Assembly (NCBI GenBank): GCA_016866355.1
Contig: VGMN01000002.1
Span: 1 to 64,000 of the forward strand
From: Bacteroidota bacterium
Lineage (GTDB): Bacteria; Bacteroidota; Bacteroidia; Chitinophagales; Chitinophagaceae
Length of the DNA stretch: 64,000 bases
Direction: 5' to 3'
This document shows, in pieces, positions 1 to 64,000 of this stretch (positions are counted from its first letter, which is position 1; every line of letters begins with the position of its first letter). A program made the translations under genes and the position numbers. Under the pieces are notes generated by a model. That model was not told where the DNA came from. It did no database searches and saw only the letters and a program-made list of their open reading frames with translations.

Positions 1-16
1 CCCCAAAAAGGGTAAT

Positions 17-90
17 GCCGGGGTAGCTCAGCTGGTTAGAGCATCGGATTCATAACCCGAAGGTCGGCAGTTCAAGTCTGCTCTCCGGTA
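17..90 (+). tRNA. tRNA with CAT anticodon (tRNA-Met, or possibly tRNA-Ile2)
   Basis: Cloverleaf readable: acceptor GCCGGGG (17-23)/CTCCGGT (83-89), D-arm GCTCAGCTGGTTAGAGC, anticodon loop TTCATAA (49-55, anticodon CAT 51-53), T-arm GGCAG-TTCAAGT-CTGCT, discriminator A90; CCA not encoded. Confidence 0.93.
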
Positions 91-95
91 CTAAA

Positions 96-135
96 CAGGA
101 CTCTTCGGGATTTTCTTGAAGAGTCCTGTTTTTTA
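96..135 (+). terminator. Intrinsic terminator downstream of tRNA
   Basis: Inverted repeat caggactcttc ... gaagagtcctg followed by tttttt. Confidence 0.85.
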
Positions 136-283
136 TTTCCACACGCATCTGATTTTTTAAACTAATTCAGTCCCACTAAGAAAATATGCTTATTTCGGGA
201 GTGTTAACATTGTGGGGAAATTTTTCACTAATTTGTAATTTAATATCAAGTTTTTCTAGTATTTTCAGAAAAAACTAATCTGC

Positions 284-3200
284 ATGAGAAACAAAATTCT
301 CCTAATTTTCTTTACGCTAGTTTCATCCATAGCCTATTCCCAATCAACTGTAAAAGGAAAAGTATCCGGAAAAGATGGTGTTCCCATCTCGGGTGCATCC
401 GTAAAGGTTGTAGGAAGTGCTGTTGGAGTTGCTACAGCCCCTGATGGCACATTTTCTCTGTCTGTGCAATCCCAAGACCAATCTTTGGAAATTTCTGCAG
501 TTGGTTTTGCAAAACTAATTGTAAGAGCCGGGTCCAGTTTAGTTGATTTACGTCTTGAAGCAGTTATATCCGCTCTGCAAGAAGTTGTTGTCACCGCCCA
601 AGGTATCACCCGTGAAAAGAAAGCTTTGGGTTATGCAGTTTCCACGTTAGCTGCAAAAGAGCTGCAGGATAGGCCAATAGCTGATGTTGGTCGCTTGATA
701 CAAGGTAAAATTCCTGGAGTGGCTGTAACCTCCACCTCGGGAGTTTCGGGTACAGGTACTAATATCATCATTCGCGGTTACTCCTCCCTCACTGGTTCAA
801 ACCAACCTCTGTTTGTTGTAGATGGCGTTCCCTATAATTCGAACACTAACCAACGCGGGGGTTTTACACAAGGAGGCCAGTCTGCCTCGAGCCGTTTTTT
901 GGATCTTGACCCCAATGCAATTGAAAACGTAACTGTTTTGAAGGGGTTGGCAGCCACCGTTACTTATGGTGATCAAGGTCGAAATGGGGTGATTTTAGTC
1001 ACAACTAAAAGCGGATCAAAAAAATCAAAAAAAGCTGAATTTCAAATAACGCAGTCTTATTTCACAAATGCCGCTAATTTACCTGAGTACCAAAATGACT
1101 ACGTTGGCGGTTTTCAACAAAACATTGGCTACTTTTTTAGTAATTGGGGACCCACCATCCAGGAGGCCCTAACGTATCCCTCGCAGAACACTAATGCCGC
1201 ATTGACTAATCATCCGTATGCATTTTTGAGCAATGCTGCCCTGCGCGCTGGCCAGGCCCCGTATGTTGCGTCACTTGGTCCTTACAAAATGCAAGTTTTT
1301 CCCAACAACGTGAAAGACTTCTTCAGACAAGGTAACATTGTAAATACAAGTTTGAATATCTCTGGCGGTGGTGAAAATGCCAGCTACAATCTATCTGCTG
1401 GATATCTTGATGAGCAGGGATATATACCTGAAAATGGTTTAAAAAAATTAAATCTAAGTCTAGGTCTAAATGCAAAGTTGAGTAACAAACTCACTGTACA
1501 AAATTCATTCAATTATTCTAACACAGACCAGTATTCTCCCCCTTTAAGTGGTGGGGGTGGTAATAACGCTTACGACTTTCCATCTGTGCTTGCAAATGTT
1601 ATGTACACTCCTAGGCAAGTCGATCTCATGGGATGGCCCTTTGCAGATCCCGCCTCAGGTGCCTCAGTTTATTTCCGTAGCGGTAATGATATACCCAACC
1701 CACGGTGGGTGTTGCAAAATTTGAAGACCACTGGAGTTGTAAATCGCATCTTTTCTGCCACCAATTTCAACTACCAAGTATCAAAGAATTTTTCAGTTGC
1801 TTACAAATTTGGATTGGACACCTACAGCGAATCACAAGAGTTTAAATTCAATCAAGGAGGTGTTCAGTCTCCAACCGGGTACTACAATACGTGGGAGATC
1901 ACAAACACAATTTTGGATAATTCTCTAATTTTTACTTATAACAAGTCGATTGGTAAAAAAATTAGGTTGAATGCCCAGTTAGGTGGAAATATGAGAAATG
2001 ATAATTACAGGAACGTATTTAACACAAGCCTTAATCAACTTGCAAGAAATTTATTTCGGCATTCTAACTTTATTGATAACGTTTCATCAGACGCTACCCA
2101 GGAAGAAACCAGGATGGGTATTTTTGGTTCTGCCACTGTTGATTACGATAATTATGCTTTTATCACATTTTCAGGAAGAAACGATTGGACATCTACAGTG
2201 GAGAAAGAAAACCGAAGAATTGTATATCCCTCAGCAAGCTTTTCTTTCATTCCAACCACAGCTTTTTCTGGCTTATCTAGTAATTTTCTGAACTACCTGA
2301 AGTTGAGAGCAGGTATTGGAACATCTGCAGGCTTCCCTAGACCTTACCAAACTCGAAATGTACTAGATCAAAGTTCCCGTGCCTGGTTGTTGGCATCTGG
2401 GGCAGCTGTGCAAAGCCATGCTGTGAATAACACACTTGGTAATCCTAATCTACGTCCTGAGCTACACACAGAATTTGAAATGGGTATAGAGACAAGACTA
2501 CTAAATGGTCTTTTTGACATCGACCTCTCAATTTATCGCAGGGATACAAGAGACTTGATAACAAGTGCACCTCTCGATAATGCCACAGGCTATTCATCCA
2601 CCACTATCAATATTGGTAAAATTAGAAATAGCGGTGTTGAATTTGCCTTAACCGGAAACATTATAAACAACAGAGATTTTCAGTGGTCAACTACTTTAAA
2701 TTATAACCGAAATGTTCCTCTTGTTGTTGACCTGGGTGGTACATTAAAAGAGGTTCAAATCACTGGATTTGGTGGAGCACTTGGCAATTACGCCATAGTT
2801 GGCAAGCCATTCAATATGATTAAGGGTACAGGATACAGAAGGGATGAGAAAACGGGCCAACTTTTAATAGACGGTCTTGGAAACTTGTTATCCACCGCTA
2901 ATGCCATAGAACTGGGAAATCCCAATCCTGCTTTTCAAACTAATTTGACTAACAGGATAGGGTACAAGGATTTTACTTTCGAGTTTATGCTTGCTTATCG
3001 TCATGGTGGGGCTCTTTACAGCAGTACTGTCGGGGCTCTTATGGGAAGAGGTCTAACATCAGATACTCGCAAAGATGCTTACGACCGTGCACAGACTTGG
3101 ATTTTCCCTGGGGTTTACGCATCAAATGGCCAGACCAACACCACACAGATGACTGCTGCTGACGTGGGTTTTAATAATCTTTACTTCTTCGGGGATGAAG

Positions 3201-3469
3201 GCCGTATGCTTGACGGAACCACCATAAGATTACAAGAGGCATCTATATCTTATAACTTACCTAAGAAAGCAATTTCAAAACTTCCATTCAAAGCATTATC
3301 CGTTGCAGTAACTGGTAACAACCTTTGGTACCGAGCCCCCAACACACCGAAGGGAGTTAATTTGGATACAGATAACCTGGGTCTTGGAGTGGGTAATGGG
3401 CTTGGGCTTGAGTTGTTGACTGGGCCTAGTGCTCGCAGATTAGGCGGTACGCTCAAAATAACACTTTAA
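284..3469 (+). CDS. SusC/RagA-family TonB-linked outer membrane protein (locus 1)
   Basis: 1061 aa; signal peptide, carboxypeptidase-regulatory-like domain (VKGKVSGKDGVPISGASVKV), TonB plug (GVAVTSTSGVSGTGTNIIIRGYSS...QPLFVVDGVP), C-terminal beta-barrel; followed by SusD-like gene. Confidence 0.95.
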   Translation: MRNKILLIFFTLVSSIAYSQSTVKGKVSGKDGVPISGASVKVVGSAVGVATAPDGTFSLSVQSQDQSLEISAVGFAKLIVRAGSSLVDLRLEAVISALQEVVVTAQGITREKKALGYAVSTLAAKELQDRPIADVGRLIQGKIPGVAVTSTSGVSGTGTNIIIRGYSSLTGSNQPLFVVDGVPYNSNTNQRGGFTQGGQSASSRFLDLDPNAIENVTVLKGLAATVTYGDQGRNGVILVTTKSGSKKSKKAEFQITQSYFTNAANLPEYQNDYVGGFQQNIGYFFSNWGPTIQEALTYPSQNTNAALTNHPYAFLSNAALRAGQAPYVASLGPYKMQVFPNNVKDFFRQGNIVNTSLNISGGGENASYNLSAGYLDEQGYIPENGLKKLNLSLGLNAKLSNKLTVQNSFNYSNTDQYSPPLSGGGGNNAYDFPSVLANVMYTPRQVDLMGWPFADPASGASVYFRSGNDIPNPRWVLQNLKTTGVVNRIFSATNFNYQVSKNFSVAYKFGLDTYSESQEFKFNQGGVQSPTGYYNTWEITNTILDNSLIFTYNKSIGKKIRLNAQLGGNMRNDNYRNVFNTSLNQLARNLFRHSNFIDNVSSDATQEETRMGIFGSATVDYDNYAFITFSGRNDWTSTVEKENRRIVYPSASFSFIPTTAFSGLSSNFLNYLKLRAGIGTSAGFPRPYQTRNVLDQSSRAWLLASGAAVQSHAVNNTLGNPNLRPELHTEFEMGIETRLLNGLFDIDLSIYRRDTRDLITSAPLDNATGYSSTTINIGKIRNSGVEFALTGNIINNRDFQWSTTLNYNRNVPLVVDLGGTLKEVQITGFGGALGNYAIVGKPFNMIKGTGYRRDEKTGQLLIDGLGNLLSTANAIELGNPNPAFQTNLTNRIGYKDFTFEFMLAYRHGGALYSSTVGALMGRGLTSDTRKDAYDRAQTWIFPGVYASNGQTNTTQMTAADVGFNNLYFFGDEGRMLDGTTIRLQEASISYNLPKKAISKLPFKALSVAVTGNNLWYRAPNTPKGVNLDTDNLGLGVGNGLGLELLTGPSARRLGGTLKITL

Positions 3470-3509
3470 ATTACAGCAACTATTCTAATACTACTATAAA
3501 TTAACCAAT

Positions 3510-5153
3510 ATGATAAGAAAGTTTAAAGGATTTGCTCTAGTTGTCTTGTTAAGTTTTTTTGGCTCATGTGAGCTAGACCTACTTGACAACCCCAACGCAG
3601 TAACAACTAATAATGCCAATGTAAATTTTCTCCTTAACTCAATCACGACGGGATATGCAGGCAATTTCAATTCTTTCAGTGATCCAGGCATGCGTCTTAC
3701 AAGGATGCTTAACCAGGGTGCAGCAATCTACGACAATGCCAACTCACCGAGCTCATCAGATGGGAGGTGGAGTAGCTCTTACTCTGGCTTGCTGGCTGAT
3801 ATTTCTGTAACAATACCAATTGCAGAAAAAAGTAGACTTTTTGTGCATGCAGGAATTGCAAGAGTAATTCGCGCTCAGGTGTTGCTTAATTTGGTTGATT
3901 ATTTTGGAGATGTTCCTCTTAAGGAGGCGCTCGACCCCTCTAACTTTAATCCAAAAGTTGACAAAGGTGTTGATGTATACACTGCGGCATTAGCTGATCT
4001 CAACACGGCTATTGCAAACTTTAATACTACCTCATTAGCTGGCGCCTCCTCCGATCTTTACTTTGCAGGTAATGCTGACAGCTGGATTCGTACAGCCAAC
4101 TCCCTAAAGCTTAAATATTTTCTCAACAGAAGATTAATAGATGCCGCCGGCTCAAGGGATTCAATTAATGCATTAATCACACAAAACAGATTGATTTCGT
4201 CCTCTGCTCAAAATTTTGTTTTTCGTTTTGGATCAAACTTATCAAACCCTGATACCCGACATCCCAGATACGGTGGCCAGTATGGTCCAACAGGAGGGGG
4301 AGATTATCAGTCCAATTCTTATATGGCTCACCTATTTGATGGAGGACGAGGTTTTCAAGACCCACGAATTCGCTATTATTTCTACAGACAAACTACTAGA
4401 AACACAACTGATGTTAATGAGTTGAGGTGCATCACTAATCCTAAACCATCTCATTATGGTCCTAACGACGTGTTTTGTGTCCCAACCACTGCTGGGTACT
4501 GGGGTCGTGATCACCTGAGCAATGAGGGTATACCGCCGGATGGCTTGAAGAGAACTGCTTGGGGTTTGTATCCTGCGGGCGGTAGTTATGACAACAACGC
4601 TGGTGTAGGAGTTTCTTTGGGAGCTGGCGCCGGCGGTGCCGGTATTCATCCAATCATGATGCGCTCATTCATTAACTTTATGTTAGCTGAGAGTGCTCTT
4701 ACCCTTGGTACTGCGGGTAGTCCAAGAGTTTTGTTACAGACAGCTATGCAGAATTCATTTGATGATGTACGTGCTTATGCCCTCTCGACCCCTGAAGCCT
4801 CAAAGATTACCGCTTTTGAAGCAGCAAATAACTATAGCTGGTCCTCTGAGGTCACCTCATACATTAATTACATTTTAGGACGATTTGATGCCGCCTCTAA
4901 CACTCAAAAGCTGGCAATACTTGCTCGTGAATACTGGGTTGCTCTCCGGGGAAATGGAATAGAGTCATATAATTTGTACCGTCGTACTGGACAACCTGTT
5001 CAACAGCCCGCTCTTGAAGCGGCACCAGGTCCTTTTGTACGTTCACTCTATTATCCTTTGTCCTACATCAACCGCAATAGTAATGCCAAGCAAAAAGCAA
5101 ATGTAGAAGTACAAGTCTTTTGGGATAATAACCCCCCTGGTTTTATTAAGTAA
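3510..5153 (+). CDS. SusD/RagB-like outer membrane lipoprotein (SusD-like_2 type)
   Basis: 547 aa; lipobox FGSC; immediately downstream of SusC; similar to the 19975-21681 product (shared GLKRTAWGLYPAGG-type motif). Confidence 0.9.
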   Translation: MIRKFKGFALVVLLSFFGSCELDLLDNPNAVTTNNANVNFLLNSITTGYAGNFNSFSDPGMRLTRMLNQGAAIYDNANSPSSSDGRWSSSYSGLLADISVTIPIAEKSRLFVHAGIARVIRAQVLLNLVDYFGDVPLKEALDPSNFNPKVDKGVDVYTAALADLNTAIANFNTTSLAGASSDLYFAGNADSWIRTANSLKLKYFLNRRLIDAAGSRDSINALITQNRLISSSAQNFVFRFGSNLSNPDTRHPRYGGQYGPTGGGDYQSNSYMAHLFDGGRGFQDPRIRYYFYRQTTRNTTDVNELRCITNPKPSHYGPNDVFCVPTTAGYWGRDHLSNEGIPPDGLKRTAWGLYPAGGSYDNNAGVGVSLGAGAGGAGIHPIMMRSFINFMLAESALTLGTAGSPRVLLQTAMQNSFDDVRAYALSTPEASKITAFEAANNYSWSSEVTSYINYILGRFDAASNTQKLAILAREYWVALRGNGIESYNLYRRTGQPVQQPALEAAPGPFVRSLYYPLSYINRNSNAKQKANVEVQVFWDNNPPGFIK

Positions 5154-5178
5154 ATTTTAAAATTGAAAAAATACTAAC

Positions 5179-5745
5179 ATGAAAAAAATAGTTAATGGTG
5201 CTCTTTTTTTATTGGTTATGCTCTTCAGTTCTTGCGAAACTGAAATGATTGAACCAATTGACCCATTTAATCTTCAGCAGGGTGGATATATGAGAACTGT
5301 TACCCCGTTCCCTATCCCCATCTTCACTGTTAGAGTAGCAGGTATGGGCACCACCCAAATGGAACAAGTCTTAGAGGCTGTAACACCAAACAGCGGAGCA
5401 AATTTTGACAGCTACGAAATGGTTATAAGATTTCTTGACAACACTCCAGCCAACGGCAATAACCCCAAGCCTGATGCACCGCTTAGAATACTTAGATCTA
5501 CCGATTTTACAAAGGATGCAGTTACTGGTTATCCACGCTTCCGGTTAATTGTTACTGGAAGCCAGATGTTAGCAGCCTCAGGGCTTACTATTGTACAAGT
5601 TGCTTCCGGAGATCGATTTGAGGTACGCGCCAAAATGAAGTTGAAAGACGGATCTGTTTTTGACGCTAGTAACACGAGTGTCAATATCACTGGGGGTGCT
5701 TTCTATTCCTCACCATTTTTTTACAGGGTTAATGTTGCTAACTAA
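5179..5745 (+). CDS. Putative lipoprotein, third gene of SusCD locus 1
   Basis: 188 aa; lipobox FSSC near N-terminus; co-oriented 26 nt after SusD; pattern similarity to the N-terminal half of the 21701-22684 product. Confidence 0.7.
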   Translation: MKKIVNGALFLLVMLFSSCETEMIEPIDPFNLQQGGYMRTVTPFPIPIFTVRVAGMGTTQMEQVLEAVTPNSGANFDSYEMVIRFLDNTPANGNNPKPDAPLRILRSTDFTKDAVTGYPRFRLIVTGSQMLAASGLTIVQVASGDRFEVRAKMKLKDGSVFDASNTSVNITGGAFYSSPFFYRVNVAN

Positions 5746-5774
5746 GTTTATATTACTTAAGCCATGATTAACAT

Positions 5775-5802
5775 TAAAAAGCCCCAATTTTGGGGCTTTT
5801 TA
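5775..5802 (+). terminator. Intrinsic terminator after SusCD locus 1
   Basis: aaaaagcccc-aatttt-ggggcttttt perfect inverted repeat with T tail. Confidence 0.9.
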
Positions 5803-6111
5803 AATGCCTATTTTTAAAAAATATGATAAAATTTTTAGATGCCATTAATTGTATTTTTCATAATGCTGTGGGGTACAAATCTCTACAATCTGTATTTTTG
5901 ACAATATCAATAGCAATCAGCAGGTTTACCTTTTTTCGTTTTTTGGTTTGGTTCCCCCTGTTTACATTACTAATTTAAAATCAAATACCTAGATAAAGAA
6001 TTATCATAACCTTGATTTTTTGAATGGCTGTAGGAAGGGGCTTATTTCTTTCAGCCAAAAAAATTGTCTTGAGCTATGAAAATTGTAACTTTCTGATAAC
6101 TTAATTCAAAT

Positions 6112-7035
6112 ATGTCTCAAAGTCAATCAAAATTTAACCTTTCCGTTTGGGTCCACAAGGGACATCAATTTTTACTCTCTGGCCAAATCAAAAAGCAGAA
6201 TGAGCGTTTGGTACTCTCTCTTGCCATTCTTAGTTACATAATTCATTTGCTCATAATTGCCTTTGTTAAAGCTGGAGTTATTCAAACCAATTTAGGACTC
6301 TTCAATAGCCCCATATCCGCTATTTACACACCCTTTTCATTTATACTTGTTTATGAGGTCTACCTATTACTCTTCTATTTGCCAAAATCTACTACTTTTT
6401 ACATAGGAAAGCAATATGAAATTATCACATTGATTGTGATTAGGAGAATCTTTAAAGATTTGGGAGACTTGCAATTGGTTCCTGACTGGTTTCAAAATAA
6501 GAAAGATCTCCAATTTACTTTCGATGTAGTATCTGCTTTAATCTTATTTTATTTAATCTATGTGTTTTATCATAGAATTATCAAGCGGCAAGTTGCTGCC
6601 ATCGCCGATGTAAGCCCTGTTTCAAAGGCAGCCGGCCGATTTATTTTCCTTAAAAAAGCAATTTCCCTTTTCTTATTACCTGTACTGCTTGGCTTGGCTT
6701 GTTATTCTTTAGGTAATTGGATAAATCTACTTTTTGCTAATCAATTTTCCGCTTTTGCTGCTCTTGCAAATGTAAATACAGTATTTTTCGATGATTTTTT
6801 TACTATACTTATTATTGTGGATGTGCTACTTTTACTTGCCTCTTTTTATTACTCTGATCAATTTCACATCATAATACGAAATTCTGGGTTTGTATTATCC
6901 ACTATTTTAATAAAACTATCATTTTCTGTTATTGGACCCGTAAACAATATCCTAGTGGTGAGCTCTGTTTTATTTGGGCTTCTCATTTTATATATAACGC
7001 AACTTTACGAGAAATCGCTTGGCACTGTACGCTAG
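6112..7035 (+). CDS. Polytopic inner membrane protein of unknown function
   Basis: 307 aa with multiple hydrophobic segments; no recognised domain motif. Confidence 0.75.
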   Translation: MSQSQSKFNLSVWVHKGHQFLLSGQIKKQNERLVLSLAILSYIIHLLIIAFVKAGVIQTNLGLFNSPISAIYTPFSFILVYEVYLLLFYLPKSTTFYIGKQYEIITLIVIRRIFKDLGDLQLVPDWFQNKKDLQFTFDVVSALILFYLIYVFYHRIIKRQVAAIADVSPVSKAAGRFIFLKKAISLFLLPVLLGLACYSLGNWINLLFANQFSAFAALANVNTVFFDDFFTILIIVDVLLLLASFYYSDQFHIIIRNSGFVLSTILIKLSFSVIGPVNNILVVSSVLFGLLILYITQLYEKSLGTVR

Positions 7036-8625
7036 CTAGTTATGATTTTTTTTTCCATTCACAGTACCAGACCAGTCAGGATCTGCAGCTCCAACCCATA
7101 ACCCAGATTTGCTTGCTATGGTTGCATGAACACGTCCAAACTGTGCTGGCTTCAAGACATTCTCTTTTTTGCTTGTAGTTATTTGTAGTGCTTCATATGT
7201 ATTTTTATTTTCCCAAAAAACTGCAGGGTGATTTTCAATGAGTAATTTTTCGGGAAGTTGAAATACACGTGCAGCTGCTAATGCTTTTTCAAGGGCTAAC
7301 CCTCTGTCTACAACACGACTAATCGTTTGAACAATCGCTGGCACTATTCTGGCACCACCTGCGGCACCTATACTCATGAAGGGTATACCATCTTTCAAAA
7401 TAAGTACCGGCGAGATGTGTGAGGAAGCCCTCTCGCCCGCAACCATTTTGCCAAGATAGGGCCCCATGGTAGTTGCAAGCATAAACCCGCCATCAATAGA
7501 AGCAACTTTGGATCCCATAGTGGGACCTAAAGATTGCGTTAAGCTAACCATATTGCCATCTTGGTCGGCAGCTACTAAGTGGGTTGTGTGTCCATTTTGA
7601 AAAGCTGCACTATCTTGCATCAACATATTATTTTTTTTATTTTTTGAATCTTGCCAACGCTTCTTTGCGTAATCTATTTTTATAATTTTTTCTTCTTCCG
7701 TTTTCAATAATTTTCTGTCTTCATACGCCAGCTCATGTGCTTTGGCATGCGTGAGTAAAAATTCCGCCTCTGAGCAACTTGTTAGATCTGATAATGACAG
7801 AAGGTGAAGCATTTCCAGGACTATGGCACCATAGGAGGGTAAACCCATTGTCACAATCTCAAAGCCTCGGTAATTGCCTCTTAGTAGTGTTGCATTTTCA
7901 GCTCTGTAGTTGAGCATATCTTGCCAGCTAAGGTAGCCTCCTCCTGTTTTAACTTGTTTTATTAATGATGCGGCTAATGCGCCTTTATAAAAAGATTCGC
8001 CCTTATCATTTGCAATACTCTCTAATGTGGTGGCTAGTTTTTCCTGTGTAAACCAGTCTCCATCTTTTGGGAGGCTATCGCCTTTTAAAAAGTATGACCT
8101 TGTGGAGGGGTACTGGAGTAGATCTTTCTTTACTGATTTTAAGCGGTCAACTTCATCAGGTAAAATTTGAAAGCCATTCTTGGCAATAGCTATTGCGGGG
8201 GCCATTACGTCTTTCAGCAATAGTTTTCCATTGGTTTGGTGAAGCTCAATAAGTCCCTTGACCATACCGGGCACACCAATCGTGGTGTAGCCATCTTCCT
8301 GATTATTGGGATCTGTCACATAAGCTAATGGAACCTGCGTAGTGGCATCGATTCCTTTTATTTTTCCTTTACTATTTCTGTGTATTACTTGAAGCCTTCC
8401 TCCCAAACCACTCATCGTCGGTTCAACAACACTTAGAGCAAAAGCTGCAGCCGTGATAGCATCATAGGCATTTCCCCCTTGTTTGAATATTACCGCCCCT
8501 GCTTCTGACGCCAAGGGATGAGCGCTTGCTATAATAGAATTGGCGCTATCGATTTTGATCTGCGCGGTTGCTGAAAAGACTAATAACATGGCAACCAGCG
8601 TAAGTTTATTTTTCACGATTTGCAT
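7036..8625 (-). CDS. Gamma-glutamyltransferase-like Ntn hydrolase
   Basis: 529 aa; signal peptide; NGHTTH motif with putative catalytic Thr, GLGGRLQVIH, GVPGMVKGL, SIGAAGGARI motifs of the GGT family. Confidence 0.88.
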   Translation of the reverse strand: MQIVKNKLTLVAMLLVFSATAQIKIDSANSIIASAHPLASEAGAVIFKQGGNAYDAITAAAFALSVVEPTMSGLGGRLQVIHRNSKGKIKGIDATTQVPLAYVTDPNNQEDGYTTIGVPGMVKGLIELHQTNGKLLLKDVMAPAIAIAKNGFQILPDEVDRLKSVKKDLLQYPSTRSYFLKGDSLPKDGDWFTQEKLATTLESIANDKGESFYKGALAASLIKQVKTGGGYLSWQDMLNYRAENATLLRGNYRGFEIVTMGLPSYGAIVLEMLHLLSLSDLTSCSEAEFLLTHAKAHELAYEDRKLLKTEEEKIIKIDYAKKRWQDSKNKKNNMLMQDSAAFQNGHTTHLVAADQDGNMVSLTQSLGPTMGSKVASIDGGFMLATTMGPYLGKMVAGERASSHISPVLILKDGIPFMSIGAAGGARIVPAIVQTISRVVDRGLALEKALAAARVFQLPEKLLIENHPAVFWENKNTYEALQITTSKKENVLKPAQFGRVHATIASKSGLWVGAADPDWSGTVNGKKNHN

Positions 8626-9842
8626 TTTATCAAAGTGGTGTCCTCTAAATCTTTTACTAAAATACTTTGTGCATCAAGCAATGGATGAAGAAGTGCAGGT
8701 TTAATGCTATCCAGCAGACTATTTTTTAGTCGATATTCTTCTATTTGTCCGTTAGGTTTTTCCCATCGAATGATTTTGCATTTGCATTCTGCATTTTCTA
8801 CGGAATTTAAAATCTCTTCCAGTTCGCCCTCAGCACCTATTTTTTTATATACTTCTCGAATCCCGATTATCTTATTTTTTTCTCCCACATCAAAATTCCA
8901 GGATGCTGAAATCACATTTAAAAATTGTTTATTGGTATCTAATTGCATAAGACTATGACGCGGAGAGAGAATTTTTTGATCAAGCGTAACTAATCTGGAA
9001 TGTATTGAGATTGTAGTGGGATTATCATATTGCGCGTAGCCTGAGTGGTTAAAACTGGCTCCATATCTTTTATAGAGGAAGTAGCCATTCTTCTCTTTAA
9101 AAGTTGCAATGTTCATTACTACCTTTCTTGAACGATCGGAGTCCGATAAGCGGGCTTGTGGCGATCCGGTATAACAAACCCAAATCCCTTCTAATGCATC
9201 CTTTTCTTTTTTTGATATAGATAAAGGCGTGATACTAAAATCTTGTTTGAGTTCACTCAATTGTTGTTGTGATGATTTGATTTTTCCAATCAGTACAAAG
9301 AGGATTAGTGAAAGCCCCCCTAGTAGTATAAATAGTTGTGTCTTATTTTTTTTATTTGTTGTGGTCTCTTTTTTTTGAGCATTTGCCAGCTCCGATTTTA
9401 ATCGTTGATTTTCATATAATAAGGAGTAGCTGTCAGCCGTGTTAACGGTAGATTTTTCTGCCAATAATGACTGATCTAGTGGAGCTTTTTCAAATTGTAA
9501 TCTCCCCACTCCGTATAAATAAATGTAACAGGTGTCAACTAAAAACGATCGGGGGTTCGAAACAAGCCCCATGAGTGCATCACGAACTTGTCCTCCGGTA
9601 ATGTCATATCTTCTAAAGGGGTATTTTTTTGATTCGCTTATGTTGTCTGGTTCGTATTCTTGATGCCCCAATTTTTCTGCAGACAGGGGTAGATTATTGC
9701 TGATTTCGCTTAATGCAATAGCAAGGGGTTCGTAATTTTTTCTGTTGGTATTCTTGGTTAATACAGTGCTGTTTTCTGATTCAAATTTTTCTATGCACTT
9801 ATTAAGCAAGTAGATTATTTCCTCTTTCCCTTTTTTGAGCAT
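8613..9842 (-). CDS. Hypothetical single-pass membrane protein
   Basis: 409 aa; central TM segment (TQLFILLGGLSLILFVLIGKI); overlaps the downstream GGT-like gene by 13 nt. Confidence 0.75.
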   Translation of the reverse strand: MLKKGKEEIIYLLNKCIEKFESENSTVLTKNTNRKNYEPLAIALSEISNNLPLSAEKLGHQEYEPDNISESKKYPFRRYDITGGQVRDALMGLVSNPRSFLVDTCYIYLYGVGRLQFEKAPLDQSLLAEKSTVNTADSYSLLYENQRLKSELANAQKKETTTNKKNKTQLFILLGGLSLILFVLIGKIKSSQQQLSELKQDFSITPLSISKKEKDALEGIWVCYTGSPQARLSDSDRSRKVVMNIATFKEKNGYFLYKRYGASFNHSGYAQYDNPTTISIHSRLVTLDQKILSPRHSLMQLDTNKQFLNVISASWNFDVGEKNKIIGIREVYKKIGAEGELEEILNSVENAECKCKIIRWEKPNGQIEEYRLKNSLLDSIKPALLHPLLDAQSILVKDLEDTTLIKCKS

Positions 9843-10001
9843 TTCTTAAAGTATTGAAAATGAATTATTAAGATGCTTCCGAAAATCATACTTATTTCCG
9901 AAACTCCAGTTTATAAACAGAAATCACATAAAATTGGCGATAGTTAGTTAATTCTCCTAATTATTTGTAAGATTGAATCTAAACTAACGAAATACTTGCT
10001 T

Positions 10002-13000
10002 ATGAAAAAAATCGTAACCGGATTTCTTGCAGCCTTTTTGGTAGCCCTCGGGATCTTTTTCTCACAAGTTGCTGAAGCGCAAACTATCCAGATTGCTGGT
10101 AAAGTCCTTTCAGCGAAAGACAACACACCTCTTGAAAATATAACTGTACGCCCGGTTGGTTCCAAGCAGGGTACAGCTACTAGCCAGGATGGTAGTTTTA
10201 AAATCGACATTAAAAAGGGGCAATCACTTGAGTTTTCAAGTGTAAACATGCTCAGCAAAACTGTCAAGAACATTGAAAGTTCAACCACTTCCTTAATGGT
10301 TGTATTGGAGGAATCCGATAATAATCTATCAGAGGTGATGGTCGTTGCATATGGTACACAGAAGAGAAGCTCAATTACTGGTTCCTCCTCAAGTGTTAAA
10401 GCGGCAGTTTTAGAGAATGCGCCTAGTACTTCAATTCAGGAAAGTTTACAAGGAAATGTAGCCGGACTTCAATCTCAAAATGGAAGTGGTCAACCTGGTT
10501 CCGTACCAAACGTGCGAATTCGTGGTATTGGATCAATCAGCGCCGGAGCTGCACCTCTATATGTTATTGATGGAATTCCTGTGGTGAGTGGTGATATCTC
10601 AGGGGGTAATTCAAACACTATAGCTGGATTGAACCCTAACGATATCCAGAGTTTGACGGTGTTGAAAGATGCCTCTGCTACCTCTCTTTACGGCTCTCGT
10701 GCTGCAAATGGGGTAGTATTGATTACAACTAAGAATGGCAAGCCTGGTAAGGCAAAAATCAATATTACGGTGCAGCAGGGGATGATTAATAATACACTTC
10801 GTGACGAACAAAAAACATTGAACTCAGAGGAATATATTCAGTATTACAAAGAAGGTTGGATAAATGCTGGTCGTAACCCTGCTTCTTATGACTCCGCATT
10901 GGTTGCTAACGGGATAAGCAGAAATGTTGATACGGATTGGTTTGACGTAGTAATGAGACAAGGAAAATTCAGCCAATACAGCTTGAATGCGAGTGGCGGT
11001 AATGACAAATCAACTTTCTACATGTCAGGTAGCTATTATAAAGCGGAAGCCCCAATCAAAGGAGTGGAGTATGACAGGGCTACTTACCGTGTTAATGCAA
11101 GTGCTGAACTTTCTAATAGGTGGTCAATTAAGGGGGGATTTAGTGGTAATTTTCAGCGAAATACTGATTTTCCAGGCGGCTCCTTTTTTGCTAACCCAAC
11201 TCGAGCTATGTATCGTTTAGCTCCATGGTTACCCGTGTTCAAAAGTGATGGGGTTTCATGGGAACTTGGTTACAACAGTGGTTATAATCCAGCAGCAGTA
11301 ATTGCCACTACAAAGCGTGTAGCTAAAACATACAACATAGGTGCTAATGCCTCTACTAAATACAAAATAGCTAAGGCACTTACATACGAGGGAAGTTTTG
11401 CGCTTGATTTTAACCATGCTTATCGTACCGTTTTCAATGATCCTCGTGTTGGTAATGCTTTCGTTGCAGTCGGTGGAAGTATTCAAAATTTTTCTCAAGA
11501 CATTGTCAATTGGATTGGTACAAATATCCTTCGGTTTAAAACAAAGTTTGGTCGCGGTCATGAGATTGAAGCCTTTGCTGGTTATGAGGCCCAAAGCCGC
11601 TCCGATGTTGATATGACTGTTTTGGTCAATGGTATTGCTCCTGGAACTAGCACTCCTGCTGGTGGATCACAGATTCAGACGGCTACCGGTACCGGTACTA
11701 TGAACACTATCGTAAGTAAATTTTTGAATGCAAATTATGGTTACACAGATCGTTATTTTTTAACAGGGTCTATTCGTCAAGATGCTTCCTCACGATTTGC
11801 TAAAAACTTTCAGTCTGAGATATTTTGGTCAGTTGGATTTGGATGGAATATAACCAACGAGCCATTTATGAAATCCAAGTGGGTGAGTGAATTGAAGCTG
11901 AGAGGAAGTTATGGTTACACCGGAAATCAGGGCATTGATAATTTTGTATCTCAAGGTCTCTATACAGTTGGTTCTGACTATAACCAAACATCCGGTATCA
12001 CTCTATCCCAGTTAGCAAATGATAACCTGACATGGGAAAAAAATATTCCACTTGACTTTGGTGTAGATTTTTCGCTTTTCAAAGGGCGTTTGTCAGGTAC
12101 TGTTGATTGGTACTCCAGGGTTTCCTCTGAGTTATTGATCAATCAATCAATCCCCAGTGTCAATGGGGTGACCAACATCACAGTCAACAATGGCGCTATG
12201 CAGAATAGAGGGGTTGAGGTTGCTATTTCAACAGTAAATGTGGCACCACAAAAGCAGAAAGGATTTAAGTGGGTGACCGACTTCAATTTTACTGCTAACA
12301 GAAATAAGATTACTGAGATCGACTCATTGTTTTCTACAACGGGGGATTATTACCGCGTCAAAGGATATGATTATTACACGCACTACCAAAGGGGGTATGC
12401 AGGTGTAAATCCAGCTAATGGGGAGGCACTATGGTACACTTCCGGAAGCAAGGACTCTACTACTAATGCATTCACTACTGCACTACCAAGAGTCACAATG
12501 GGTAGCGCCCTTCCTAAATTCTTTGGAGGTATCACTAACAATTTATCATTTGGAGATTTCAAATTAAGTTTTCAGTTGTATGTGTTCTGGGGTAATCGTA
12601 TTTATGACTCATATGGCTACTTGCAAAAATCAGATGCTAACCTAGGGTTCACTGATCAAAGTAATGGTTTGAGTAAATATGAGTACCGTCGTCGGTGGAC
12701 CAAGCCTGGGGATATAACAGATGTTCCAAAGCCTGTGTTTCTGGGTACACAGTCCTCAGCCGGAAGCTATGAGAGCACACGATTTAATTATGATGGAAGC
12801 TATATACGCTTGAGAGATGTGTCGCTGACTTACACAGTACCCAAGCAGTATCTCTCAAAATCAAAAATCAATAACATGCGTGTCTATCTGCGCGGACAAA
12901 ATTTATTCACTTATGTTAAGGACAAACGTTTCAATACGGATCCTGAAACAGATATTAGTGGAACCTTGAGTCAGAATCCGCCAATATTCAGCACGTTCTT

Positions 13001-13025
13001 GTTTGGTCTTGATATTACTTTTTAA
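10002..13025 (+). CDS. SusC/RagA-family TonB-linked outer membrane protein (locus 2)
   Basis: About 1007 aa from ATG 10002 (track start 9996 is an upstream TTG); signal peptide, AGKVLSAKDNTPLENITVRPVG, EVMVVAYGTQKRSSITGS, VRIRGIGSISAGAAPLYVIDGIPV plug motifs. Confidence 0.95.
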   Translation: MKKIVTGFLAAFLVALGIFFSQVAEAQTIQIAGKVLSAKDNTPLENITVRPVGSKQGTATSQDGSFKIDIKKGQSLEFSSVNMLSKTVKNIESSTTSLMVVLEESDNNLSEVMVVAYGTQKRSSITGSSSSVKAAVLENAPSTSIQESLQGNVAGLQSQNGSGQPGSVPNVRIRGIGSISAGAAPLYVIDGIPVVSGDISGGNSNTIAGLNPNDIQSLTVLKDASATSLYGSRAANGVVLITTKNGKPGKAKINITVQQGMINNTLRDEQKTLNSEEYIQYYKEGWINAGRNPASYDSALVANGISRNVDTDWFDVVMRQGKFSQYSLNASGGNDKSTFYMSGSYYKAEAPIKGVEYDRATYRVNASAELSNRWSIKGGFSGNFQRNTDFPGGSFFANPTRAMYRLAPWLPVFKSDGVSWELGYNSGYNPAAVIATTKRVAKTYNIGANASTKYKIAKALTYEGSFALDFNHAYRTVFNDPRVGNAFVAVGGSIQNFSQDIVNWIGTNILRFKTKFGRGHEIEAFAGYEAQSRSDVDMTVLVNGIAPGTSTPAGGSQIQTATGTGTMNTIVSKFLNANYGYTDRYFLTGSIRQDASSRFAKNFQSEIFWSVGFGWNITNEPFMKSKWVSELKLRGSYGYTGNQGIDNFVSQGLYTVGSDYNQTSGITLSQLANDNLTWEKNIPLDFGVDFSLFKGRLSGTVDWYSRVSSELLINQSIPSVNGVTNITVNNGAMQNRGVEVAISTVNVAPQKQKGFKWVTDFNFTANRNKITEIDSLFSTTGDYYRVKGYDYYTHYQRGYAGVNPANGEALWYTSGSKDSTTNAFTTALPRVTMGSALPKFFGGITNNLSFGDFKLSFQLYVFWGNRIYDSYGYLQKSDANLGFTDQSNGLSKYEYRRRWTKPGDITDVPKPVFLGTQSSAGSYESTRFNYDGSYIRLRDVSLTYTVPKQYLSKSKINNMRVYLRGQNLFTYVKDKRFNTDPETDISGTLSQNPPIFSTFLFGLDITF

Positions 13026-13044
13026 TTCATCTAATTATTATAAT

Positions 13045-14631
13045 ATGAAAAACTATATTCTTTTTTTAGGTGCGCTTTTAACATTAGCATCTTGTAAAAA
13101 AGGTTTTACTGATCTGAAACCTCAGCAGAGTGTTTTCACAGAAGATGTTTTTTCTAGTATGCCAACTGCCCGCGCTGCTGTTAATGGACTTTATTCATTA
13201 ATGCAGTCTTACAGTTACTATGGGAGAGATGCTATGGTAATTCCTGAGGTACTTTCGGACAACATGACCCGAAGTGTTAAAACCGGTAATCGTTATACGG
13301 GTATGAACACAATGACACATACCGCTACTGATGCAAATGTGAGCCGTATGTGGTCCCAAATTTATCGTGTGATTACTAATGCAAATGCTATTATTGCTAA
13401 TGAGTCAAAGTTGCAAAGTATTGCCACTACATTAGAAACGGCTGAAGTGAAACAATTAGTTGGGGAAGCGTATGCCGTTCGAGCTATGGCCTATTTTGAT
13501 TTGGCAAAATTCTTTGCTCGACCACTAAGCCATACTGCTGATGGAAGTCACCTTTGTGTACCCCTTGTTCTTAAACCAATTACTAATGTTTCAGAGATAG
13601 TATATCCCAAAAGAAATACAGCTGCTGAAGTATATGCTCAAATCGACAAGGATATGGTTGAAGCATTGAATCGCCTAAGTACAACCGGGGATGTTATCAT
13701 TAACGGTTCTTCAAATTCATCGTTTTTTAAAATTCGTTTTAACCGGTGGGGCGTTTTAGCATTGAGAGCGCGTGTTGCGATCTACAAACAGGACTGGGCT
13801 ACAGCTGTAACTTCGGCTTCCGCTGTAATCAATTCAAATCGTTACAGCCTATTCCCTTACGCAACATTGGTTAGTGGTTTTCAGACAGTGGGTAATGTTG
13901 AGTCGATTTTTGAAGTAGCAAATAATGCCACAGATAATCCAGGTACTGACAGCTATGCTTACCTATCCAGCCAGCAAGGCTATGGTGAATGCCTGGCTAC
14001 TCGCCAATCAATGAATAGCCGAAGCACAGGCACTACGCTCAGCACTTTTAAAGGTTTGTATGAGACTTACACAGCAACAGATGCCAGACGTCGTTTTGTG
14101 GAGTTAGGAAACCGAAACTCCATTGGAGGTGAGGTGAACGTACCGCTTTGTTTGAAGTATACTAATATCTCTAACTACGCGGAAAATATCAAAGTGATTC
14201 GTTTGGCTGAGATGTATCTAAGTAGAGGTGAAGCCTTAGCACGTATTGCCATGCAAACTGGAGATGCAGCTGCTCTCAACGCATCATTATCTGATGTAAA
14301 TCTGATACGTCGCTCTCGTGATACAGCTTCCACCACGAGATTATTTGCTGCCACATTGGGCACTCCACCAACAGGCAGTATTACTGCTGCGGCTTATGTG
14401 GACAGTATAGTAGTGGAGCGTAGGAAAGAATTTGCACTGGAAGGCCAACGTTTGTTTGATTTAAATCGTACTAAAACCAATTATGTAAAGATAAATTCAG
14501 CTGGAAATAGCACATCACGATTAATTCAATATACAAACACTACAAGTAGTTACTACTACAGAACTATTCTGCCCATCCCGGTATCACAGGTTCAAAATAA
14601 TCCCAATATGGTACAGAACGAAGGATTCTAG
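13045..14631 (+). CDS. SusD/RagB-family nutrient-binding lipoprotein (locus 2)
   Basis: From ATG 13045: signal peptide with lipobox LASC; ERRKEFALEGQRLFDLNR motif of the classic SusD/RagB family. Confidence 0.94.
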   Translation: MKNYILFLGALLTLASCKKGFTDLKPQQSVFTEDVFSSMPTARAAVNGLYSLMQSYSYYGRDAMVIPEVLSDNMTRSVKTGNRYTGMNTMTHTATDANVSRMWSQIYRVITNANAIIANESKLQSIATTLETAEVKQLVGEAYAVRAMAYFDLAKFFARPLSHTADGSHLCVPLVLKPITNVSEIVYPKRNTAAEVYAQIDKDMVEALNRLSTTGDVIINGSSNSSFFKIRFNRWGVLALRARVAIYKQDWATAVTSASAVINSNRYSLFPYATLVSGFQTVGNVESIFEVANNATDNPGTDSYAYLSSQQGYGECLATRQSMNSRSTGTTLSTFKGLYETYTATDARRRFVELGNRNSIGGEVNVPLCLKYTNISNYAENIKVIRLAEMYLSRGEALARIAMQTGDAAALNASLSDVNLIRRSRDTASTTRLFAATLGTPPTGSITAAAYVDSIVVERRKEFALEGQRLFDLNRTKTNYVKINSAGNSTSRLIQYTNTTSSYYYRTILPIPVSQVQNNPNMVQNEGF

Positions 14632-14658
14632 TAGATTCATTGATGTAAAAAATTAGCT

Positions 14659-15414
14659 ATGAGATGTAGGTTAGTTGTACTAGGGGTATTTATTTTTCAA
14701 TTTTTTGCAGTTGCAAATGCAAGCCCCGTAAAAGACACTTTACGGGTGCTTTTTGTGGGTAATTCCTACACTTATTACAACAACCTAATCCAGATGGTCT
14801 CGCTAATTTCAGACAGTTTGGATACTAAACTAATTTGTACTAAGTCTACAGTTGGTGGTACTAATTTAGGAGAACATTGGAAAGAGGAAAAGGGCCTTCG
14901 CTCAAAAACTTTGATTCAACAGGGCCGCTATGATATTGTGGTATTTCACGACCATAGCTTACGACCAATAGAAGCGCCTGATAGCTTATGGTATTTCGGA
15001 GGATTGCTGTGTGAATTGATAAAAAGTAAACAAGCAAGACCTTTTTTATACAATACATGGGCCCGTGAAAAAAATCCTGAATTGCAACCGGTCATTAACA
15101 GGGCTTATGAGCAACTAGCTGATCAATGTGGGGCAGCAAGAGTGAAGGTTGGAGATTGCTGGCAGGAGTTCTTAAAAAAAATGCCACAAGCAGCTCTCTA
15201 CAGCAGTGATGGATCTCATCCAAGCAACCTCGGAACTTTCATTGCTGCATTATGTTTTGTGAAGTCGATCATAGGTAAGCTTCCTGCTTCATTACCCACC
15301 GTTTACAATTATTTTGATCGGGATGGTGAAACCTTTCGCATAATGCAAGTAAGTAAGGAAGAGATTGCGCTTGGTCTTTCAACTATTAACAGTTTGATTC
15401 CCCAAGCTTTGTAA
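14659..15414 (+). CDS. SGNH/GDSL-like hydrolase, secreted
   Basis: 251 aa; signal peptide; block I GNSYT, C-terminal DGSHPS (catalytic Asp-His) motif. Confidence 0.8.
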   Translation: MRCRLVVLGVFIFQFFAVANASPVKDTLRVLFVGNSYTYYNNLIQMVSLISDSLDTKLICTKSTVGGTNLGEHWKEEKGLRSKTLIQQGRYDIVVFHDHSLRPIEAPDSLWYFGGLLCELIKSKQARPFLYNTWAREKNPELQPVINRAYEQLADQCGAARVKVGDCWQEFLKKMPQAALYSSDGSHPSNLGTFIAALCFVKSIIGKLPASLPTVYNYFDRDGETFRIMQVSKEEIALGLSTINSLIPQAL

Positions 15415-16616
15415 TGCAATTAAAAACTATTCGTAAAAATCTCACCTTTTGGGTGTTGCTTGCCATTCTATTGGGCATTGTGCTGGGTAATTATGCACCA
15501 GCAACAGCTGTTTCCATGCAGCCTTTGGGTAAATACTTCATTGATATTGTTAAGCTCTTTATAAACCCGATCATTGTTGTTACTATTTTATCAGGAATCT
15601 GTGGAATGGATAGTCTGAAAAGAGTTGGCAGGATAGGGGGTAAGGCCATACTTTATTTTGAAGTGATTACAACCATTGCGTTGCTAATTGGAATTGTTGT
15701 AGCCTACATAATACAGCCCGGATCAGGTATAGTAACCATTGGAATTAATCCTGCTGCTATTAGCTCCATTCAAAAAAGTGGCGGCGTTTCATTACTTGCT
15801 TTTTTTCGCGAGAACGCTACCATCCAGTTTTTGCTTCTTTCCATTTTGGTGGGACTTTTTTTAAATCGCTCAACTTACAAGATTGTTGCTTTAGAGAAAA
15901 TACAATGGATGGCGGGTTATCTTTTCAAAGCATTAGGATGGGTTATGAAGTTTTCACCTATTGGCGCCTTTGGTGGGATGGCGTTTACCATTGGTAAATA
16001 TGGTTTGGCAGCACTCTTACCACTTGGTAAACTCATGTTATGTGTTTACAGCACCATGTTTCTCTTTATTGTAGTTGTTCTAGGAGCCGTACTTCGACAT
16101 TATCAAGTTAGCATTTGGAAATTCTTGCGTTATCTCAGAGACGAACTCTTGATTGTACTAGGAACTTCTTCCTCAGAGGCAGCACTACCCTCATTGATGA
16201 ATAAATTGGAGAGAATGGGATGTCATCGCTCAGTAGTTGGGTTGGTGGTGCCCACTGGCTATTCTTTTAATTTGGATGGAACTTCTATTTATCTGTCTAT
16301 GGCAATCATCTTTTTAGCGCAAGTTTTCCAGGTTGATTTATCATGGGGACAGATAGCAACTATTTTTGGCGTTTTGATGATTACCTCCAAAGGAGCCGCT
16401 GGTGTGACAGGGAGTGGTTTCATTATTCTTGCTTCAACCTTGAGCGCCGTAAAAGTAATTCCGGTTGAAGGGCTGGCCCTTTTATTGGGTGTAGACCGAT
16501 TTATGTCCGAAGCCCGTGCCATCACCAATTTTATTGGAAATGGGGTAGCTACTGTTTTCTTGTCAATAAATGAGGGGCTTTTTTCAAGAGATGAGATGGA
16601 AAGAGAATTTAATTGA
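15414..16616 (+). CDS. Dicarboxylate/amino acid:cation symporter (DAACS family)
   Basis: 400 aa; GTSSSEAALPSLMNKLE, GYSFNLDGTSIYLS and DRFMSEARAITNFIGN motifs; 1-nt overlap with upstream stop. Confidence 0.93.
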   Translation: MQLKTIRKNLTFWVLLAILLGIVLGNYAPATAVSMQPLGKYFIDIVKLFINPIIVVTILSGICGMDSLKRVGRIGGKAILYFEVITTIALLIGIVVAYIIQPGSGIVTIGINPAAISSIQKSGGVSLLAFFRENATIQFLLLSILVGLFLNRSTYKIVALEKIQWMAGYLFKALGWVMKFSPIGAFGGMAFTIGKYGLAALLPLGKLMLCVYSTMFLFIVVVLGAVLRHYQVSIWKFLRYLRDELLIVLGTSSSEAALPSLMNKLERMGCHRSVVGLVVPTGYSFNLDGTSIYLSMAIIFLAQVFQVDLSWGQIATIFGVLMITSKGAAGVTGSGFIILASTLSAVKVIPVEGLALLLGVDRFMSEARAITNFIGNGVATVFLSINEGLFSRDEMEREFN

Positions 16617-16789
16617 TATTAAATTGATTAAAAGCTATTTAGCTCCTTTTTTTCTAAAAAAAGTATGCAAGTTTTATGTTTTGTGAATATTTTGTTAAGT
16701 TCGCACGCAGCAAAAAAGCATTACCCACTGCCTTTTTGTTGGTAAATAATGCCTACTTGCAAAAACTAAATTTTTAAAATCAGTTGCTA

Positions 16790-19700
16790 ATGAGAAAAGA
16801 AATACTCTTACTCGTTTCGCTAGTAACTTTCTGTTTTTCCACATTGATGGCACAACAGAATGTAACTGGTAAGGTTCTTGATGACAAAGGTGCACCTGTC
16901 GTAGGTGCCTCTGTAGTCCAAAAGAACAATCGAAAGAATGGTACCTCAACAGATGCCAGTGGTAGTTTTACCCTGAGTGTCCCAAATGGTGGTACGGTGC
17001 TCGTTATTTCAAGTGTTGGATTCGCTGCTTCTGAAGTAACTGCCTCCAATGCATCAAAAGTTACATTGGCTGCTTCTTCTGAAACTATTTCAGAGGTAGT
17101 GGTTACTTCCCTGGGTATCAAGCGTGAGAAAAAAGCGCTTGGTTATGCAGTTGCCTCTGTAGACAAAAAACAATTGGAGCTGCGCCCTGAAGGTGATCCC
17201 ATGCGTTTGTTACAAGGTAAGGCTCCTGGTGTTAATATCCTCAACAGTAGTGGTATCTCTGGTTCTGGCACTAACATCACTATTCGTGGTGTATCCACAA
17301 TCAGCGGTAACTCTCAACCACTATTCGTGGTGGATGGAGTTCCATTTGATGGTTCTACTAATGCACAAGGAGGCTTCTTGTACGGGAATCAAACCGGTAG
17401 CCGTTTCTTCGATATCGATCCCAACAATATTGAGAGCGTGAGCGTATTGAAAGGTTTGAGTGCAACTACTCAGTACGGTTCACTTGGTCGTAACGGGGTG
17501 GTATTGATCACCACTAAAAATGGAGCTGTCTCTCGTGGTCAGCGCAAAAAAACTGAAATCACGGTCAGTCAATCCGTTTTCACAAATGAGGTAGCAAATA
17601 TTCCTGTTTACACCGAGAAATATGGTAATGGATTTAACAATGCAGTAGGTAACTTCTTCAGTAATTGGTCTTCTATTGCCTTCACTAACCCCCCAATGCG
17701 CCTTCCACACCCTTATGATCGCCCCGCATTACGTGGTGCATTTCCTGAACTAGTAGGTGCTAAATATGACTACAAGTTTTATCCATCTATGGAAAACTTC
17801 TTCCGCACTGGATTAGTCTCTAACACTGGTATTAATATTAATGGTGGTGGTCCTGGTCTTGCAATGAATGCTAACTTCAGTACACTCACTGATAAAGGAT
17901 TTACTCCTGAGAATGATGTGGTTCGTCACACATTTGGCGTGGGTGGAAATGCAAAGTTGACAAACAACTTTACACTGACCTCTTCACTCAACTTCACTAC
18001 CACAAAATTTAAAACCCCACCTACTGCTAGTAGCACGGGTAGTGGATCTGACAATGGGGTCTCTGTTTTTGGAGACTTGATTTATACCCCAACATCCGTT
18101 GACTTAATGAATTGGCCGTACCAAAATCCCGCTGACGGGTCTTCTGTTTACTACCGTTCCGGTAATGATATTACCAATCCTCGTTGGACAATTGCCAACT
18201 CCCGTGTTAAGCAAAATACCAATCGCGCCTTTGGTAACGTACAACTGCGTTATGACTTAGGTAAGTCGCTCAACTTTACGTACAAGATTGGATTTGATAA
18301 TTATGGAGAAGAGCATATCCATGAGCATAATAAAGGGGCTGCTGAATTCCCGCTTGGATTCTATAGGACTACTTATGTCAACCGTGCAATTTGGGATCAC
18401 TCTATGTTAGCTAGCTACAACACACGTTTAACTGATGATATTACGTTGAATGTTGAAACGGGTGCCAATGCTTATATTAATAACTACAAGCAATTTGGCC
18501 AGTACAGTTCTCAGCAGTTGGTATTTGATCTTTTTGACCACTCTAACTTTATAACTCAAAATAAAACCGGCGACAGCGGTAACGACCTGGACTACAAAGT
18601 TGAACAAATGCTCTTAGGCGCGTTTGGATTTGCATCATTTGGCTACAAAGATTATCTCTATGTTAATTTAGGTGCTAGAAGTGACTGGTCATCAAAATTT
18701 GAGTCCGCTAACCGTAACAAGGTTTATCCGAATGTCACAGCGTCTTTTATTCCCTCCACTGCAATCGACGCTTTACGTAATAGTAAAGTGGTAAACTACT
18801 TGAAAATGCGTTTAGGTTACTCTACCAGTGCATCATTTGGAGATGCCTACCAAACCCGTGCAATCCTTGGCATACAAGCTAACCGTTTTGTTACCTCTGG
18901 TGGAACAATCGTTAATTCTAATACATTAGGTGGTCGTCGTCCAAACCCAATTCTTCGTCCTGAGTTGTCCAAAGAAACAGAACTTGGAGTTGAAGGCCGT
19001 TTATTCAACAACCGTGTAAACCTCGACCTTACTTTATATCGTCGTGTAAACCCAGATCAGATTTTGGATAAAGACCTGGATCCTGCTTCTGGATACACTG
19101 TACAAAGTATCAATGCCGCAACAGTTGAAAACAAGGGTATCGAATTGGGATTGGGATATACAATCATCCGGAATAAGAAGTTTAACTGGGATATCAATAC
19201 CAACTTCACGTTAAATCGTAATAAAGCTTATGATTTCCCAGATGAGATCCAACAAATTGGTCTTGCGGGTTATAGTGATCTTGGGTTGTTCGCTTTCCCG
19301 AATCAGCCATTAGGTATGATTTATGGATCTCGCGTTTTGCGTGATCCTAACAAAGGAAATCAGCCTGTGGTTGGTCCCGATGGAAACTACCTGGTTGATC
19401 CAACCCTCGGCGTGTTGGGTGATTCCAATCCTGACTTCCAGTTAACCGGTATCTCCAACCTCTCATACAAAGGTCTTTCTTTCCGTATGCAGTGGGATTA
19501 CTCACGCGGAGGAGACATGTTTGCGATGACACCTTTGATTCTTCTTTCTCGCGGAGTAACTAGAGATACTGAAGTTGACCGCCAACAGATGTGGGTAATC
19601 CCAGGTGTTAACCAAGCTGGTGAACCTAATAATGTGCAGATTGCAGTTTCTGATGTGTTTTTCAACAACCGTCTGGTTTCAGCAGATGAGTTTGGAGTTT

Positions 19701-19963
19701 GGGATGCTACAGTAATTCGCTTGCGTGAAGCATCACTTTCTTACTCAGTGCCTGAGAATTTGTTGAAGAAGTCTCCATTCGGAAGTGCATCCTTAACAGT
19801 ATCTGGTCAAAACCTATGGTACAAAGCCCCAAGCTTCCCGAAGTACACCAATTTCGATCCTGAAACATCAACGTTGGGTGTAAGTAGCTTTGCTCGTGGT
19901 TTTGAATTAATGACTGCTCCTTCTTCTCGCAGATTTGGAGCAAGTTTAAGATTAACCTTTTAA
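16790..19963 (+). CDS. SusC/RagA-family TonB-linked outer membrane protein (locus 3)
   Basis: From ATG 16790; strong similarity to locus 1 SusC (REKKALGYAV..., SGTNITIRGVSTISGNSQPLFVVDGVPFDG...). Confidence 0.95.
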   Translation: MRKEILLLVSLVTFCFSTLMAQQNVTGKVLDDKGAPVVGASVVQKNNRKNGTSTDASGSFTLSVPNGGTVLVISSVGFAASEVTASNASKVTLAASSETISEVVVTSLGIKREKKALGYAVASVDKKQLELRPEGDPMRLLQGKAPGVNILNSSGISGSGTNITIRGVSTISGNSQPLFVVDGVPFDGSTNAQGGFLYGNQTGSRFFDIDPNNIESVSVLKGLSATTQYGSLGRNGVVLITTKNGAVSRGQRKKTEITVSQSVFTNEVANIPVYTEKYGNGFNNAVGNFFSNWSSIAFTNPPMRLPHPYDRPALRGAFPELVGAKYDYKFYPSMENFFRTGLVSNTGININGGGPGLAMNANFSTLTDKGFTPENDVVRHTFGVGGNAKLTNNFTLTSSLNFTTTKFKTPPTASSTGSGSDNGVSVFGDLIYTPTSVDLMNWPYQNPADGSSVYYRSGNDITNPRWTIANSRVKQNTNRAFGNVQLRYDLGKSLNFTYKIGFDNYGEEHIHEHNKGAAEFPLGFYRTTYVNRAIWDHSMLASYNTRLTDDITLNVETGANAYINNYKQFGQYSSQQLVFDLFDHSNFITQNKTGDSGNDLDYKVEQMLLGAFGFASFGYKDYLYVNLGARSDWSSKFESANRNKVYPNVTASFIPSTAIDALRNSKVVNYLKMRLGYSTSASFGDAYQTRAILGIQANRFVTSGGTIVNSNTLGGRRPNPILRPELSKETELGVEGRLFNNRVNLDLTLYRRVNPDQILDKDLDPASGYTVQSINAATVENKGIELGLGYTIIRNKKFNWDINTNFTLNRNKAYDFPDEIQQIGLAGYSDLGLFAFPNQPLGMIYGSRVLRDPNKGNQPVVGPDGNYLVDPTLGVLGDSNPDFQLTGISNLSYKGLSFRMQWDYSRGGDMFAMTPLILLSRGVTRDTEVDRQQMWVIPGVNQAGEPNNVQIAVSDVFFNNRLVSADEFGVWDATVIRLREASLSYSVPENLLKKSPFGSASLTVSGQNLWYKAPSFPKYTNFDPETSTLGVSSFARGFELMTAPSSRRFGASLRLTF

Positions 19964-19974
19964 AATCCGCAACC

Positions 19975-21681
19975 ATGTATAGAAATAAAGTAATTATTGT
20001 AGCTGTTGCAGCATTGTTTCTAACACTTTCATCCTGCAAGAAAAGATTGGATGATATGTTGGCCAACCCCAACGTTCCTACGTTGGATAAGGCTGATACA
20101 GATCTTTACCTCAATGCAGCGCAATTGAGCTTCAGTGGTGTTTTTAGCTCACTTTCAGACCGTGGCATGGAAATGTCAAGGCTTTGGAACATGGGAGGTA
20201 GTATATACCTAAATGCTTATCGTCCAGAGACATTCAATGGGGTGTGGGGAAGTGCCTACCGTGATGTCTTGACGCAGATTAATGCAATGGAGCCCTTGGC
20301 CCGTGCCCAAAATCGTTTTTTCCACCTTGGAATTGGTCAGGTTTTGAAGGCCTACACCGGAATGGCATTGGTTGACTTTTTTGGTGATGTTCCTTGGTTT
20401 GAGGCTGCTAACCCTTCTAACTCGGTAATCAACCCTAAAATTGATAAGGGACAAGATGTTTATGCAAACTGTTTGGTTTTATTGGACTCTGCTCTAGGAA
20501 ACTTTGCAAAAAATGCTGCTTCAAGTCCAACTAATGACCTCTATTATGGAGGTAACAAAACACGTTGGATCACGTTGGCAAAAACGTTGAAGTTAAAAGC
20601 GTTTATGACCACACGCTTAGTAGATGCGAGCGCGGGTTCAAAGATTGCTGCTATCGTAACTGCCGGAGATATTATTGATACTGAAGCTGAAGATTTTGTT
20701 TTTCGTTTTGGAACTCAGTTAGAAAACCCAAATTCTCGTCATCCAAAATACAACTCTTGTTACCGTGCTGCAGGTGGTGTTGGAATATATATTTCAAATT
20801 ACTTGGCATGGGAAATGGTAGCTGAAAAAGGTTTAGTTGATCCTAGAACCCGTTATTATTTCCGTCGTCAAATTACTGCTAGAAATGGACAAACTTCCTC
20901 AGGCCAGTTTATCCTTCCTGCCACTGCCTTGAGTTGTCAGGGACAGTTAAGTCCCGGCCACTATCCTACGAATATGGCCTTCTGCATGGCAGGCGACGGT
21001 TATTTTGGACGTGACCACGGTGATCCCTCCGGAATTCCTCCAGATGGACAACACCGTACAGCCTGGGGTATTTATCCTGCAGGTGGTGATTTTGATGCAT
21101 TAGCTGTCAATACGGGGGCGGCCTCTAGTGTACAAGCTAGCATTGTGACCTTAACGGGTACTCCTGGTGCGCGCGGTTCCGGTATACATCCTATTTGGCT
21201 GTCCTCTTACACTCATTTCCTTCTTGCTGAGGCACAACTTGCTTTAGGTGGAACCGCTGCTGTTGCTCGCACATTATTAGATGCTGGTGTACGTCAGTCA
21301 ATTACCAAGGTCTTAAATTTCCCCGGTACAATGACTGTAACGCCTAATCCCATATATGTTCCTTCAACTACAGAAGTTACTCAATACGTAAATACTGTCT
21401 TAGGCGCTTTTGATGCTGCTTCAACAAATACAGCTAAATTGAATGTGGTGATGAAAGAGTATCATATCGCCTCGTTTGGTAATGGTATCGAACCTTATAA
21501 TAATTACCGTCGTACAGGTATGCCAACCAATATGCAGCCTATGCTAAACCCACAGCCAGGTCCATTTATTCGTAGTGTATGGTATCCAACAGATCACGTT
21601 ACATTAAACCTTAATGCAAAGCAAAAAACCGATAATACCGTAAAAGTTTTCTGGGATAACGGATCAGCTACTTGTTTCTAA
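19975..21681 (+). CDS. SusD/RagB-like outer membrane lipoprotein (SusD-like_2 type, locus 3)
   Basis: 568 aa; lipobox LSSC; 11 nt downstream of SusC; paralogous to 3510-5153. Confidence 0.92.
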   Translation: MYRNKVIIVAVAALFLTLSSCKKRLDDMLANPNVPTLDKADTDLYLNAAQLSFSGVFSSLSDRGMEMSRLWNMGGSIYLNAYRPETFNGVWGSAYRDVLTQINAMEPLARAQNRFFHLGIGQVLKAYTGMALVDFFGDVPWFEAANPSNSVINPKIDKGQDVYANCLVLLDSALGNFAKNAASSPTNDLYYGGNKTRWITLAKTLKLKAFMTTRLVDASAGSKIAAIVTAGDIIDTEAEDFVFRFGTQLENPNSRHPKYNSCYRAAGGVGIYISNYLAWEMVAEKGLVDPRTRYYFRRQITARNGQTSSGQFILPATALSCQGQLSPGHYPTNMAFCMAGDGYFGRDHGDPSGIPPDGQHRTAWGIYPAGGDFDALAVNTGAASSVQASIVTLTGTPGARGSGIHPIWLSSYTHFLLAEAQLALGGTAAVARTLLDAGVRQSITKVLNFPGTMTVTPNPIYVPSTTEVTQYVNTVLGAFDAASTNTAKLNVVMKEYHIASFGNGIEPYNNYRRTGMPTNMQPMLNPQPGPFIRSVWYPTDHVTLNLNAKQKTDNTVKVFWDNGSATCF

Positions 21682-21700
21682 AACGTTAAAAATTATTCAA

Positions 21701-22684
21701 ATGAAATCTAAAATTTTCGTACTCGCTTCTGCCCTTCTAGCCCTTATTTGGTTATCAGGCTGTACCGAGAAAACTGAAAATGACTTCGACCGTTTTATGG
21801 CGGGGTTGTATACAGGTTCATATCTCAAGGGTAAAGCTACTTTTGACCCAGGTACAAACACTTGGACTGACCAAAGCGTTTTAGCAAATACGTTGGATGC
21901 TGGTAATCTTGCTAATGCTCGGGTGGGTGTTCGTGTTCGCTCTTGGGGTAATGATCCTGTAGCTACTGCAAATATTTATGTAGTAAAAAATACAAATGCA
22001 AACCAAACAGCATGGCGCTTTATAAAGAAGTATACCATCGCCGATGGAGACACTAGTTACTTTGATATTTATGTAACTGCACAAGAAATTGCAACTGCCT
22101 TGGGTTTACAAATGAACGTAAACACCGGAAACTTTGCCCCTGGAAGTATTTTCACTTGCTATGTTGAGGCTGTCACAAAATCAGGGAAAAAATACACAGT
22201 CAACAACTCCAACTTCTCTGGAAGTGGGGCTAACTTTTACTACTCAATTTTCTCTTTCCGTGCCAGCGTAGTATGTCCATTTGATCCCACTAAAATGCCG
22301 GGTAACTATGTGGTAGTAACAGATGGGTGGGAAGACTGGTCTCCAGGAGATATAATTCCATCCCCAATTACAGCCACTACTGCTACTTCAATTTCTACTT
22401 TTGGAATTTATCCCAACATGGCATATCCCGGCGCTAATAGCCCTCAAACTTGGACAATTAACGTTAATGCCAGCACTGGTGTGGCTACTGTAACCAATCA
22501 GTACTACGGAAAGTACAGCACCAGTCCAAGTGCTACGCTGTATGCAGTATCAACAGCTGGAACGGGAAACTTCATTTTTTCCTGTACAACCCCAGTTGTA
22601 ATGACAATGTTGTTGAACCACCACGTATTTGGTGCACCAACAGTTTCTGCAGGTCAATACCAGTTGACATTACGTAAGCAATAA
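21701..22684 (+). CDS. Putative lipoprotein, third gene of SusCD locus 3
   Basis: 327 aa; lipobox LSGC; co-oriented 19 nt after SusD. Confidence 0.78.
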   Translation: MKSKIFVLASALLALIWLSGCTEKTENDFDRFMAGLYTGSYLKGKATFDPGTNTWTDQSVLANTLDAGNLANARVGVRVRSWGNDPVATANIYVVKNTNANQTAWRFIKKYTIADGDTSYFDIYVTAQEIATALGLQMNVNTGNFAPGSIFTCYVEAVTKSGKKYTVNNSNFSGSGANFYYSIFSFRASVVCPFDPTKMPGNYVVVTDGWEDWSPGDIIPSPITATTATSISTFGIYPNMAYPGANSPQTWTINVNASTGVATVTNQYYGKYSTSPSATLYAVSTAGTGNFIFSCTTPVVMTMLLNHHVFGAPTVSAGQYQLTLRKQ

Positions 22685-22703
22685 ATAGGAATAATCATAT
22701 TTT

Positions 22704-22733
22704 AAAAAGCCTCCAATTCGGAGGCTTTTTTTT
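22704..22733 (+). terminator. Intrinsic terminator after SusCD locus 3
   Basis: aaaaagcctcc-aatt-cggaggctttttttt hairpin plus T-tract. Confidence 0.9.
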
Positions 22734-22741
22734 GTGCTTTA

Positions 22742-23155
22742 TTATCCTTTAGCGGGAAATTTCTGTAGGTATTCTTTTTTGCTTAACACTTGCCCTTTGA
22801 CTCGGAGCACATAAATATTATCGCTCTCTTTTAATTTTATATAAACCTCCTTGAGAAAAACTTCTTCTGCCCCCGCGTTATAGGTGACAGTTAGTTTTGC
22901 TTGTTGTCCAGGACCAATTGTATTACGGCTAATTTTTGGTGTAGTACATCCACATCCCGCCCACGTTTTGTCCACTGTTATGCTTTTCTTACTAGAATTA
23001 GTGATGGTAAAAGAACAGGAGGCGGGTACCCCCAATTGTAAAACCCCAAAATTATGTACGCCTTTGTTAAAACGAATTATGTTCGTTTCAGCAGTTGGCG
23101 CCTGGGACCAGGCAACAACACTAATGGGTATTAAAAACGCTGCTAATGGCTTCAT
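22742..23155 (-). CDS. DUF1573 domain protein
   Basis: 137 aa; signal peptide; NFGVLQLGVPASCSFTITN...WAGCGCTTPKISRNTIGPG motif. Confidence 0.88.
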   Translation of the reverse strand: MKPLAAFLIPISVVAWSQAPTAETNIIRFNKGVHNFGVLQLGVPASCSFTITNSSKKSITVDKTWAGCGCTTPKISRNTIGPGQQAKLTVTYNAGAEEVFLKEVYIKLKESDNIYVLRVKGQVLSKKEYLQKFPAKG

Positions 23156-23163
23156 GAATGATT

Positions 23164-24360
23164 TTAATGTGTTCTTCCAGGGTATTCTTGCAAAGCACTA
23201 GCTAAGCAATCCATGGCAGCAGCAATAGATGCTAGGTTTAATACATATGCCAGACGAACCTCTTGTTTTCCCAGCCCTGCCGTGCCATAAAAGCCGGTGG
23301 CAGGAGCTAACATCAAGGTTTGTCCATTAAAGGAGAAAGATTCTAACAACCATTGACAAAATTTATCACTGTCATCAATTGGCAGTCTAGCAATGGCGTA
23401 AAAAGCTCCTCCGGGATTAGGACAAAATACCCCGGGCATTTGATTTAATCGTGTTACTAGTAAATCACGGCGTGCTTGATATTCAGCTTTAGGGCCGTCA
23501 AAAAAATTAGCAGGGAGATCAACGGCGGCCTCTCCTAGAATTTGGGCCAATCCAGGGGGGCTTAAGCGGGCCTGTGCAAATTTCATTGCCGTGTTGTACA
23601 CCTCTTTATTACGCGTTACAAAAGCTCCGATGCGAGCGCCACAGGCACTATATCTCTTAGATATAGTATCCATCATCACAACCTGCTTGTCCAGCCCTTT
23701 AAGTGAAAGCGCGCTCATGGCAGAACCCGTGTAAGAAAATTCTCTATACGCTTCGTCACTAAATAAATACAGATCATGTTTTTTACAAAGCTCTCCCAAT
23801 GCCTCCATTTCCTGCTTGCTATAGAGGTAACCCGTGGGATTATTAGGGTTACAAATAAGTATTGCTTTGGATTTAGCGGTTAATACTTTTTCAAAAGATT
23901 CAATGGGTGGTAATGCAAACCCGTTTTCAATGGAGGAGGTAATAGGGACTATTTTCACACCCGCTGCACAGGCAAATCCATTGTAATTAGCATAAAAGGG
24001 TTCTGGTACAATTACCTCGTCACCAGGATTTAAACATGCAAAAAATCCAAATTGAATAGCTTCGCTTCCACCGGCGGTAATCATAATGTCCTTCTGTGAA
24101 AGTGAAATACCTGCTGTTGCATAGTAATCCACTAATTTTCTCCGGTAGCTTTCATTGCCTGCACTATGGCTATATTCCAATACTGGGATGTTTGCCTTTT
24201 TCACGGCATCAAGAATGGCAGCGGGTGTTTCAATATCAGGTTGTCCAATATTCAGGTGATAGACTTTGATCCCTTTCTTTTTAGCAGCTTCTGCAAAAGG
24301 GACTAATTTTCTAATAGGAGAGGGCGGCATCTGCTGGCCTCGGGTGGAGATAGCTGGCAT
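23164..24360 (-). CDS. Pyridoxal-phosphate-dependent aminotransferase class I/II
   Basis: 398 aa; LNIGQPDIETP, CNPNNPTGYLYS, SDEAYREF, DTISKRYSACGARIG (PLP lysine) motifs. Confidence 0.93.
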   Translation of the reverse strand: MPAISTRGQQMPPSPIRKLVPFAEAAKKKGIKVYHLNIGQPDIETPAAILDAVKKANIPVLEYSHSAGNESYRRKLVDYYATAGISLSQKDIMITAGGSEAIQFGFFACLNPGDEVIVPEPFYANYNGFACAAGVKIVPITSSIENGFALPPIESFEKVLTAKSKAILICNPNNPTGYLYSKQEMEALGELCKKHDLYLFSDEAYREFSYTGSAMSALSLKGLDKQVVMMDTISKRYSACGARIGAFVTRNKEVYNTAMKFAQARLSPPGLAQILGEAAVDLPANFFDGPKAEYQARRDLLVTRLNQMPGVFCPNPGGAFYAIARLPIDDSDKFCQWLLESFSFNGQTLMLAPATGFYGTAGLGKQEVRLAYVLNLASIAAAMDCLASALQEYPGRTH

Positions 24361-24402
24361 CTTACAAAGGTAAGTACAGCTGTTATTTTTATTGAATTAC
24401 AT

Positions 24403-25857
24403 TTGTGCGTGTTTTCAAAGCGCCTCCCTCATTATATTTTAATGCTTGTCCTGTTTTTTTATGCAGGACTTCAACAGCCTAAATTGCTTGCTCAGTTATG
24501 TACGGGTAGTTTGGGTGACCCAGTTTTAAAAATTGATTTTGGAACGGGGGCTGCTAATTACTCTTTTACAGCACCAGGCTATCGGTTAACAACTGGTGCC
24601 TGCCCCAATGATGGCGAATACAGTATTACAACTTTTCAGTCTAATTGTGGCCGTCAGTGGCATTCCGTTTCAGCAGATCATACGGGTGGCGGTGCATTTA
24701 TGATGGTGAATGCATCCAATACGCCCGGCGATTTTTTCCTACAAACAGTGACTAATCTTTGCCCGAATACTACGTATGAATTTTCAGCATGGGTGTTGAA
24801 TATCATAAATAATCCAGCATTGATAAAGCCAAATCTTACGTTCAGGGTGGAGTCAACTGCTGGAGCCATTTTAAATCAATACTCAACAGGAGATATCGGG
24901 GTGTTTTCTCAACCCACCTGGGAGCCGTTTGGATTTTATTTTACTACGGGTGCAGGAACTAATACAGTGGTTTTACGAATTACCAATAATGCACCTGGTG
25001 GAAATGGAAATGACTTGGCATTGGACGATATTCAATTCAGGCCTTGCGGGCCTACTTTACGTACTACCGCTCCCTCAGGATTGGATACTTTTCGTTTGTG
25101 TGAATATGATCAGTTGCCAGTGCTTTATCAAGGAAATCTTTCCCCAGGGTTTACCAGCCCTGCTTATCAATGGCAAGTAAGCACGGATACGGCACGAACA
25201 TGGACTGATATACCGAGTGCTACTGCTTTACAATATGTGCGAACTCCAACTACTACTGGCTATTTTCTATATCGGTTGACTGTTGCTGAGTCTGGATCAT
25301 TAGGCATTTCCAGTTGCAGAATTGTATCGAATATATTGCTGGCTGAAATTTATCCAAAGCCAGTGGTTTATGCAGGACCTGATCGCACCAAGTTTGCGGG
25401 CCGTCCCGTTCAATTATTAGGTTCTTCTGATGGCCCAGTTAGTAATTTATTTAATTGGAATCCGCCGCTATATTTAAGTGATGTAACAACGGCTATGCCG
25501 CTTGCGGATCCACCTCAAGCACAATCATATACTTTAACCGTGACTACCAACAAAGGGTGTATTGGCCGTGACTCCGTTTTAGTGAATGTGGTTGATAAGT
25601 TATATATCCCCACGGCATTTACGCCCAATGGAGATGGCAAAAATGATCGTTGGCAGATTCCTAATTTGGATTTGGCAGATGGAGCAACGGTGCAAGTATT
25701 TGATAGGGCAGGGCAGCTTGTATTTTCTACTGGCAATAGCATTACATCTTGGGATGGTAATTTCCAGGGAGCCCCCTTGCCAACTGGCGTCTATCTCTAT
25801 TTGATTCGTTTTCGAGACGGTTATCTTATGAAAGGAAAATTAACGCTAATACGATAA
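24403..25857 (+). CDS. Secreted protein with gliding motility-associated C-terminal (CHU_C, type B T9SS sorting) domain
   Basis: C-terminus IPTAFTPNGDGKNDRWQI...VFDRAGQLVFSTG...WDGNFQGAPLPTGVYLYLI. Start uncertain (TTG 24403 in track; ATG 24442 plausible). Confidence 0.9.
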   Translation: MCVFSKRLPHYILMLVLFFYAGLQQPKLLAQLCTGSLGDPVLKIDFGTGAANYSFTAPGYRLTTGACPNDGEYSITTFQSNCGRQWHSVSADHTGGGAFMMVNASNTPGDFFLQTVTNLCPNTTYEFSAWVLNIINNPALIKPNLTFRVESTAGAILNQYSTGDIGVFSQPTWEPFGFYFTTGAGTNTVVLRITNNAPGGNGNDLALDDIQFRPCGPTLRTTAPSGLDTFRLCEYDQLPVLYQGNLSPGFTSPAYQWQVSTDTARTWTDIPSATALQYVRTPTTTGYFLYRLTVAESGSLGISSCRIVSNILLAEIYPKPVVYAGPDRTKFAGRPVQLLGSSDGPVSNLFNWNPPLYLSDVTTAMPLADPPQAQSYTLTVTTNKGCIGRDSVLVNVVDKLYIPTAFTPNGDGKNDRWQIPNLDLADGATVQVFDRAGQLVFSTGNSITSWDGNFQGAPLPTGVYLYLIRFRDGYLMKGKLTLIR

Positions 25858-25866
25858 CAGTACAAT

Positions 25867-25899
25867 AAAAAACCCTCTGTGGTTGCAGAGGGTTTATAA
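25867..25899. terminator. Bidirectional intrinsic terminator between convergent genes
   Basis: aaccctctg-tggttg-cagagggtt inverted repeat flanked by A- and T-rich tails. Confidence 0.8.
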
Positions 25900-25917
25900 T
25901 AAAAACGGATGGTGTGA

Positions 25918-26352
25918 TTAGGACTTTTTCACCGGTGCTTTAGGAGCTTGTTTCTGCAATTCTGCAAAGGCTTCCGTGCTTAAAACTTCACCGGTAATTT
26001 TTACGGTTTTAACTTCGTCAATACCCGCAAACTTGATATTTACATCTTTGGTGAAAGGGGCAACAGCCGCCGCATTGTATTGTACTTTTAGTTTTGCAGA
26101 AGTGCCAGGCTGAATAGGTTCAGCAATTCTTTCTGGGGTAGTACAACCACAGCTAGCCCAGCTGTTCTCCACTACTAGCGGTTTGTCAGAAATGTTTTTG
26201 ATTTCAAACGAATAAGTTACAGGCTCTCCCTGTTTGATTTTTCCAAAATCATATTTTTCTGTGTTCATTTTTACCACGGCATCAACCTTGGTTTGGGCAA
26301 ATGCCACCATTGAAAACAAGCTAAGGGTGGCAGCAAATAATATCTTTTTCAT
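25918..26352 (-). CDS. DUF1573 domain protein (second copy)
   Basis: 144 aa; signal peptide; YDFGKIKQGEPVTYSFEIKN...WASCGCTTPERIAEPIQPG. Confidence 0.9.
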   Translation of the reverse strand: MKKILFAATLSLFSMVAFAQTKVDAVVKMNTEKYDFGKIKQGEPVTYSFEIKNISDKPLVVENSWASCGCTTPERIAEPIQPGTSAKLKVQYNAAAVAPFTKDVNIKFAGIDEVKTVKITGEVLSTEAFAELQKQAPKAPVKKS

Positions 26353-26470
26353 AATAGGATGAATTTGACTACAAATATAATTAAAAACGGGCCTATTAGC
26401 TGCAACTACGGGCTAACCGCTCTTTTTTAGCAATACCATAACCCCATTTAATCTCCCTAATTTTGCGCCC

Positions 26471-28846
26471 ATGGAAGCACTCAGCCAGGAAAAACTGTCT
26501 TTTGAGCTGTTTAAAAGCAGCGTCTTAAGGGATTATAAGCTTGCTTGTTTGAGCCGAGAAATCAGCCTGCTGGGGCGCAAGGAGGTGTTGAGTGGAAAAG
26601 CCAAGTTTGGAATTTTCGGTGATGGAAAAGAAATAGCACAGGTAGCGATGGCTAAATTTTTTAAGCCTGGGGATTTCAGAAGTGGCTACTACCGGGATCA
26701 AACTTTTGTACTGGCTGCGGGATTGGGTACGGGCCAACAATTATTTGCACAATTGTATGCTGACGCTGATCTGGGTCGTGAACCTTTCAGTGGCGGGCGC
26801 CAAATGAATAACTTTTTTGCTACTCCTTTTTTAGATGCAACTGGCGAGTGGCTGGATGTTACTAAAACTAAAAATAGTTCTAGTGATATTGCTCCCACTG
26901 CAGGGCAAATGCCACGTGCCCTTGGGTTGGCACATGCATCTAGTTTATTCAGGAATATTCCTGCCTTGCATTCATTTCCACATTTGTCAAAAAAAGGAAA
27001 CGAAGTATGTTTTGCAACCATAGGAGATGCTTCAACGAGCGAAGGGCATTTTTGGGAAACTATAAATGCAGCAACGGTACTTCAAGTTCCATTGGTAGTA
27101 TTTGTTTGGGATGACGGATATGGTATCTCTGTTCCTAGAGAATATCAAACGGCAAAAGGTTCTATCTCTGCGGCATTAGCAGGCATGCAGCGCACCGAAA
27201 CAGAAAAGGGTTTGCATTTGGTGCGTGTCAAAGGCTGGGATTATGCTGGATTATGTGAAGCCTTTGAAGAAGGTATTCAATTAGCTAGAGAGCAACATGT
27301 CCCTGTACTTTTCCATGTGGAAGAAATAACGCAGCCACAAGGTCATTCTACTTCAGGTAGTCATGAAAGGTATAAATCCCCCGAGCGGTTGGAATGGGAG
27401 AAAAATTGGGATGGGTTAGTAAAAATGAAAGAGTGGCTGCTTTCAAATGGATTAGCAGAAGAAAATGAAGTTGCTATAATCCAGGCAGCGGCAAAGGAAG
27501 AAGCAAAAACTGCAAAAGAGCAAGCTTGGAAATCATATTTGACGCCACTCAAGCAATTAGTTGAACATGCGGTGACTACCATTAATAGCTCAGCAGCGGC
27601 TATGCCAGCTATTAATGAAAAACTGCGTCAACTTGCAGCTGAATTAGATGCTAAACGTGACCCACTACGAAGAGATATACTTCGCGTGCTATATCGCGCT
27701 ATTCAATTGGCAACTCCCCATGGAACGGCAGATAGTTTACAAGCTGCTTACCGAAGCTTGAAACATGAAGGGGAGAAACTATACAACAGCTATCTATATG
27801 ATGAGGGCCCGAAGAGTGCGTTGAAAATCACTGCAGTTAAACCAGCCTATGGCAGTGATCCCACACAGGTCAATGGTTTTGAAATCTTGAATCGTTTCTT
27901 TGATGAGCAATTTGCTGCTAATCCTCGACTGATTGCTTTTGGGGAGGATTTAGGACAGATCGGGGATGTTAACCAGGGCTTTAGTGGTTTGCAAGAGAAA
28001 CATGGCAAAGAAAGAATTTTTGATACGGGGATTCGCGAGCTTACCATCATAGGTAGTGGAATTGGTTTAGCATTACGAGGACTTAGGCCCATTGCTGAAA
28101 TACAATATCTGGATTACTTGTTATACGGCTTACAGCCCCTGAGTGATGATGTTGCAACGCTTCATTACCGCACTTGTGGAAAACAAGCCTGTCCATTGAT
28201 TGTGCGTACACGTGGGCATCGTTTAGAGGGAATTTGGCACAGTGGTTCTCCTATGGGTATGATTATTCATTCACTCAGAGGTATGCACGTTTGTGTCCCA
28301 CGTAATATGACACAAGCAGCTGGAATGTATAACACCTTGCTCCAAAGTAATGATCCGGGTTTGGTGATTGAATGTTTGAATGGATATCGATTAAAAGAAA
28401 TGCTGCCAACCAATTTGCTTGAATTTACAGTACCACTTGGCGTTCCTGAAATTATTAAGGAAGGTACTGATGTCACTATTGTATCTTATGGGTCTACATT
28501 GCGTATAGTACAAGATGCAGTAACTATTTTAGAAGAAGATGGAATTAGTTGTGAGATTGTGGACGTGCAAACCTTGTTGCCTTTTGATTTAGCACAAATA
28601 ACTTTACAGTCTTTAAAAAAGACTAATAGAATTTTATTTGTAGATGAAGATGTGCCTGGCGGTGCTGCTTCTTATCTTTTCAATAAAGTAATGGAAGAGC
28701 AGGGGGGGTATCGATATTTGGATGTGGCACCCCGCACTTTAACAGCAAAGGCACACCGGCCTGCTTACGGCAGTGACGGGGATTATTTTAGCAAACCCAA
28801 TGCGGAAGAAATTGAACAGGTGATTCGAGAAATGATCGCAGAGTAA
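26471..28846 (+). CDS. 2-oxoacid (branched-chain/pyruvate-type) dehydrogenase E1, fused alpha and beta subunits
   Basis: 791 aa; N-terminal E1-alpha (GDASTSEGHFWETINAA TPP motif) and C-terminal E1-beta (FGEDLGQIGDVNQGFSGLQ, RTRGHRLEGIWHSGSPMG). Confidence 0.92.
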   Translation: MEALSQEKLSFELFKSSVLRDYKLACLSREISLLGRKEVLSGKAKFGIFGDGKEIAQVAMAKFFKPGDFRSGYYRDQTFVLAAGLGTGQQLFAQLYADADLGREPFSGGRQMNNFFATPFLDATGEWLDVTKTKNSSSDIAPTAGQMPRALGLAHASSLFRNIPALHSFPHLSKKGNEVCFATIGDASTSEGHFWETINAATVLQVPLVVFVWDDGYGISVPREYQTAKGSISAALAGMQRTETEKGLHLVRVKGWDYAGLCEAFEEGIQLAREQHVPVLFHVEEITQPQGHSTSGSHERYKSPERLEWEKNWDGLVKMKEWLLSNGLAEENEVAIIQAAAKEEAKTAKEQAWKSYLTPLKQLVEHAVTTINSSAAAMPAINEKLRQLAAELDAKRDPLRRDILRVLYRAIQLATPHGTADSLQAAYRSLKHEGEKLYNSYLYDEGPKSALKITAVKPAYGSDPTQVNGFEILNRFFDEQFAANPRLIAFGEDLGQIGDVNQGFSGLQEKHGKERIFDTGIRELTIIGSGIGLALRGLRPIAEIQYLDYLLYGLQPLSDDVATLHYRTCGKQACPLIVRTRGHRLEGIWHSGSPMGMIIHSLRGMHVCVPRNMTQAAGMYNTLLQSNDPGLVIECLNGYRLKEMLPTNLLEFTVPLGVPEIIKEGTDVTIVSYGSTLRIVQDAVTILEEDGISCEIVDVQTLLPFDLAQITLQSLKKTNRILFVDEDVPGGAASYLFNKVMEEQGGYRYLDVAPRTLTAKAHRPAYGSDGDYFSKPNAEEIEQVIREMIAE

Positions 28847-28851
28847 ATTTA

Positions 28852-29574
28852 CTAGGCCATATTGTGAAATACCTTTTGCACATCATCATCCTGCTCTAAC
28901 TTTTCAATCAGTTTACTAACTTCCTCTGCTTGTTCGTCAGAAACAGGTACGGTTACTGTGGGTATCCATTCAACCTCTGCACTTAGTGGGGGTATGGTCC
29001 GATCCTCCAGTGCTTTTTGCATATTGCCAAAATCAGTAAATCCACAACGCAGTACCAAAATCTCTTCACCGTTTTCACCGGTACTTTCTCCTAATTCTTC
29101 CAGTCCTGCATCGATAAGTTCCAATTCCAACTCCTCAGGATTCAGTCCCTCTGGTTTTAATTTGAAGACTCCCATTTTTTTAAATTGGAATGCCACGCTG
29201 CCACTATTACCTAAACTCCCACCTCCTTTGTTGAAATGTGATTTTACATTTGCCACTGTTCTTACGTGATTATCAGTAGCGGTTTCTACAAGAATGGCTA
29301 CACCATTAGGTCCGTATCCTTCATAGAGAATTTCGTCATAATTAGCCATTTCTTTACCCAATGCCCGCTTGATCGCAGCTTCCACACGGTCCTTAGGCAT
29401 ATTGACGCTCTTGGCGTTTTGGACGCAGCGTCTTAAGGCGGGGTTAGTGTTGGGGTCAGTACCTCCTGCTTTGACAGCAATTACAATCTCTTTCCCAATA
29501 CGGGTGAACTGTTTGGCCATGCGGTCCCAACGGGCAAACATGGTCGATTTGCGTACTTCAAAAATTCTTCCCAT
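28852..29574 (-). CDS. YebC/PmpR family regulatory protein
   Basis: 240 aa; [62 protein letters not shown] motifs. Confidence 0.96.
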
Positions 29575-29601
29575 GAAAGTTAAATTCAGGGCTGCAAGCT
29601 A

Positions 29602-31095
29602 CTATTTCTTTAGCTTACTATGTTGTCGGCTATAAGCAAAATAAACAATAAGTCCTATGCCCATCCACAAGAAGGCAACCTTCAATGTTTGCATATCTAA
29701 CCCCACAATCATAGCCGTACAAATAACGGCTCCCAATGTACATACAACAGGTACCAATGGTGTTTTAAATGGACGCTCGATTTCAGGGGATTTAACACGT
29801 AATATCCAAACGCCTATGCTAACTAGCACAAAAGCAAAGAGTGTTCCAAAACTAGTTAAGTCGCCTGCTACGTGACCGGGTACAAACGCTGCAAAACCAC
29901 CCACAAAAAGGAATAGGATCCAATTTGACTTGTAAGGGGTTTTGAATTTTGGATGTAACTCACCAAATGCTTTGGGAATTAATCCATCATTACTCATGGT
30001 GTAAAAAATTCGGCTTTGTCCCATCAACATAACTAAAATAACAGAGGAGAATCCGGCAAGGATAGCTACAGTCACTGCATTGGCAAGCCATTCATAATTT
30101 GTCATGTACGTGCTGATTGCATAGGCTACAGAAGCTTCACGGCCTTTTTCAGGATCCACAAAGTCTGTCCAGGGGGCAACACCTGTTAACACGTGACCAA
30201 AGAGGATATATAAAATGGTACATATCACAAGCGAACCTAAAATGCCAATTGGCATATCACGTTTAGGATTTTTGGCTTCTTGTGCGGCAGTACTCACAGC
30301 ATCAAAACCAATAAAGGCGAAGAACACAATGGCTGCTCCACCTAATACGCCACCCCATCCATGTTTATTCCAGCCACTATAATCCGCAATAATTTTTCCA
30401 GCTTGATCGGCAATAGGAGCCGTATCAGCAGGAATCAAATACGGCGTATGATTTTCTGGACGAATAAACTGCCAGCCAATTGCAATAAAAAGTATAACAA
30501 TGGCCACTTTTATAAATACAATTACAGCATTTACTAAGGCAGATTCTTGCGTGCCTTTAATCAGCAATAAAGTAAGAGCCAATAAAATTATTAATGCAGG
30601 CGCATTCATAATCCCCTCATGATAAACACCCGCCGAATCAGTAAAACTTTCAAAGGGTGAGTGACACCATTCATAGGGGATGGATCCCCCTAAGAGCTTA
30701 TTTAGGTATTCGCTCCATGCAATAGAAACAGTAGCGGCTCCAAGCGCATATTCCATAATAAGTGCCCAGCCAATGATCCAGGCAACAAGTTCTCCCATGG
30801 TTACATAGGAGTAAGCATAAGCACTTCCTGCAATGGGTATCATCGATGCAAACTCCGCATAGCAAAGTCCAGCAAAGGCGCATCCAATTGCGGCAACAAT
30901 AAACGAAAGTGTAACGGCAGGACCAGCAGCCTGACCGGCCGCTGCTGCCGTGCGAACAAATAATCCGGCACCAATAATGGCACCAATACCTAGGGCAATT
31001 AAATTCCCGGCGCCAAGGGTTCTTTTTAATCCTTTTTCACTGTCTGCCGCTTGGGAAAGGATTAGATCCAGGGGCTTTTTTGCAAACAAGCTCAT
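29602..31095 (-). CDS. APC-superfamily amino acid permease
   Basis: 497 aa; GAGNLIALGIGAIIGAGLFVRTA, FFAFIGFDAVSTAAQEAKNPKRDMPIGI motifs; about 12 TM segments. Confidence 0.93.
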   Translation of the reverse strand: MSLFAKKPLDLILSQAADSEKGLKRTLGAGNLIALGIGAIIGAGLFVRTAAAAGQAAGPAVTLSFIVAAIGCAFAGLCYAEFASMIPIAGSAYAYSYVTMGELVAWIIGWALIMEYALGAATVSIAWSEYLNKLLGGSIPYEWCHSPFESFTDSAGVYHEGIMNAPALIILLALTLLLIKGTQESALVNAVIVFIKVAIVILFIAIGWQFIRPENHTPYLIPADTAPIADQAGKIIADYSGWNKHGWGGVLGGAAIVFFAFIGFDAVSTAAQEAKNPKRDMPIGILGSLVICTILYILFGHVLTGVAPWTDFVDPEKGREASVAYAISTYMTNYEWLANAVTVAILAGFSSVILVMLMGQSRIFYTMSNDGLIPKAFGELHPKFKTPYKSNWILFLFVGGFAAFVPGHVAGDLTSFGTLFAFVLVSIGVWILRVKSPEIERPFKTPLVPVVCTLGAVICTAMIVGLDMQTLKVAFLWMGIGLIVYFAYSRQHSKLKK

Positions 31096-31153
31096 GCGTT
31101 GGATTTTAGGAGTTCTAAGATAAGTAATGCAGGCCTAAACTCTCAATTTTTGA

Positions 31154-32593
31154 TTATTCAACCTTTTTTTGACGGGCTAGGGCCAGGTAATACAGCGGCA
31201 CCCCTAATAAAACAATGATTAACCCTGGCCAAGTAAAGGCTGGCTTATAGATGATCAGCAAAATGCAGAATGCTGCTCCCATTAGCATATAAAGACCTGG
31301 TAATACGGGATAACCAACTGCCTTATAGGGCCGGTCTGCGTTCGGTTGCTTTTTTCTGAGTATAAAAATCCCTGCAATGGTGAGCATATAAAAAAGCACC
31401 ACTACAAATGAAATCATATCCAAGAGCTGTCCGTATCGACCACTTAAGCTCCAGATGGCAGCAACCATACACTGTACCCATAAGGCAACCTGTGGTACAG
31501 CTTGTTTATTTAATGTTCCTGCTTGTTTGAAAAATAATCCGTCTTTGGCCATGGTGTAATAAACCCTTGCTCCAGCCATTATAAGACCATTATTGCATCC
31601 AAAAGTTGATATCATGATTAATACAGCAATTAACGTGGTACCAAAAGCAGGGAAAATAATGTTTGCAGCTGCAACAGCCACTCGATCATCTGCCGGGAAA
31701 GCTAAATCCTTTAATGGTAAAACGTGTAAGTACATTAAATTGGCTGAAACGTAAATGAGCGTTACTATCAATGTGCCTAACAATAAGCTAAGTCCAATAT
31801 TTCTTTTTGGATTTTTCATTTCACCTGCAATAAAAGTCACATTGTTCCAAGCATCGCTGCTAAAAATAGAACCCACCATAGCCGCTGCAATGGCACCCAT
31901 TAGGGCAGCTCCTCCAATAGGTGTCCACGATGTTGGTAAAAGGCTCCCTCCACTATCCTTAGTGCCCAAATCCTGCGCAGCCTGCAATCCTGTTGCCCAG
32001 TTTTGACTCCAGTAACTGTTTTTTACCAATAAGAATCCAAATATGATTAATCCAAAGAGTGCAATCAGTTTTGCACTGGTGAAAATGGTCTGTATCAATT
32101 TTCCTTCTTTTACTCCACACGAGTTGATGTAGGTTAGCAGTACAATAATAAAAATGGCCACCAACTGCCCAGCATATACTTTGGTGATTCCTGCATCAAA
32201 GAGAAAATAATTATTACCAAGTTCCGGCACCAGATAAGCAAGAAATTTAGAAAACGCAACACCTACTGCAGCAATAGTTGCAGTTTGTATTACTGCAAAA
32301 AAACTCCAACCATATAAAAACCCCATAAGGGGGTTGTAGGCTTCTTTCAAATAGACATACTGGCCTCCCGCTTTGGGAAACATCCCACTCAACTCTCCGT
32401 AGCTAAGGGCTGCAATCAAGGTCATAAAGCCTGTGAGTAACCAAACGGCTACCAGCCAACCTGCACTTCCCACATTTCTAGTTATATCCGCACTGACAAT
32501 AAAAATGCCGGATCCTATCATAGATCCTGCAACAATCATAGTGCCGTCAAATAAGCCTAACGTAGGTTTAAAGGTTGAAGTGGAAGTTGACAT
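31154..32593 (-). CDS. APC-superfamily amino acid permease
   Basis: 479 aa; GTMIVAGSMIGSGIFIVSADI, DAWNNVTFIAGEMKNPKRNIGLSL motifs. Confidence 0.93.
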   Translation of the reverse strand: MSTSTSTFKPTLGLFDGTMIVAGSMIGSGIFIVSADITRNVGSAGWLVAVWLLTGFMTLIAALSYGELSGMFPKAGGQYVYLKEAYNPLMGFLYGWSFFAVIQTATIAAVGVAFSKFLAYLVPELGNNYFLFDAGITKVYAGQLVAIFIIVLLTYINSCGVKEGKLIQTIFTSAKLIALFGLIIFGFLLVKNSYWSQNWATGLQAAQDLGTKDSGGSLLPTSWTPIGGAALMGAIAAAMVGSIFSSDAWNNVTFIAGEMKNPKRNIGLSLLLGTLIVTLIYVSANLMYLHVLPLKDLAFPADDRVAVAAANIIFPAFGTTLIAVLIMISTFGCNNGLIMAGARVYYTMAKDGLFFKQAGTLNKQAVPQVALWVQCMVAAIWSLSGRYGQLLDMISFVVVLFYMLTIAGIFILRKKQPNADRPYKAVGYPVLPGLYMLMGAAFCILLIIYKPAFTWPGLIIVLLGVPLYYLALARQKKVE

Positions 32594-32720
32594 TTCATTG
32601 TAATTTGTCTGGTAAGATAATCAATTCCAATTTACAGCGCTCGTCAAGTCGATTTTGTAAATTTTTCATTGCCATTTTTTTTACCGATTTTCGAATTCTT
32701 GCCTATTTAAACGAATTGTT

Positions 32721-33959
32721 ATGCAGCCTAAAAGTCGTCTTACCCAATATATCCTTCTTGCCATGTTGCTTGGCGTTGTAGTAGGGTACCTGGTCCACAC
32801 CAATGCTTCTCCCGATTTTATCAAAGCTTTCTCGACGCAGATTAAGCTGCTGGGAAAAGTATTTATCCGGTTGGTGCAAATGATTATTGCCCCCTTGGTA
32901 TTTGCCACTTTGGTTGTGGGGATAGCTAAATTGGGAGACCTGAAGGCTGTGGGTCGCGTAGGGGGTAAATCTATGTTGTGGTTTATCTCCGCTTCATTAG
33001 TCTCGCTGAGTATTGGATTAGTGCTTGTTAATATTTTAAAGCCTGGCACCTTTATTGATTTAGCGCATGCGGATACAGAGGGAGTGAAAGACCTCCTCAC
33101 CAAAAAGCAAGAGTTTTCCCTAGAAAAATTTGTGGAACATGTGATCCCTCGAAGTTTTGTGGAAGCCATGGCTACAAACGAGGTATTGCAGCTAGTTGTA
33201 TTCTCGTTGTTTTTTGGAGTTGCTACAACCGCTATGGGAGAAACGGCAAAGCCTGTTATTAAGGCGTTAGATGCAGTTTCTCACATCATATTAAAGATGG
33301 TAGGGTATGTGATGAATTTTGCTCCCTATGGGGTATTTGGTGCACTGGCAGCTGTGGTTGCAGCTAAAGGGTTGGGGATTTTTCAATTTTATATCATTTA
33401 CTTTTTATATTTCTTAATTGGGATTGCATTGCTTTGGTTGCTACTGTTGGCAGTGGGTTATTTAATAATTGGAAAACGAATGACCAGTTTGTTGCGTCAT
33501 ATAGGTACTCCCTTGCTTATTGCATTTAGCACAACAAGTAGTGAAGCGGTATTCCCTAAATTGACCGAGGAGTTAGAGCGATTTGGTTGCCGTAATAAAA
33601 TAGTTTCTTTTGTATTGCCCTTGGGTTATTCTTTTAATCTCGATGGTAGTATGATGTATATGACTTTTGCAAGTCTGGCAATTGCCCAAGCTTATGGTAT
33701 TCAATTGGACTTAGGAACACAGATTACCATGCTGCTTGTACTCATGCTAACAAGTAAAGGAATTGCGGGCGTTCCTCGTGCATCATTGGTCATTGTTTTA
33801 GCAACCTGTTCTATGTTTGGCATTCCACCAGAAGGCGTGGCTTTAATATTACCAATTGATCACTTTTGTGACATGTTTCGTTCAGCAACAAATGTGGTAG
33901 GTAATGCATTAGCCACCACAGTTGTGAGTAAATGGGAAGGAGAATTGGAACAAGCTTAA
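32721..33959 (+). CDS. Dicarboxylate/amino acid:cation symporter (DAACS family)
   Basis: 412 aa; STTSSEAVFPKLTEELERFG, GYSFNLDGSMMYM, DHFCDMFRSATNVVGN motifs. Confidence 0.94.
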   Translation: MQPKSRLTQYILLAMLLGVVVGYLVHTNASPDFIKAFSTQIKLLGKVFIRLVQMIIAPLVFATLVVGIAKLGDLKAVGRVGGKSMLWFISASLVSLSIGLVLVNILKPGTFIDLAHADTEGVKDLLTKKQEFSLEKFVEHVIPRSFVEAMATNEVLQLVVFSLFFGVATTAMGETAKPVIKALDAVSHIILKMVGYVMNFAPYGVFGALAAVVAAKGLGIFQFYIIYFLYFLIGIALLWLLLLAVGYLIIGKRMTSLLRHIGTPLLIAFSTTSSEAVFPKLTEELERFGCRNKIVSFVLPLGYSFNLDGSMMYMTFASLAIAQAYGIQLDLGTQITMLLVLMLTSKGIAGVPRASLVIVLATCSMFGIPPEGVALILPIDHFCDMFRSATNVVGNALATTVVSKWEGELEQA

Positions 33960-33974
33960 TTAATTTATAGTAGC

Positions 33975-34709
33975 ATGTTTTTAGCATTACTGGCTTCTTT
34001 TCATTGGACTAATTTGTTGCAGCCTCAATTTTATGTTGAAAATGGGGGGCTGTGGCTTTTACTTTTTGTGGTGTTTGCTGAAACGGGCCTGTTTATGGGT
34101 TTTTTTCTCCCGGGTGATTCACTATTATTTGTTGCCGGAATCTATGCGCATACTATTACTACAAAGGCAGGCGAAGTAATTCCGGGCTTAGCGCATCAAT
34201 TTCTTTCATTGATCGGGTTGGGAACCATCCGAAATGAATGGGTTGATCTGTTTGTGCTTGCTGTTCTCATTGCATTAGCGGGCATTTTTGGAAATAGTGC
34301 AGGATATTGGACTGGACAAAAAGTAGGCCCAGCTATGTATGGGTGGAGAGATCGCTTACTATTCAAAAAAAAATATCTTTTTCAAGCCAGAGATTTTTAT
34401 CAAAAACATGGAGGACTAGCTGTAATTGGGGCGCGATTCCTCCCGCTGATACGAACCTTTGCCCCCATAGTAGCGGGGATTGTGCAGATGGATAAGCGAA
34501 AGTTTCATTTTTTTAATGTGGTAGGTTCAATCTCATGGGTAGTGTCTATGATTTTCGCCGGCTATTTTCTTCAGAAATGGATACTGTCTCAATTTGGGTT
34601 TGATTTGAAAGAGCACCTGGAGGTTATTGTTTTGGCTATTGTTTTTGTAACCACAGCGCCCGTTTTGTTCAAAATGATAGGGGGTAAAATTGCAGAGGAA
34701 AAACAATAA
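33975..34709 (+). CDS. DedA family membrane protein
   Basis: 244 aa; FAETGLFMGFFLPGDSLLFVAG, GNSAGYWTGQKVG, GARFLPLIRTFAPIVAG motifs. Confidence 0.94.
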   Translation: MFLALLASFHWTNLLQPQFYVENGGLWLLLFVVFAETGLFMGFFLPGDSLLFVAGIYAHTITTKAGEVIPGLAHQFLSLIGLGTIRNEWVDLFVLAVLIALAGIFGNSAGYWTGQKVGPAMYGWRDRLLFKKKYLFQARDFYQKHGGLAVIGARFLPLIRTFAPIVAGIVQMDKRKFHFFNVVGSISWVVSMIFAGYFLQKWILSQFGFDLKEHLEVIVLAIVFVTTAPVLFKMIGGKIAEEKQ

Positions 34710-34710
34710 G

Positions 34711-35946
34711 ATGTGTATGAGTCAAAAGCATTCCATTTTTAATCTGGCTGTAGTTGTTGCTGCGCTGGGTTATTTTGTAGACATCTATGATTTATTACTA
34801 TTTGGAATTATTCGTGTGCCAAGTTTGGAGGCATTAGGGCTGTCTCCAGCTGATGTAAAAACCAGCGGGGAGCAGATTCTGCAATGGCAAATGTGGGGCT
34901 TATTAATCGGAGGAATTGTTTCGGGAGTCATTGGTGATAAGCGAGGAAGACTTAGCGTATTATTTGGATCCATTATACTTTATTCACTGGCTAATATTGC
35001 CAACGGATTTGTTGAAACGGTAGAACAATACAAATGGATCAGGTTTATTGCAGGATTAGGTTTGGCAGGAGAATTAGGGGCTGGCATAACCTTAGTGGCG
35101 GAAATTGTTCCAAAAGCAAAGAGAGGAGTGGCCACCTCATTGGTAGCTGGTATTGGTCTTACCGGTGCAGTTTTAGCTTATTTTATGAAAGAGCTTTTTG
35201 ACTGGCGAACTTGTTATTTTATTGGGGGAGGGCTTGGTATTTTGTTGTTGCTGCTTCGTATTTCTGTTTTTGAATCAGGACTGTACAATCAGGTAAAGAC
35301 ACAAAAAGTAGCAAGGGGTAATTTTCTTTCGTTCTTTACCAATGCGGATCGTTTCAAACGTTATTTGCTTGGGATATTGATTGGGCTTCCTACTTGGTTT
35401 GTTATTGGCGTATTGGTTACTTTTTCTAATGATTTCGCAAAAGAATTTGGAATTACTGAAAAGATTGATCCAGGAAAGGCAATAATGTTTGCCTATGCTG
35501 CCATTTCATTGGGAGACATTTTAATTGGTTTAATTAGTCAACAGCTTCAAAGTCGTAAAAAAGCTTTGTTTATTTTTTATGCTATCACCATCTTATTCAT
35601 GGTGGCTTACTTTACGATGCTTTGGGAAGGTACTGCCACACAGTTGTATTGGATATGTGCAGGTTTGGGTTTCGGTACTGGTTTCTGGGCCATTTTTGTG
35701 ACCATGGGCGCAGAGCAGTTTGGAACAAATCTCAGAGCCACAGCAGCTACTACCATTCCTAATATGGTTAGAGGGATGCTTGCTATATTTATTCTACCAT
35801 TGTTTAAATGGTTGGAGCGTTTTCCTTCTTTAGGGTATGTTGATGCAGGAATCTATACAGGAATTATCATTATGGCAATTACGCTTTTGGCTGCTGCCCT
35901 AACGCGCGAAACTTTTCACAAGGATTTGGATTATCTGGAAGAGTAG
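34711..35946 (+). CDS. MFS transporter (metabolite:H+ symporter-like)
   Basis: From ATG 34711; VDIYDLLLFG, GDKRGRLSVLFGS, GLGLAGELGAGITLVAEIVPKAKRG motifs. Confidence 0.9.
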   Translation: MCMSQKHSIFNLAVVVAALGYFVDIYDLLLFGIIRVPSLEALGLSPADVKTSGEQILQWQMWGLLIGGIVSGVIGDKRGRLSVLFGSIILYSLANIANGFVETVEQYKWIRFIAGLGLAGELGAGITLVAEIVPKAKRGVATSLVAGIGLTGAVLAYFMKELFDWRTCYFIGGGLGILLLLLRISVFESGLYNQVKTQKVARGNFLSFFTNADRFKRYLLGILIGLPTWFVIGVLVTFSNDFAKEFGITEKIDPGKAIMFAYAAISLGDILIGLISQQLQSRKKALFIFYAITILFMVAYFTMLWEGTATQLYWICAGLGFGTGFWAIFVTMGAEQFGTNLRATAATTIPNMVRGMLAIFILPLFKWLERFPSLGYVDAGIYTGIIIMAITLLAAALTRETFHKDLDYLEE

Positions 35947-35948
35947 TG

Positions 35949-37835
35949 CTATAATTTTTCACTCAACTCAAGCCACCTTAATTCTTTTTGATCCAGGTCA
36001 TTTATTATCGTTTCAAGTTCTACTGCTGTTGCTTGCAGTGATTCAAAGGGTAGATTAGCTTCGTTTAACTTATTGGTTAATTCTTCTTTCAATTTTCCCA
36101 AGGATCCTAATTCTTTTTCCAGCTGTTCAAATTCTCTTCTTTCCTTGTAGCTGATTCTGTTCGCGGTATTAGTTTTTGGGGGTATTTCCAAGCCGTTATT
36201 CAGCTGGGAGGGTTCGCTGTGTGTTTCTTTGGGAGCTTGCAGTAAACCGCTTTTTTCTTCTCTTAGCTGGGTGTAATTACCTGGGAAGTCTTTGATTTCA
36301 CCTGCTCCGGCAAATACAAATAAATGATCCACTAATCGGTCCATAAAGTATCTATCGTGGGACACAATGAGTAAGCAGCCTGGGAATTCTAACAAAAAAT
36401 TTTCTAACACACTTAAGGTGGGTAGATCCAGATCGTTGGTAGGCTCGTCCAAAATCAAAAAATTAGGATTTTGATACAGCACAGACAATAAGTGCAACCT
36501 TCTTTTTTCACCTCCACTTAATTTACTGATAAATGTGTGCTGTTTATCTGGCTCAAAAAGGAATAGCTCTAAAAACTGTGCAGCAGTGAGCGAACCGCCT
36601 TTTTCTAGGGGGAAATTTTCAGCAATTGATTTGACATATTCAATTACTCGTTTATCCTCTTTTAGCTGCAGGCCTTGTTGTGAGTAGTATCCAAAAACAA
36701 TGGTTTCCCCCACATTGATTTTCCCACTGTCGGCCTCTTCAAGTCCTTGGATCACATGTAAAAATGTGGACTTACCTACGCCGTTTGGCCCTACTACGCC
36801 AATCCGTTCTCCACGTTTAAATGTATAGTCAAATCCTTTAAGAATGGGAAGCGAGCCGTACGCTTTAGTTACCTTTTTTAATTCCAGTATTTTTCCACCA
36901 AGTCGATTCATCTTTAATTGTAGCTGTAAGGTTTGCTCTTGGTAGTTTTGTTTTGCTTCTTTTTCAATTTGTCCAAATCGATCTTGACGACTTTTGCTTT
37001 TCACCGTTCTTGCACGCGGTTGTTTGCGCATCCATTCCAATTCCCTTCGATAAAGATTTCTGGTTTTTGCGGCAGTAGCCAATTCGCTTTCCATTCTGGC
37101 AGCTTTACGCTCTAGATAATCAGCGTAATCGCCTTGGTAGGTATAAAGCTTTCCCCGGTCAAGTTCCCATATTTCCCGGCAAACGGTATCTAAAAAATAG
37201 CGGTCGTGTGTAACCAGTAAAAGGGTAGTATTTTCACGGCATAAATAGGACTCCATCCATTCCACCATTTCTACATCAAGATGATTGGTGGGCTCATCCA
37301 TGATTAATAGCACCTTTTTATTTCCAAATCCAATGTCTATAAGGGTTTTAGCCAGTGCAATTCTCTTTTGTTGACCACCACTCAGTATTCCCACGGGCTT
37401 ATCAAGATGTTTTATAGCAAGCCTGCTTAAAATTTGCTTCACTTTTGCATCAGCGTCCCAAGCTTGTAGTTCATCCATTTTACTGATAGCATCTTCGACC
37501 AATTGTGGATCTTCCTTGGCTGTAGCAAACTCATAGGCTTGAATTGCTTTCATCACAGGGTGGTCATGAAAAAAAATATTTTCGGCTACCGTTTTGTCAA
37601 GTAGCAGCGAGGGGTTTTGTTCAAAGAATATAACGGTGACCTCTTTGTGTATCCAAAATTTACCTTTCTCCGGCTGTTCTTTTCCTGCCAATATTTTCAA
37701 TAAGGTTGACTTCCCAGTTCCGTTTTTTGCAATTAAAGCAATACGATCCCCCTCATTTATATGAAAACTTAGTTTTTCAAAAAGCGGTTTAATACCATAA
37801 CTTTTAGAGATATTTTCAACAGAGCAATAATGCAT
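35949..37835 (-). CDS. ABC-F family ATPase (Uup-like)
   Basis: 628 aa; two Walker A (GKNGTGKSTLLK-type NGTGKST, GPNGVGKST), two signature motifs (LSGGQQKR, LSGGEKRR), no TM; C-terminal coiled coil. Confidence 0.94.
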   Translation of the reverse strand: MHYCSVENISKSYGIKPLFEKLSFHINEGDRIALIAKNGTGKSTLLKILAGKEQPEKGKFWIHKEVTVIFFEQNPSLLLDKTVAENIFFHDHPVMKAIQAYEFATAKEDPQLVEDAISKMDELQAWDADAKVKQILSRLAIKHLDKPVGILSGGQQKRIALAKTLIDIGFGNKKVLLIMDEPTNHLDVEMVEWMESYLCRENTTLLLVTHDRYFLDTVCREIWELDRGKLYTYQGDYADYLERKAARMESELATAAKTRNLYRRELEWMRKQPRARTVKSKSRQDRFGQIEKEAKQNYQEQTLQLQLKMNRLGGKILELKKVTKAYGSLPILKGFDYTFKRGERIGVVGPNGVGKSTFLHVIQGLEEADSGKINVGETIVFGYYSQQGLQLKEDKRVIEYVKSIAENFPLEKGGSLTAAQFLELFLFEPDKQHTFISKLSGGEKRRLHLLSVLYQNPNFLILDEPTNDLDLPTLSVLENFLLEFPGCLLIVSHDRYFMDRLVDHLFVFAGAGEIKDFPGNYTQLREEKSGLLQAPKETHSEPSQLNNGLEIPPKTNTANRISYKERREFEQLEKELGSLGKLKEELTNKLNEANLPFESLQATAVELETIINDLDQKELRWLELSEKL

Positions 37836-37859
37836 AGGTGCAAAGGTACCGGTACTTTT

Positions 37860-38507
37860 TTAAGCGAGCCAACTTATTAAGCAGCAAAGCAGGGCTACCA
37901 CTACTGCAGCAAGTGCTATTTGATATTTTTCTGAGGCCCACCTGTACTGTTGTGAAGCTACGTACTGTTTGACCTTTTGCTGACATGTTACATCATTCAG
38001 ACGGCAAATATTTTTTAGTAGTTCTTGTTGCGTGCCAAAGGGTAATTTAGTAAGACATTGCAAATACCGATCTGTAATTTGTTGGTTTAGTATAGTATCG
38101 TTAGCCGTATTTAATAGTGCAACAGAGGAAGGAGCCAATAAGAAAAGTATTGTTTGTTTGATGAAATCGGTATCTAATCGATAGCTATCCATTCGGTTAA
38201 CTTTTTTTTCAAATGCTATCATTGCCTGCAGGATGGCATAAGCATCACTTGGTGCAGCTAATGGTTTAGATCGGTATACTTGCTGAAGCCACCGTTGTTG
38301 TAAGTATTTTTCTTTCTTTATGGGGTCGCTTAATGTTTCATACGCCTCTTGGATCTCTTGAAAACTATAAATTTCTTGTGCTTCTCCCTGCTTAACATCG
38401 GGGTGTGTTACTCGAACGCGTTCTCGCCAAGCTTTTTTGATTATCATGGCAGTAGCTCCTGGTTCAACCCCTAGAATCTTATAATAGTCTCTGAAGGTGT
38501 TTGACAT
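37860..38507 (-). CDS. J-domain protein with C-terminal transmembrane segment
   Basis: 215 aa; YYKILGVEPGAT...RVTHPDVKQG...EIQEAYETLSDPIKKEKY; C-term ALAAVVVALLCCLISWL. Confidence 0.9.
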   Translation of the reverse strand: MSNTFRDYYKILGVEPGATAMIIKKAWRERVRVTHPDVKQGEAQEIYSFQEIQEAYETLSDPIKKEKYLQQRWLQQVYRSKPLAAPSDAYAILQAMIAFEKKVNRMDSYRLDTDFIKQTILFLLAPSSVALLNTANDTILNQQITDRYLQCLTKLPFGTQQELLKNICRLNDVTCQQKVKQYVASQQYRWASEKYQIALAAVVVALLCCLISWLA

Positions 38508-38509
38508 AA

Positions 38510-39712
38510 TTATTGCTCAAAGTAACAGCATGTTCCGCCGACCCATGTTTTATCAAGGTTGTATCTGGTCCCAATCATTGCTCCTTTACTAATCCTACCT
38601 AGATTATTGACTGGAATTGGGGCGGCACCTCCCGGTAACCACCAATAGAATAATCGTATTTCTGCTTTTGCAAATCCATTGGGGGTTTCAATGCAATCAG
38701 CATAACTTACTTTTTTTTGCAAGATCCAGTTTTCAGGGTCTTGTATTTTTTCCAATTGGGGTTTAGTGATGTCCAATACAACTCCTTGGCCAGCAAATGA
38801 GAAAAGTGGTTTTAAGACATAGTTTTCTAAATCAGTTGGCAATTGTTTGATTTCGTGTAGGAAATAAGTTGGTGGAATATTTGGGTGGTGTAAAAATGGG
38901 AGGGTATACTTACTTATTCTATAAAACCAGTGCGGATGTATACACCATTCTACTGCTAGGTTGCCTTGAATAGTTGCCAATGCCGCTTTTATGGGCGCTG
39001 GCTGCTGGAGTAATTCATCAAAAATTAAACGATTATAAATTCTTTTAATTGGTTGCAACTCGTTGCCCCTGTAATAAAAAAGTTGATTATCCTTTCGGAT
39101 TAATTTAGTTATACAAATTGTTTTGATGCCGGTGATTTCTTCTGTCACCACAAAGTCAATTCTTGTTTTTTGCTTTTCTGGAAATAACTCTAATAATATA
39201 ACTTCAGCTGGTTTGTGATTTCCTAGTAATAGGTTTTTCAAATGCTTTTTATAGTCGCTGGGATTCAACTGACTGAGGTATGTAGTATACTCAACAGGTA
39301 TTGGAGTGGTTGCTCTATATGCTTCATCAAGAATAGCTTGGTAGGCAAATAGCGATGGGAATCCTTGTATTTCTATTAACTGAGGGCTTAATTGTTTGGA
39401 TCCATTTTTGCAAATTCCAAAGTCAAAGGCCAAGAAAAGGGGATTCCCCTCATTTCCTTTTAACTGTAGTTGATGGGGTATTGATTTATCTGTAAGGGCT
39501 GTGAAGGATGAAGATTGTATGACCGATAGGATGTATTGACAAGTGTCTAACATCTCTTTTGTGAATTGCTTCGATATAAAAAGAGGCGTTTCTGCTACTC
39601 TAAAATCCAGCTGTGAAGGATACTGTTGTTCTATCCAGTTAAGTAGTAATTGGTACTGCTTTTCTGTAAAGGCGTTATTAAACTGTTGTCTAATTGCTGG
39701 GATCATTGGCAA
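38510..39712 (-). CDS. Putative ATP-grasp-like protein
   Basis: 400 aa; LIEIQGFPSLFAYQ, NYVLKPLFSFAGQGVVLDI, AEIRLFYWW, NNLGRISKGAMIGTRYN resemble ATP-grasp ligase segments. Confidence 0.6.
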   Translation of the reverse strand: MPMIPAIRQQFNNAFTEKQYQLLLNWIEQQYPSQLDFRVAETPLFISKQFTKEMLDTCQYILSVIQSSSFTALTDKSIPHQLQLKGNEGNPLFLAFDFGICKNGSKQLSPQLIEIQGFPSLFAYQAILDEAYRATTPIPVEYTTYLSQLNPSDYKKHLKNLLLGNHKPAEVILLELFPEKQKTRIDFVVTEEITGIKTICITKLIRKDNQLFYYRGNELQPIKRIYNRLIFDELLQQPAPIKAALATIQGNLAVEWCIHPHWFYRISKYTLPFLHHPNIPPTYFLHEIKQLPTDLENYVLKPLFSFAGQGVVLDITKPQLEKIQDPENWILQKKVSYADCIETPNGFAKAEIRLFYWWLPGGAAPIPVNNLGRISKGAMIGTRYNLDKTWVGGTCCYFEQ

Positions 39713-39717
39713 TTATT

Positions 39718-40566
39718 TCAATTCCAATTTGCAGCTAAACTTGCGTAAGCTTGATTAAGAAAATTTGGTAGGATACGGGCTTGTGTCCATTTAATTTTAT
39801 CTGGATCTTGTAGGTGTGTTAGCATGTTTCTCAGCTTTTCTTCTCCATGGTTTTCGATGACCATTCTTCTTTTCTCCTCCTGATTCAGATAGTGTGTCAT
39901 TCCTTCCGGATCTGCCTCTGGGTGGAACTGTGTTCCAATTAAATAGGGGTTAAAACGTAAGCCCATAACAGCTCGCTCATACGGTACATGTGGCCGCTCT
40001 TTTTCAATGCATAATAATTGGCCTCCGATTTCTTTTAATTGGTCCATCCGTGGTTGTACAATTTGGTAATCTCTACTGTCCACGGCGTAGAATGGGTCCT
40101 CGAGTCCTTCAAAAATGATTTCTTTTTTTCCGACTTCTTGTAGGTGTATTGGGAAAACTCCAAATGAGGTTGATCTTCTTTTGCAAACTAATCCCGTGTT
40201 TAGATAACGGCAAGCTAGTTGAAATGAATAACAGATGAAGAAGACAAACTTTTTATTCAATTGTGAGGGGTCGCTATTCCATCGTTGTATTGCATCCAAC
40301 CATTTGCACCAAGCTATATCCCAGTCCTCGTATCTACTTTCTAATGGACTGCCTGGCCCCCCGCTAGAAATGTATGCTTGATAAGAAAGGTCTGGGATTT
40401 CTTTCTTGAGTCTCACCTCAAAGTAGTCAACTTGTATGTTGATGTTTTTTTCTTCGCTCCATTTTTTTAAGATGGTTTGAATACCCCGCATACCCTGGTT
40501 GGTAGCACCCTGGTAGAGGTCCAACACCGCCACACGAAATACCCTATTAGTTTTGTGTGTGATCAT
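39718..40566 (-). CDS. Class I glutamine amidotransferase-like protein
   Basis: 282 aa; YISSGGPGSPLE, elbow FICYSFQLA with Cys, GTQFHPEADPEGM (His, Glu). Confidence 0.82.
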   Translation of the reverse strand: MITHKTNRVFRVAVLDLYQGATNQGMRGIQTILKKWSEEKNINIQVDYFEVRLKKEIPDLSYQAYISSGGPGSPLESRYEDWDIAWCKWLDAIQRWNSDPSQLNKKFVFFICYSFQLACRYLNTGLVCKRRSTSFGVFPIHLQEVGKKEIIFEGLEDPFYAVDSRDYQIVQPRMDQLKEIGGQLLCIEKERPHVPYERAVMGLRFNPYLIGTQFHPEADPEGMTHYLNQEEKRRMVIENHGEEKLRNMLTHLQDPDKIKWTQARILPNFLNQAYASLAANWN

Positions 40567-42203
40567 TTTTGTGAACTGTAAACTTTTTCTCCATTGATAA
40601 AGGTGCTTCTGATTTTTGTACTTAGTATTTCTGCTGGGCTGATATCCATCAAGTCTTTTTCAAGAATCACAAAGTCAGCCCATTTCCCTTTTTCTAAACT
40701 TCCTTTTTGTGATTCCTCAAAATTAGCCCGAGCCGCCCATGTAGTCATCCCTCTTAGGGCCTCTTGCCTGCTCAATGCTTCTTTAATTTGAAACCCATTG
40801 GCAGGCCAGCCTTTTGCGTCGGTTCTTGTTACGGCGGCATAAAAAGTTTTAAAAGGGGAAATGTCTTCAACGGGAAAGTCGGTGCCTAGCGGTATCCAGC
40901 CATTTTGCTTTAATAGTGACTGATATGCATACGCGTGAGAAATTCGCTCATTACCGAGACGCTCCTCCGCCCAATACATGTCTGACGTTGCGTGTGTCGG
41001 TTGTACGGATGGAATAATTTGGTATTGTCCAAAAAAATTAATGTCTGCTGGATCTACTACTTGTGCATGTTCTATCCTCCATCTTTTATTATCCCCTGTT
41101 GTGAGGTAACGTGCGTAGGTATTAAGTATGGTGCGATTTCCGCTGTCTCCAATTGCATGCGTATTCATTTGCCATCCATTCCTGTTACACCAATTAGCAA
41201 CACTATCAAAATGGGTTGGATCGCTTAATAGAAAGCCATGATGTCCTGCTCTGTCACTATACTCTTTTAATAAGCAAGCCCCTCGAGAGCCCAATGCACC
41301 ATCCCCATATACTTTAAAACTCCTAACAGTGAGACGATCGGTGATGAGTATACCATTTTTTTCAGCATAGGTATAATTAGCTTGCTTGTCGCTGAGCATA
41401 ACATATAACCGAATCAACAGGGAGCCATTTTTTTGTAACATTTTTAGTTGTTCAACTACCGATGCATCAAGGCCGCAGTCATCAATGGTAGTGAGTCCAA
41501 CTGCTAAGCAGTTTTCTTGTGCTTTTTTGATTGCTTTATTGAAAGCTTCTTCACTAACTGGTGGTATAATTTTATTTACCAGTTCCACCGCATTGTCAAT
41601 AAGTACACCTATTGGTTTACCGCCTTCCAGTAATACTTCGCCTCCTGTCATGGTTTCTCCTCCTTTGATTCCAGCTTGTTGTAAGGCATATTGGTTAGCT
41701 ATTGCAGCATGGCCATCCACTCTGGTAAGTAACACGGGTCTGTCTGGAAATAATTTATTAAGTAGGACGGGGTCTGGATATTTTTTGTCGGCCCAATCAT
41801 TTTGATCCCATCCTTCACCTAAAAGCCACCCAGTGGGATTTTCTTTTGCAAAATCTTGGAGTTTTTCAAGTATTTCCTCCCAGCTTTTAGTACCAACCAA
41901 GTTAACACGCAGCAAGTTGAGTGCATAGCCAACAAAATGTGCATGTGCATCTATGAAACCTGGGTAGATAAATTTCCCTTCCGCATCTAATTTTTCAGCA
42001 AATGAGTAACGGGCTGATAAAGCGGATGCGCTACCCGTGGCTACAATTTTCCCATTTTTGATGGCCATGGCCTCTGTCACAGTAAATAGAGAGTCTACCG
42101 TATAAATTTTTGCGTTGTATACTAGCAAGTCTGCCTTTTCACTTGTGCAAGCACTAAAGCATAAGGCAATACCAAGCACCAAGAAAATGTTTTTTAATTG
42201 CAT
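40563..42203 (-). CDS. Amidohydrolase family lipoprotein (YtcJ-like)
   Basis: 546 aa; lipobox FSAC; GFIDAHAHF metal motif, MNTHAIGDSGNRTIL, IPLGTDFPVE. Confidence 0.92.
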   Translation of the reverse strand: MQLKNIFLVLGIALCFSACTSEKADLLVYNAKIYTVDSLFTVTEAMAIKNGKIVATGSASALSARYSFAEKLDAEGKFIYPGFIDAHAHFVGYALNLLRVNLVGTKSWEEILEKLQDFAKENPTGWLLGEGWDQNDWADKKYPDPVLLNKLFPDRPVLLTRVDGHAAIANQYALQQAGIKGGETMTGGEVLLEGGKPIGVLIDNAVELVNKIIPPVSEEAFNKAIKKAQENCLAVGLTTIDDCGLDASVVEQLKMLQKNGSLLIRLYVMLSDKQANYTYAEKNGILITDRLTVRSFKVYGDGALGSRGACLLKEYSDRAGHHGFLLSDPTHFDSVANWCNRNGWQMNTHAIGDSGNRTILNTYARYLTTGDNKRWRIEHAQVVDPADINFFGQYQIIPSVQPTHATSDMYWAEERLGNERISHAYAYQSLLKQNGWIPLGTDFPVEDISPFKTFYAAVTRTDAKGWPANGFQIKEALSRQEALRGMTTWAARANFEESQKGSLEKGKWADFVILEKDLMDISPAEILSTKIRSTFINGEKVYSSQK

Positions 42204-42212
42204 AAAGTAGAA

Positions 42213-43322
42213 TTATAAACCTGCCAAAAATTGTGAATGGATAAAGGAAGCCACTTCTTTGAGATCGCCAGTTTTTTCAAAAATGGCTAATTGCCTATCA
42301 GCGCCGGTCCCCTGTTGTAAAATGCTTTCTACTCCTTCAATACGCTCGCGACTGCCTAATTGGTCAAGCACTGGATCTAAAAAGTCTACCAATTCAAGAA
42401 TCAATGCACATGTATTTATTTCCTCCTCTTTCCCAAAATCAATTAATTGTCCATCTACCCCATATCGACTTGCTCGCCATTTATTTTCATTTAAAAGTGC
42501 CCGGGAGTATTGGATAAAGTTTAAATTTTTAGACCGTAACATATAAATGCGTGCGCAAATCGCTTGAAATAATGCTGCAATTGTAATTGTTTCGTCAACA
42601 GTCAAGGGAATGTCGCAGATTCTAAATTCAACAGTATTGAAATAGGGATGAACGCGTAGATCCCACCAAATCTTTTTTGCATTATCAATGCAATTAGTCT
42701 TGATGAGTAGTTTTACATAATTATCGTATGCTTCAATGCTATCAAAGGAGTCAGGAATCCCAGTGCGGGGGAATTTGTCAAATACTTTTGTGCGAAATGA
42801 TTTATAACCGGTTTTTCTTCCTTCCCAGAAGGGGGAATTAGTACTAAGGGCAAATATGTGAGGGAGAAAATAACGGGTGCTATTGGCAATATGATTTGCC
42901 ATTTCTCGGCTTTGCATCCCCACATGCACATGAAGTCCAAAAATTAAGTTACTACGTGCAGCTTCTTGTAATTCATTGACAATTTCGTTGTAACGAATAT
43001 GATCAGTAATTAATTGACTTTGCCAATGACTAAAGGGGTGCGTCCCTGCAGCGCCCATGGCAAATCCACAGGATGTTGCGATGGCACTCATATTTTTTCG
43101 AAGCATAGAAACGTCACGATAGGCTTCTTCTATGTCAGCACAAATATCAGTCCCAACCTCTACTACCGCTTGATGCATTTCTGCTTTTACCTTATCCTTT
43201 AGTAATTGTTGACCTGCCTGCACCAATTGCTGTTGATGGCTTTTTAGTTCGTAGGTAACCGGATCAAGTACCATGTACTCTTCCTCTACGCCTATGGTAA
43301 AAGTTTTATAATTTAAGTTCAT
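42213..43322 (-). CDS. Carboxylate-amine ligase, glutamate-cysteine ligase family 2 (YbdK-like)
   Basis: From ATG 43322 (track start 43397 gives an unlikely extension); TFTIGVEEEYMVLDP, VHVGMQSREMANHIAN, DLRVHPYFNTVEFRICD. Confidence 0.9.
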   Translation of the reverse strand: MNLNYKTFTIGVEEEYMVLDPVTYELKSHQQQLVQAGQQLLKDKVKAEMHQAVVEVGTDICADIEEAYRDVSMLRKNMSAIATSCGFAMGAAGTHPFSHWQSQLITDHIRYNEIVNELQEAARSNLIFGLHVHVGMQSREMANHIANSTRYFLPHIFALSTNSPFWEGRKTGYKSFRTKVFDKFPRTGIPDSFDSIEAYDNYVKLLIKTNCIDNAKKIWWDLRVHPYFNTVEFRICDIPLTVDETITIAALFQAICARIYMLRSKNLNFIQYSRALLNENKWRASRYGVDGQLIDFGKEEEINTCALILELVDFLDPVLDQLGSRERIEGVESILQQGTGADRQLAIFEKTGDLKEVASFIHSQFLAGL

Positions 43323-44253
43323 GACTACTTTTTTTGACAAATTCCCCCCATGTAAGCGTGGGATTTTTGGCTTGTGCTTGTGCTTTTTCAATAGCAAAGT
43401 TTGCCGTGGTTTCTACAACCCATTCAAAATTTTCATCTCCTACACTAGCACGATCTGCATCTGGAGCCGGATTGCAAAAATCAATAGCGTAAGGTATACC
43501 ATTTCTGACTGCCAGTTCAACCGTATTAAAATCATAGCCTAATTGCTGATTGATAGTTAATACTATTTTTTCCATTTCAGCTAATAGTGTTGGACTTGGA
43601 GAAAAAGAGGCTTGGTAGCGTAAATGATGAGGATTACGAGGTTCGTAAGGCATAATTCGTACATGTTTCCTGCCAATACAGTAGCAACGGTAGTACTCTG
43701 TAAAAATTATTTCCTCTTGCAATAGCATTACTAATTGACCAGTTTCATTGTGTTTCTCGTAGAATTCCTTTTCGTTCTCCAATCGGTAAACGTTTTTCCA
43801 TCCACCACCCGCAAAAGGTTTCATGTAAGCAGGAAAGCCTACATAATTGAAAATGCTTTTCCAGTCAAGTGGGTAATGCAGGTTTGAGAAAGAATCTTCA
43901 TTGGTGTCTTCAGGCCATTGGTGAGAAGGTAGGATGGCGGTTTTAGGCACCGGGATACCTAATTGCGTCATCAAACAATTATTGAAATACTTATCATCCG
44001 CACTAAACCAAAATGGATTATTGATAACAGCTGTACCCGTTAGTGCCGCATTTTTTAACCAGGTCCTATAGAAGGGAACATCTTGTGAAATTCTATCAAT
44101 GATAACCGTGTAACCAGAAAATTCTCCTTGAATGGCTTTGTCGATTTTCACGGGTTCTGCAACAATACCCGCAGCATTTTTACTATTAACCCGGGCAACA
44201 AAGGCCTCGGGAAATGATCTTTCTCTTCCGTGGAGAATTCCAATTTTAAGCAT
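43306..44253 (-). CDS. ATP-grasp ligase (RimK-like)
   Basis: 315 aa; FPAYMKPFAGGGWKNVYRLEN, LLQEEIIFTEYYRCYCIGRK, FNTVELAVRNGIPYAIDFCNPAPD. Confidence 0.85.
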   Translation of the reverse strand: MLKIGILHGRERSFPEAFVARVNSKNAAGIVAEPVKIDKAIQGEFSGYTVIIDRISQDVPFYRTWLKNAALTGTAVINNPFWFSADDKYFNNCLMTQLGIPVPKTAILPSHQWPEDTNEDSFSNLHYPLDWKSIFNYVGFPAYMKPFAGGGWKNVYRLENEKEFYEKHNETGQLVMLLQEEIIFTEYYRCYCIGRKHVRIMPYEPRNPHHLRYQASFSPSPTLLAEMEKIVLTINQQLGYDFNTVELAVRNGIPYAIDFCNPAPDADRASVGDENFEWVVETTANFAIEKAQAQAKNPTLTWGEFVKKSSHELKL

Positions 44254-44340
44254 AAACAGGGTGTTCCTCGAAAGTAGTAGCTTGCTTGCATCTAAACAAA
44301 TCCTCTATGACGGTAGGTTGTTAAATGTTAATTTTGGCAG

Positions 44341-45168
44341 GTGCTTCGCGTTACTACTAATTCGATAACACTGTCAGAAGTAAAATGTTATGCTGCTTCA
44401 TTGGAACGAGTGGTTCAAGTTGATATTTATCATGCTGCTGGATTACCTACCGCCAACAGCTCCTTGTTGATTTTACTAGACGGGCAGGATTTACCCACTG
44501 TTCACTTTAATCAATGGCTAACACAGGCCTGGCGAATAGACGCCTATGGTCCATTGGTGATAGCTGCCATCCATGCTGGCTCAGACCGTAAAATGGAGTA
44601 TGGAGTGGTGGGGGCCCCTGATTACATGGGAAGGGGCGCCAAGGCTGACCTTCATGCTTTATTTATTAAGGATCAACTATTACAGCTCCTAAATGATAAT
44701 TTAGGTATCAACTCTTTTTCATCTTACTCAATTGCCGGATTTTCTTTAGGAGGGTTGACGGCATTTGATTTAGCTTGGGGCCAGGTTTTACCCTTCAGCA
44801 GGGTGGGAGTTTTTTCGGGTTCCTTATGGTGGAGAAGTGTTGATCAAGATGACCCAATTTATCAAGATAGTAAGCACCGAATCATACATCAAAAAGTACA
44901 GCAAACAATCTGTAACAATCCACAGCTTCGCTTTTTTTTCCAATGTGGTGGACTAGATGAAAATAACGATCGAAATAAAAATGGAATCATAGATTCCATA
45001 GATGATACAGTAGACTTACTACATGGACTTGAGCAAAAAGGATTCATAAAAGGGGAGCATCTTGCTTATTTGGAAATTCCTACAGGTAAACATAACCTGG
45101 AAACATGGCTGGAGGCTATGCCTCATTTTTTTGAATGGGGCTGGTCCAACAAGTTCCGGAATGCGTAA
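44341..45168 (+). CDS. Putative alpha/beta-hydrolase esterase
   Basis: 275 aa from GTG start; nucleophile elbow AGFSLGGLTAFD; SLWWRS; His near C-term (TGKHNLETWLEAMPHFF). Confidence 0.83.
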   Translation: MLRVTTNSITLSEVKCYAASLERVVQVDIYHAAGLPTANSSLLILLDGQDLPTVHFNQWLTQAWRIDAYGPLVIAAIHAGSDRKMEYGVVGAPDYMGRGAKADLHALFIKDQLLQLLNDNLGINSFSSYSIAGFSLGGLTAFDLAWGQVLPFSRVGVFSGSLWWRSVDQDDPIYQDSKHRIIHQKVQQTICNNPQLRFFFQCGGLDENNDRNKNGIIDSIDDTVDLLHGLEQKGFIKGEHLAYLEIPTGKHNLETWLEAMPHFFEWGWSNKFRNA

Positions 45169-45171
45169 AAC

Positions 45172-45203
45172 AAAAAGGCCGCCCAGTTGGGCGGCCTTTT
45201 TAA
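45172..45203. terminator. Bidirectional intrinsic terminator between convergent genes
   Basis: aaaaaggccgccca-gt-tgggcggccttttt near-perfect inverted repeat. Confidence 0.92.
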
Positions 45204-45220
45204 AGTAGTAAACAGTTTGC

Positions 45221-48200
45221 TTAGTTGAAAAGGTAACGCAAGCCAAATTGGATAGAATAAGTTGAAGCAATGCTCACATTATCGCGGAAGGTCTTGGTTA
45301 TAATGTCACCATTTGCACTAGCCAAACGGTAAATTGGAAGAACAGTACCGCCAGGAACCAGGGCAGTAGCATTGGTTATAGCTAATACACGGCTATTATT
45401 AATGGTTTTTAATTTACCCCATCCTGGATCAACCAGGTTGCCAGCATTGAAAATATCGATGCTGAACTGAAGTACGTTTTTAGTACCCTTAATATTAGCA
45501 AATAAGTCCTGTAGAATTTTTACATCCAATCTGTTCAACCAAGGCAATTGGGCGCCATTACGCTCAGCAAATTGTCCACGATGTGCTCTTAGGTATTTAT
45601 CCTGCTGGATATAACGCTCAAATAAAGCACGTTGATTAGCTTGGCTGTAAGAAACACCATTTACAGTATTAGCACCAAAAAGCATTTGTTGTACCTCAGT
45701 AGCAGTTGGGATGTACATCAAATCATTTCCTTGTACACCATCACGGTTAAAGTCACCGTCATATACATAACTGAAGCGACCATTGATTCCACCATTATAA
45801 AAAGCAGAAATGGTAGTAGCAAGGTTTTTGAAGTATTCTTTACGGTAGGAGAGCGTTGCTACTACACGATCAGGGATTACATAGTCAGCATAGCTCAGCA
45901 TTGGTGCATTAGGCCCAAACACGTTTGCAGTTCCCTGCCATGCAGAAAGAGGCTGGTCACCACCACCATCAAATAAATTCGAGGCCATTGATTTTGTGTA
46001 AGCAACTGACCAAGCGAATCCTTTACTGTAAGATTTTTCAAGTTTAGCAGTTAAGGAGAAGTAGTAACCACGATTTCCATTATCAAGCACAACAGTGTTA
46101 AAGGCACCACTAGCACCAGCTTGAGGAATACCATTATTGAGTGTATTGATAAATCTAGTTTGGTTAGTTGTACCATACACAGGTCTGTTGTCAGGATAGC
46201 CGGCGATATTTAATGCAGCAGGGGCAATCATATTAGGGTTGCGGAAAATAGCTGTGTTCACATCTTTATTAAAGATGGCTTCCAATGTTCCTACAACACC
46301 TTTGCCAAGACGAGTGTCGATAGCTAGGGTAGTTTTCCAAGTTTGAGGATTCTTAAAATCTTCAACTAGGGCAGTGATACTTCCAGGTACAATGGTACCG
46401 GCAGTTGGAACTACAGAAGGTCTGTAAGCAGCAGGGTTAGGATTGAAAGGACCAGGTGTGTTGGCCTGACCATTCCAGAACTGAGTTACTTGGATCATTC
46501 CATTATCTCCAGACTGGCTCACTATCCATACAAAAGGAACACGTCCAGTAAAGATTCCAGTTCCACCACGGATTTGAAGAGAGCGATCTCCATAAAGATC
46601 CCAGTTAAATCCAACACGTGGAGACCACATCAACCGGTTCTTTGGTAAGTTACCGGTATTGATTGTTTCACCAGCGGCAAATGACATCTTAGCTACAAGC
46701 GGGTGTGTTACGATTTGTGGAACCTCAGGGTATGTTGGAAGATCTACACGAAGTCCCAGTGTTACGCGTAAGTCCTTGTTTACTGCAATTTCATCTTGCC
46801 CATATAATGAGTATTGACCAAACTTGAATGCAGAAAACGCAGGGGCAAAGTTTTTAGACAAAGAGTAGGTAATAGCAAAGTCGCGAGGCTTATTACCATT
46901 AGCAAAATCTGACCAAGTATTGAAAACATAATAGCTTGTTGCAAAACGTTGGAATCCATTCACAGTCTCACTCAATTCAAATTGGCCACCAACGGTCCAA
47001 TTGTGAATACCTTTTGTCCAAGTGGTATTGTTAATTACAGAGTACGTTTTTACCTGACGAAGATTACCAAAGCTGAATGGCTCATATCCAAATGAGGTGT
47101 AGGGAGCAGGTCCAGTTACACCTCCGGTGTTACTGAGAATGTCAACGAAAGGAAAGATCTGACTATCAGTAGAGCGAGAATCGTTTTGGAAAGTATAAGT
47201 AGCACGAAGTGTGTTAGATACCTTTCCAAAAGAGGAATTCAATTCAGCAGCTAATGAATAAAGATTAGCGCCTTGGAAATAGTTTGAATTTTTAAACCAT
47301 TGAGAGGTACTTGCCGTACGCGTACTGGTGTAGTTCACGTTAGAACCCGATACGGAAGTACTAGGCGTAAATGGTTCACCACCCTCAACCTGGCTATAGC
47401 GAACGTTCATGCGATGTTTGCTATTGATGTTCCAGTCCAAACGCACCAGGTATTTTTTACGCTCGATATTTGGCACATAACCCTGATATGGTCCAGTTAC
47501 GTATCCATATTTGTCAAGTAAAAATTGACTAATATAATTTAAAGAATCAGCCGTAGGGCGAACAATATTAGGGGCACTTCCGTAAGGAGCAGCTGCAGTA
47601 GCAGCAAAAAAGTTTTGAATAGACTTTGGTTGATTTTCTGTTTCGTAGTTCAAGAAGAAAAACAACTTATTCTTAATGATGGGTCCACCCATGCGGAAGC
47701 CATATTGTTTGTATTCTTCAACGGGGCGCAAAAACTTAGAAGCTTCAACTTGATCACCACGCTGTTTTTCTGTACGGAAATAGTTATAAACAGATCCGCT
47801 GAATGTGTTAGTACCAGCGCGCGTTACCGCATTGATAGCAGATCCGATGAATCCAGATTGTCTGATATCAAAGGGAGTGATGTTTACAGAAATTTCATCG
47901 ATAGCATCCAGTGAAATGGGGGCGCCACCTGCAGGCAGATTAGATCCAATTCCAAAGCTGTTGTTGAAATCAGAACCATCCACGGTAAAGTTATTTTGAC
48001 GATAGTTACCACCACCCACAGAAGCACCATTTGCCTGTGGTGTAACACGTGTAATGTCATTCAAGCTACGGCTGATAGTTGGGAGTTGGTTGATCTGGCG
48101 TGTACCAACATTGGTGACAGCCCCGGTTCTTCCAGCATTCAGAATTGCATTTCTTCTAGTACTTACCACCACATTTTCCAATGCTGCTGATGCGTTGGTT

Positions 48201-48523
48201 AATTCTGCTTTCAACAAAAAGGGTTCGCCTAATTGTAGAAAAATATTCTCATACTTCTCGGCTTTGTGGCCAACAAAGCTGACCTCAATTAAGTAGGGTC
48301 CGCCCACACGCATGTTTTGAATGTTGTACTGTCCGCCGGCACGTGAAACAGTTGAATACTTGGTTCCGGAAGGCAGGTGGGTGGCAATCACAGTGGCTCC
48401 CACAAGTGCTTCACGGGAGTTGCTTTTAACATCACCGGTTAACACTGCGGTTGTAACCTGCGCATAAAGCAGGGAACCTGATGCCAGACTGACCATTAAC
48501 AAAAAGAGGATTCTCTTAAGCAT
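45221..48523 (-). CDS. TonB-dependent receptor with carboxypeptidase regulatory-like domain (Oar-like)
   Basis: 1100 aa; TAVLTGDVKSNSREALVGATVIATHLPSGTKYSTVSRAGGQYNI; NNFTVDGSDFNNSFGIGSNLPAGGAPISLDAIDEISVNITPFDIRQSGFIGSAINAVTRAGTNTFSGSVYNYFRT. Confidence 0.93.
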   Translation of the reverse strand: MLKRILFLLMVSLASGSLLYAQVTTAVLTGDVKSNSREALVGATVIATHLPSGTKYSTVSRAGGQYNIQNMRVGGPYLIEVSFVGHKAEKYENIFLQLGEPFLLKAELTNASAALENVVVSTRRNAILNAGRTGAVTNVGTRQINQLPTISRSLNDITRVTPQANGASVGGGNYRQNNFTVDGSDFNNSFGIGSNLPAGGAPISLDAIDEISVNITPFDIRQSGFIGSAINAVTRAGTNTFSGSVYNYFRTEKQRGDQVEASKFLRPVEEYKQYGFRMGGPIIKNKLFFFLNYETENQPKSIQNFFAATAAAPYGSAPNIVRPTADSLNYISQFLLDKYGYVTGPYQGYVPNIERKKYLVRLDWNINSKHRMNVRYSQVEGGEPFTPSTSVSGSNVNYTSTRTASTSQWFKNSNYFQGANLYSLAAELNSSFGKVSNTLRATYTFQNDSRSTDSQIFPFVDILSNTGGVTGPAPYTSFGYEPFSFGNLRQVKTYSVINNTTWTKGIHNWTVGGQFELSETVNGFQRFATSYYVFNTWSDFANGNKPRDFAITYSLSKNFAPAFSAFKFGQYSLYGQDEIAVNKDLRVTLGLRVDLPTYPEVPQIVTHPLVAKMSFAAGETINTGNLPKNRLMWSPRVGFNWDLYGDRSLQIRGGTGIFTGRVPFVWIVSQSGDNGMIQVTQFWNGQANTPGPFNPNPAAYRPSVVPTAGTIVPGSITALVEDFKNPQTWKTTLAIDTRLGKGVVGTLEAIFNKDVNTAIFRNPNMIAPAALNIAGYPDNRPVYGTTNQTRFINTLNNGIPQAGASGAFNTVVLDNGNRGYYFSLTAKLEKSYSKGFAWSVAYTKSMASNLFDGGGDQPLSAWQGTANVFGPNAPMLSYADYVIPDRVVATLSYRKEYFKNLATTISAFYNGGINGRFSYVYDGDFNRDGVQGNDLMYIPTATEVQQMLFGANTVNGVSYSQANQRALFERYIQQDKYLRAHRGQFAERNGAQLPWLNRLDVKILQDLFANIKGTKNVLQFSIDIFNAGNLVDPGWGKLKTINNSRVLAITNATALVPGGTVLPIYRLASANGDIITKTFRDNVSIASTYSIQFGLRYLFN

Positions 48524-48736
48524 AGTAATTTGGTTTTCGCATGCAAATAAAGGAAATATTCGCTTATAAATTTAGGTATTTATCCTGAAACTAGGCCCTG
48601 AAAAGTAATGTGTTAGGATAAGGTGGGGAACTTTTAGGGAAACTGCTTTTTAGGCTCAAAAAAAAATAAGCAAATCAAATGAGAAATGCTGACGAAAACA
48701 AGCAGCTATTCATTGCAACAAATTGAAAATCAATAC

Positions 48737-51700
48737 TTAATTTATAGCGGTCTTCTTTTTTCTAAATAAATCTCCTAATCTATCAAATTCCTTCTTGTAA
48801 GAAAGGCTTCCGCCGGCCCTTCTGGATCTGACTGCTGCGGAATTGGTGGTTGCCGATAAAAAGTCCGCATTGGTGCGGTAAAAGAAGGACACCCGAATGG
48901 TACCACTAGGATTTACCAACCACTCCATGGTAACATCCGGTAAGAGTAATATGCTTTGTTGAAGCGATGAGGCTTGTGATTGACCCAGCGGTGCATCCAT
49001 ACCCAATCCAGTAGAAATAGTGAACCGATTGTTGAAGAACGAACGTCCAATTGAAAAATTGACATTGCTTCCTAAAGAAAGGGTATTTCCTGCAGCGGCC
49101 AATAAGTTTCGGTTGTAGAGCGATGTATTTAAATTAATTCGATACTTATCACTCTTCAGTAAATTGGTAAACAACTTATTGATTTGATCACTTACAACCG
49201 ATAGGAGAATGCCGGAAATTGTATTCACATTTACGCCGGCGCCTGCTAATGCACCACCCAATTCATTGGGGGCAAAACTGTTAAACACAATCAAGTAGGT
49301 AACCTGTCTATTAAGTTCGTTGCTGTTTTGCTGCAATTGTTTCAATAGTAATCCCAACTCAGGGCTTGTGTTGGCAACACTATTAGGAGGAAAGTCAAGA
49401 TAAAAGCTGATGGTGGGTTTAAAAAGTTTATCACTTAACCGAGCTACCACAAAAACATCGCTTCTTGCATTTCCAATATCTGAAGTAAGGTTGAGCACAC
49501 TGGCTAATGGGCCAAAACTGACGCGCTCTGCACGATACATGGCTTCAAAACGAATCGTGGCATCATACGGGTCACCTGACCACTCAATGTAATTATCGCC
49601 TCCTTTTCTAATTTCAAATGGTTTTTTAAAAAAAGATTGAAAGGTGAAGAGGTAATCTCCTTCCTCAATATCAAATCTTCCTCGAAGTGTGAGTGGTTCT
49701 GTAGTGCCAGAACGAATTTTAAAAGTTCCGGCACCATTTCCTTTGATTTCATCACCTGTTAATTCGTCAAGTATCACTTTTACTTCCACTAAGGGGTTAG
49801 CTGTTAGTTCAACATCATAGAGAATATTATCCCCATTGTTTTTTTTCTTTTCTCCCAACATATCCTCCCCATATTTACGCTCCACCAAAAAGTCAGCGAT
49901 ACCACTTTCGCGGCTGATGCCTGGTGGCAAAGTAAAACGACTACTGTCTTTATCAGAAGCTACTACATTCAAGGTCATTACCATATCGGATTCAGGACCT
50001 CTTAGTTGCAGTAATGCCGTTCCTTTTATGTCCCCGTAGAAAAGTGAATTATCCGCTGCACTGGTACGGAGTAGTTGAACAGGTTTATTTTCAGTAGTCC
50101 CACTTGAACCTGGTTTTCTGGTAGCGATATCTAAGTCATAAAAAAGATTGTAAAAAGATTCATGATCAATGCCGCCAGTGAGATAAATGGGATTGCCCGT
50201 AACCGTATCGCGAAGTACAAGTCCATTTAAGTCGATGCGAGAAGTGGTTAGTTCCAGTTCACGGTCTTCAATTTTGTAATAACACTGCGTATAATTAACG
50301 CGTAATCCCGCTTGTGTAAGCTTGCCTTTACCTAAGACACCTGGTCGATCCAGGTCGCCAACAATTGAAACATCTCCGGTCAGATACCCGGTAATATCAG
50401 AGAAAAGGTCACCGAGGAATCGTTCTAAAATATTTATAGGATAGGAGCGCGCTTGTAAATCAATTTTATTTTTTGTTGCCAGCGAATCGTTAAAATAAAG
50501 TGACAGATCAAAACCAATAAATTCTTTTTCATTTTTTGTTTTGCCAGTTGCCTTTAATTCCTTCAATTGATTATCATAGGTCAATGAAGCCCCCAATTCA
50601 CCAATAGAATCATTGTCAAGTCGCAACATTTTGGTGCTGATATTATCTGCTTTTAAAGTAAGAGCATTAAGTGGATCTTTTATAAAAAAATCACCACTGA
50701 GTAAACCTTCTAGTCTATTATCAGGTAATACAAAAGCAGAGAAGTCATTTAGATTTACATTTTGTATGCTGACCAGTAGATTATCTTTTTCGCTTGAATT
50801 TTTATCTAGTGTTTTAACGATAATCTCTTGTTGGCCCTCTGCGAGTTTAAGATAACCGCTGATGGGACTATTCTTTCGCAGCACCAAGGTTCCTCCTTCG
50901 CTGAGGGTCCATAATTTACTATTGATGGTAAAATCTGAGGGGGTAAAATCTATTTCAACCCCATCTTTATAATTTCTAATTACACTATTCAGGTTGACCC
51001 GTTGCCCCCGTTTGTCAGCAGCAGTCTGAATGGAAACAGCTGAGGCGTTATTTTTTCCATCAATCATTAATGTGACCGGGGGAAGTTGAATATTGTCATT
51101 TAATTGAATGGCGCCTGCTTTTGCTAGTACAAAGAGGGAGTCACCAATACTGTTTAATTGCAGCGTGAAATTATCTGCTCCCATATTTTGAAATCGAAAT
51201 TGTGGAACTGCAACAGTGGCGCTAAATACTGCAGTCTTGTCATTGTATTGGCCTTGTAGTTTGCTATTATTGAATCCTGTGAGGTCGGGCGCAAATAAGG
51301 GTAGAAAAGGATCTATTAATTGTGTGTTTATCTCAAAACGGAATTGATTGTTTTCGCTTTTGTATGTAGGGCTTTGGAAAAAAGAAGGGTAATGGCGGTG
51401 TAGGATGGTTTGCGTCAATGAAGGCAATTCGTTCACCTTAAACGTACCATCAATCCAAGCCTGTAATTCATTGGTGTTGATTTCAATTCTTTTATTACCA
51501 GCACTATTACGTACTAAAATTTGTAACGAGTCAATTGGCAGTAATTCTTCATTGTGTAGAACTGTTAAAGAGCGGAAATTTGTGCTGCCTTCCAGGTCAG
51601 CTATACGGTTACCGCTGAAATGGGCAGTGAAGTACCCCTTAGCCTGAATAGGCAATGTAGAAATGCCAATTGCATTGAAGTTTAGTTTTTCTATTTGTCC

Positions 51701-53563
51701 AGTTAATTGGTAGGAGGGTTCATTTTGTTGCCAATTGATCCGGGCAATCAGTTGTCCCGTTTTTAAGTTTTCATCGTCAATAGCGGCACGCAGTTCAACT
51801 TGTTCTTGATTCAGTTCCGCTAGCAACTCAACATTTTTTAGCGTATATCTATTGTACGTAACAGCCTCTATCATAGCGGATGCTGTAGCAGCTGTATTTT
51901 TTTCTCCCAATCCATTGCCATTGAATTGAATAGTCCCGCTAACAGAAGCTAATGCAGGCATCCCCATTAATTTTCCAAGCTCAAATTGTTTCAAATTCAC
52001 ACTCCCAGCATATTGTAGCAATGATTGTGATGAATAGTCGATACGAAGTTGGGTTTTTAGGGGTCCAAGGCCTGAAGTTGCTACCCCATTCAATTGAGAA
52101 GAAGTACTATTGCCCTGGATGGTTCCATTAAAACGGAGATATTTTAATTGTCTAAGTGCTGTATTTACAGTGGATGTTGCGGGTGCCAACCAGTTACTGA
52201 CTTCATTGCTTAAAATTTGACTACGTTTAATTTGAAGGGAGTAGGTAAAAGATGCTTTACGTATCAAATTTTTTACAGTGGCCGCACCCGCTATATATGA
52301 GTTTGATGCGGTCTGTATTGCTAAATTTTGAATGGTGAAATCATTGAGTGTGCCGCGTAGGTCACCTGCTAATTGCAATGAACCACTCTTTTGCGCTAAT
52401 GTGGGAATAAAATAACCGAGGTCTGCTGCACTAATAAGGGATTGGTTAAGATTAGCTTTGATAAAAACGCGTTCTCCAAAATTTTCCCAGTCGCTTAATT
52501 TTTCAAAGGAAAGCTCTAGTTGATCTTGAAGGATGCTCTGGTTGGTTGCTAAGCTGAATTCTTTGAGCGATAAACTTCGGGGAGATAGAAAAAAATTACC
52601 AGTTAAACTTCGTAATTGTAGGCCACATCTTTCAGTTGCACTAATTTTTAATTTGCTTTGTAGCGTGTCTCCTGCCATTAAAGAGTTACGCAAGGAAGCT
52701 GTAATGCCACTAATGGCAATATGATGCTGATCAAATCCAACTTTAGGTAAATCAGTCGAATCGTCAAATCGAAAACTGCCACCTGCTATTTCAAATGCGT
52801 TTATATAAAGCCTTTTTCCGTCTAGTTCCCAAGCCTGCTTTGTTGGTGGTTGTTTTTTTGCGTCTTGTGGTTTTCTTCCAGTGAACGCGCGTATCTCTAC
52901 AGCTGGATTTAATAAGGCCAATTTGTTGATTTCGAAATTTCCATCTTCAAGTGTAAAAGGATTAGCCTTTAATTCAAGTTTTTTCAATGAGGCTTTTATG
53001 TGTTGCCCTTCCCAGTTATCTGTTTGAAGGAATTCAATTTCCTCTAGTAGTGCGGTTTTTAGGTGTAACTGCAAATTGGATTGCTTGGGTCTCTTGCTTT
53101 TTGAAGTGGGCTTATTGAAAAAGTCTAACAAGAAACGGTGTTTCCAATTGCTGTCTGACCGTTGTAAGTGAACTTTTAGGCCTTTTGCAGCTATGTTTTC
53201 AATTACGGTGCTATCCTCCCATCCGGGGAGTCCATTCAATTCAAGATTTAATTTGCTGACTTGTAATAATGGGTGGCCTTCCTGATCCTCTATATAAAAA
53301 TCCTCTATAGAAAAGTGGTTGAAAAACTGAAAGCGAAGTCGTTTGATCTTCACTTTTGTTTGAAGGGAGGTTGAAAGATAGTCAGCAACATATCCCGTTA
53401 GCTTGTCTTGCACCACAGGCAACTGGAAGGTAATATAAAAAAGGGTCAGCAGAACAAGCACCAATAGTAGGACCCCTCGTAGTATGGTAATAGCTTTCCT
53501 CAAAAAAAATCTTGTGTGTAAAATTAGGAAAAGGGGTTGGGACAAATGGTTAATATTGTACAA
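48737..53563 (-). CDS. tamB: Translocation/assembly module TamB family protein (DUF490)
   Basis: Very long (about 1600 aa) protein, N-terminal TM, C-terminal LRGRFDIEEGDYLFTFQSFFKKPFEIRKGGDNYIEWSGDPYDATIRFEAMY typical of TamB. Track start is a TTG; true start uncertain. Confidence 0.88.
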   Translation of the reverse strand: MYNINHLSQPLFLILHTRFFLRKAITILRGVLLLVLVLLTLFYITFQLPVVQDKLTGYVADYLSTSLQTKVKIKRLRFQFFNHFSIEDFYIEDQEGHPLLQVSKLNLELNGLPGWEDSTVIENIAAKGLKVHLQRSDSNWKHRFLLDFFNKPTSKSKRPKQSNLQLHLKTALLEEIEFLQTDNWEGQHIKASLKKLELKANPFTLEDGNFEINKLALLNPAVEIRAFTGRKPQDAKKQPPTKQAWELDGKRLYINAFEIAGGSFRFDDSTDLPKVGFDQHHIAISGITASLRNSLMAGDTLQSKLKISATERCGLQLRSLTGNFFLSPRSLSLKEFSLATNQSILQDQLELSFEKLSDWENFGERVFIKANLNQSLISAADLGYFIPTLAQKSGSLQLAGDLRGTLNDFTIQNLAIQTASNSYIAGAATVKNLIRKASFTYSLQIKRSQILSNEVSNWLAPATSTVNTALRQLKYLRFNGTIQGNSTSSQLNGVATSGLGPLKTQLRIDYSSQSLLQYAGSVNLKQFELGKLMGMPALASVSGTIQFNGNGLGEKNTAATASAMIEAVTYNRYTLKNVELLAELNQEQVELRAAIDDENLKTGQLIARINWQQNEPSYQLTGQIEKLNFNAIGISTLPIQAKGYFTAHFSGNRIADLEGSTNFRSLTVLHNEELLPIDSLQILVRNSAGNKRIEINTNELQAWIDGTFKVNELPSLTQTILHRHYPSFFQSPTYKSENNQFRFEINTQLIDPFLPLFAPDLTGFNNSKLQGQYNDKTAVFSATVAVPQFRFQNMGADNFTLQLNSIGDSLFVLAKAGAIQLNDNIQLPPVTLMIDGKNNASAVSIQTAADKRGQRVNLNSVIRNYKDGVEIDFTPSDFTINSKLWTLSEGGTLVLRKNSPISGYLKLAEGQQEIIVKTLDKNSSEKDNLLVSIQNVNLNDFSAFVLPDNRLEGLLSGDFFIKDPLNALTLKADNISTKMLRLDNDSIGELGASLTYDNQLKELKATGKTKNEKEFIGFDLSLYFNDSLATKNKIDLQARSYPINILERFLGDLFSDITGYLTGDVSIVGDLDRPGVLGKGKLTQAGLRVNYTQCYYKIEDRELELTTSRIDLNGLVLRDTVTGNPIYLTGGIDHESFYNLFYDLDIATRKPGSSGTTENKPVQLLRTSAADNSLFYGDIKGTALLQLRGPESDMVMTLNVVASDKDSSRFTLPPGISRESGIADFLVERKYGEDMLGEKKKNNGDNILYDVELTANPLVEVKVILDELTGDEIKGNGAGTFKIRSGTTEPLTLRGRFDIEEGDYLFTFQSFFKKPFEIRKGGDNYIEWSGDPYDATIRFEAMYRAERVSFGPLASVLNLTSDIGNARSDVFVVARLSDKLFKPTISFYLDFPPNSVANTSPELGLLLKQLQQNSNELNRQVTYLIVFNSFAPNELGGALAGAGVNVNTISGILLSVVSDQINKLFTNLLKSDKYRINLNTSLYNRNLLAAAGNTLSLGSNVNFSIGRSFFNNRFTISTGLGMDAPLGQSQASSLQQSILLLPDVTMEWLVNPSGTIRVSFFYRTNADFLSATTNSAAVRSRRAGGSLSYKKEFDRLGDLFRKKKTAIN

Positions 53564-54619
53564 AACAAAGCCATGCGGGTACTACTAGTTATTCTTTTTC
53601 TTTTCATTGGTAATTTGACGCAATCTTTTATTGCTGCACAGGATCGTTACGTATTAGTGATTCATGGTGGAGCAGGTACTATCCTACGAAGTCAAAGCAC
53701 GCCTGAACAAGAAAAGCGATATAAGGAATCATTGGAGCAGGCACTATCAGCTGGGCAGGCAATTTTGCAAAAGGGGGGTAAGGCCTTGGATGCTGTGGAA
53801 GCTGCCGTTCGTGTTTTAGAAGACAATCCACTTTTCAATGCAGGTAAAGGGGCGGTGTTTACCAACCAAGGAAGAAATGAATTAGATGCTGCTATTATGG
53901 ATGGACAAACACTGGCAGCGGGAGCCGTGGCAGGAGTAACCACTATTCGCAATCCCATCACTGCCGCACGTGCTGTTATGGAAAAAAGCGAACATGTAAT
54001 GCTAAGTGGAGTTGGCGCTGAACTATTTGCTAAGGAAAGAGGAGTTGAAATAGTAGACCCCTCCTATTTTTATACTCCTCAGCGATGGCGGTCGCTGGAA
54101 CGTGCTCGTCAACTTGATTCATTGGAGCTGTTAAAAAAAATGCAGGAACCTGTTGCCATGGATGATATACTAGCGCGTAGGAAGGAAAAATATGGCACGG
54201 TGGGTGCTGTAGCCTTAGATAAGCATGGAAATCTTGCTGCAGCAACCAGCACTGGCGGTATGACCAATAAAAAATGGGGGCGAATTGGAGATGCTCCTAT
54301 CATTGGAGCGGGCACTTACGCAAACAATTCCTCAGCTGCGATTAGTTGTACAGGATGGGGGGAGTATTTTATACGATTGGTAATGGCCAAATCAATTTGT
54401 GATCAAGTAGAATATGGTGGTAAAACACTTGAGCAGGCAGCCAATCAGTTGGTGATGCAAAAGTTGCCAGCACTTGGTGGTGATGGCGGATTAATAGCAG
54501 TGGACAAGGATGGTAATATTGCTATGCCCTTTTGCACGGAGGGGATGTATAGAGGATATATCCGACAAGACAGCCCAAACGGTCCCATCAGGAAAGAAGT
54601 GGCGCTATTTAAAGAGTGA
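53546..54619 (+). CDS. Isoaspartyl peptidase/L-asparaginase (Ntn hydrolase), secreted
   Basis: VIHGGAGTI, NPLFNAGKGAVFTNQGRNELDAAIMDG, AATSTGGMTNKKWGRIGDAPIIGAGTYAN. Start could be ATG 53546 or ATG 53573 (signal peptide follows the latter). Confidence 0.94.
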   Translation: MVNIVQNKAMRVLLVILFLFIGNLTQSFIAAQDRYVLVIHGGAGTILRSQSTPEQEKRYKESLEQALSAGQAILQKGGKALDAVEAAVRVLEDNPLFNAGKGAVFTNQGRNELDAAIMDGQTLAAGAVAGVTTIRNPITAARAVMEKSEHVMLSGVGAELFAKERGVEIVDPSYFYTPQRWRSLERARQLDSLELLKKMQEPVAMDDILARRKEKYGTVGAVALDKHGNLAAATSTGGMTNKKWGRIGDAPIIGAGTYANNSSAAISCTGWGEYFIRLVMAKSICDQVEYGGKTLEQAANQLVMQKLPALGGDGGLIAVDKDGNIAMPFCTEGMYRGYIRQDSPNGPIRKEVALFKE

Positions 54620-56149
54620 TTAGAATTTTACTCCCAGGGTCAACAATAAACGGGTACCTCTTTGTTGTATACGCGCTAAGTCAAAAGCTTGTTGCGAAAG
54701 CCTGTAGGGAGCATGAATATCTTTTCCCAGGGTCCTGCTGTATGCAAGGTCAATAAAATAGCCTTTATCTCGGTAACCAATCCCTCCAGTATATTGAAAT
54801 CGACTCCCTTCTTCTCCTCGTAGGTTGTTATACGGATTCCCCAGGTAAGCCATACCTGCTCTTGCCATCCAAGTGGTAAATTTTAATTCACCTCCCATTC
54901 TCAGGTTTATAGCAGAACGGTAAGCCGCGTCAATTACGGTATTCAGTTTTTTGTAATAAGCTTTTTCCTCCGCAGCATCCAGAAGAGACGGATCTGCTTT
55001 AAATGCAGCAGCGGGATAATTTACCCATTCTATATCAGCCGTGATAAACCCTTTTTGTTTTGAAATGTCTTCAACTTCCCGAATAACAAATGAAAGCCCA
55101 GCCATCATGCGAAAAGGAGTAAAATGTAAATAACTATACTCGGCATCTTCTCCGTTGGTGAACTCTTTGGAGGATTGCGTGAGCACGCCTTTGTAATTTT
55201 CTGTATCTGTAGTAATTGAGGCGTTATACTTATCTGTCAGGCGCAAAAACGTGGGGGTGTGAATACTTAATCCAATTCTCCATTGGGGAACTGGCCGATA
55301 AATAAATCCCATTTTTAAATTAATACCACTTCCACTAGTTTGAAGGGATTCTTGGTAAGTGGCATAGTTGAAATTGTTAAATGCCTTAGTTGCGTCTGCC
55401 TCTGTAAATGTGGAAGTTCTTTCAAATTGTAGGAATGGAATACCAAGTGTTAAGCCATAAAAAAACTTTTCTTGCCTTGAACCCGCTACCGCAATGGCTA
55501 GCTCAGATAAACCGCCGCGGCTTACCATTTCATTTTCTTGTAACAAACCTGTTCCAATAGGTGCACGCGATTGGTACCTAAAATTACCAGTAGTGCCTCC
55601 AGCAATTGTATCAATCCAGTAGGTATTAAAGGCTAAACTACTTCCAAAGGGATACTTGCTGGCAACCAAATTGGCATCTCCAACACCAGCAATTTCCTCC
55701 AGGTATTTTTGAGAATACGAATTAGTAGTGTTCAAGCCGCGATATAAAAGATTGTTTCCAAACCAGGCTGTACGATTCAATGCAATGGCTACAGCAGCTG
55801 ATCCTTTTTTATTATCAGTAGGTGAGGCAGCTACGAACCCAGTTAAACCAAGTCCTAGCGCACTACGTTTAGAAGCCGTTGTAGTGTTTTTAAAAGTACT
55901 GTTGTTGTTAAGTTGTGTAAAGGAGGGGGTGAATACAAAATCTCCACTTCGGTAAAAGGCTAATCCGGCTGGGTTCGTAAATGCAGCAGTCAGATCACCA
56001 CCCAGTGATACCATAGCGCCTCCAATTGCTTGTTGTCGGGCAGTGCCGGTCGGATCTGTCCATGCCATGCGAAGCATATCGGCAGGTTCCTGCGAATAGG
56101 AATGGTGGTGCATAAGCATCAACACAATAGCAAACCTTAGTTTTTGCAT
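54620..56149 (-). CDS. Outer membrane beta-barrel protein (OmpP1/FadL-like)
   Basis: 509 aa; signal peptide; TARQQAIGGAMVSLGGDLTAAFTNPAGLAFYRSGDFVFTPSF; aromatic C-terminal strand. Confidence 0.78.
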   Translation of the reverse strand: MQKLRFAIVLMLMHHHSYSQEPADMLRMAWTDPTGTARQQAIGGAMVSLGGDLTAAFTNPAGLAFYRSGDFVFTPSFTQLNNNSTFKNTTTASKRSALGLGLTGFVAASPTDNKKGSAAVAIALNRTAWFGNNLLYRGLNTTNSYSQKYLEEIAGVGDANLVASKYPFGSSLAFNTYWIDTIAGGTTGNFRYQSRAPIGTGLLQENEMVSRGGLSELAIAVAGSRQEKFFYGLTLGIPFLQFERTSTFTEADATKAFNNFNYATYQESLQTSGSGINLKMGFIYRPVPQWRIGLSIHTPTFLRLTDKYNASITTDTENYKGVLTQSSKEFTNGEDAEYSYLHFTPFRMMAGLSFVIREVEDISKQKGFITADIEWVNYPAAAFKADPSLLDAAEEKAYYKKLNTVIDAAYRSAINLRMGGELKFTTWMARAGMAYLGNPYNNLRGEEGSRFQYTGGIGYRDKGYFIDLAYSRTLGKDIHAPYRLSQQAFDLARIQQRGTRLLLTLGVKF

Positions 56150-56162
56150 AGCGTAATGACAA

Positions 56163-56861
56163 TTAAAATCTTCTTACTGGCGCGGTACTTCCTTGTGAAG
56201 AAGAGGAGGAGGAACTGGGCGAGGAAGGGGAAGTAGAATTACCAGCGGGAGCGCTTACGCCAAATGCTTCACGTAATGCATTTCCGCGATTAGGCATACT
56301 GGTAGTTCGTCCAGTATGCACAGTGATAAGTGGGCTGACAGCATAGGACCCTGTCTGTGCTCTTACCGTTTTTAAGTTAACGGGTAATTGCTGATAGCTA
56401 TTTAAATCAAAAGTTCTTGGTTTGGTATACAGCTGTTTCACTGTTACAGACTGGCCTAAGCCCCATCCATAGTAGGGGGTATTGAAGTAGTAAGGATTGT
56501 AATAGTGGTTCCATGAAACAAAAGGGTTGAACGCAGGGGTAAAATAAGAGTTGAAACCCAATGTCCACCTTTCGTAGGCATACCAATTGTTTAACTCATC
56601 CCAACGGTTCCGATCTCTTACACGCATTCTTAAATAACGATCTTCATAATCTTCCTCAACGGTTCGATACCGTCTTGTTTCCTGACGCTGTTGCACCAGG
56701 TACTCATCTTCAGGTCTGGCGGGTGAAAAATAAACATCGTCCGGCGTTTGTCCGGTGCGATAAACAGTGGTGCAACTTGCAAGAAGAACCACCGAAACAA
56801 GCAAGAAGTAAGGTAAAGTGGTTTTCATAGTTGAAGTTATTACTTTTGTGACTTTACACAA
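56163..56861 (-). CDS. Putative lipoprotein with Ser/Pro-rich C-terminus
   Basis: 232 aa; lipobox LASC; Tyr/Asn-rich middle; SPSSPSSSSSSSQGS tract near C-terminus. Confidence 0.75.
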   Translation of the reverse strand: MCKVTKVITSTMKTTLPYFLLVSVVLLASCTTVYRTGQTPDDVYFSPARPEDEYLVQQRQETRRYRTVEEDYEDRYLRMRVRDRNRWDELNNWYAYERWTLGFNSYFTPAFNPFVSWNHYYNPYYFNTPYYGWGLGQSVTVKQLYTKPRTFDLNSYQQLPVNLKTVRAQTGSYAVSPLITVHTGRTTSMPNRGNALREAFGVSAPAGNSTSPSSPSSSSSSSQGSTAPVRRF

Positions 56862-56938
56862 ATATCGGCAATTAGATCCAAGACCTGATTAGCCGCTGTT
56901 AAAAAAAAGGTAAAGAACCCTATCATAATTAAAGCTAC

Positions 56939-58417
56939 ATGAGTAAAGCCATAACCCCCCGGGCGCAGGATTATTCTCAATGGTACAATGACCTTGTACT
57001 AAAGGCAGCGTTGGCTGATTATTCTGCTGTGCGAGGTTGTATGGTTATAAAACCCTATGGTTTTGCGCTTTGGGAAAATATGCGTGATGCGTTAGACAAA
57101 ATGTTCAAGGATACGGGACATGTCAATGCCTATTTCCCACTTTTTGTGCCAAAGAGTTTATTTGAGGCGGAGGAAAAAAATGCTGAGGGCTTTGCCAAAG
57201 AGTGCGCCATTGTTACCCATTATCGCTTGAAAGCAGATCCAAATCAAAAAGGAAAATTGATCGTAGACCCGGAGGCTAAATTGGAGGAGGAATTAGTGGT
57301 TAGACCAACTAGTGAAGCCATTATATGGAATACGTACAAAAATTGGATTCAATCTTACCGAGATCTTCCCATATTAGTTAATCAATGGGCTAATGTGGTG
57401 CGTTGGGAAATGCGAACTCGTTTGTTTTTACGCACTGCAGAGTTTTTGTGGCAGGAGGGACATACTGCTCACGCTACTCGGGCTGAAGCCATTATCGAGA
57501 CAGAAAAGATGTTGGAGGTATATGCTGACTTTGTAGAAAATTGGATGGCTGTACCGGTCATTAAAGGAATCAAAACCCCCAATGAAAGATTTGCCGGCGC
57601 TGAGGAAACCTACTGTATTGAAGCGCTCATGCAAGATGGAAAGGCATTGCAGGCTGGTACCTCTCATTTTTTGGGTCAAAACTTTGCAAAAGCTTTTGAT
57701 GTAAAATTCAGTGACCGTGAAAACAAACTGGATTACGTTTGGGCAACTAGTTGGGGTGTCAGCACACGTTTGATCGGCGCATTAGTGATGGCCCACAGTG
57801 ATGATGATGGGTTGATTTTGCCTCCTCGTATTGCTCCTTTACAAGTGGTGATTGTACCCATTTATAAAGGTGAAGAGCAAAAGTCTGCAATAGATGAAAA
57901 GGTGAATACTATTGTAAAAGAATTAAAAAACGTGGGTATTCGCGTTAAATATGATGACTCTGATCAGGCCAGACCCGGATGGAAGTTTGCAGAATACGAA
58001 ATGAAAGGGGTGCCGCTACGTATTGCTATTGGGGCTCGTGATCTTGAGCAAGGAGTAGCAGAATTGGCAAGAAGAGATACCAAGGAAAAAAAGTCCGTTC
58101 CATTGGATGATATCATTGCTATTATACAACAAGAACTAACAGACATCCAGCAACAATTGTATGACCAGGCCCTTGCGTTTAGAAATGCACACATAACGCC
58201 AGTGAACACCTGGGAAGAATTTGTAAATGTGTTGGACGCTAAAACTGGATTTGTTGCAGCGCATTGGGACGGTACGCCTGAAACAGAAGAAGCAATCAAA
58301 GAAAAAACCAAGGCTACTATTCGCTGCATACCACTAAATAACCCTGCCGAAAATGGCGTCTGTATTTTAACGGGAAAGCCCTCTACGCAGCGGGTATTAT
58401 TTGCAAGGGCCTACTGA
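56939..58417 (+). CDS. proS: Prolyl-tRNA synthetase (archaeal/eukaryotic-type)
   Basis: 492 aa; [72 protein letters not shown]-term RVLFARAY. Confidence 0.97.
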
Positions 58418-58419
58418 TT

Positions 58420-59103
58420 ATGGTTTATACTTCTACGCAATTTGAAGAAGGAGTTGTATTACTCATTGATAAGCCATTGGGCTGGACTTCTTTTGATGTG
58501 ATTCGGAAACTTCGTCATCTTATTCGCATTCGCAAAATTGGACATGCGGGTACACTGGATCCGCTGGCCACCGGATTACTAATTGTATGTACTGGTAAAT
58601 TCACTAAGCGAATTAATCAGTATATGGCGCAACAAAAAGAGTATACTGGCACTATCACCTTGGGTGCAACAACGCCCACCTATGATTTGGAAAGTGAGCC
58701 CATCAATTTTAAGCCAACTGATCAAATCACATTGGACCAGATAAAATTGCATTTACCGAGCTTTACGGGTCCCATTCAGCAAATCCCTCCAGCTCACTCT
58801 GCTATCAAGGTGGATGGAAAACGTGTATATGAATTAGCCAGAAAAGGAAAAGAGGTGAAGCTGGAGCCCAGGGCAGTTCATATTTACGCTTTTGAAGTGC
58901 TGGAATTGCATGAAGCCCAATTACAATTTCGAGTAGTATGTTCAACAGGTACCTATATAAGAAGTCTTGCAAATGATTTGGGGCAAGCGTTAGGATGTGG
59001 AGCCTATTTAAGTTCATTAAGACGAACGCGCATTGGAGAATTTGAAGTTACTGCAGCGTACACCATAGAAACCTTTATAGCAAATTTTGCTACTACTAAT
59101 TAG
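58420..59103 (+). CDS. truB: tRNA pseudouridine synthase B
   Basis: 227 aa; KIGHAGTLDPLATGLLIVCTGKFTK catalytic motif; STGTYIRSLANDLG. Confidence 0.97.
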   Translation: MVYTSTQFEEGVVLLIDKPLGWTSFDVIRKLRHLIRIRKIGHAGTLDPLATGLLIVCTGKFTKRINQYMAQQKEYTGTITLGATTPTYDLESEPINFKPTDQITLDQIKLHLPSFTGPIQQIPPAHSAIKVDGKRVYELARKGKEVKLEPRAVHIYAFEVLELHEAQLQFRVVCSTGTYIRSLANDLGQALGCGAYLSSLRRTRIGEFEVTAAYTIETFIANFATTN

Positions 59104-59106
59104 TGG

Positions 59107-61446
59107 CTATAGGTTGAATGGGTAATTTATCCCAAGCTGAAACTGATCCATATCTTGAAGTCTTGGATACCCAAACCATTTGTTTTGAAAATTTTGACTT
59201 GCAGGAGAGGGGCTTGGATCTTTTGCCTTAATTGAATAATCTAGTCGTATCACAAAATAGGTAAAGTCTAATCGAAGTCCTGTTCCAACTCCAACTGCAA
59301 GATCCTTACCCAATCGACGTAGGGAAAAGATTTCTTCTGGCGTTCTTCCAGTTGCCTTTTTTAGATACCAGATATTACCCATATCGGCAAATAGGGCACC
59401 ATTGACTTGCATGCCAGCCAAGGAAAACCAGGGGAATCTAAATTCAATATTACCTTCCAATTGTAAATCCCCATAGCGTTCGGGCAATCCTTTATTTCCA
59501 TATTCCTGTATCGTGGATCCAGGACCTAATTTTCGAAGCCCCCATGCTCGCATACTATTAGGACCTCCGGCAAAGTACTGTCTGTATAGTGGTAAGTTAA
59601 ACCGATTAACGGGATTTTTAGTTTGGTCAAAAGCATAACCTGCACCTGCAAAAAAGCGCAATGCTAACGCTGTTTTCTTGAATGTGTATTTTGTTGATAG
59701 GTCTAGATCAACTTTTATAAATCGAAATAAATTAGTGTCTAGTAAGGGACTGCGTATAAAGCCACTTATTAATCCAGATTCTTCAATATTTACACGAATG
59801 TTTCGAACCTGGTTGGCTTTCTGTCGCGAATAAAATAGACCCGCACTCCCCGAGATAATTAACCCATCCACAAAAATATTTTTTAGCAGGGCGTTACTAT
59901 CAATAAGTGCCAGCAATTTTGCTCTTCTGGCAATAGCATTGTATTCAATATTGGGAACTCGAATAGTATAAAGTGTGTTTTTATATCTAAAATCATACCC
60001 CCAGGCAGCACTATAAGAAGAAAGGTTGAACAATTCTCTTCTTTCTGTATTTGAAACATTAAAAGCTAGGATTGAGCGAGCGTGTTGACGTAAGTCAGCT
60101 GGAAGGCCTGCAAAACGAGGGAGTAATCCTGGAAAAATCAAGTTATGCGTTAGTGCAATCTGTCTGGTTTGAATAAAATTGATGGCAGCAATAGTGTCTC
60201 GTCCTATCTCTACGCCAAAGCGCAGATTGGTAGTTGATTGAATGGATCGTCGAAACAAATTTCGATTTTGAAATCCCACATTAAGAGCCACTCCAAATAA
60301 GGTACCAGCCAGTAAGCTTTGATTACTACTTCCCTCCAAATTTGCAAAGCTTGTATATTTTCTAGCTGGCGTTAACTTGATGAGAATATCTGCGGTGTCT
60401 TCATTTTTTCGGGGGATGGTTTCTATATTCACCAACCGCCAACCGCCCATTGCATTTAATTGATTGAGTGTTTTGAAATAGTTCCGTTGGTCAAAGACCT
60501 GACCAGTACTAAAATGAATCTTATCCCTAAATAGTTGGTCTTTGAATACGGGTTTAAACCGTTCAATGCGGATACCGTTTTGATAAACACTTTTTGTTTG
60601 AAGTCCTGCCGTATCAGCAGTAAAGTCCGGATATAATGTAATAGCGCCTACTTTATATTGCGTCAATTTTTCCTTGGTAATTGATGGACGTAAACGAATT
60701 TCAAGATCTGCTAAGGGATTTATGCTACGTGCGCGAACTTGTTGAAAAATGCGTAATTGCTCTAAGGGGTCTGCCATCGGCTTCAGTAATGCAAGGTCAA
60801 GGGTGTCCCAAATACCCACTAAATCGTCCCGGGTGAGCCGTAAGTACCCATTATTTCTATAAAGGTCAATTAATCGATCTAGTTCCTCTCCAATGATACC
60901 TTTGGCAAAGGGCGAGCCCGCCATAATTTTTGAATCAGATAAGTGCTGCGTAGTCAGTTGTTGCAGAGAGCTGTCTTCAAGTTGATATCGGATGGTGTCA
61001 AGCAAAAAGGGGTTTCCCGGCTTGATATGAAAGTTGACTGTTGTACGAAGTTGATTTTTATTGACCACGGTCAGGGACGTATCAAACCAAACTTGGTCCC
61101 TAAAATAGCCAAGGGAATTCAGCAAAGCATGCATGTAGGCAACAGAACCAATGGAGTAACTGGTGTCGTATACCGGAGGCTTTCGAAGTGTGCTGAAAAA
61201 AAGTTTAGATACAGTTCTGGATCGTAGACTATCGTCTAATTGCCCCTTCAACCGACTTTGTAATAATTCTCTTTGCTCTTTTGGAATACTGCCATCAACT
61301 TTTATAGTAGTTTTGAACACAAACGGTTTTCCTACAGGATAATTGCGTGGAATAGTTCCGCAAGCGTAGAGAAGAAAACTGATCAATAATAGAAGTAATA
61401 CCGGAAAACGAGTAAAATTTAATACAAACCGGTGTAGTTGCTTCAC
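59107..61446 (-). CDS. BamA/TamA-family outer membrane lipoprotein (TamL-like)
   Basis: 779 aa from GTG; lipobox LLYAC; POTRA-like N-terminal region; C-terminal surface antigen barrel (FAGGPNSMRAWGLRKLGPGS, VGVGTGLRLDFTYFVIRLDYSIK). Confidence 0.88.
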   Translation of the reverse strand: MKQLHRFVLNFTRFPVLLLLLISFLLYACGTIPRNYPVGKPFVFKTTIKVDGSIPKEQRELLQSRLKGQLDDSLRSRTVSKLFFSTLRKPPVYDTSYSIGSVAYMHALLNSLGYFRDQVWFDTSLTVVNKNQLRTTVNFHIKPGNPFLLDTIRYQLEDSSLQQLTTQHLSDSKIMAGSPFAKGIIGEELDRLIDLYRNNGYLRLTRDDLVGIWDTLDLALLKPMADPLEQLRIFQQVRARSINPLADLEIRLRPSITKEKLTQYKVGAITLYPDFTADTAGLQTKSVYQNGIRIERFKPVFKDQLFRDKIHFSTGQVFDQRNYFKTLNQLNAMGGWRLVNIETIPRKNEDTADILIKLTPARKYTSFANLEGSSNQSLLAGTLFGVALNVGFQNRNLFRRSIQSTTNLRFGVEIGRDTIAAINFIQTRQIALTHNLIFPGLLPRFAGLPADLRQHARSILAFNVSNTERRELFNLSSYSAAWGYDFRYKNTLYTIRVPNIEYNAIARRAKLLALIDSNALLKNIFVDGLIISGSAGLFYSRQKANQVRNIRVNIEESGLISGFIRSPLLDTNLFRFIKVDLDLSTKYTFKKTALALRFFAGAGYAFDQTKNPVNRFNLPLYRQYFAGGPNSMRAWGLRKLGPGSTIQEYGNKGLPERYGDLQLEGNIEFRFPWFSLAGMQVNGALFADMGNIWYLKKATGRTPEEIFSLRRLGKDLAVGVGTGLRLDFTYFVIRLDYSIKAKDPSPSPASQNFQNKWFGYPRLQDMDQFQLGINYPFNL

Positions 61447-61460
61447 AATGTGCCAGAATT

Positions 61461-62189
61461 ATGATTACAAAATCAGTAGTTAAAGATATTCAAAGTTTAG
61501 CCGCTAAAAAATACAGGGATCAGTCAGGTTTGTTTCTTGCTGAGGGGCCAAAGGTGGTGGGCGAGTTATTGCGTGATTGTCCCCATGCTATTAAAAAAAT
61601 ATATGCACTTGAAACTTGGATACAGCAACAAAAGAAAATAGATCCTGCCATTCAGCTTACGAGTGTAACTACAGCTGATTTAGTGCGTCTTTCTCAATTG
61701 ACCACTCCGCATGAGGTGGTTGCCGTGGTTGCCCAGTTGCCGCAACAAAAATTGGGAGTGGACAATGGGTTAATTGTTGTCTGTTGCGGAATACAAGATC
61801 CAGGAAATTTTGGTACCATATTACGCACTGCGGATTGGTTTGGTGTGAGCCAAGTTGTTTGCAGTATTGACACGGTAGATGTTTATAATCCTAAAGTGGT
61901 ACAGGCTACTATGGGAAGTGTTGCAAGACTTGCTGTGCACTACATGGATTTAGAACCCTGGTTGAAAGAGCAGCAACTGCCCATTTATGGAGCCGTTTTG
62001 AATGGTAAGCCCTTGTATGAAATTGCCCGATCACAGCAAGGGATACTACTAATAGGAAATGAGGCAAAAGGGGTGCCTGCCGCTCTGCTTACCAATCAGG
62101 TTGTGGGTATTACCATCCCTCGAGTAGGAGGTGCGGAGTCTTTAAACGCAGCAGTGGCAACTGGCATTTTACTTTCTTGGCTTAGTTAA
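61461..62189 (+). CDS. TrmH/SpoU family RNA 2'-O-methyltransferase
   Basis: 242 aa; LFLAEGPKVVGELL, QDPGNFGTILRTADWFG, ATMGSVARLAV, LLIGNEAKGVP, IPRVGGAESLNAAVATGILL. Confidence 0.95.
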   Translation: MITKSVVKDIQSLAAKKYRDQSGLFLAEGPKVVGELLRDCPHAIKKIYALETWIQQQKKIDPAIQLTSVTTADLVRLSQLTTPHEVVAVVAQLPQQKLGVDNGLIVVCCGIQDPGNFGTILRTADWFGVSQVVCSIDTVDVYNPKVVQATMGSVARLAVHYMDLEPWLKEQQLPIYGAVLNGKPLYEIARSQQGILLIGNEAKGVPAALLTNQVVGITIPRVGGAESLNAAVATGILLSWLS

Positions 62190-63417
62190 AACGAATAGCA
62201 CGTAAGGGACTAATTTTTTTAACCAGTAGCGTTGGCAGCAATAATACGAATGCGCTAATTATAAAGGTGCCTCCCATTACGCTTATTACATGTAAGGGAA
62301 CCACTTCTACAGCTACTGTATCAATGTAATAGGCAGATTGGTCTAGCCGAATAAAGGAAGTGGTATTTTGCAGCCATAAAATTCCTAAAGCAATAAAAGT
62401 ACCTGTGGCAATTCCACCCAGTGTTAATAGCAAGCCAAATCGTATAAAAATTTGTTGAATTAATAGATCGGTTGATCCCATGGCTTTGAGAATGCCAATC
62501 ATGGGGATACGCTCTAACACCAAAACCAGTAAACAAGTAAGTAGATTAACCAGTGCCACAATAGTCATAAATGACAGTAGCACATTTCTTGTTACCACTT
62601 GCATATTGAGCCAATCAAAAAGTTGTGGCGCTAGTTCTCTGGTAGTAAGCACATCCCAGGTGGGAGGGAGCGTCTCAGATTCAAAAAATTGATTGGCTAT
62701 TTGAATTGCCTGGGAAGGATCTTTTAAAAAAATTTCATATCCGCCAATTTGGTTGCTTTCCCAGCCTGTCAGCGGTGCAACCAATCTTAAATCAGCAACT
62801 GCAAAAAGTCTATCATATTCCTCGATACCAGTTTGATATAGACCTGCTATGACCACCTTTCGTGCACGGGGTGCTTGTCCAGCTTGTGTAAAATATAACA
62901 CTACCGAGTCGCCTGCTTGAATGTGAAGACGATTAGCGTGATAGGTGGAAAGCAATATTTCTCTAGAAAATGTATCCCGTTGAAGTTTGGGTAGCGTTCC
63001 TTTTTTTAAAAATTGTTGGTATGAATGCCAGTGTGAACCTGAATCAATTCCTTTTATCAGCACACCCTCCAACGATGATTGGGTTTTAACTAATGCATAC
63101 TGATTTACAAAGGGATGTATTGATCTAACCTGTGGTTCTTTCTTTATTTTTTCTTCTAACGCCGCATTTCTACGTAGCGGAATTTCTCGTACCCCCACTG
63201 CTTTGTCTGCTTGCTTTTCTTGTATGCGAATATGACCCCAGAACCCAACAATTTTATTTTCAATCGCTTGCTGAAAACCAGTAGCCAGTGCCATAGTGAT
63301 AATCATGATTGCCACACTCAAGACAGTGGCTATAAATGAGAGACGAAGTATAAACCGGGAAAAACTTTTCTGTTTACTTCGTGCAATTCTGTTGGCTATA
63401 AATCGTGCTATTTTCAT
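62182..63417 (-). CDS. ABC transporter permease, FtsX/LolC-LolE-like
   Basis: 411 aa; N-term FIANRIARSKQKSFSRFILRLSFIATVLSVAIMIITMAL; GILKAMGSTDLLIQQIFIRFG; 4 TM topology. Confidence 0.92.
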   Translation of the reverse strand: MKIARFIANRIARSKQKSFSRFILRLSFIATVLSVAIMIITMALATGFQQAIENKIVGFWGHIRIQEKQADKAVGVREIPLRRNAALEEKIKKEPQVRSIHPFVNQYALVKTQSSLEGVLIKGIDSGSHWHSYQQFLKKGTLPKLQRDTFSREILLSTYHANRLHIQAGDSVVLYFTQAGQAPRARKVVIAGLYQTGIEEYDRLFAVADLRLVAPLTGWESNQIGGYEIFLKDPSQAIQIANQFFESETLPPTWDVLTTRELAPQLFDWLNMQVVTRNVLLSFMTIVALVNLLTCLLVLVLERIPMIGILKAMGSTDLLIQQIFIRFGLLLTLGGIATGTFIALGILWLQNTTSFIRLDQSAYYIDTVAVEVVPLHVISVMGGTFIISAFVLLLPTLLVKKISPLRAIRFN

Positions 63418-63427
63418 ACTTTGCCCT

Positions 63428-64000
63428 ATGCGGCAGCTCGAATTTACAATCTTCCCTCTTATTTTTTGCCTGACTTTTTGTGTCCCGGCAAATGCACAAC
63501 ACCCTGATCACGTATATAGTCGGTCCATTCAAACTATAAAACTGAATAAAGCGGGTGATCCACTTTCTTATCCATTGTTGGTTCTTGGCGAACGGGAGCA
63601 ATTAGAGTTGCAGTTTGACGATTTGGATGCAGTTATAAAAAACTACTATTACACATTTCAACTTTGTAATGCAGATTGGACACCAGCCAGTTTGCAACCA
63701 TTTGATTATTTACGAGGTTTTCTCACTAACCGGATTAGAAATTATAGACCCTCCTCACTGACACAAGTTCGTTATACACATTACCAGGCTTTACTTCCTG
63801 AAACGGGTAGTGGTCCCACCCGCGCAGGGAATTATTTATTGAAAGTTTTTTTGAATGATGATACCACGCAGTTGATGTTTACTCGAAGAGTATTGGTTGC
63901 CTCAAAAAAAGTAGCTGTAAATGCACAAGTCAGACAGCCATTCGATGGCCAGCTCTTACGAACACACCAGCAACTTCAAATAGGGGTAACGCCGGTACAG
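63428..64000 (+). CDS. Type IX secretion system plug-domain protein (DUF5103-like), truncated by the window end
   Basis: Not in the ORF track (no stop). My translation from ATG 63428 stays open for 191 codons: MRQLEFTIFPLIFCLTFCVPANAQHPDHVYSRSIQTIKLNKAGDPLSYPLLVLGEREQLELQFDDLDAVIKNYYYTFQLCNADWTPASLQPFDYLRGF...; signal peptide plus DUF5103-like N-terminal pattern. Confidence 0.85.
   Translation, partial: MRQLEFTIFPLIFCLTFCVPANAQHPDHVYSRSIQTIKLNKAGDPLSYPLLVLGEREQLELQFDDLDAVIKNYYYTFQLCNADWTPASLQPFDYLRGFLTNRIRNYRPSSLTQVRYTHYQALLPETGSGPTRAGNYLLKVFLNDDTTQLMFTRRVLVASKKVAVNAQVRQPFDGQLLRTHQQLQIGVTPVQ

Follow-up and report, generated by a model that had tools for sequence, protein, structure and literature searches.

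A co-inherited set of amide ligase and esterase genes in Bacteroidota as a candidate pathway for a small non-ribosomal peptide or amide

Operons in which hydrolases accompany several amide ligases have been predicted before. Operons with ATP-grasp and GCS2 amidoligases were predicted to make non-ribosomal peptides or amides by Iyer et al. 2009 (Mol Biosyst 5:1636, as cited in PMC4431377), and the locus analyzed in this study likewise holds, as those operons are outlined in the citing source, several amide ligases of unrelated folds together with hydrolases or peptidases in one neighborhood. Relative to that outline, the features reported here are the strict mutual exclusion of two ligases (AG2 and c7 below), an esterase termed c3, and co-inheritance throughout the phylum. 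The open literature searched, outside which the 2009 amidoligase survey lies, contained no description of the assemblage, of its strict co-inheritance, or of the swap between AG2 and c7. Among single enzymes, YgiC and YjfC of E. coli are peptide-spermidine ligases (Pederick et al. 2023, as cited in PMC12568646).

The window, i.e., the whole stretch of DNA analyzed (64,000 nucleotides), belongs to a small genome of 1.76 Mb from a member of the Chitinophagaceae, as its nearest named relatives indicate. Seven ORFs, all open and lacking internal stops, occupy positions 37860-45168:

37860..38507, minus strand: J-domain protein with a C-terminal hydrophobic segment, probably a bystander
38510..39706, minus strand: AG2, predicted ATP-grasp protein of the glutathione synthetase/glutathionylspermidine synthase/YgiC type, core
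39718..40566, minus strand: class I glutamine-amidotransferase-like protein (GATase), frequent partner
40563..42203, minus strand: lipoprotein amidohydrolase (Amidohydro_3), optional neighbor
42213..43322, minus strand: GCS2, YbdK-type carboxylate-amine ligase, core together with AG2
43306..44253, minus strand: AG1, predicted ATP-grasp ligase, RimK/LysX/Ddl-like, hallmark gene and core
44341..45168, plus strand: PF00756 esterase, divergent from AG1, frequent partner

The minus-strand genes run in the order AG1, GCS2, amidohydrolase, GATase, AG2, and J-domain gene; the intervals between them are -17 nt (AG1-GCS2, the GCS2 ATG lying at 43322), +9 (GCS2-amidohydrolase), -4 (amidohydrolase-GATase), +11 (GATase-AG2), and +2 nt (AG2-J-domain gene). 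An ABC-F gene follows the J-domain gene after +24 nt, with a TACCTTTG box in between, and 87 nt separate AG1 from the divergent esterase. The sequence-only reading had described six packed minus-strand genes and a divergent esterase, which was confirmed with gaps of -17 to +11 nt; its 5-nt gap between GATase and AG2 is really +11, since it rested on a TTG two codons upstream of the ATG at 39706, a start codon invariant in 33 homologues. Sites of the TANNTTTG promoter motif were found at 44329 (plus strand) and 40718 (minus strand, within the amidohydrolase gene), and no exact TANNTTTG site lies upstream of AG1 on its own strand; the motif was more frequent in shuffled sequence than in the real window sequence. 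A riboswitch scan gave no match above the gathering score, and weak leader-like matches at 45091-45335 coincide with convergent gene ends.

The survey sample consisted of 297 Bacteroidota genomes and, beyond Bacteroidota, of plasmid and phage records. AG1 had matches in 108 of the 297 genomes, and four of these, with <45% identity, were counted as paralogues, leaving 104. In the 107 AG1 loci examined with simple ORF calling, the genes found within 9 kb of AG1 were GCS2 (56 loci), AG2 (48), GATase (46), the esterase (22), the amidohydrolase (3), and the J-domain gene (0). Clustering of the locus ORFs without prior families recovered the same gene set plus c3, a 237-aa PF00756-type hydrolase whose gene immediately precedes AG1 in 45 loci. 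The order esterase< AG1> GCS2> GATase> AG2> recurs in many families and is more than chance; the neighborhood search found the set conserved outside the window genome, across many Bacteroidota families, as the operon proposed from the sequence would require. In the 80 loci closest to that of the window, nearly all from Chitinophagaceae, GCS2 stands beside AG1 in 78 (the other two loci end soon past AG1) and the window esterase adjoins AG1 in 77, and the GATase-AG2 pair is near AG1 in <20, twice inverted as a unit.

The earlier view of the stretch as one unit stood for the ligase/GATase/hydrolase set, which is co-inherited, but not for its two remaining members. The J-domain protein (DnaJ, 69.8 bits) was ruled out as a part of the cluster because its gene is not conserved at other loci, the only two J-domain matches in the 80 Chitinophagaceae loci lying >3 kb off, beyond the esterase. 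Similarly, the amidohydrolase (Amidohydro_3, 324 bits, lipobox SAC) was rejected as a core gene, being beside AG1 in just 7/80 Chitinophagaceae loci; in other, distant families, a relative lies ahead of AG2 at 11 loci. Both genes may be co-transcribed with the rest.

AG1 was present in 104, AG2 in 92, and GCS2 in 87 of the 297 genomes. AG1 and AG2 occurred together in 89 genomes, AG1 alone in 15, AG2 alone in 3, and neither in 190 (Fisher 1.7e-55, shared ancestry ignored), and GCS2 was never found without AG2 (87/87 genomes; 5 with AG2 only and 205 with neither; 9.6e-70, shared ancestry likewise ignored). For AG1 and GATase, the counts were 69 both, 35 AG1 only, 1 GATase only, and 192 neither. 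Genes that are unlinked are still all present, e.g., GATase and AG2 in Chitinophagaceae. The disregard of common ancestry in these p-values is partly answered by a within-family contrast of 44 genomes, 26 with the cluster and 18 others, drawn from families in which both occur. In this contrast, c3 was found in 25/25 AG1 genomes and 0/19 AG1-free genomes, or, counted by cluster, in 25/26 against 0/18, the exception being genome G154. This genome keeps GCS2-GATase-AG2 and is without AG1 and c3 together, a pattern that hints at a pathway made of two sub-modules. The core genes named by co-inheritance are c3, AG1, AG2 or c7, and GCS2.

The window esterase (PF00756, 57.5 bits, with conserved catalytic Ser/Asp/His motifs) exceeded 250 bits in 20/26 cluster genomes and 0/18 others; PF00756 membership does not specify an esterase substrate. 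In Chitinophagaceae, the window genome included, c3 lies apart from the cluster and has diverged further (205-233 bits), so that its orthology there is less sure. No c3 gene is visible in the window; the best match in the window genome lies on contig 17 (495-1196). In some lineages the cluster is joined by c8, a further ATP-grasp (7/26 cluster genomes vs 0/18 others), or by M29 or M17 aminopeptidases.

The set contains three kinds of ATP-dependent carboxylate-amine ligase with conserved motifs in all, and the active sites of GCS2 and the ATP-grasp proteins, whose degradation would have spoken against the sequence-only reading, are intact in their motifs among relatives. Since the core set is co-inherited in about a third of the sampled Bacteroidota, its product is probably a small, peptide-like molecule. 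We consider, with a probability of roughly 55%, that these genes form a single pathway in which a small non-ribosomal peptide or amide, probably gamma-glutamyl, is both made and turned over.

AG2 scored 15.6 bits against the Pfam family GSP_synth (PF03738), short of the gathering cut-off of 29.3, and the sole PDB match of its sequence profile was YgiC (E 0.03). Its AF2 model (pLDDT 93, built from an alignment of relatives) matched YgiC (2.9e-14), GspS-like 3n6x (3.3e-14), and human GSS (4e-14) in Foldseek. On this predicted structure, AG2 is assigned to the ATP-grasp proteins of the glutathione synthetase/YgiC type, in agreement with the ATP-grasp call made from the letters alone for 38510-39712. 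The conserved motifs are D97, P-x-L-I-E114-x-Q116, and K301-P-L-F-S-F-A-G, with the ATP-site lysine K301 kept in 100% of relatives; read by eye, the conserved metal-ligand motif appears to be E-x-Q instead of the usual E-x-N. Although E. coli YgiC/YjfC and glutathionylspermidine synthase are its best structural matches, AG2 is only about 16% identical to them and differs in this motif and in its gene partners.

In all 15 AG1 genomes without AG2, the gene directly behind AG1 is c7, a 453-aa CP_ATPgrasp_2-like protein (36.7 bits vs a cut-off of 32). No alpha-E protein or NTN-hydrolase, the partners expected in an Anbu/alpha-E peptide-tagging system, stood out among the recurrent neighbors at the loci. 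Genome-wide matches to c7 of >760 bits were confined to exactly those 15 genomes (0/92 AG2 genomes), so that every AG1 genome has exactly one of AG2 and c7. One distant c7 paralogue (378 bits) occurs in genome G137. Orthology of AG2 and c7 was rejected (hhalign probability 2.9%, E 0.016), the two being linked solely through 3n6x, which the c7 profile matches at 1.3e-8 and which is also the second-best structural match of AG2. We read c7 as a non-orthologous replacement of AG2 by an enzyme of the same type. From its presence in exactly the AG2-less AG1 genomes, a synthetase of the glutathione/glutathionylspermidine-synthetase type seems to be required in this slot.

The resemblance of AG2 and c7 to YgiC, 3n6x, and glutathione synthetases, together with the YbdK-like GCS2, is what a glutathione- or glutathionylspermidine-like system would predict, in which GCS2 would make gamma-Glu-Cys or similar, AG1 would add a residue, AG2 would conjugate a polyamine, and the esterases would resemble S-formylglutathione hydrolase, giving a second low-molecular-weight thiol or a polyamine conjugate. 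The nearest functional precedent for AG2 is the peptide-spermidine ligase activity of YgiC, as cited in PMC12568646, which favors the preferred pathway as well as such a system. However, the bacillithiol gene BshC is present in 44/44 contrast genomes, with and without the cluster, leaving no thiol gap to fill and ruling out a sole low-molecular-weight thiol pathway; nspC does not track the cluster, for which reason a norspermidine link was rejected; and neither the window esterase nor c3 matches an S-formylglutathione hydrolase model. A system of this kind is therefore unlikely.

GCS2 is a YbdK-type carboxylate-amine ligase by curated cut-offs (PF04107, 203 bits; NF010039, 509 bits against 371; TIGR02050, 293 bits against 176) and by the invariant motifs GxEEE, THPF, HxHxG, and TxExR, an assignment made at the level of sequence, and a profile of its relatives finds YbdK 1r8g at 6e-68. 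While a full family member of YbdK, a weak glutamate-cysteine ligase, by these models, GCS2 differs in sharing its operon with two ATP-grasp ligases. Which substrate YbdK-family enzymes use physiologically is, to our knowledge, not settled. Five AG2 genomes lack GCS2, and in c7 genomes it is lower-scoring or absent, with close orthologues missing; therefore, the first bond could be of another kind than gamma-glutamyl, and this step may vary. The GATase (PF00117, 31.4 bits, cut-off 22.8) is predicted to have the class I glutamine amidotransferase fold with an intact Cys-His-Glu triad, C112, H215, E217, and GGPG being invariant in 29/29 relatives.

PuuA and PuuD break down putrescine via gamma-glutamylation, by the logic of a ligase and a class I GATase-like hydrolase. 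The same pairing at this locus could belong to a catabolic route, in which the ligases would mark an amine or acid for degradation, by gamma-glutamylation or in another way, the GATase would remove the glutamyl group, and the amidohydrolase and esterases would open the substrate. An Amidohydro_3 protein recurs by AG2 in two distant groups, and one lineage has a sodium-solute symporter ahead of AG2, both in keeping with breakdown, but GCS2 and GATase do not require each other (51 genomes with both, 36 and 19 with only one) and no oxidase or dehydrogenase is among the recurrent neighbors at the AG1 loci. We regard such a route as improbable.

No Pfam match was obtained for AG1, and its score against rimK_fam (TIGR00768) was 29.3 bits, with a cut-off of 143.4, which places it outside the RimK family. 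Its AF2 model (pLDDT 90, also built from an alignment of relatives) had ArgX, Ddl (D-Ala-D-Ala ligase), and RimK as best Foldseek matches (E about 1e-12). The conserved motifs are K145-P, Q179, E246, and D258-F-x-N261, and the ATP-site lysine K145 is kept in 97% of relatives; this lysine and the modeled fold assign AG1 to the ATP-grasp superfamily. Its metal-ligand motif, conserved and likewise read by eye, appears to be D-F-x-N instead of E-x-N. AG1 would share fold and ATP site with RimK, LysX, ArgX, and D-Ala-D-Ala ligase, but it is only about 16% identical to them, carries this altered motif, and forms its own Bacteroidota family (50-79% identical). Plasmid records contained no match to AG1 or AG2, and a plasmid origin was ruled out on this basis; in phage records, AG1 matched only one RimK-like fragment.

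The nearest structures of AG1 would also suit protein modification, with AG1 adding residues to a protein or a carrier protein as RimK or LysX does, and the tag being removed by the hydrolases. This appears rather improbable, given the low RimK family score, the lack of a small carrier or substrate gene conserved beside the ligases across loci, and partners of the GCS2 and glutathione-synthetase types, which would rather fit small molecules. A graspetide-like ribosomal peptide cluster, in which ATP-grasp enzymes cyclize a precursor peptide, would share the company of ATP-grasp ligases with hydrolases or peptidases, but was ruled out as very unlikely because window gaps of <=87 nt are too small for a precursor gene and the one small ORF conserved around AG1 across loci, a 52-aa family after AG2, is confined to five related genomes.

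In the preferred reading of a pathway for a small non-ribosomal peptide or amide, the first amide would come from the YbdK-type GCS2 and would probably be a gamma-glutamyl-amine or gamma-glutamyl-amino acid, and AG1, as a RimK/LysX/Ddl-type ligase, would add an amino acid via an acyl phosphate. AG2, or c7 elsewhere, would make the last carboxyl-amine bond, the cap being an amino acid or an amine. The GATase-like protein would hydrolyze or transfer a gamma-glutamyl amide, and processing or recycling of the product would fall to the esterases and, where present, aminopeptidases. More tentatively, and as a possibility about which we are somewhat doubtful, this may be an undescribed pathway found phylum-wide in Bacteroidota and built from GCS2, AG1, one of two interchangeable glutathione-synthetase-type ligases, and a dedicated esterase, with a product that is probably a gamma-glutamyl peptide or peptide-amine conjugate of general role, e.g., as a cofactor, osmolyte, or in redox or detoxification.

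The natural swap of AG2 and c7 marks the step that the lineages share, and the co-inheritance pattern turns genes annotated without a role as 'ATP-grasp' and 'esterase' into a testable pathway. As the set occurs in about a third of the sampled Bacteroidota and is nearly always gained or lost jointly, it must make something useful to these bacteria.

An additional ATP-grasp family of about 403 aa (c8) was present in 7 of the 26 cluster genomes and in 0 of the 18 others of the within-family contrast. Members of c8 recurred near the cluster in several families (L036, L069, L071, L073, L096, L099, L101, L102, L104, and L105), and in some of these c8-type loci were accompanied by an M17-like aminopeptidase. 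Additionally, the slot between the YbdK-type ligase GCS2 and the glutathione synthetase/YgiC-type ATP-grasp AG2, that of the class I GATase-like protein, was occupied by an M29-type aminopeptidase (339 aa) in L066, L092, L094, and L097. GCS2, GATase, and AG2 were still adjacent in L257, from a genome (G154) lacking both the RimK/LysX/Ddl-like ATP-grasp AG1 and the esterase family c3.

In other families, an Amidohydro_3-like protein was encoded immediately 5' of AG2 (L220, L221, L222, L224-L226, L228, L232, L251, L252, and L254), an adjacency resembling that of the lipoprotein amidohydrolase next to GATase-AG2 in the window. The L220 protein, the sole one read of this set, had no signal peptide, and L222 carried a small ferredoxin-like gene upstream. 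A solute:sodium symporter gene immediately preceded AG2 in L231 (G133), and a single 867-aa open frame in L229 (G125) joined the corresponding upstream gene to AG2, possibly representing a transporter-ligase fusion or a lost stop.

Two features were located at the edges of the cluster in the window:

37841-37848, minus strand, TACCTTTG box within the 24-nt spacer that separates the J-domain and ABC-F genes

45221-48523, minus strand, gene that meets the esterase gene tail to tail and encodes a TonB-dependent-receptor-like protein (1100 aa)

The position of the receptor-like gene was conserved in 5 loci of the family. Where this gene and the esterase gene converge (45091-45335), several sub-threshold Rfam leader/antisense matches were found on both strands, and this pile-up of weak matches most likely reflects a terminator hairpin. 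At the opposite edge, the TACCTTTG box may supply the ABC-F gene with a promoter of its own.
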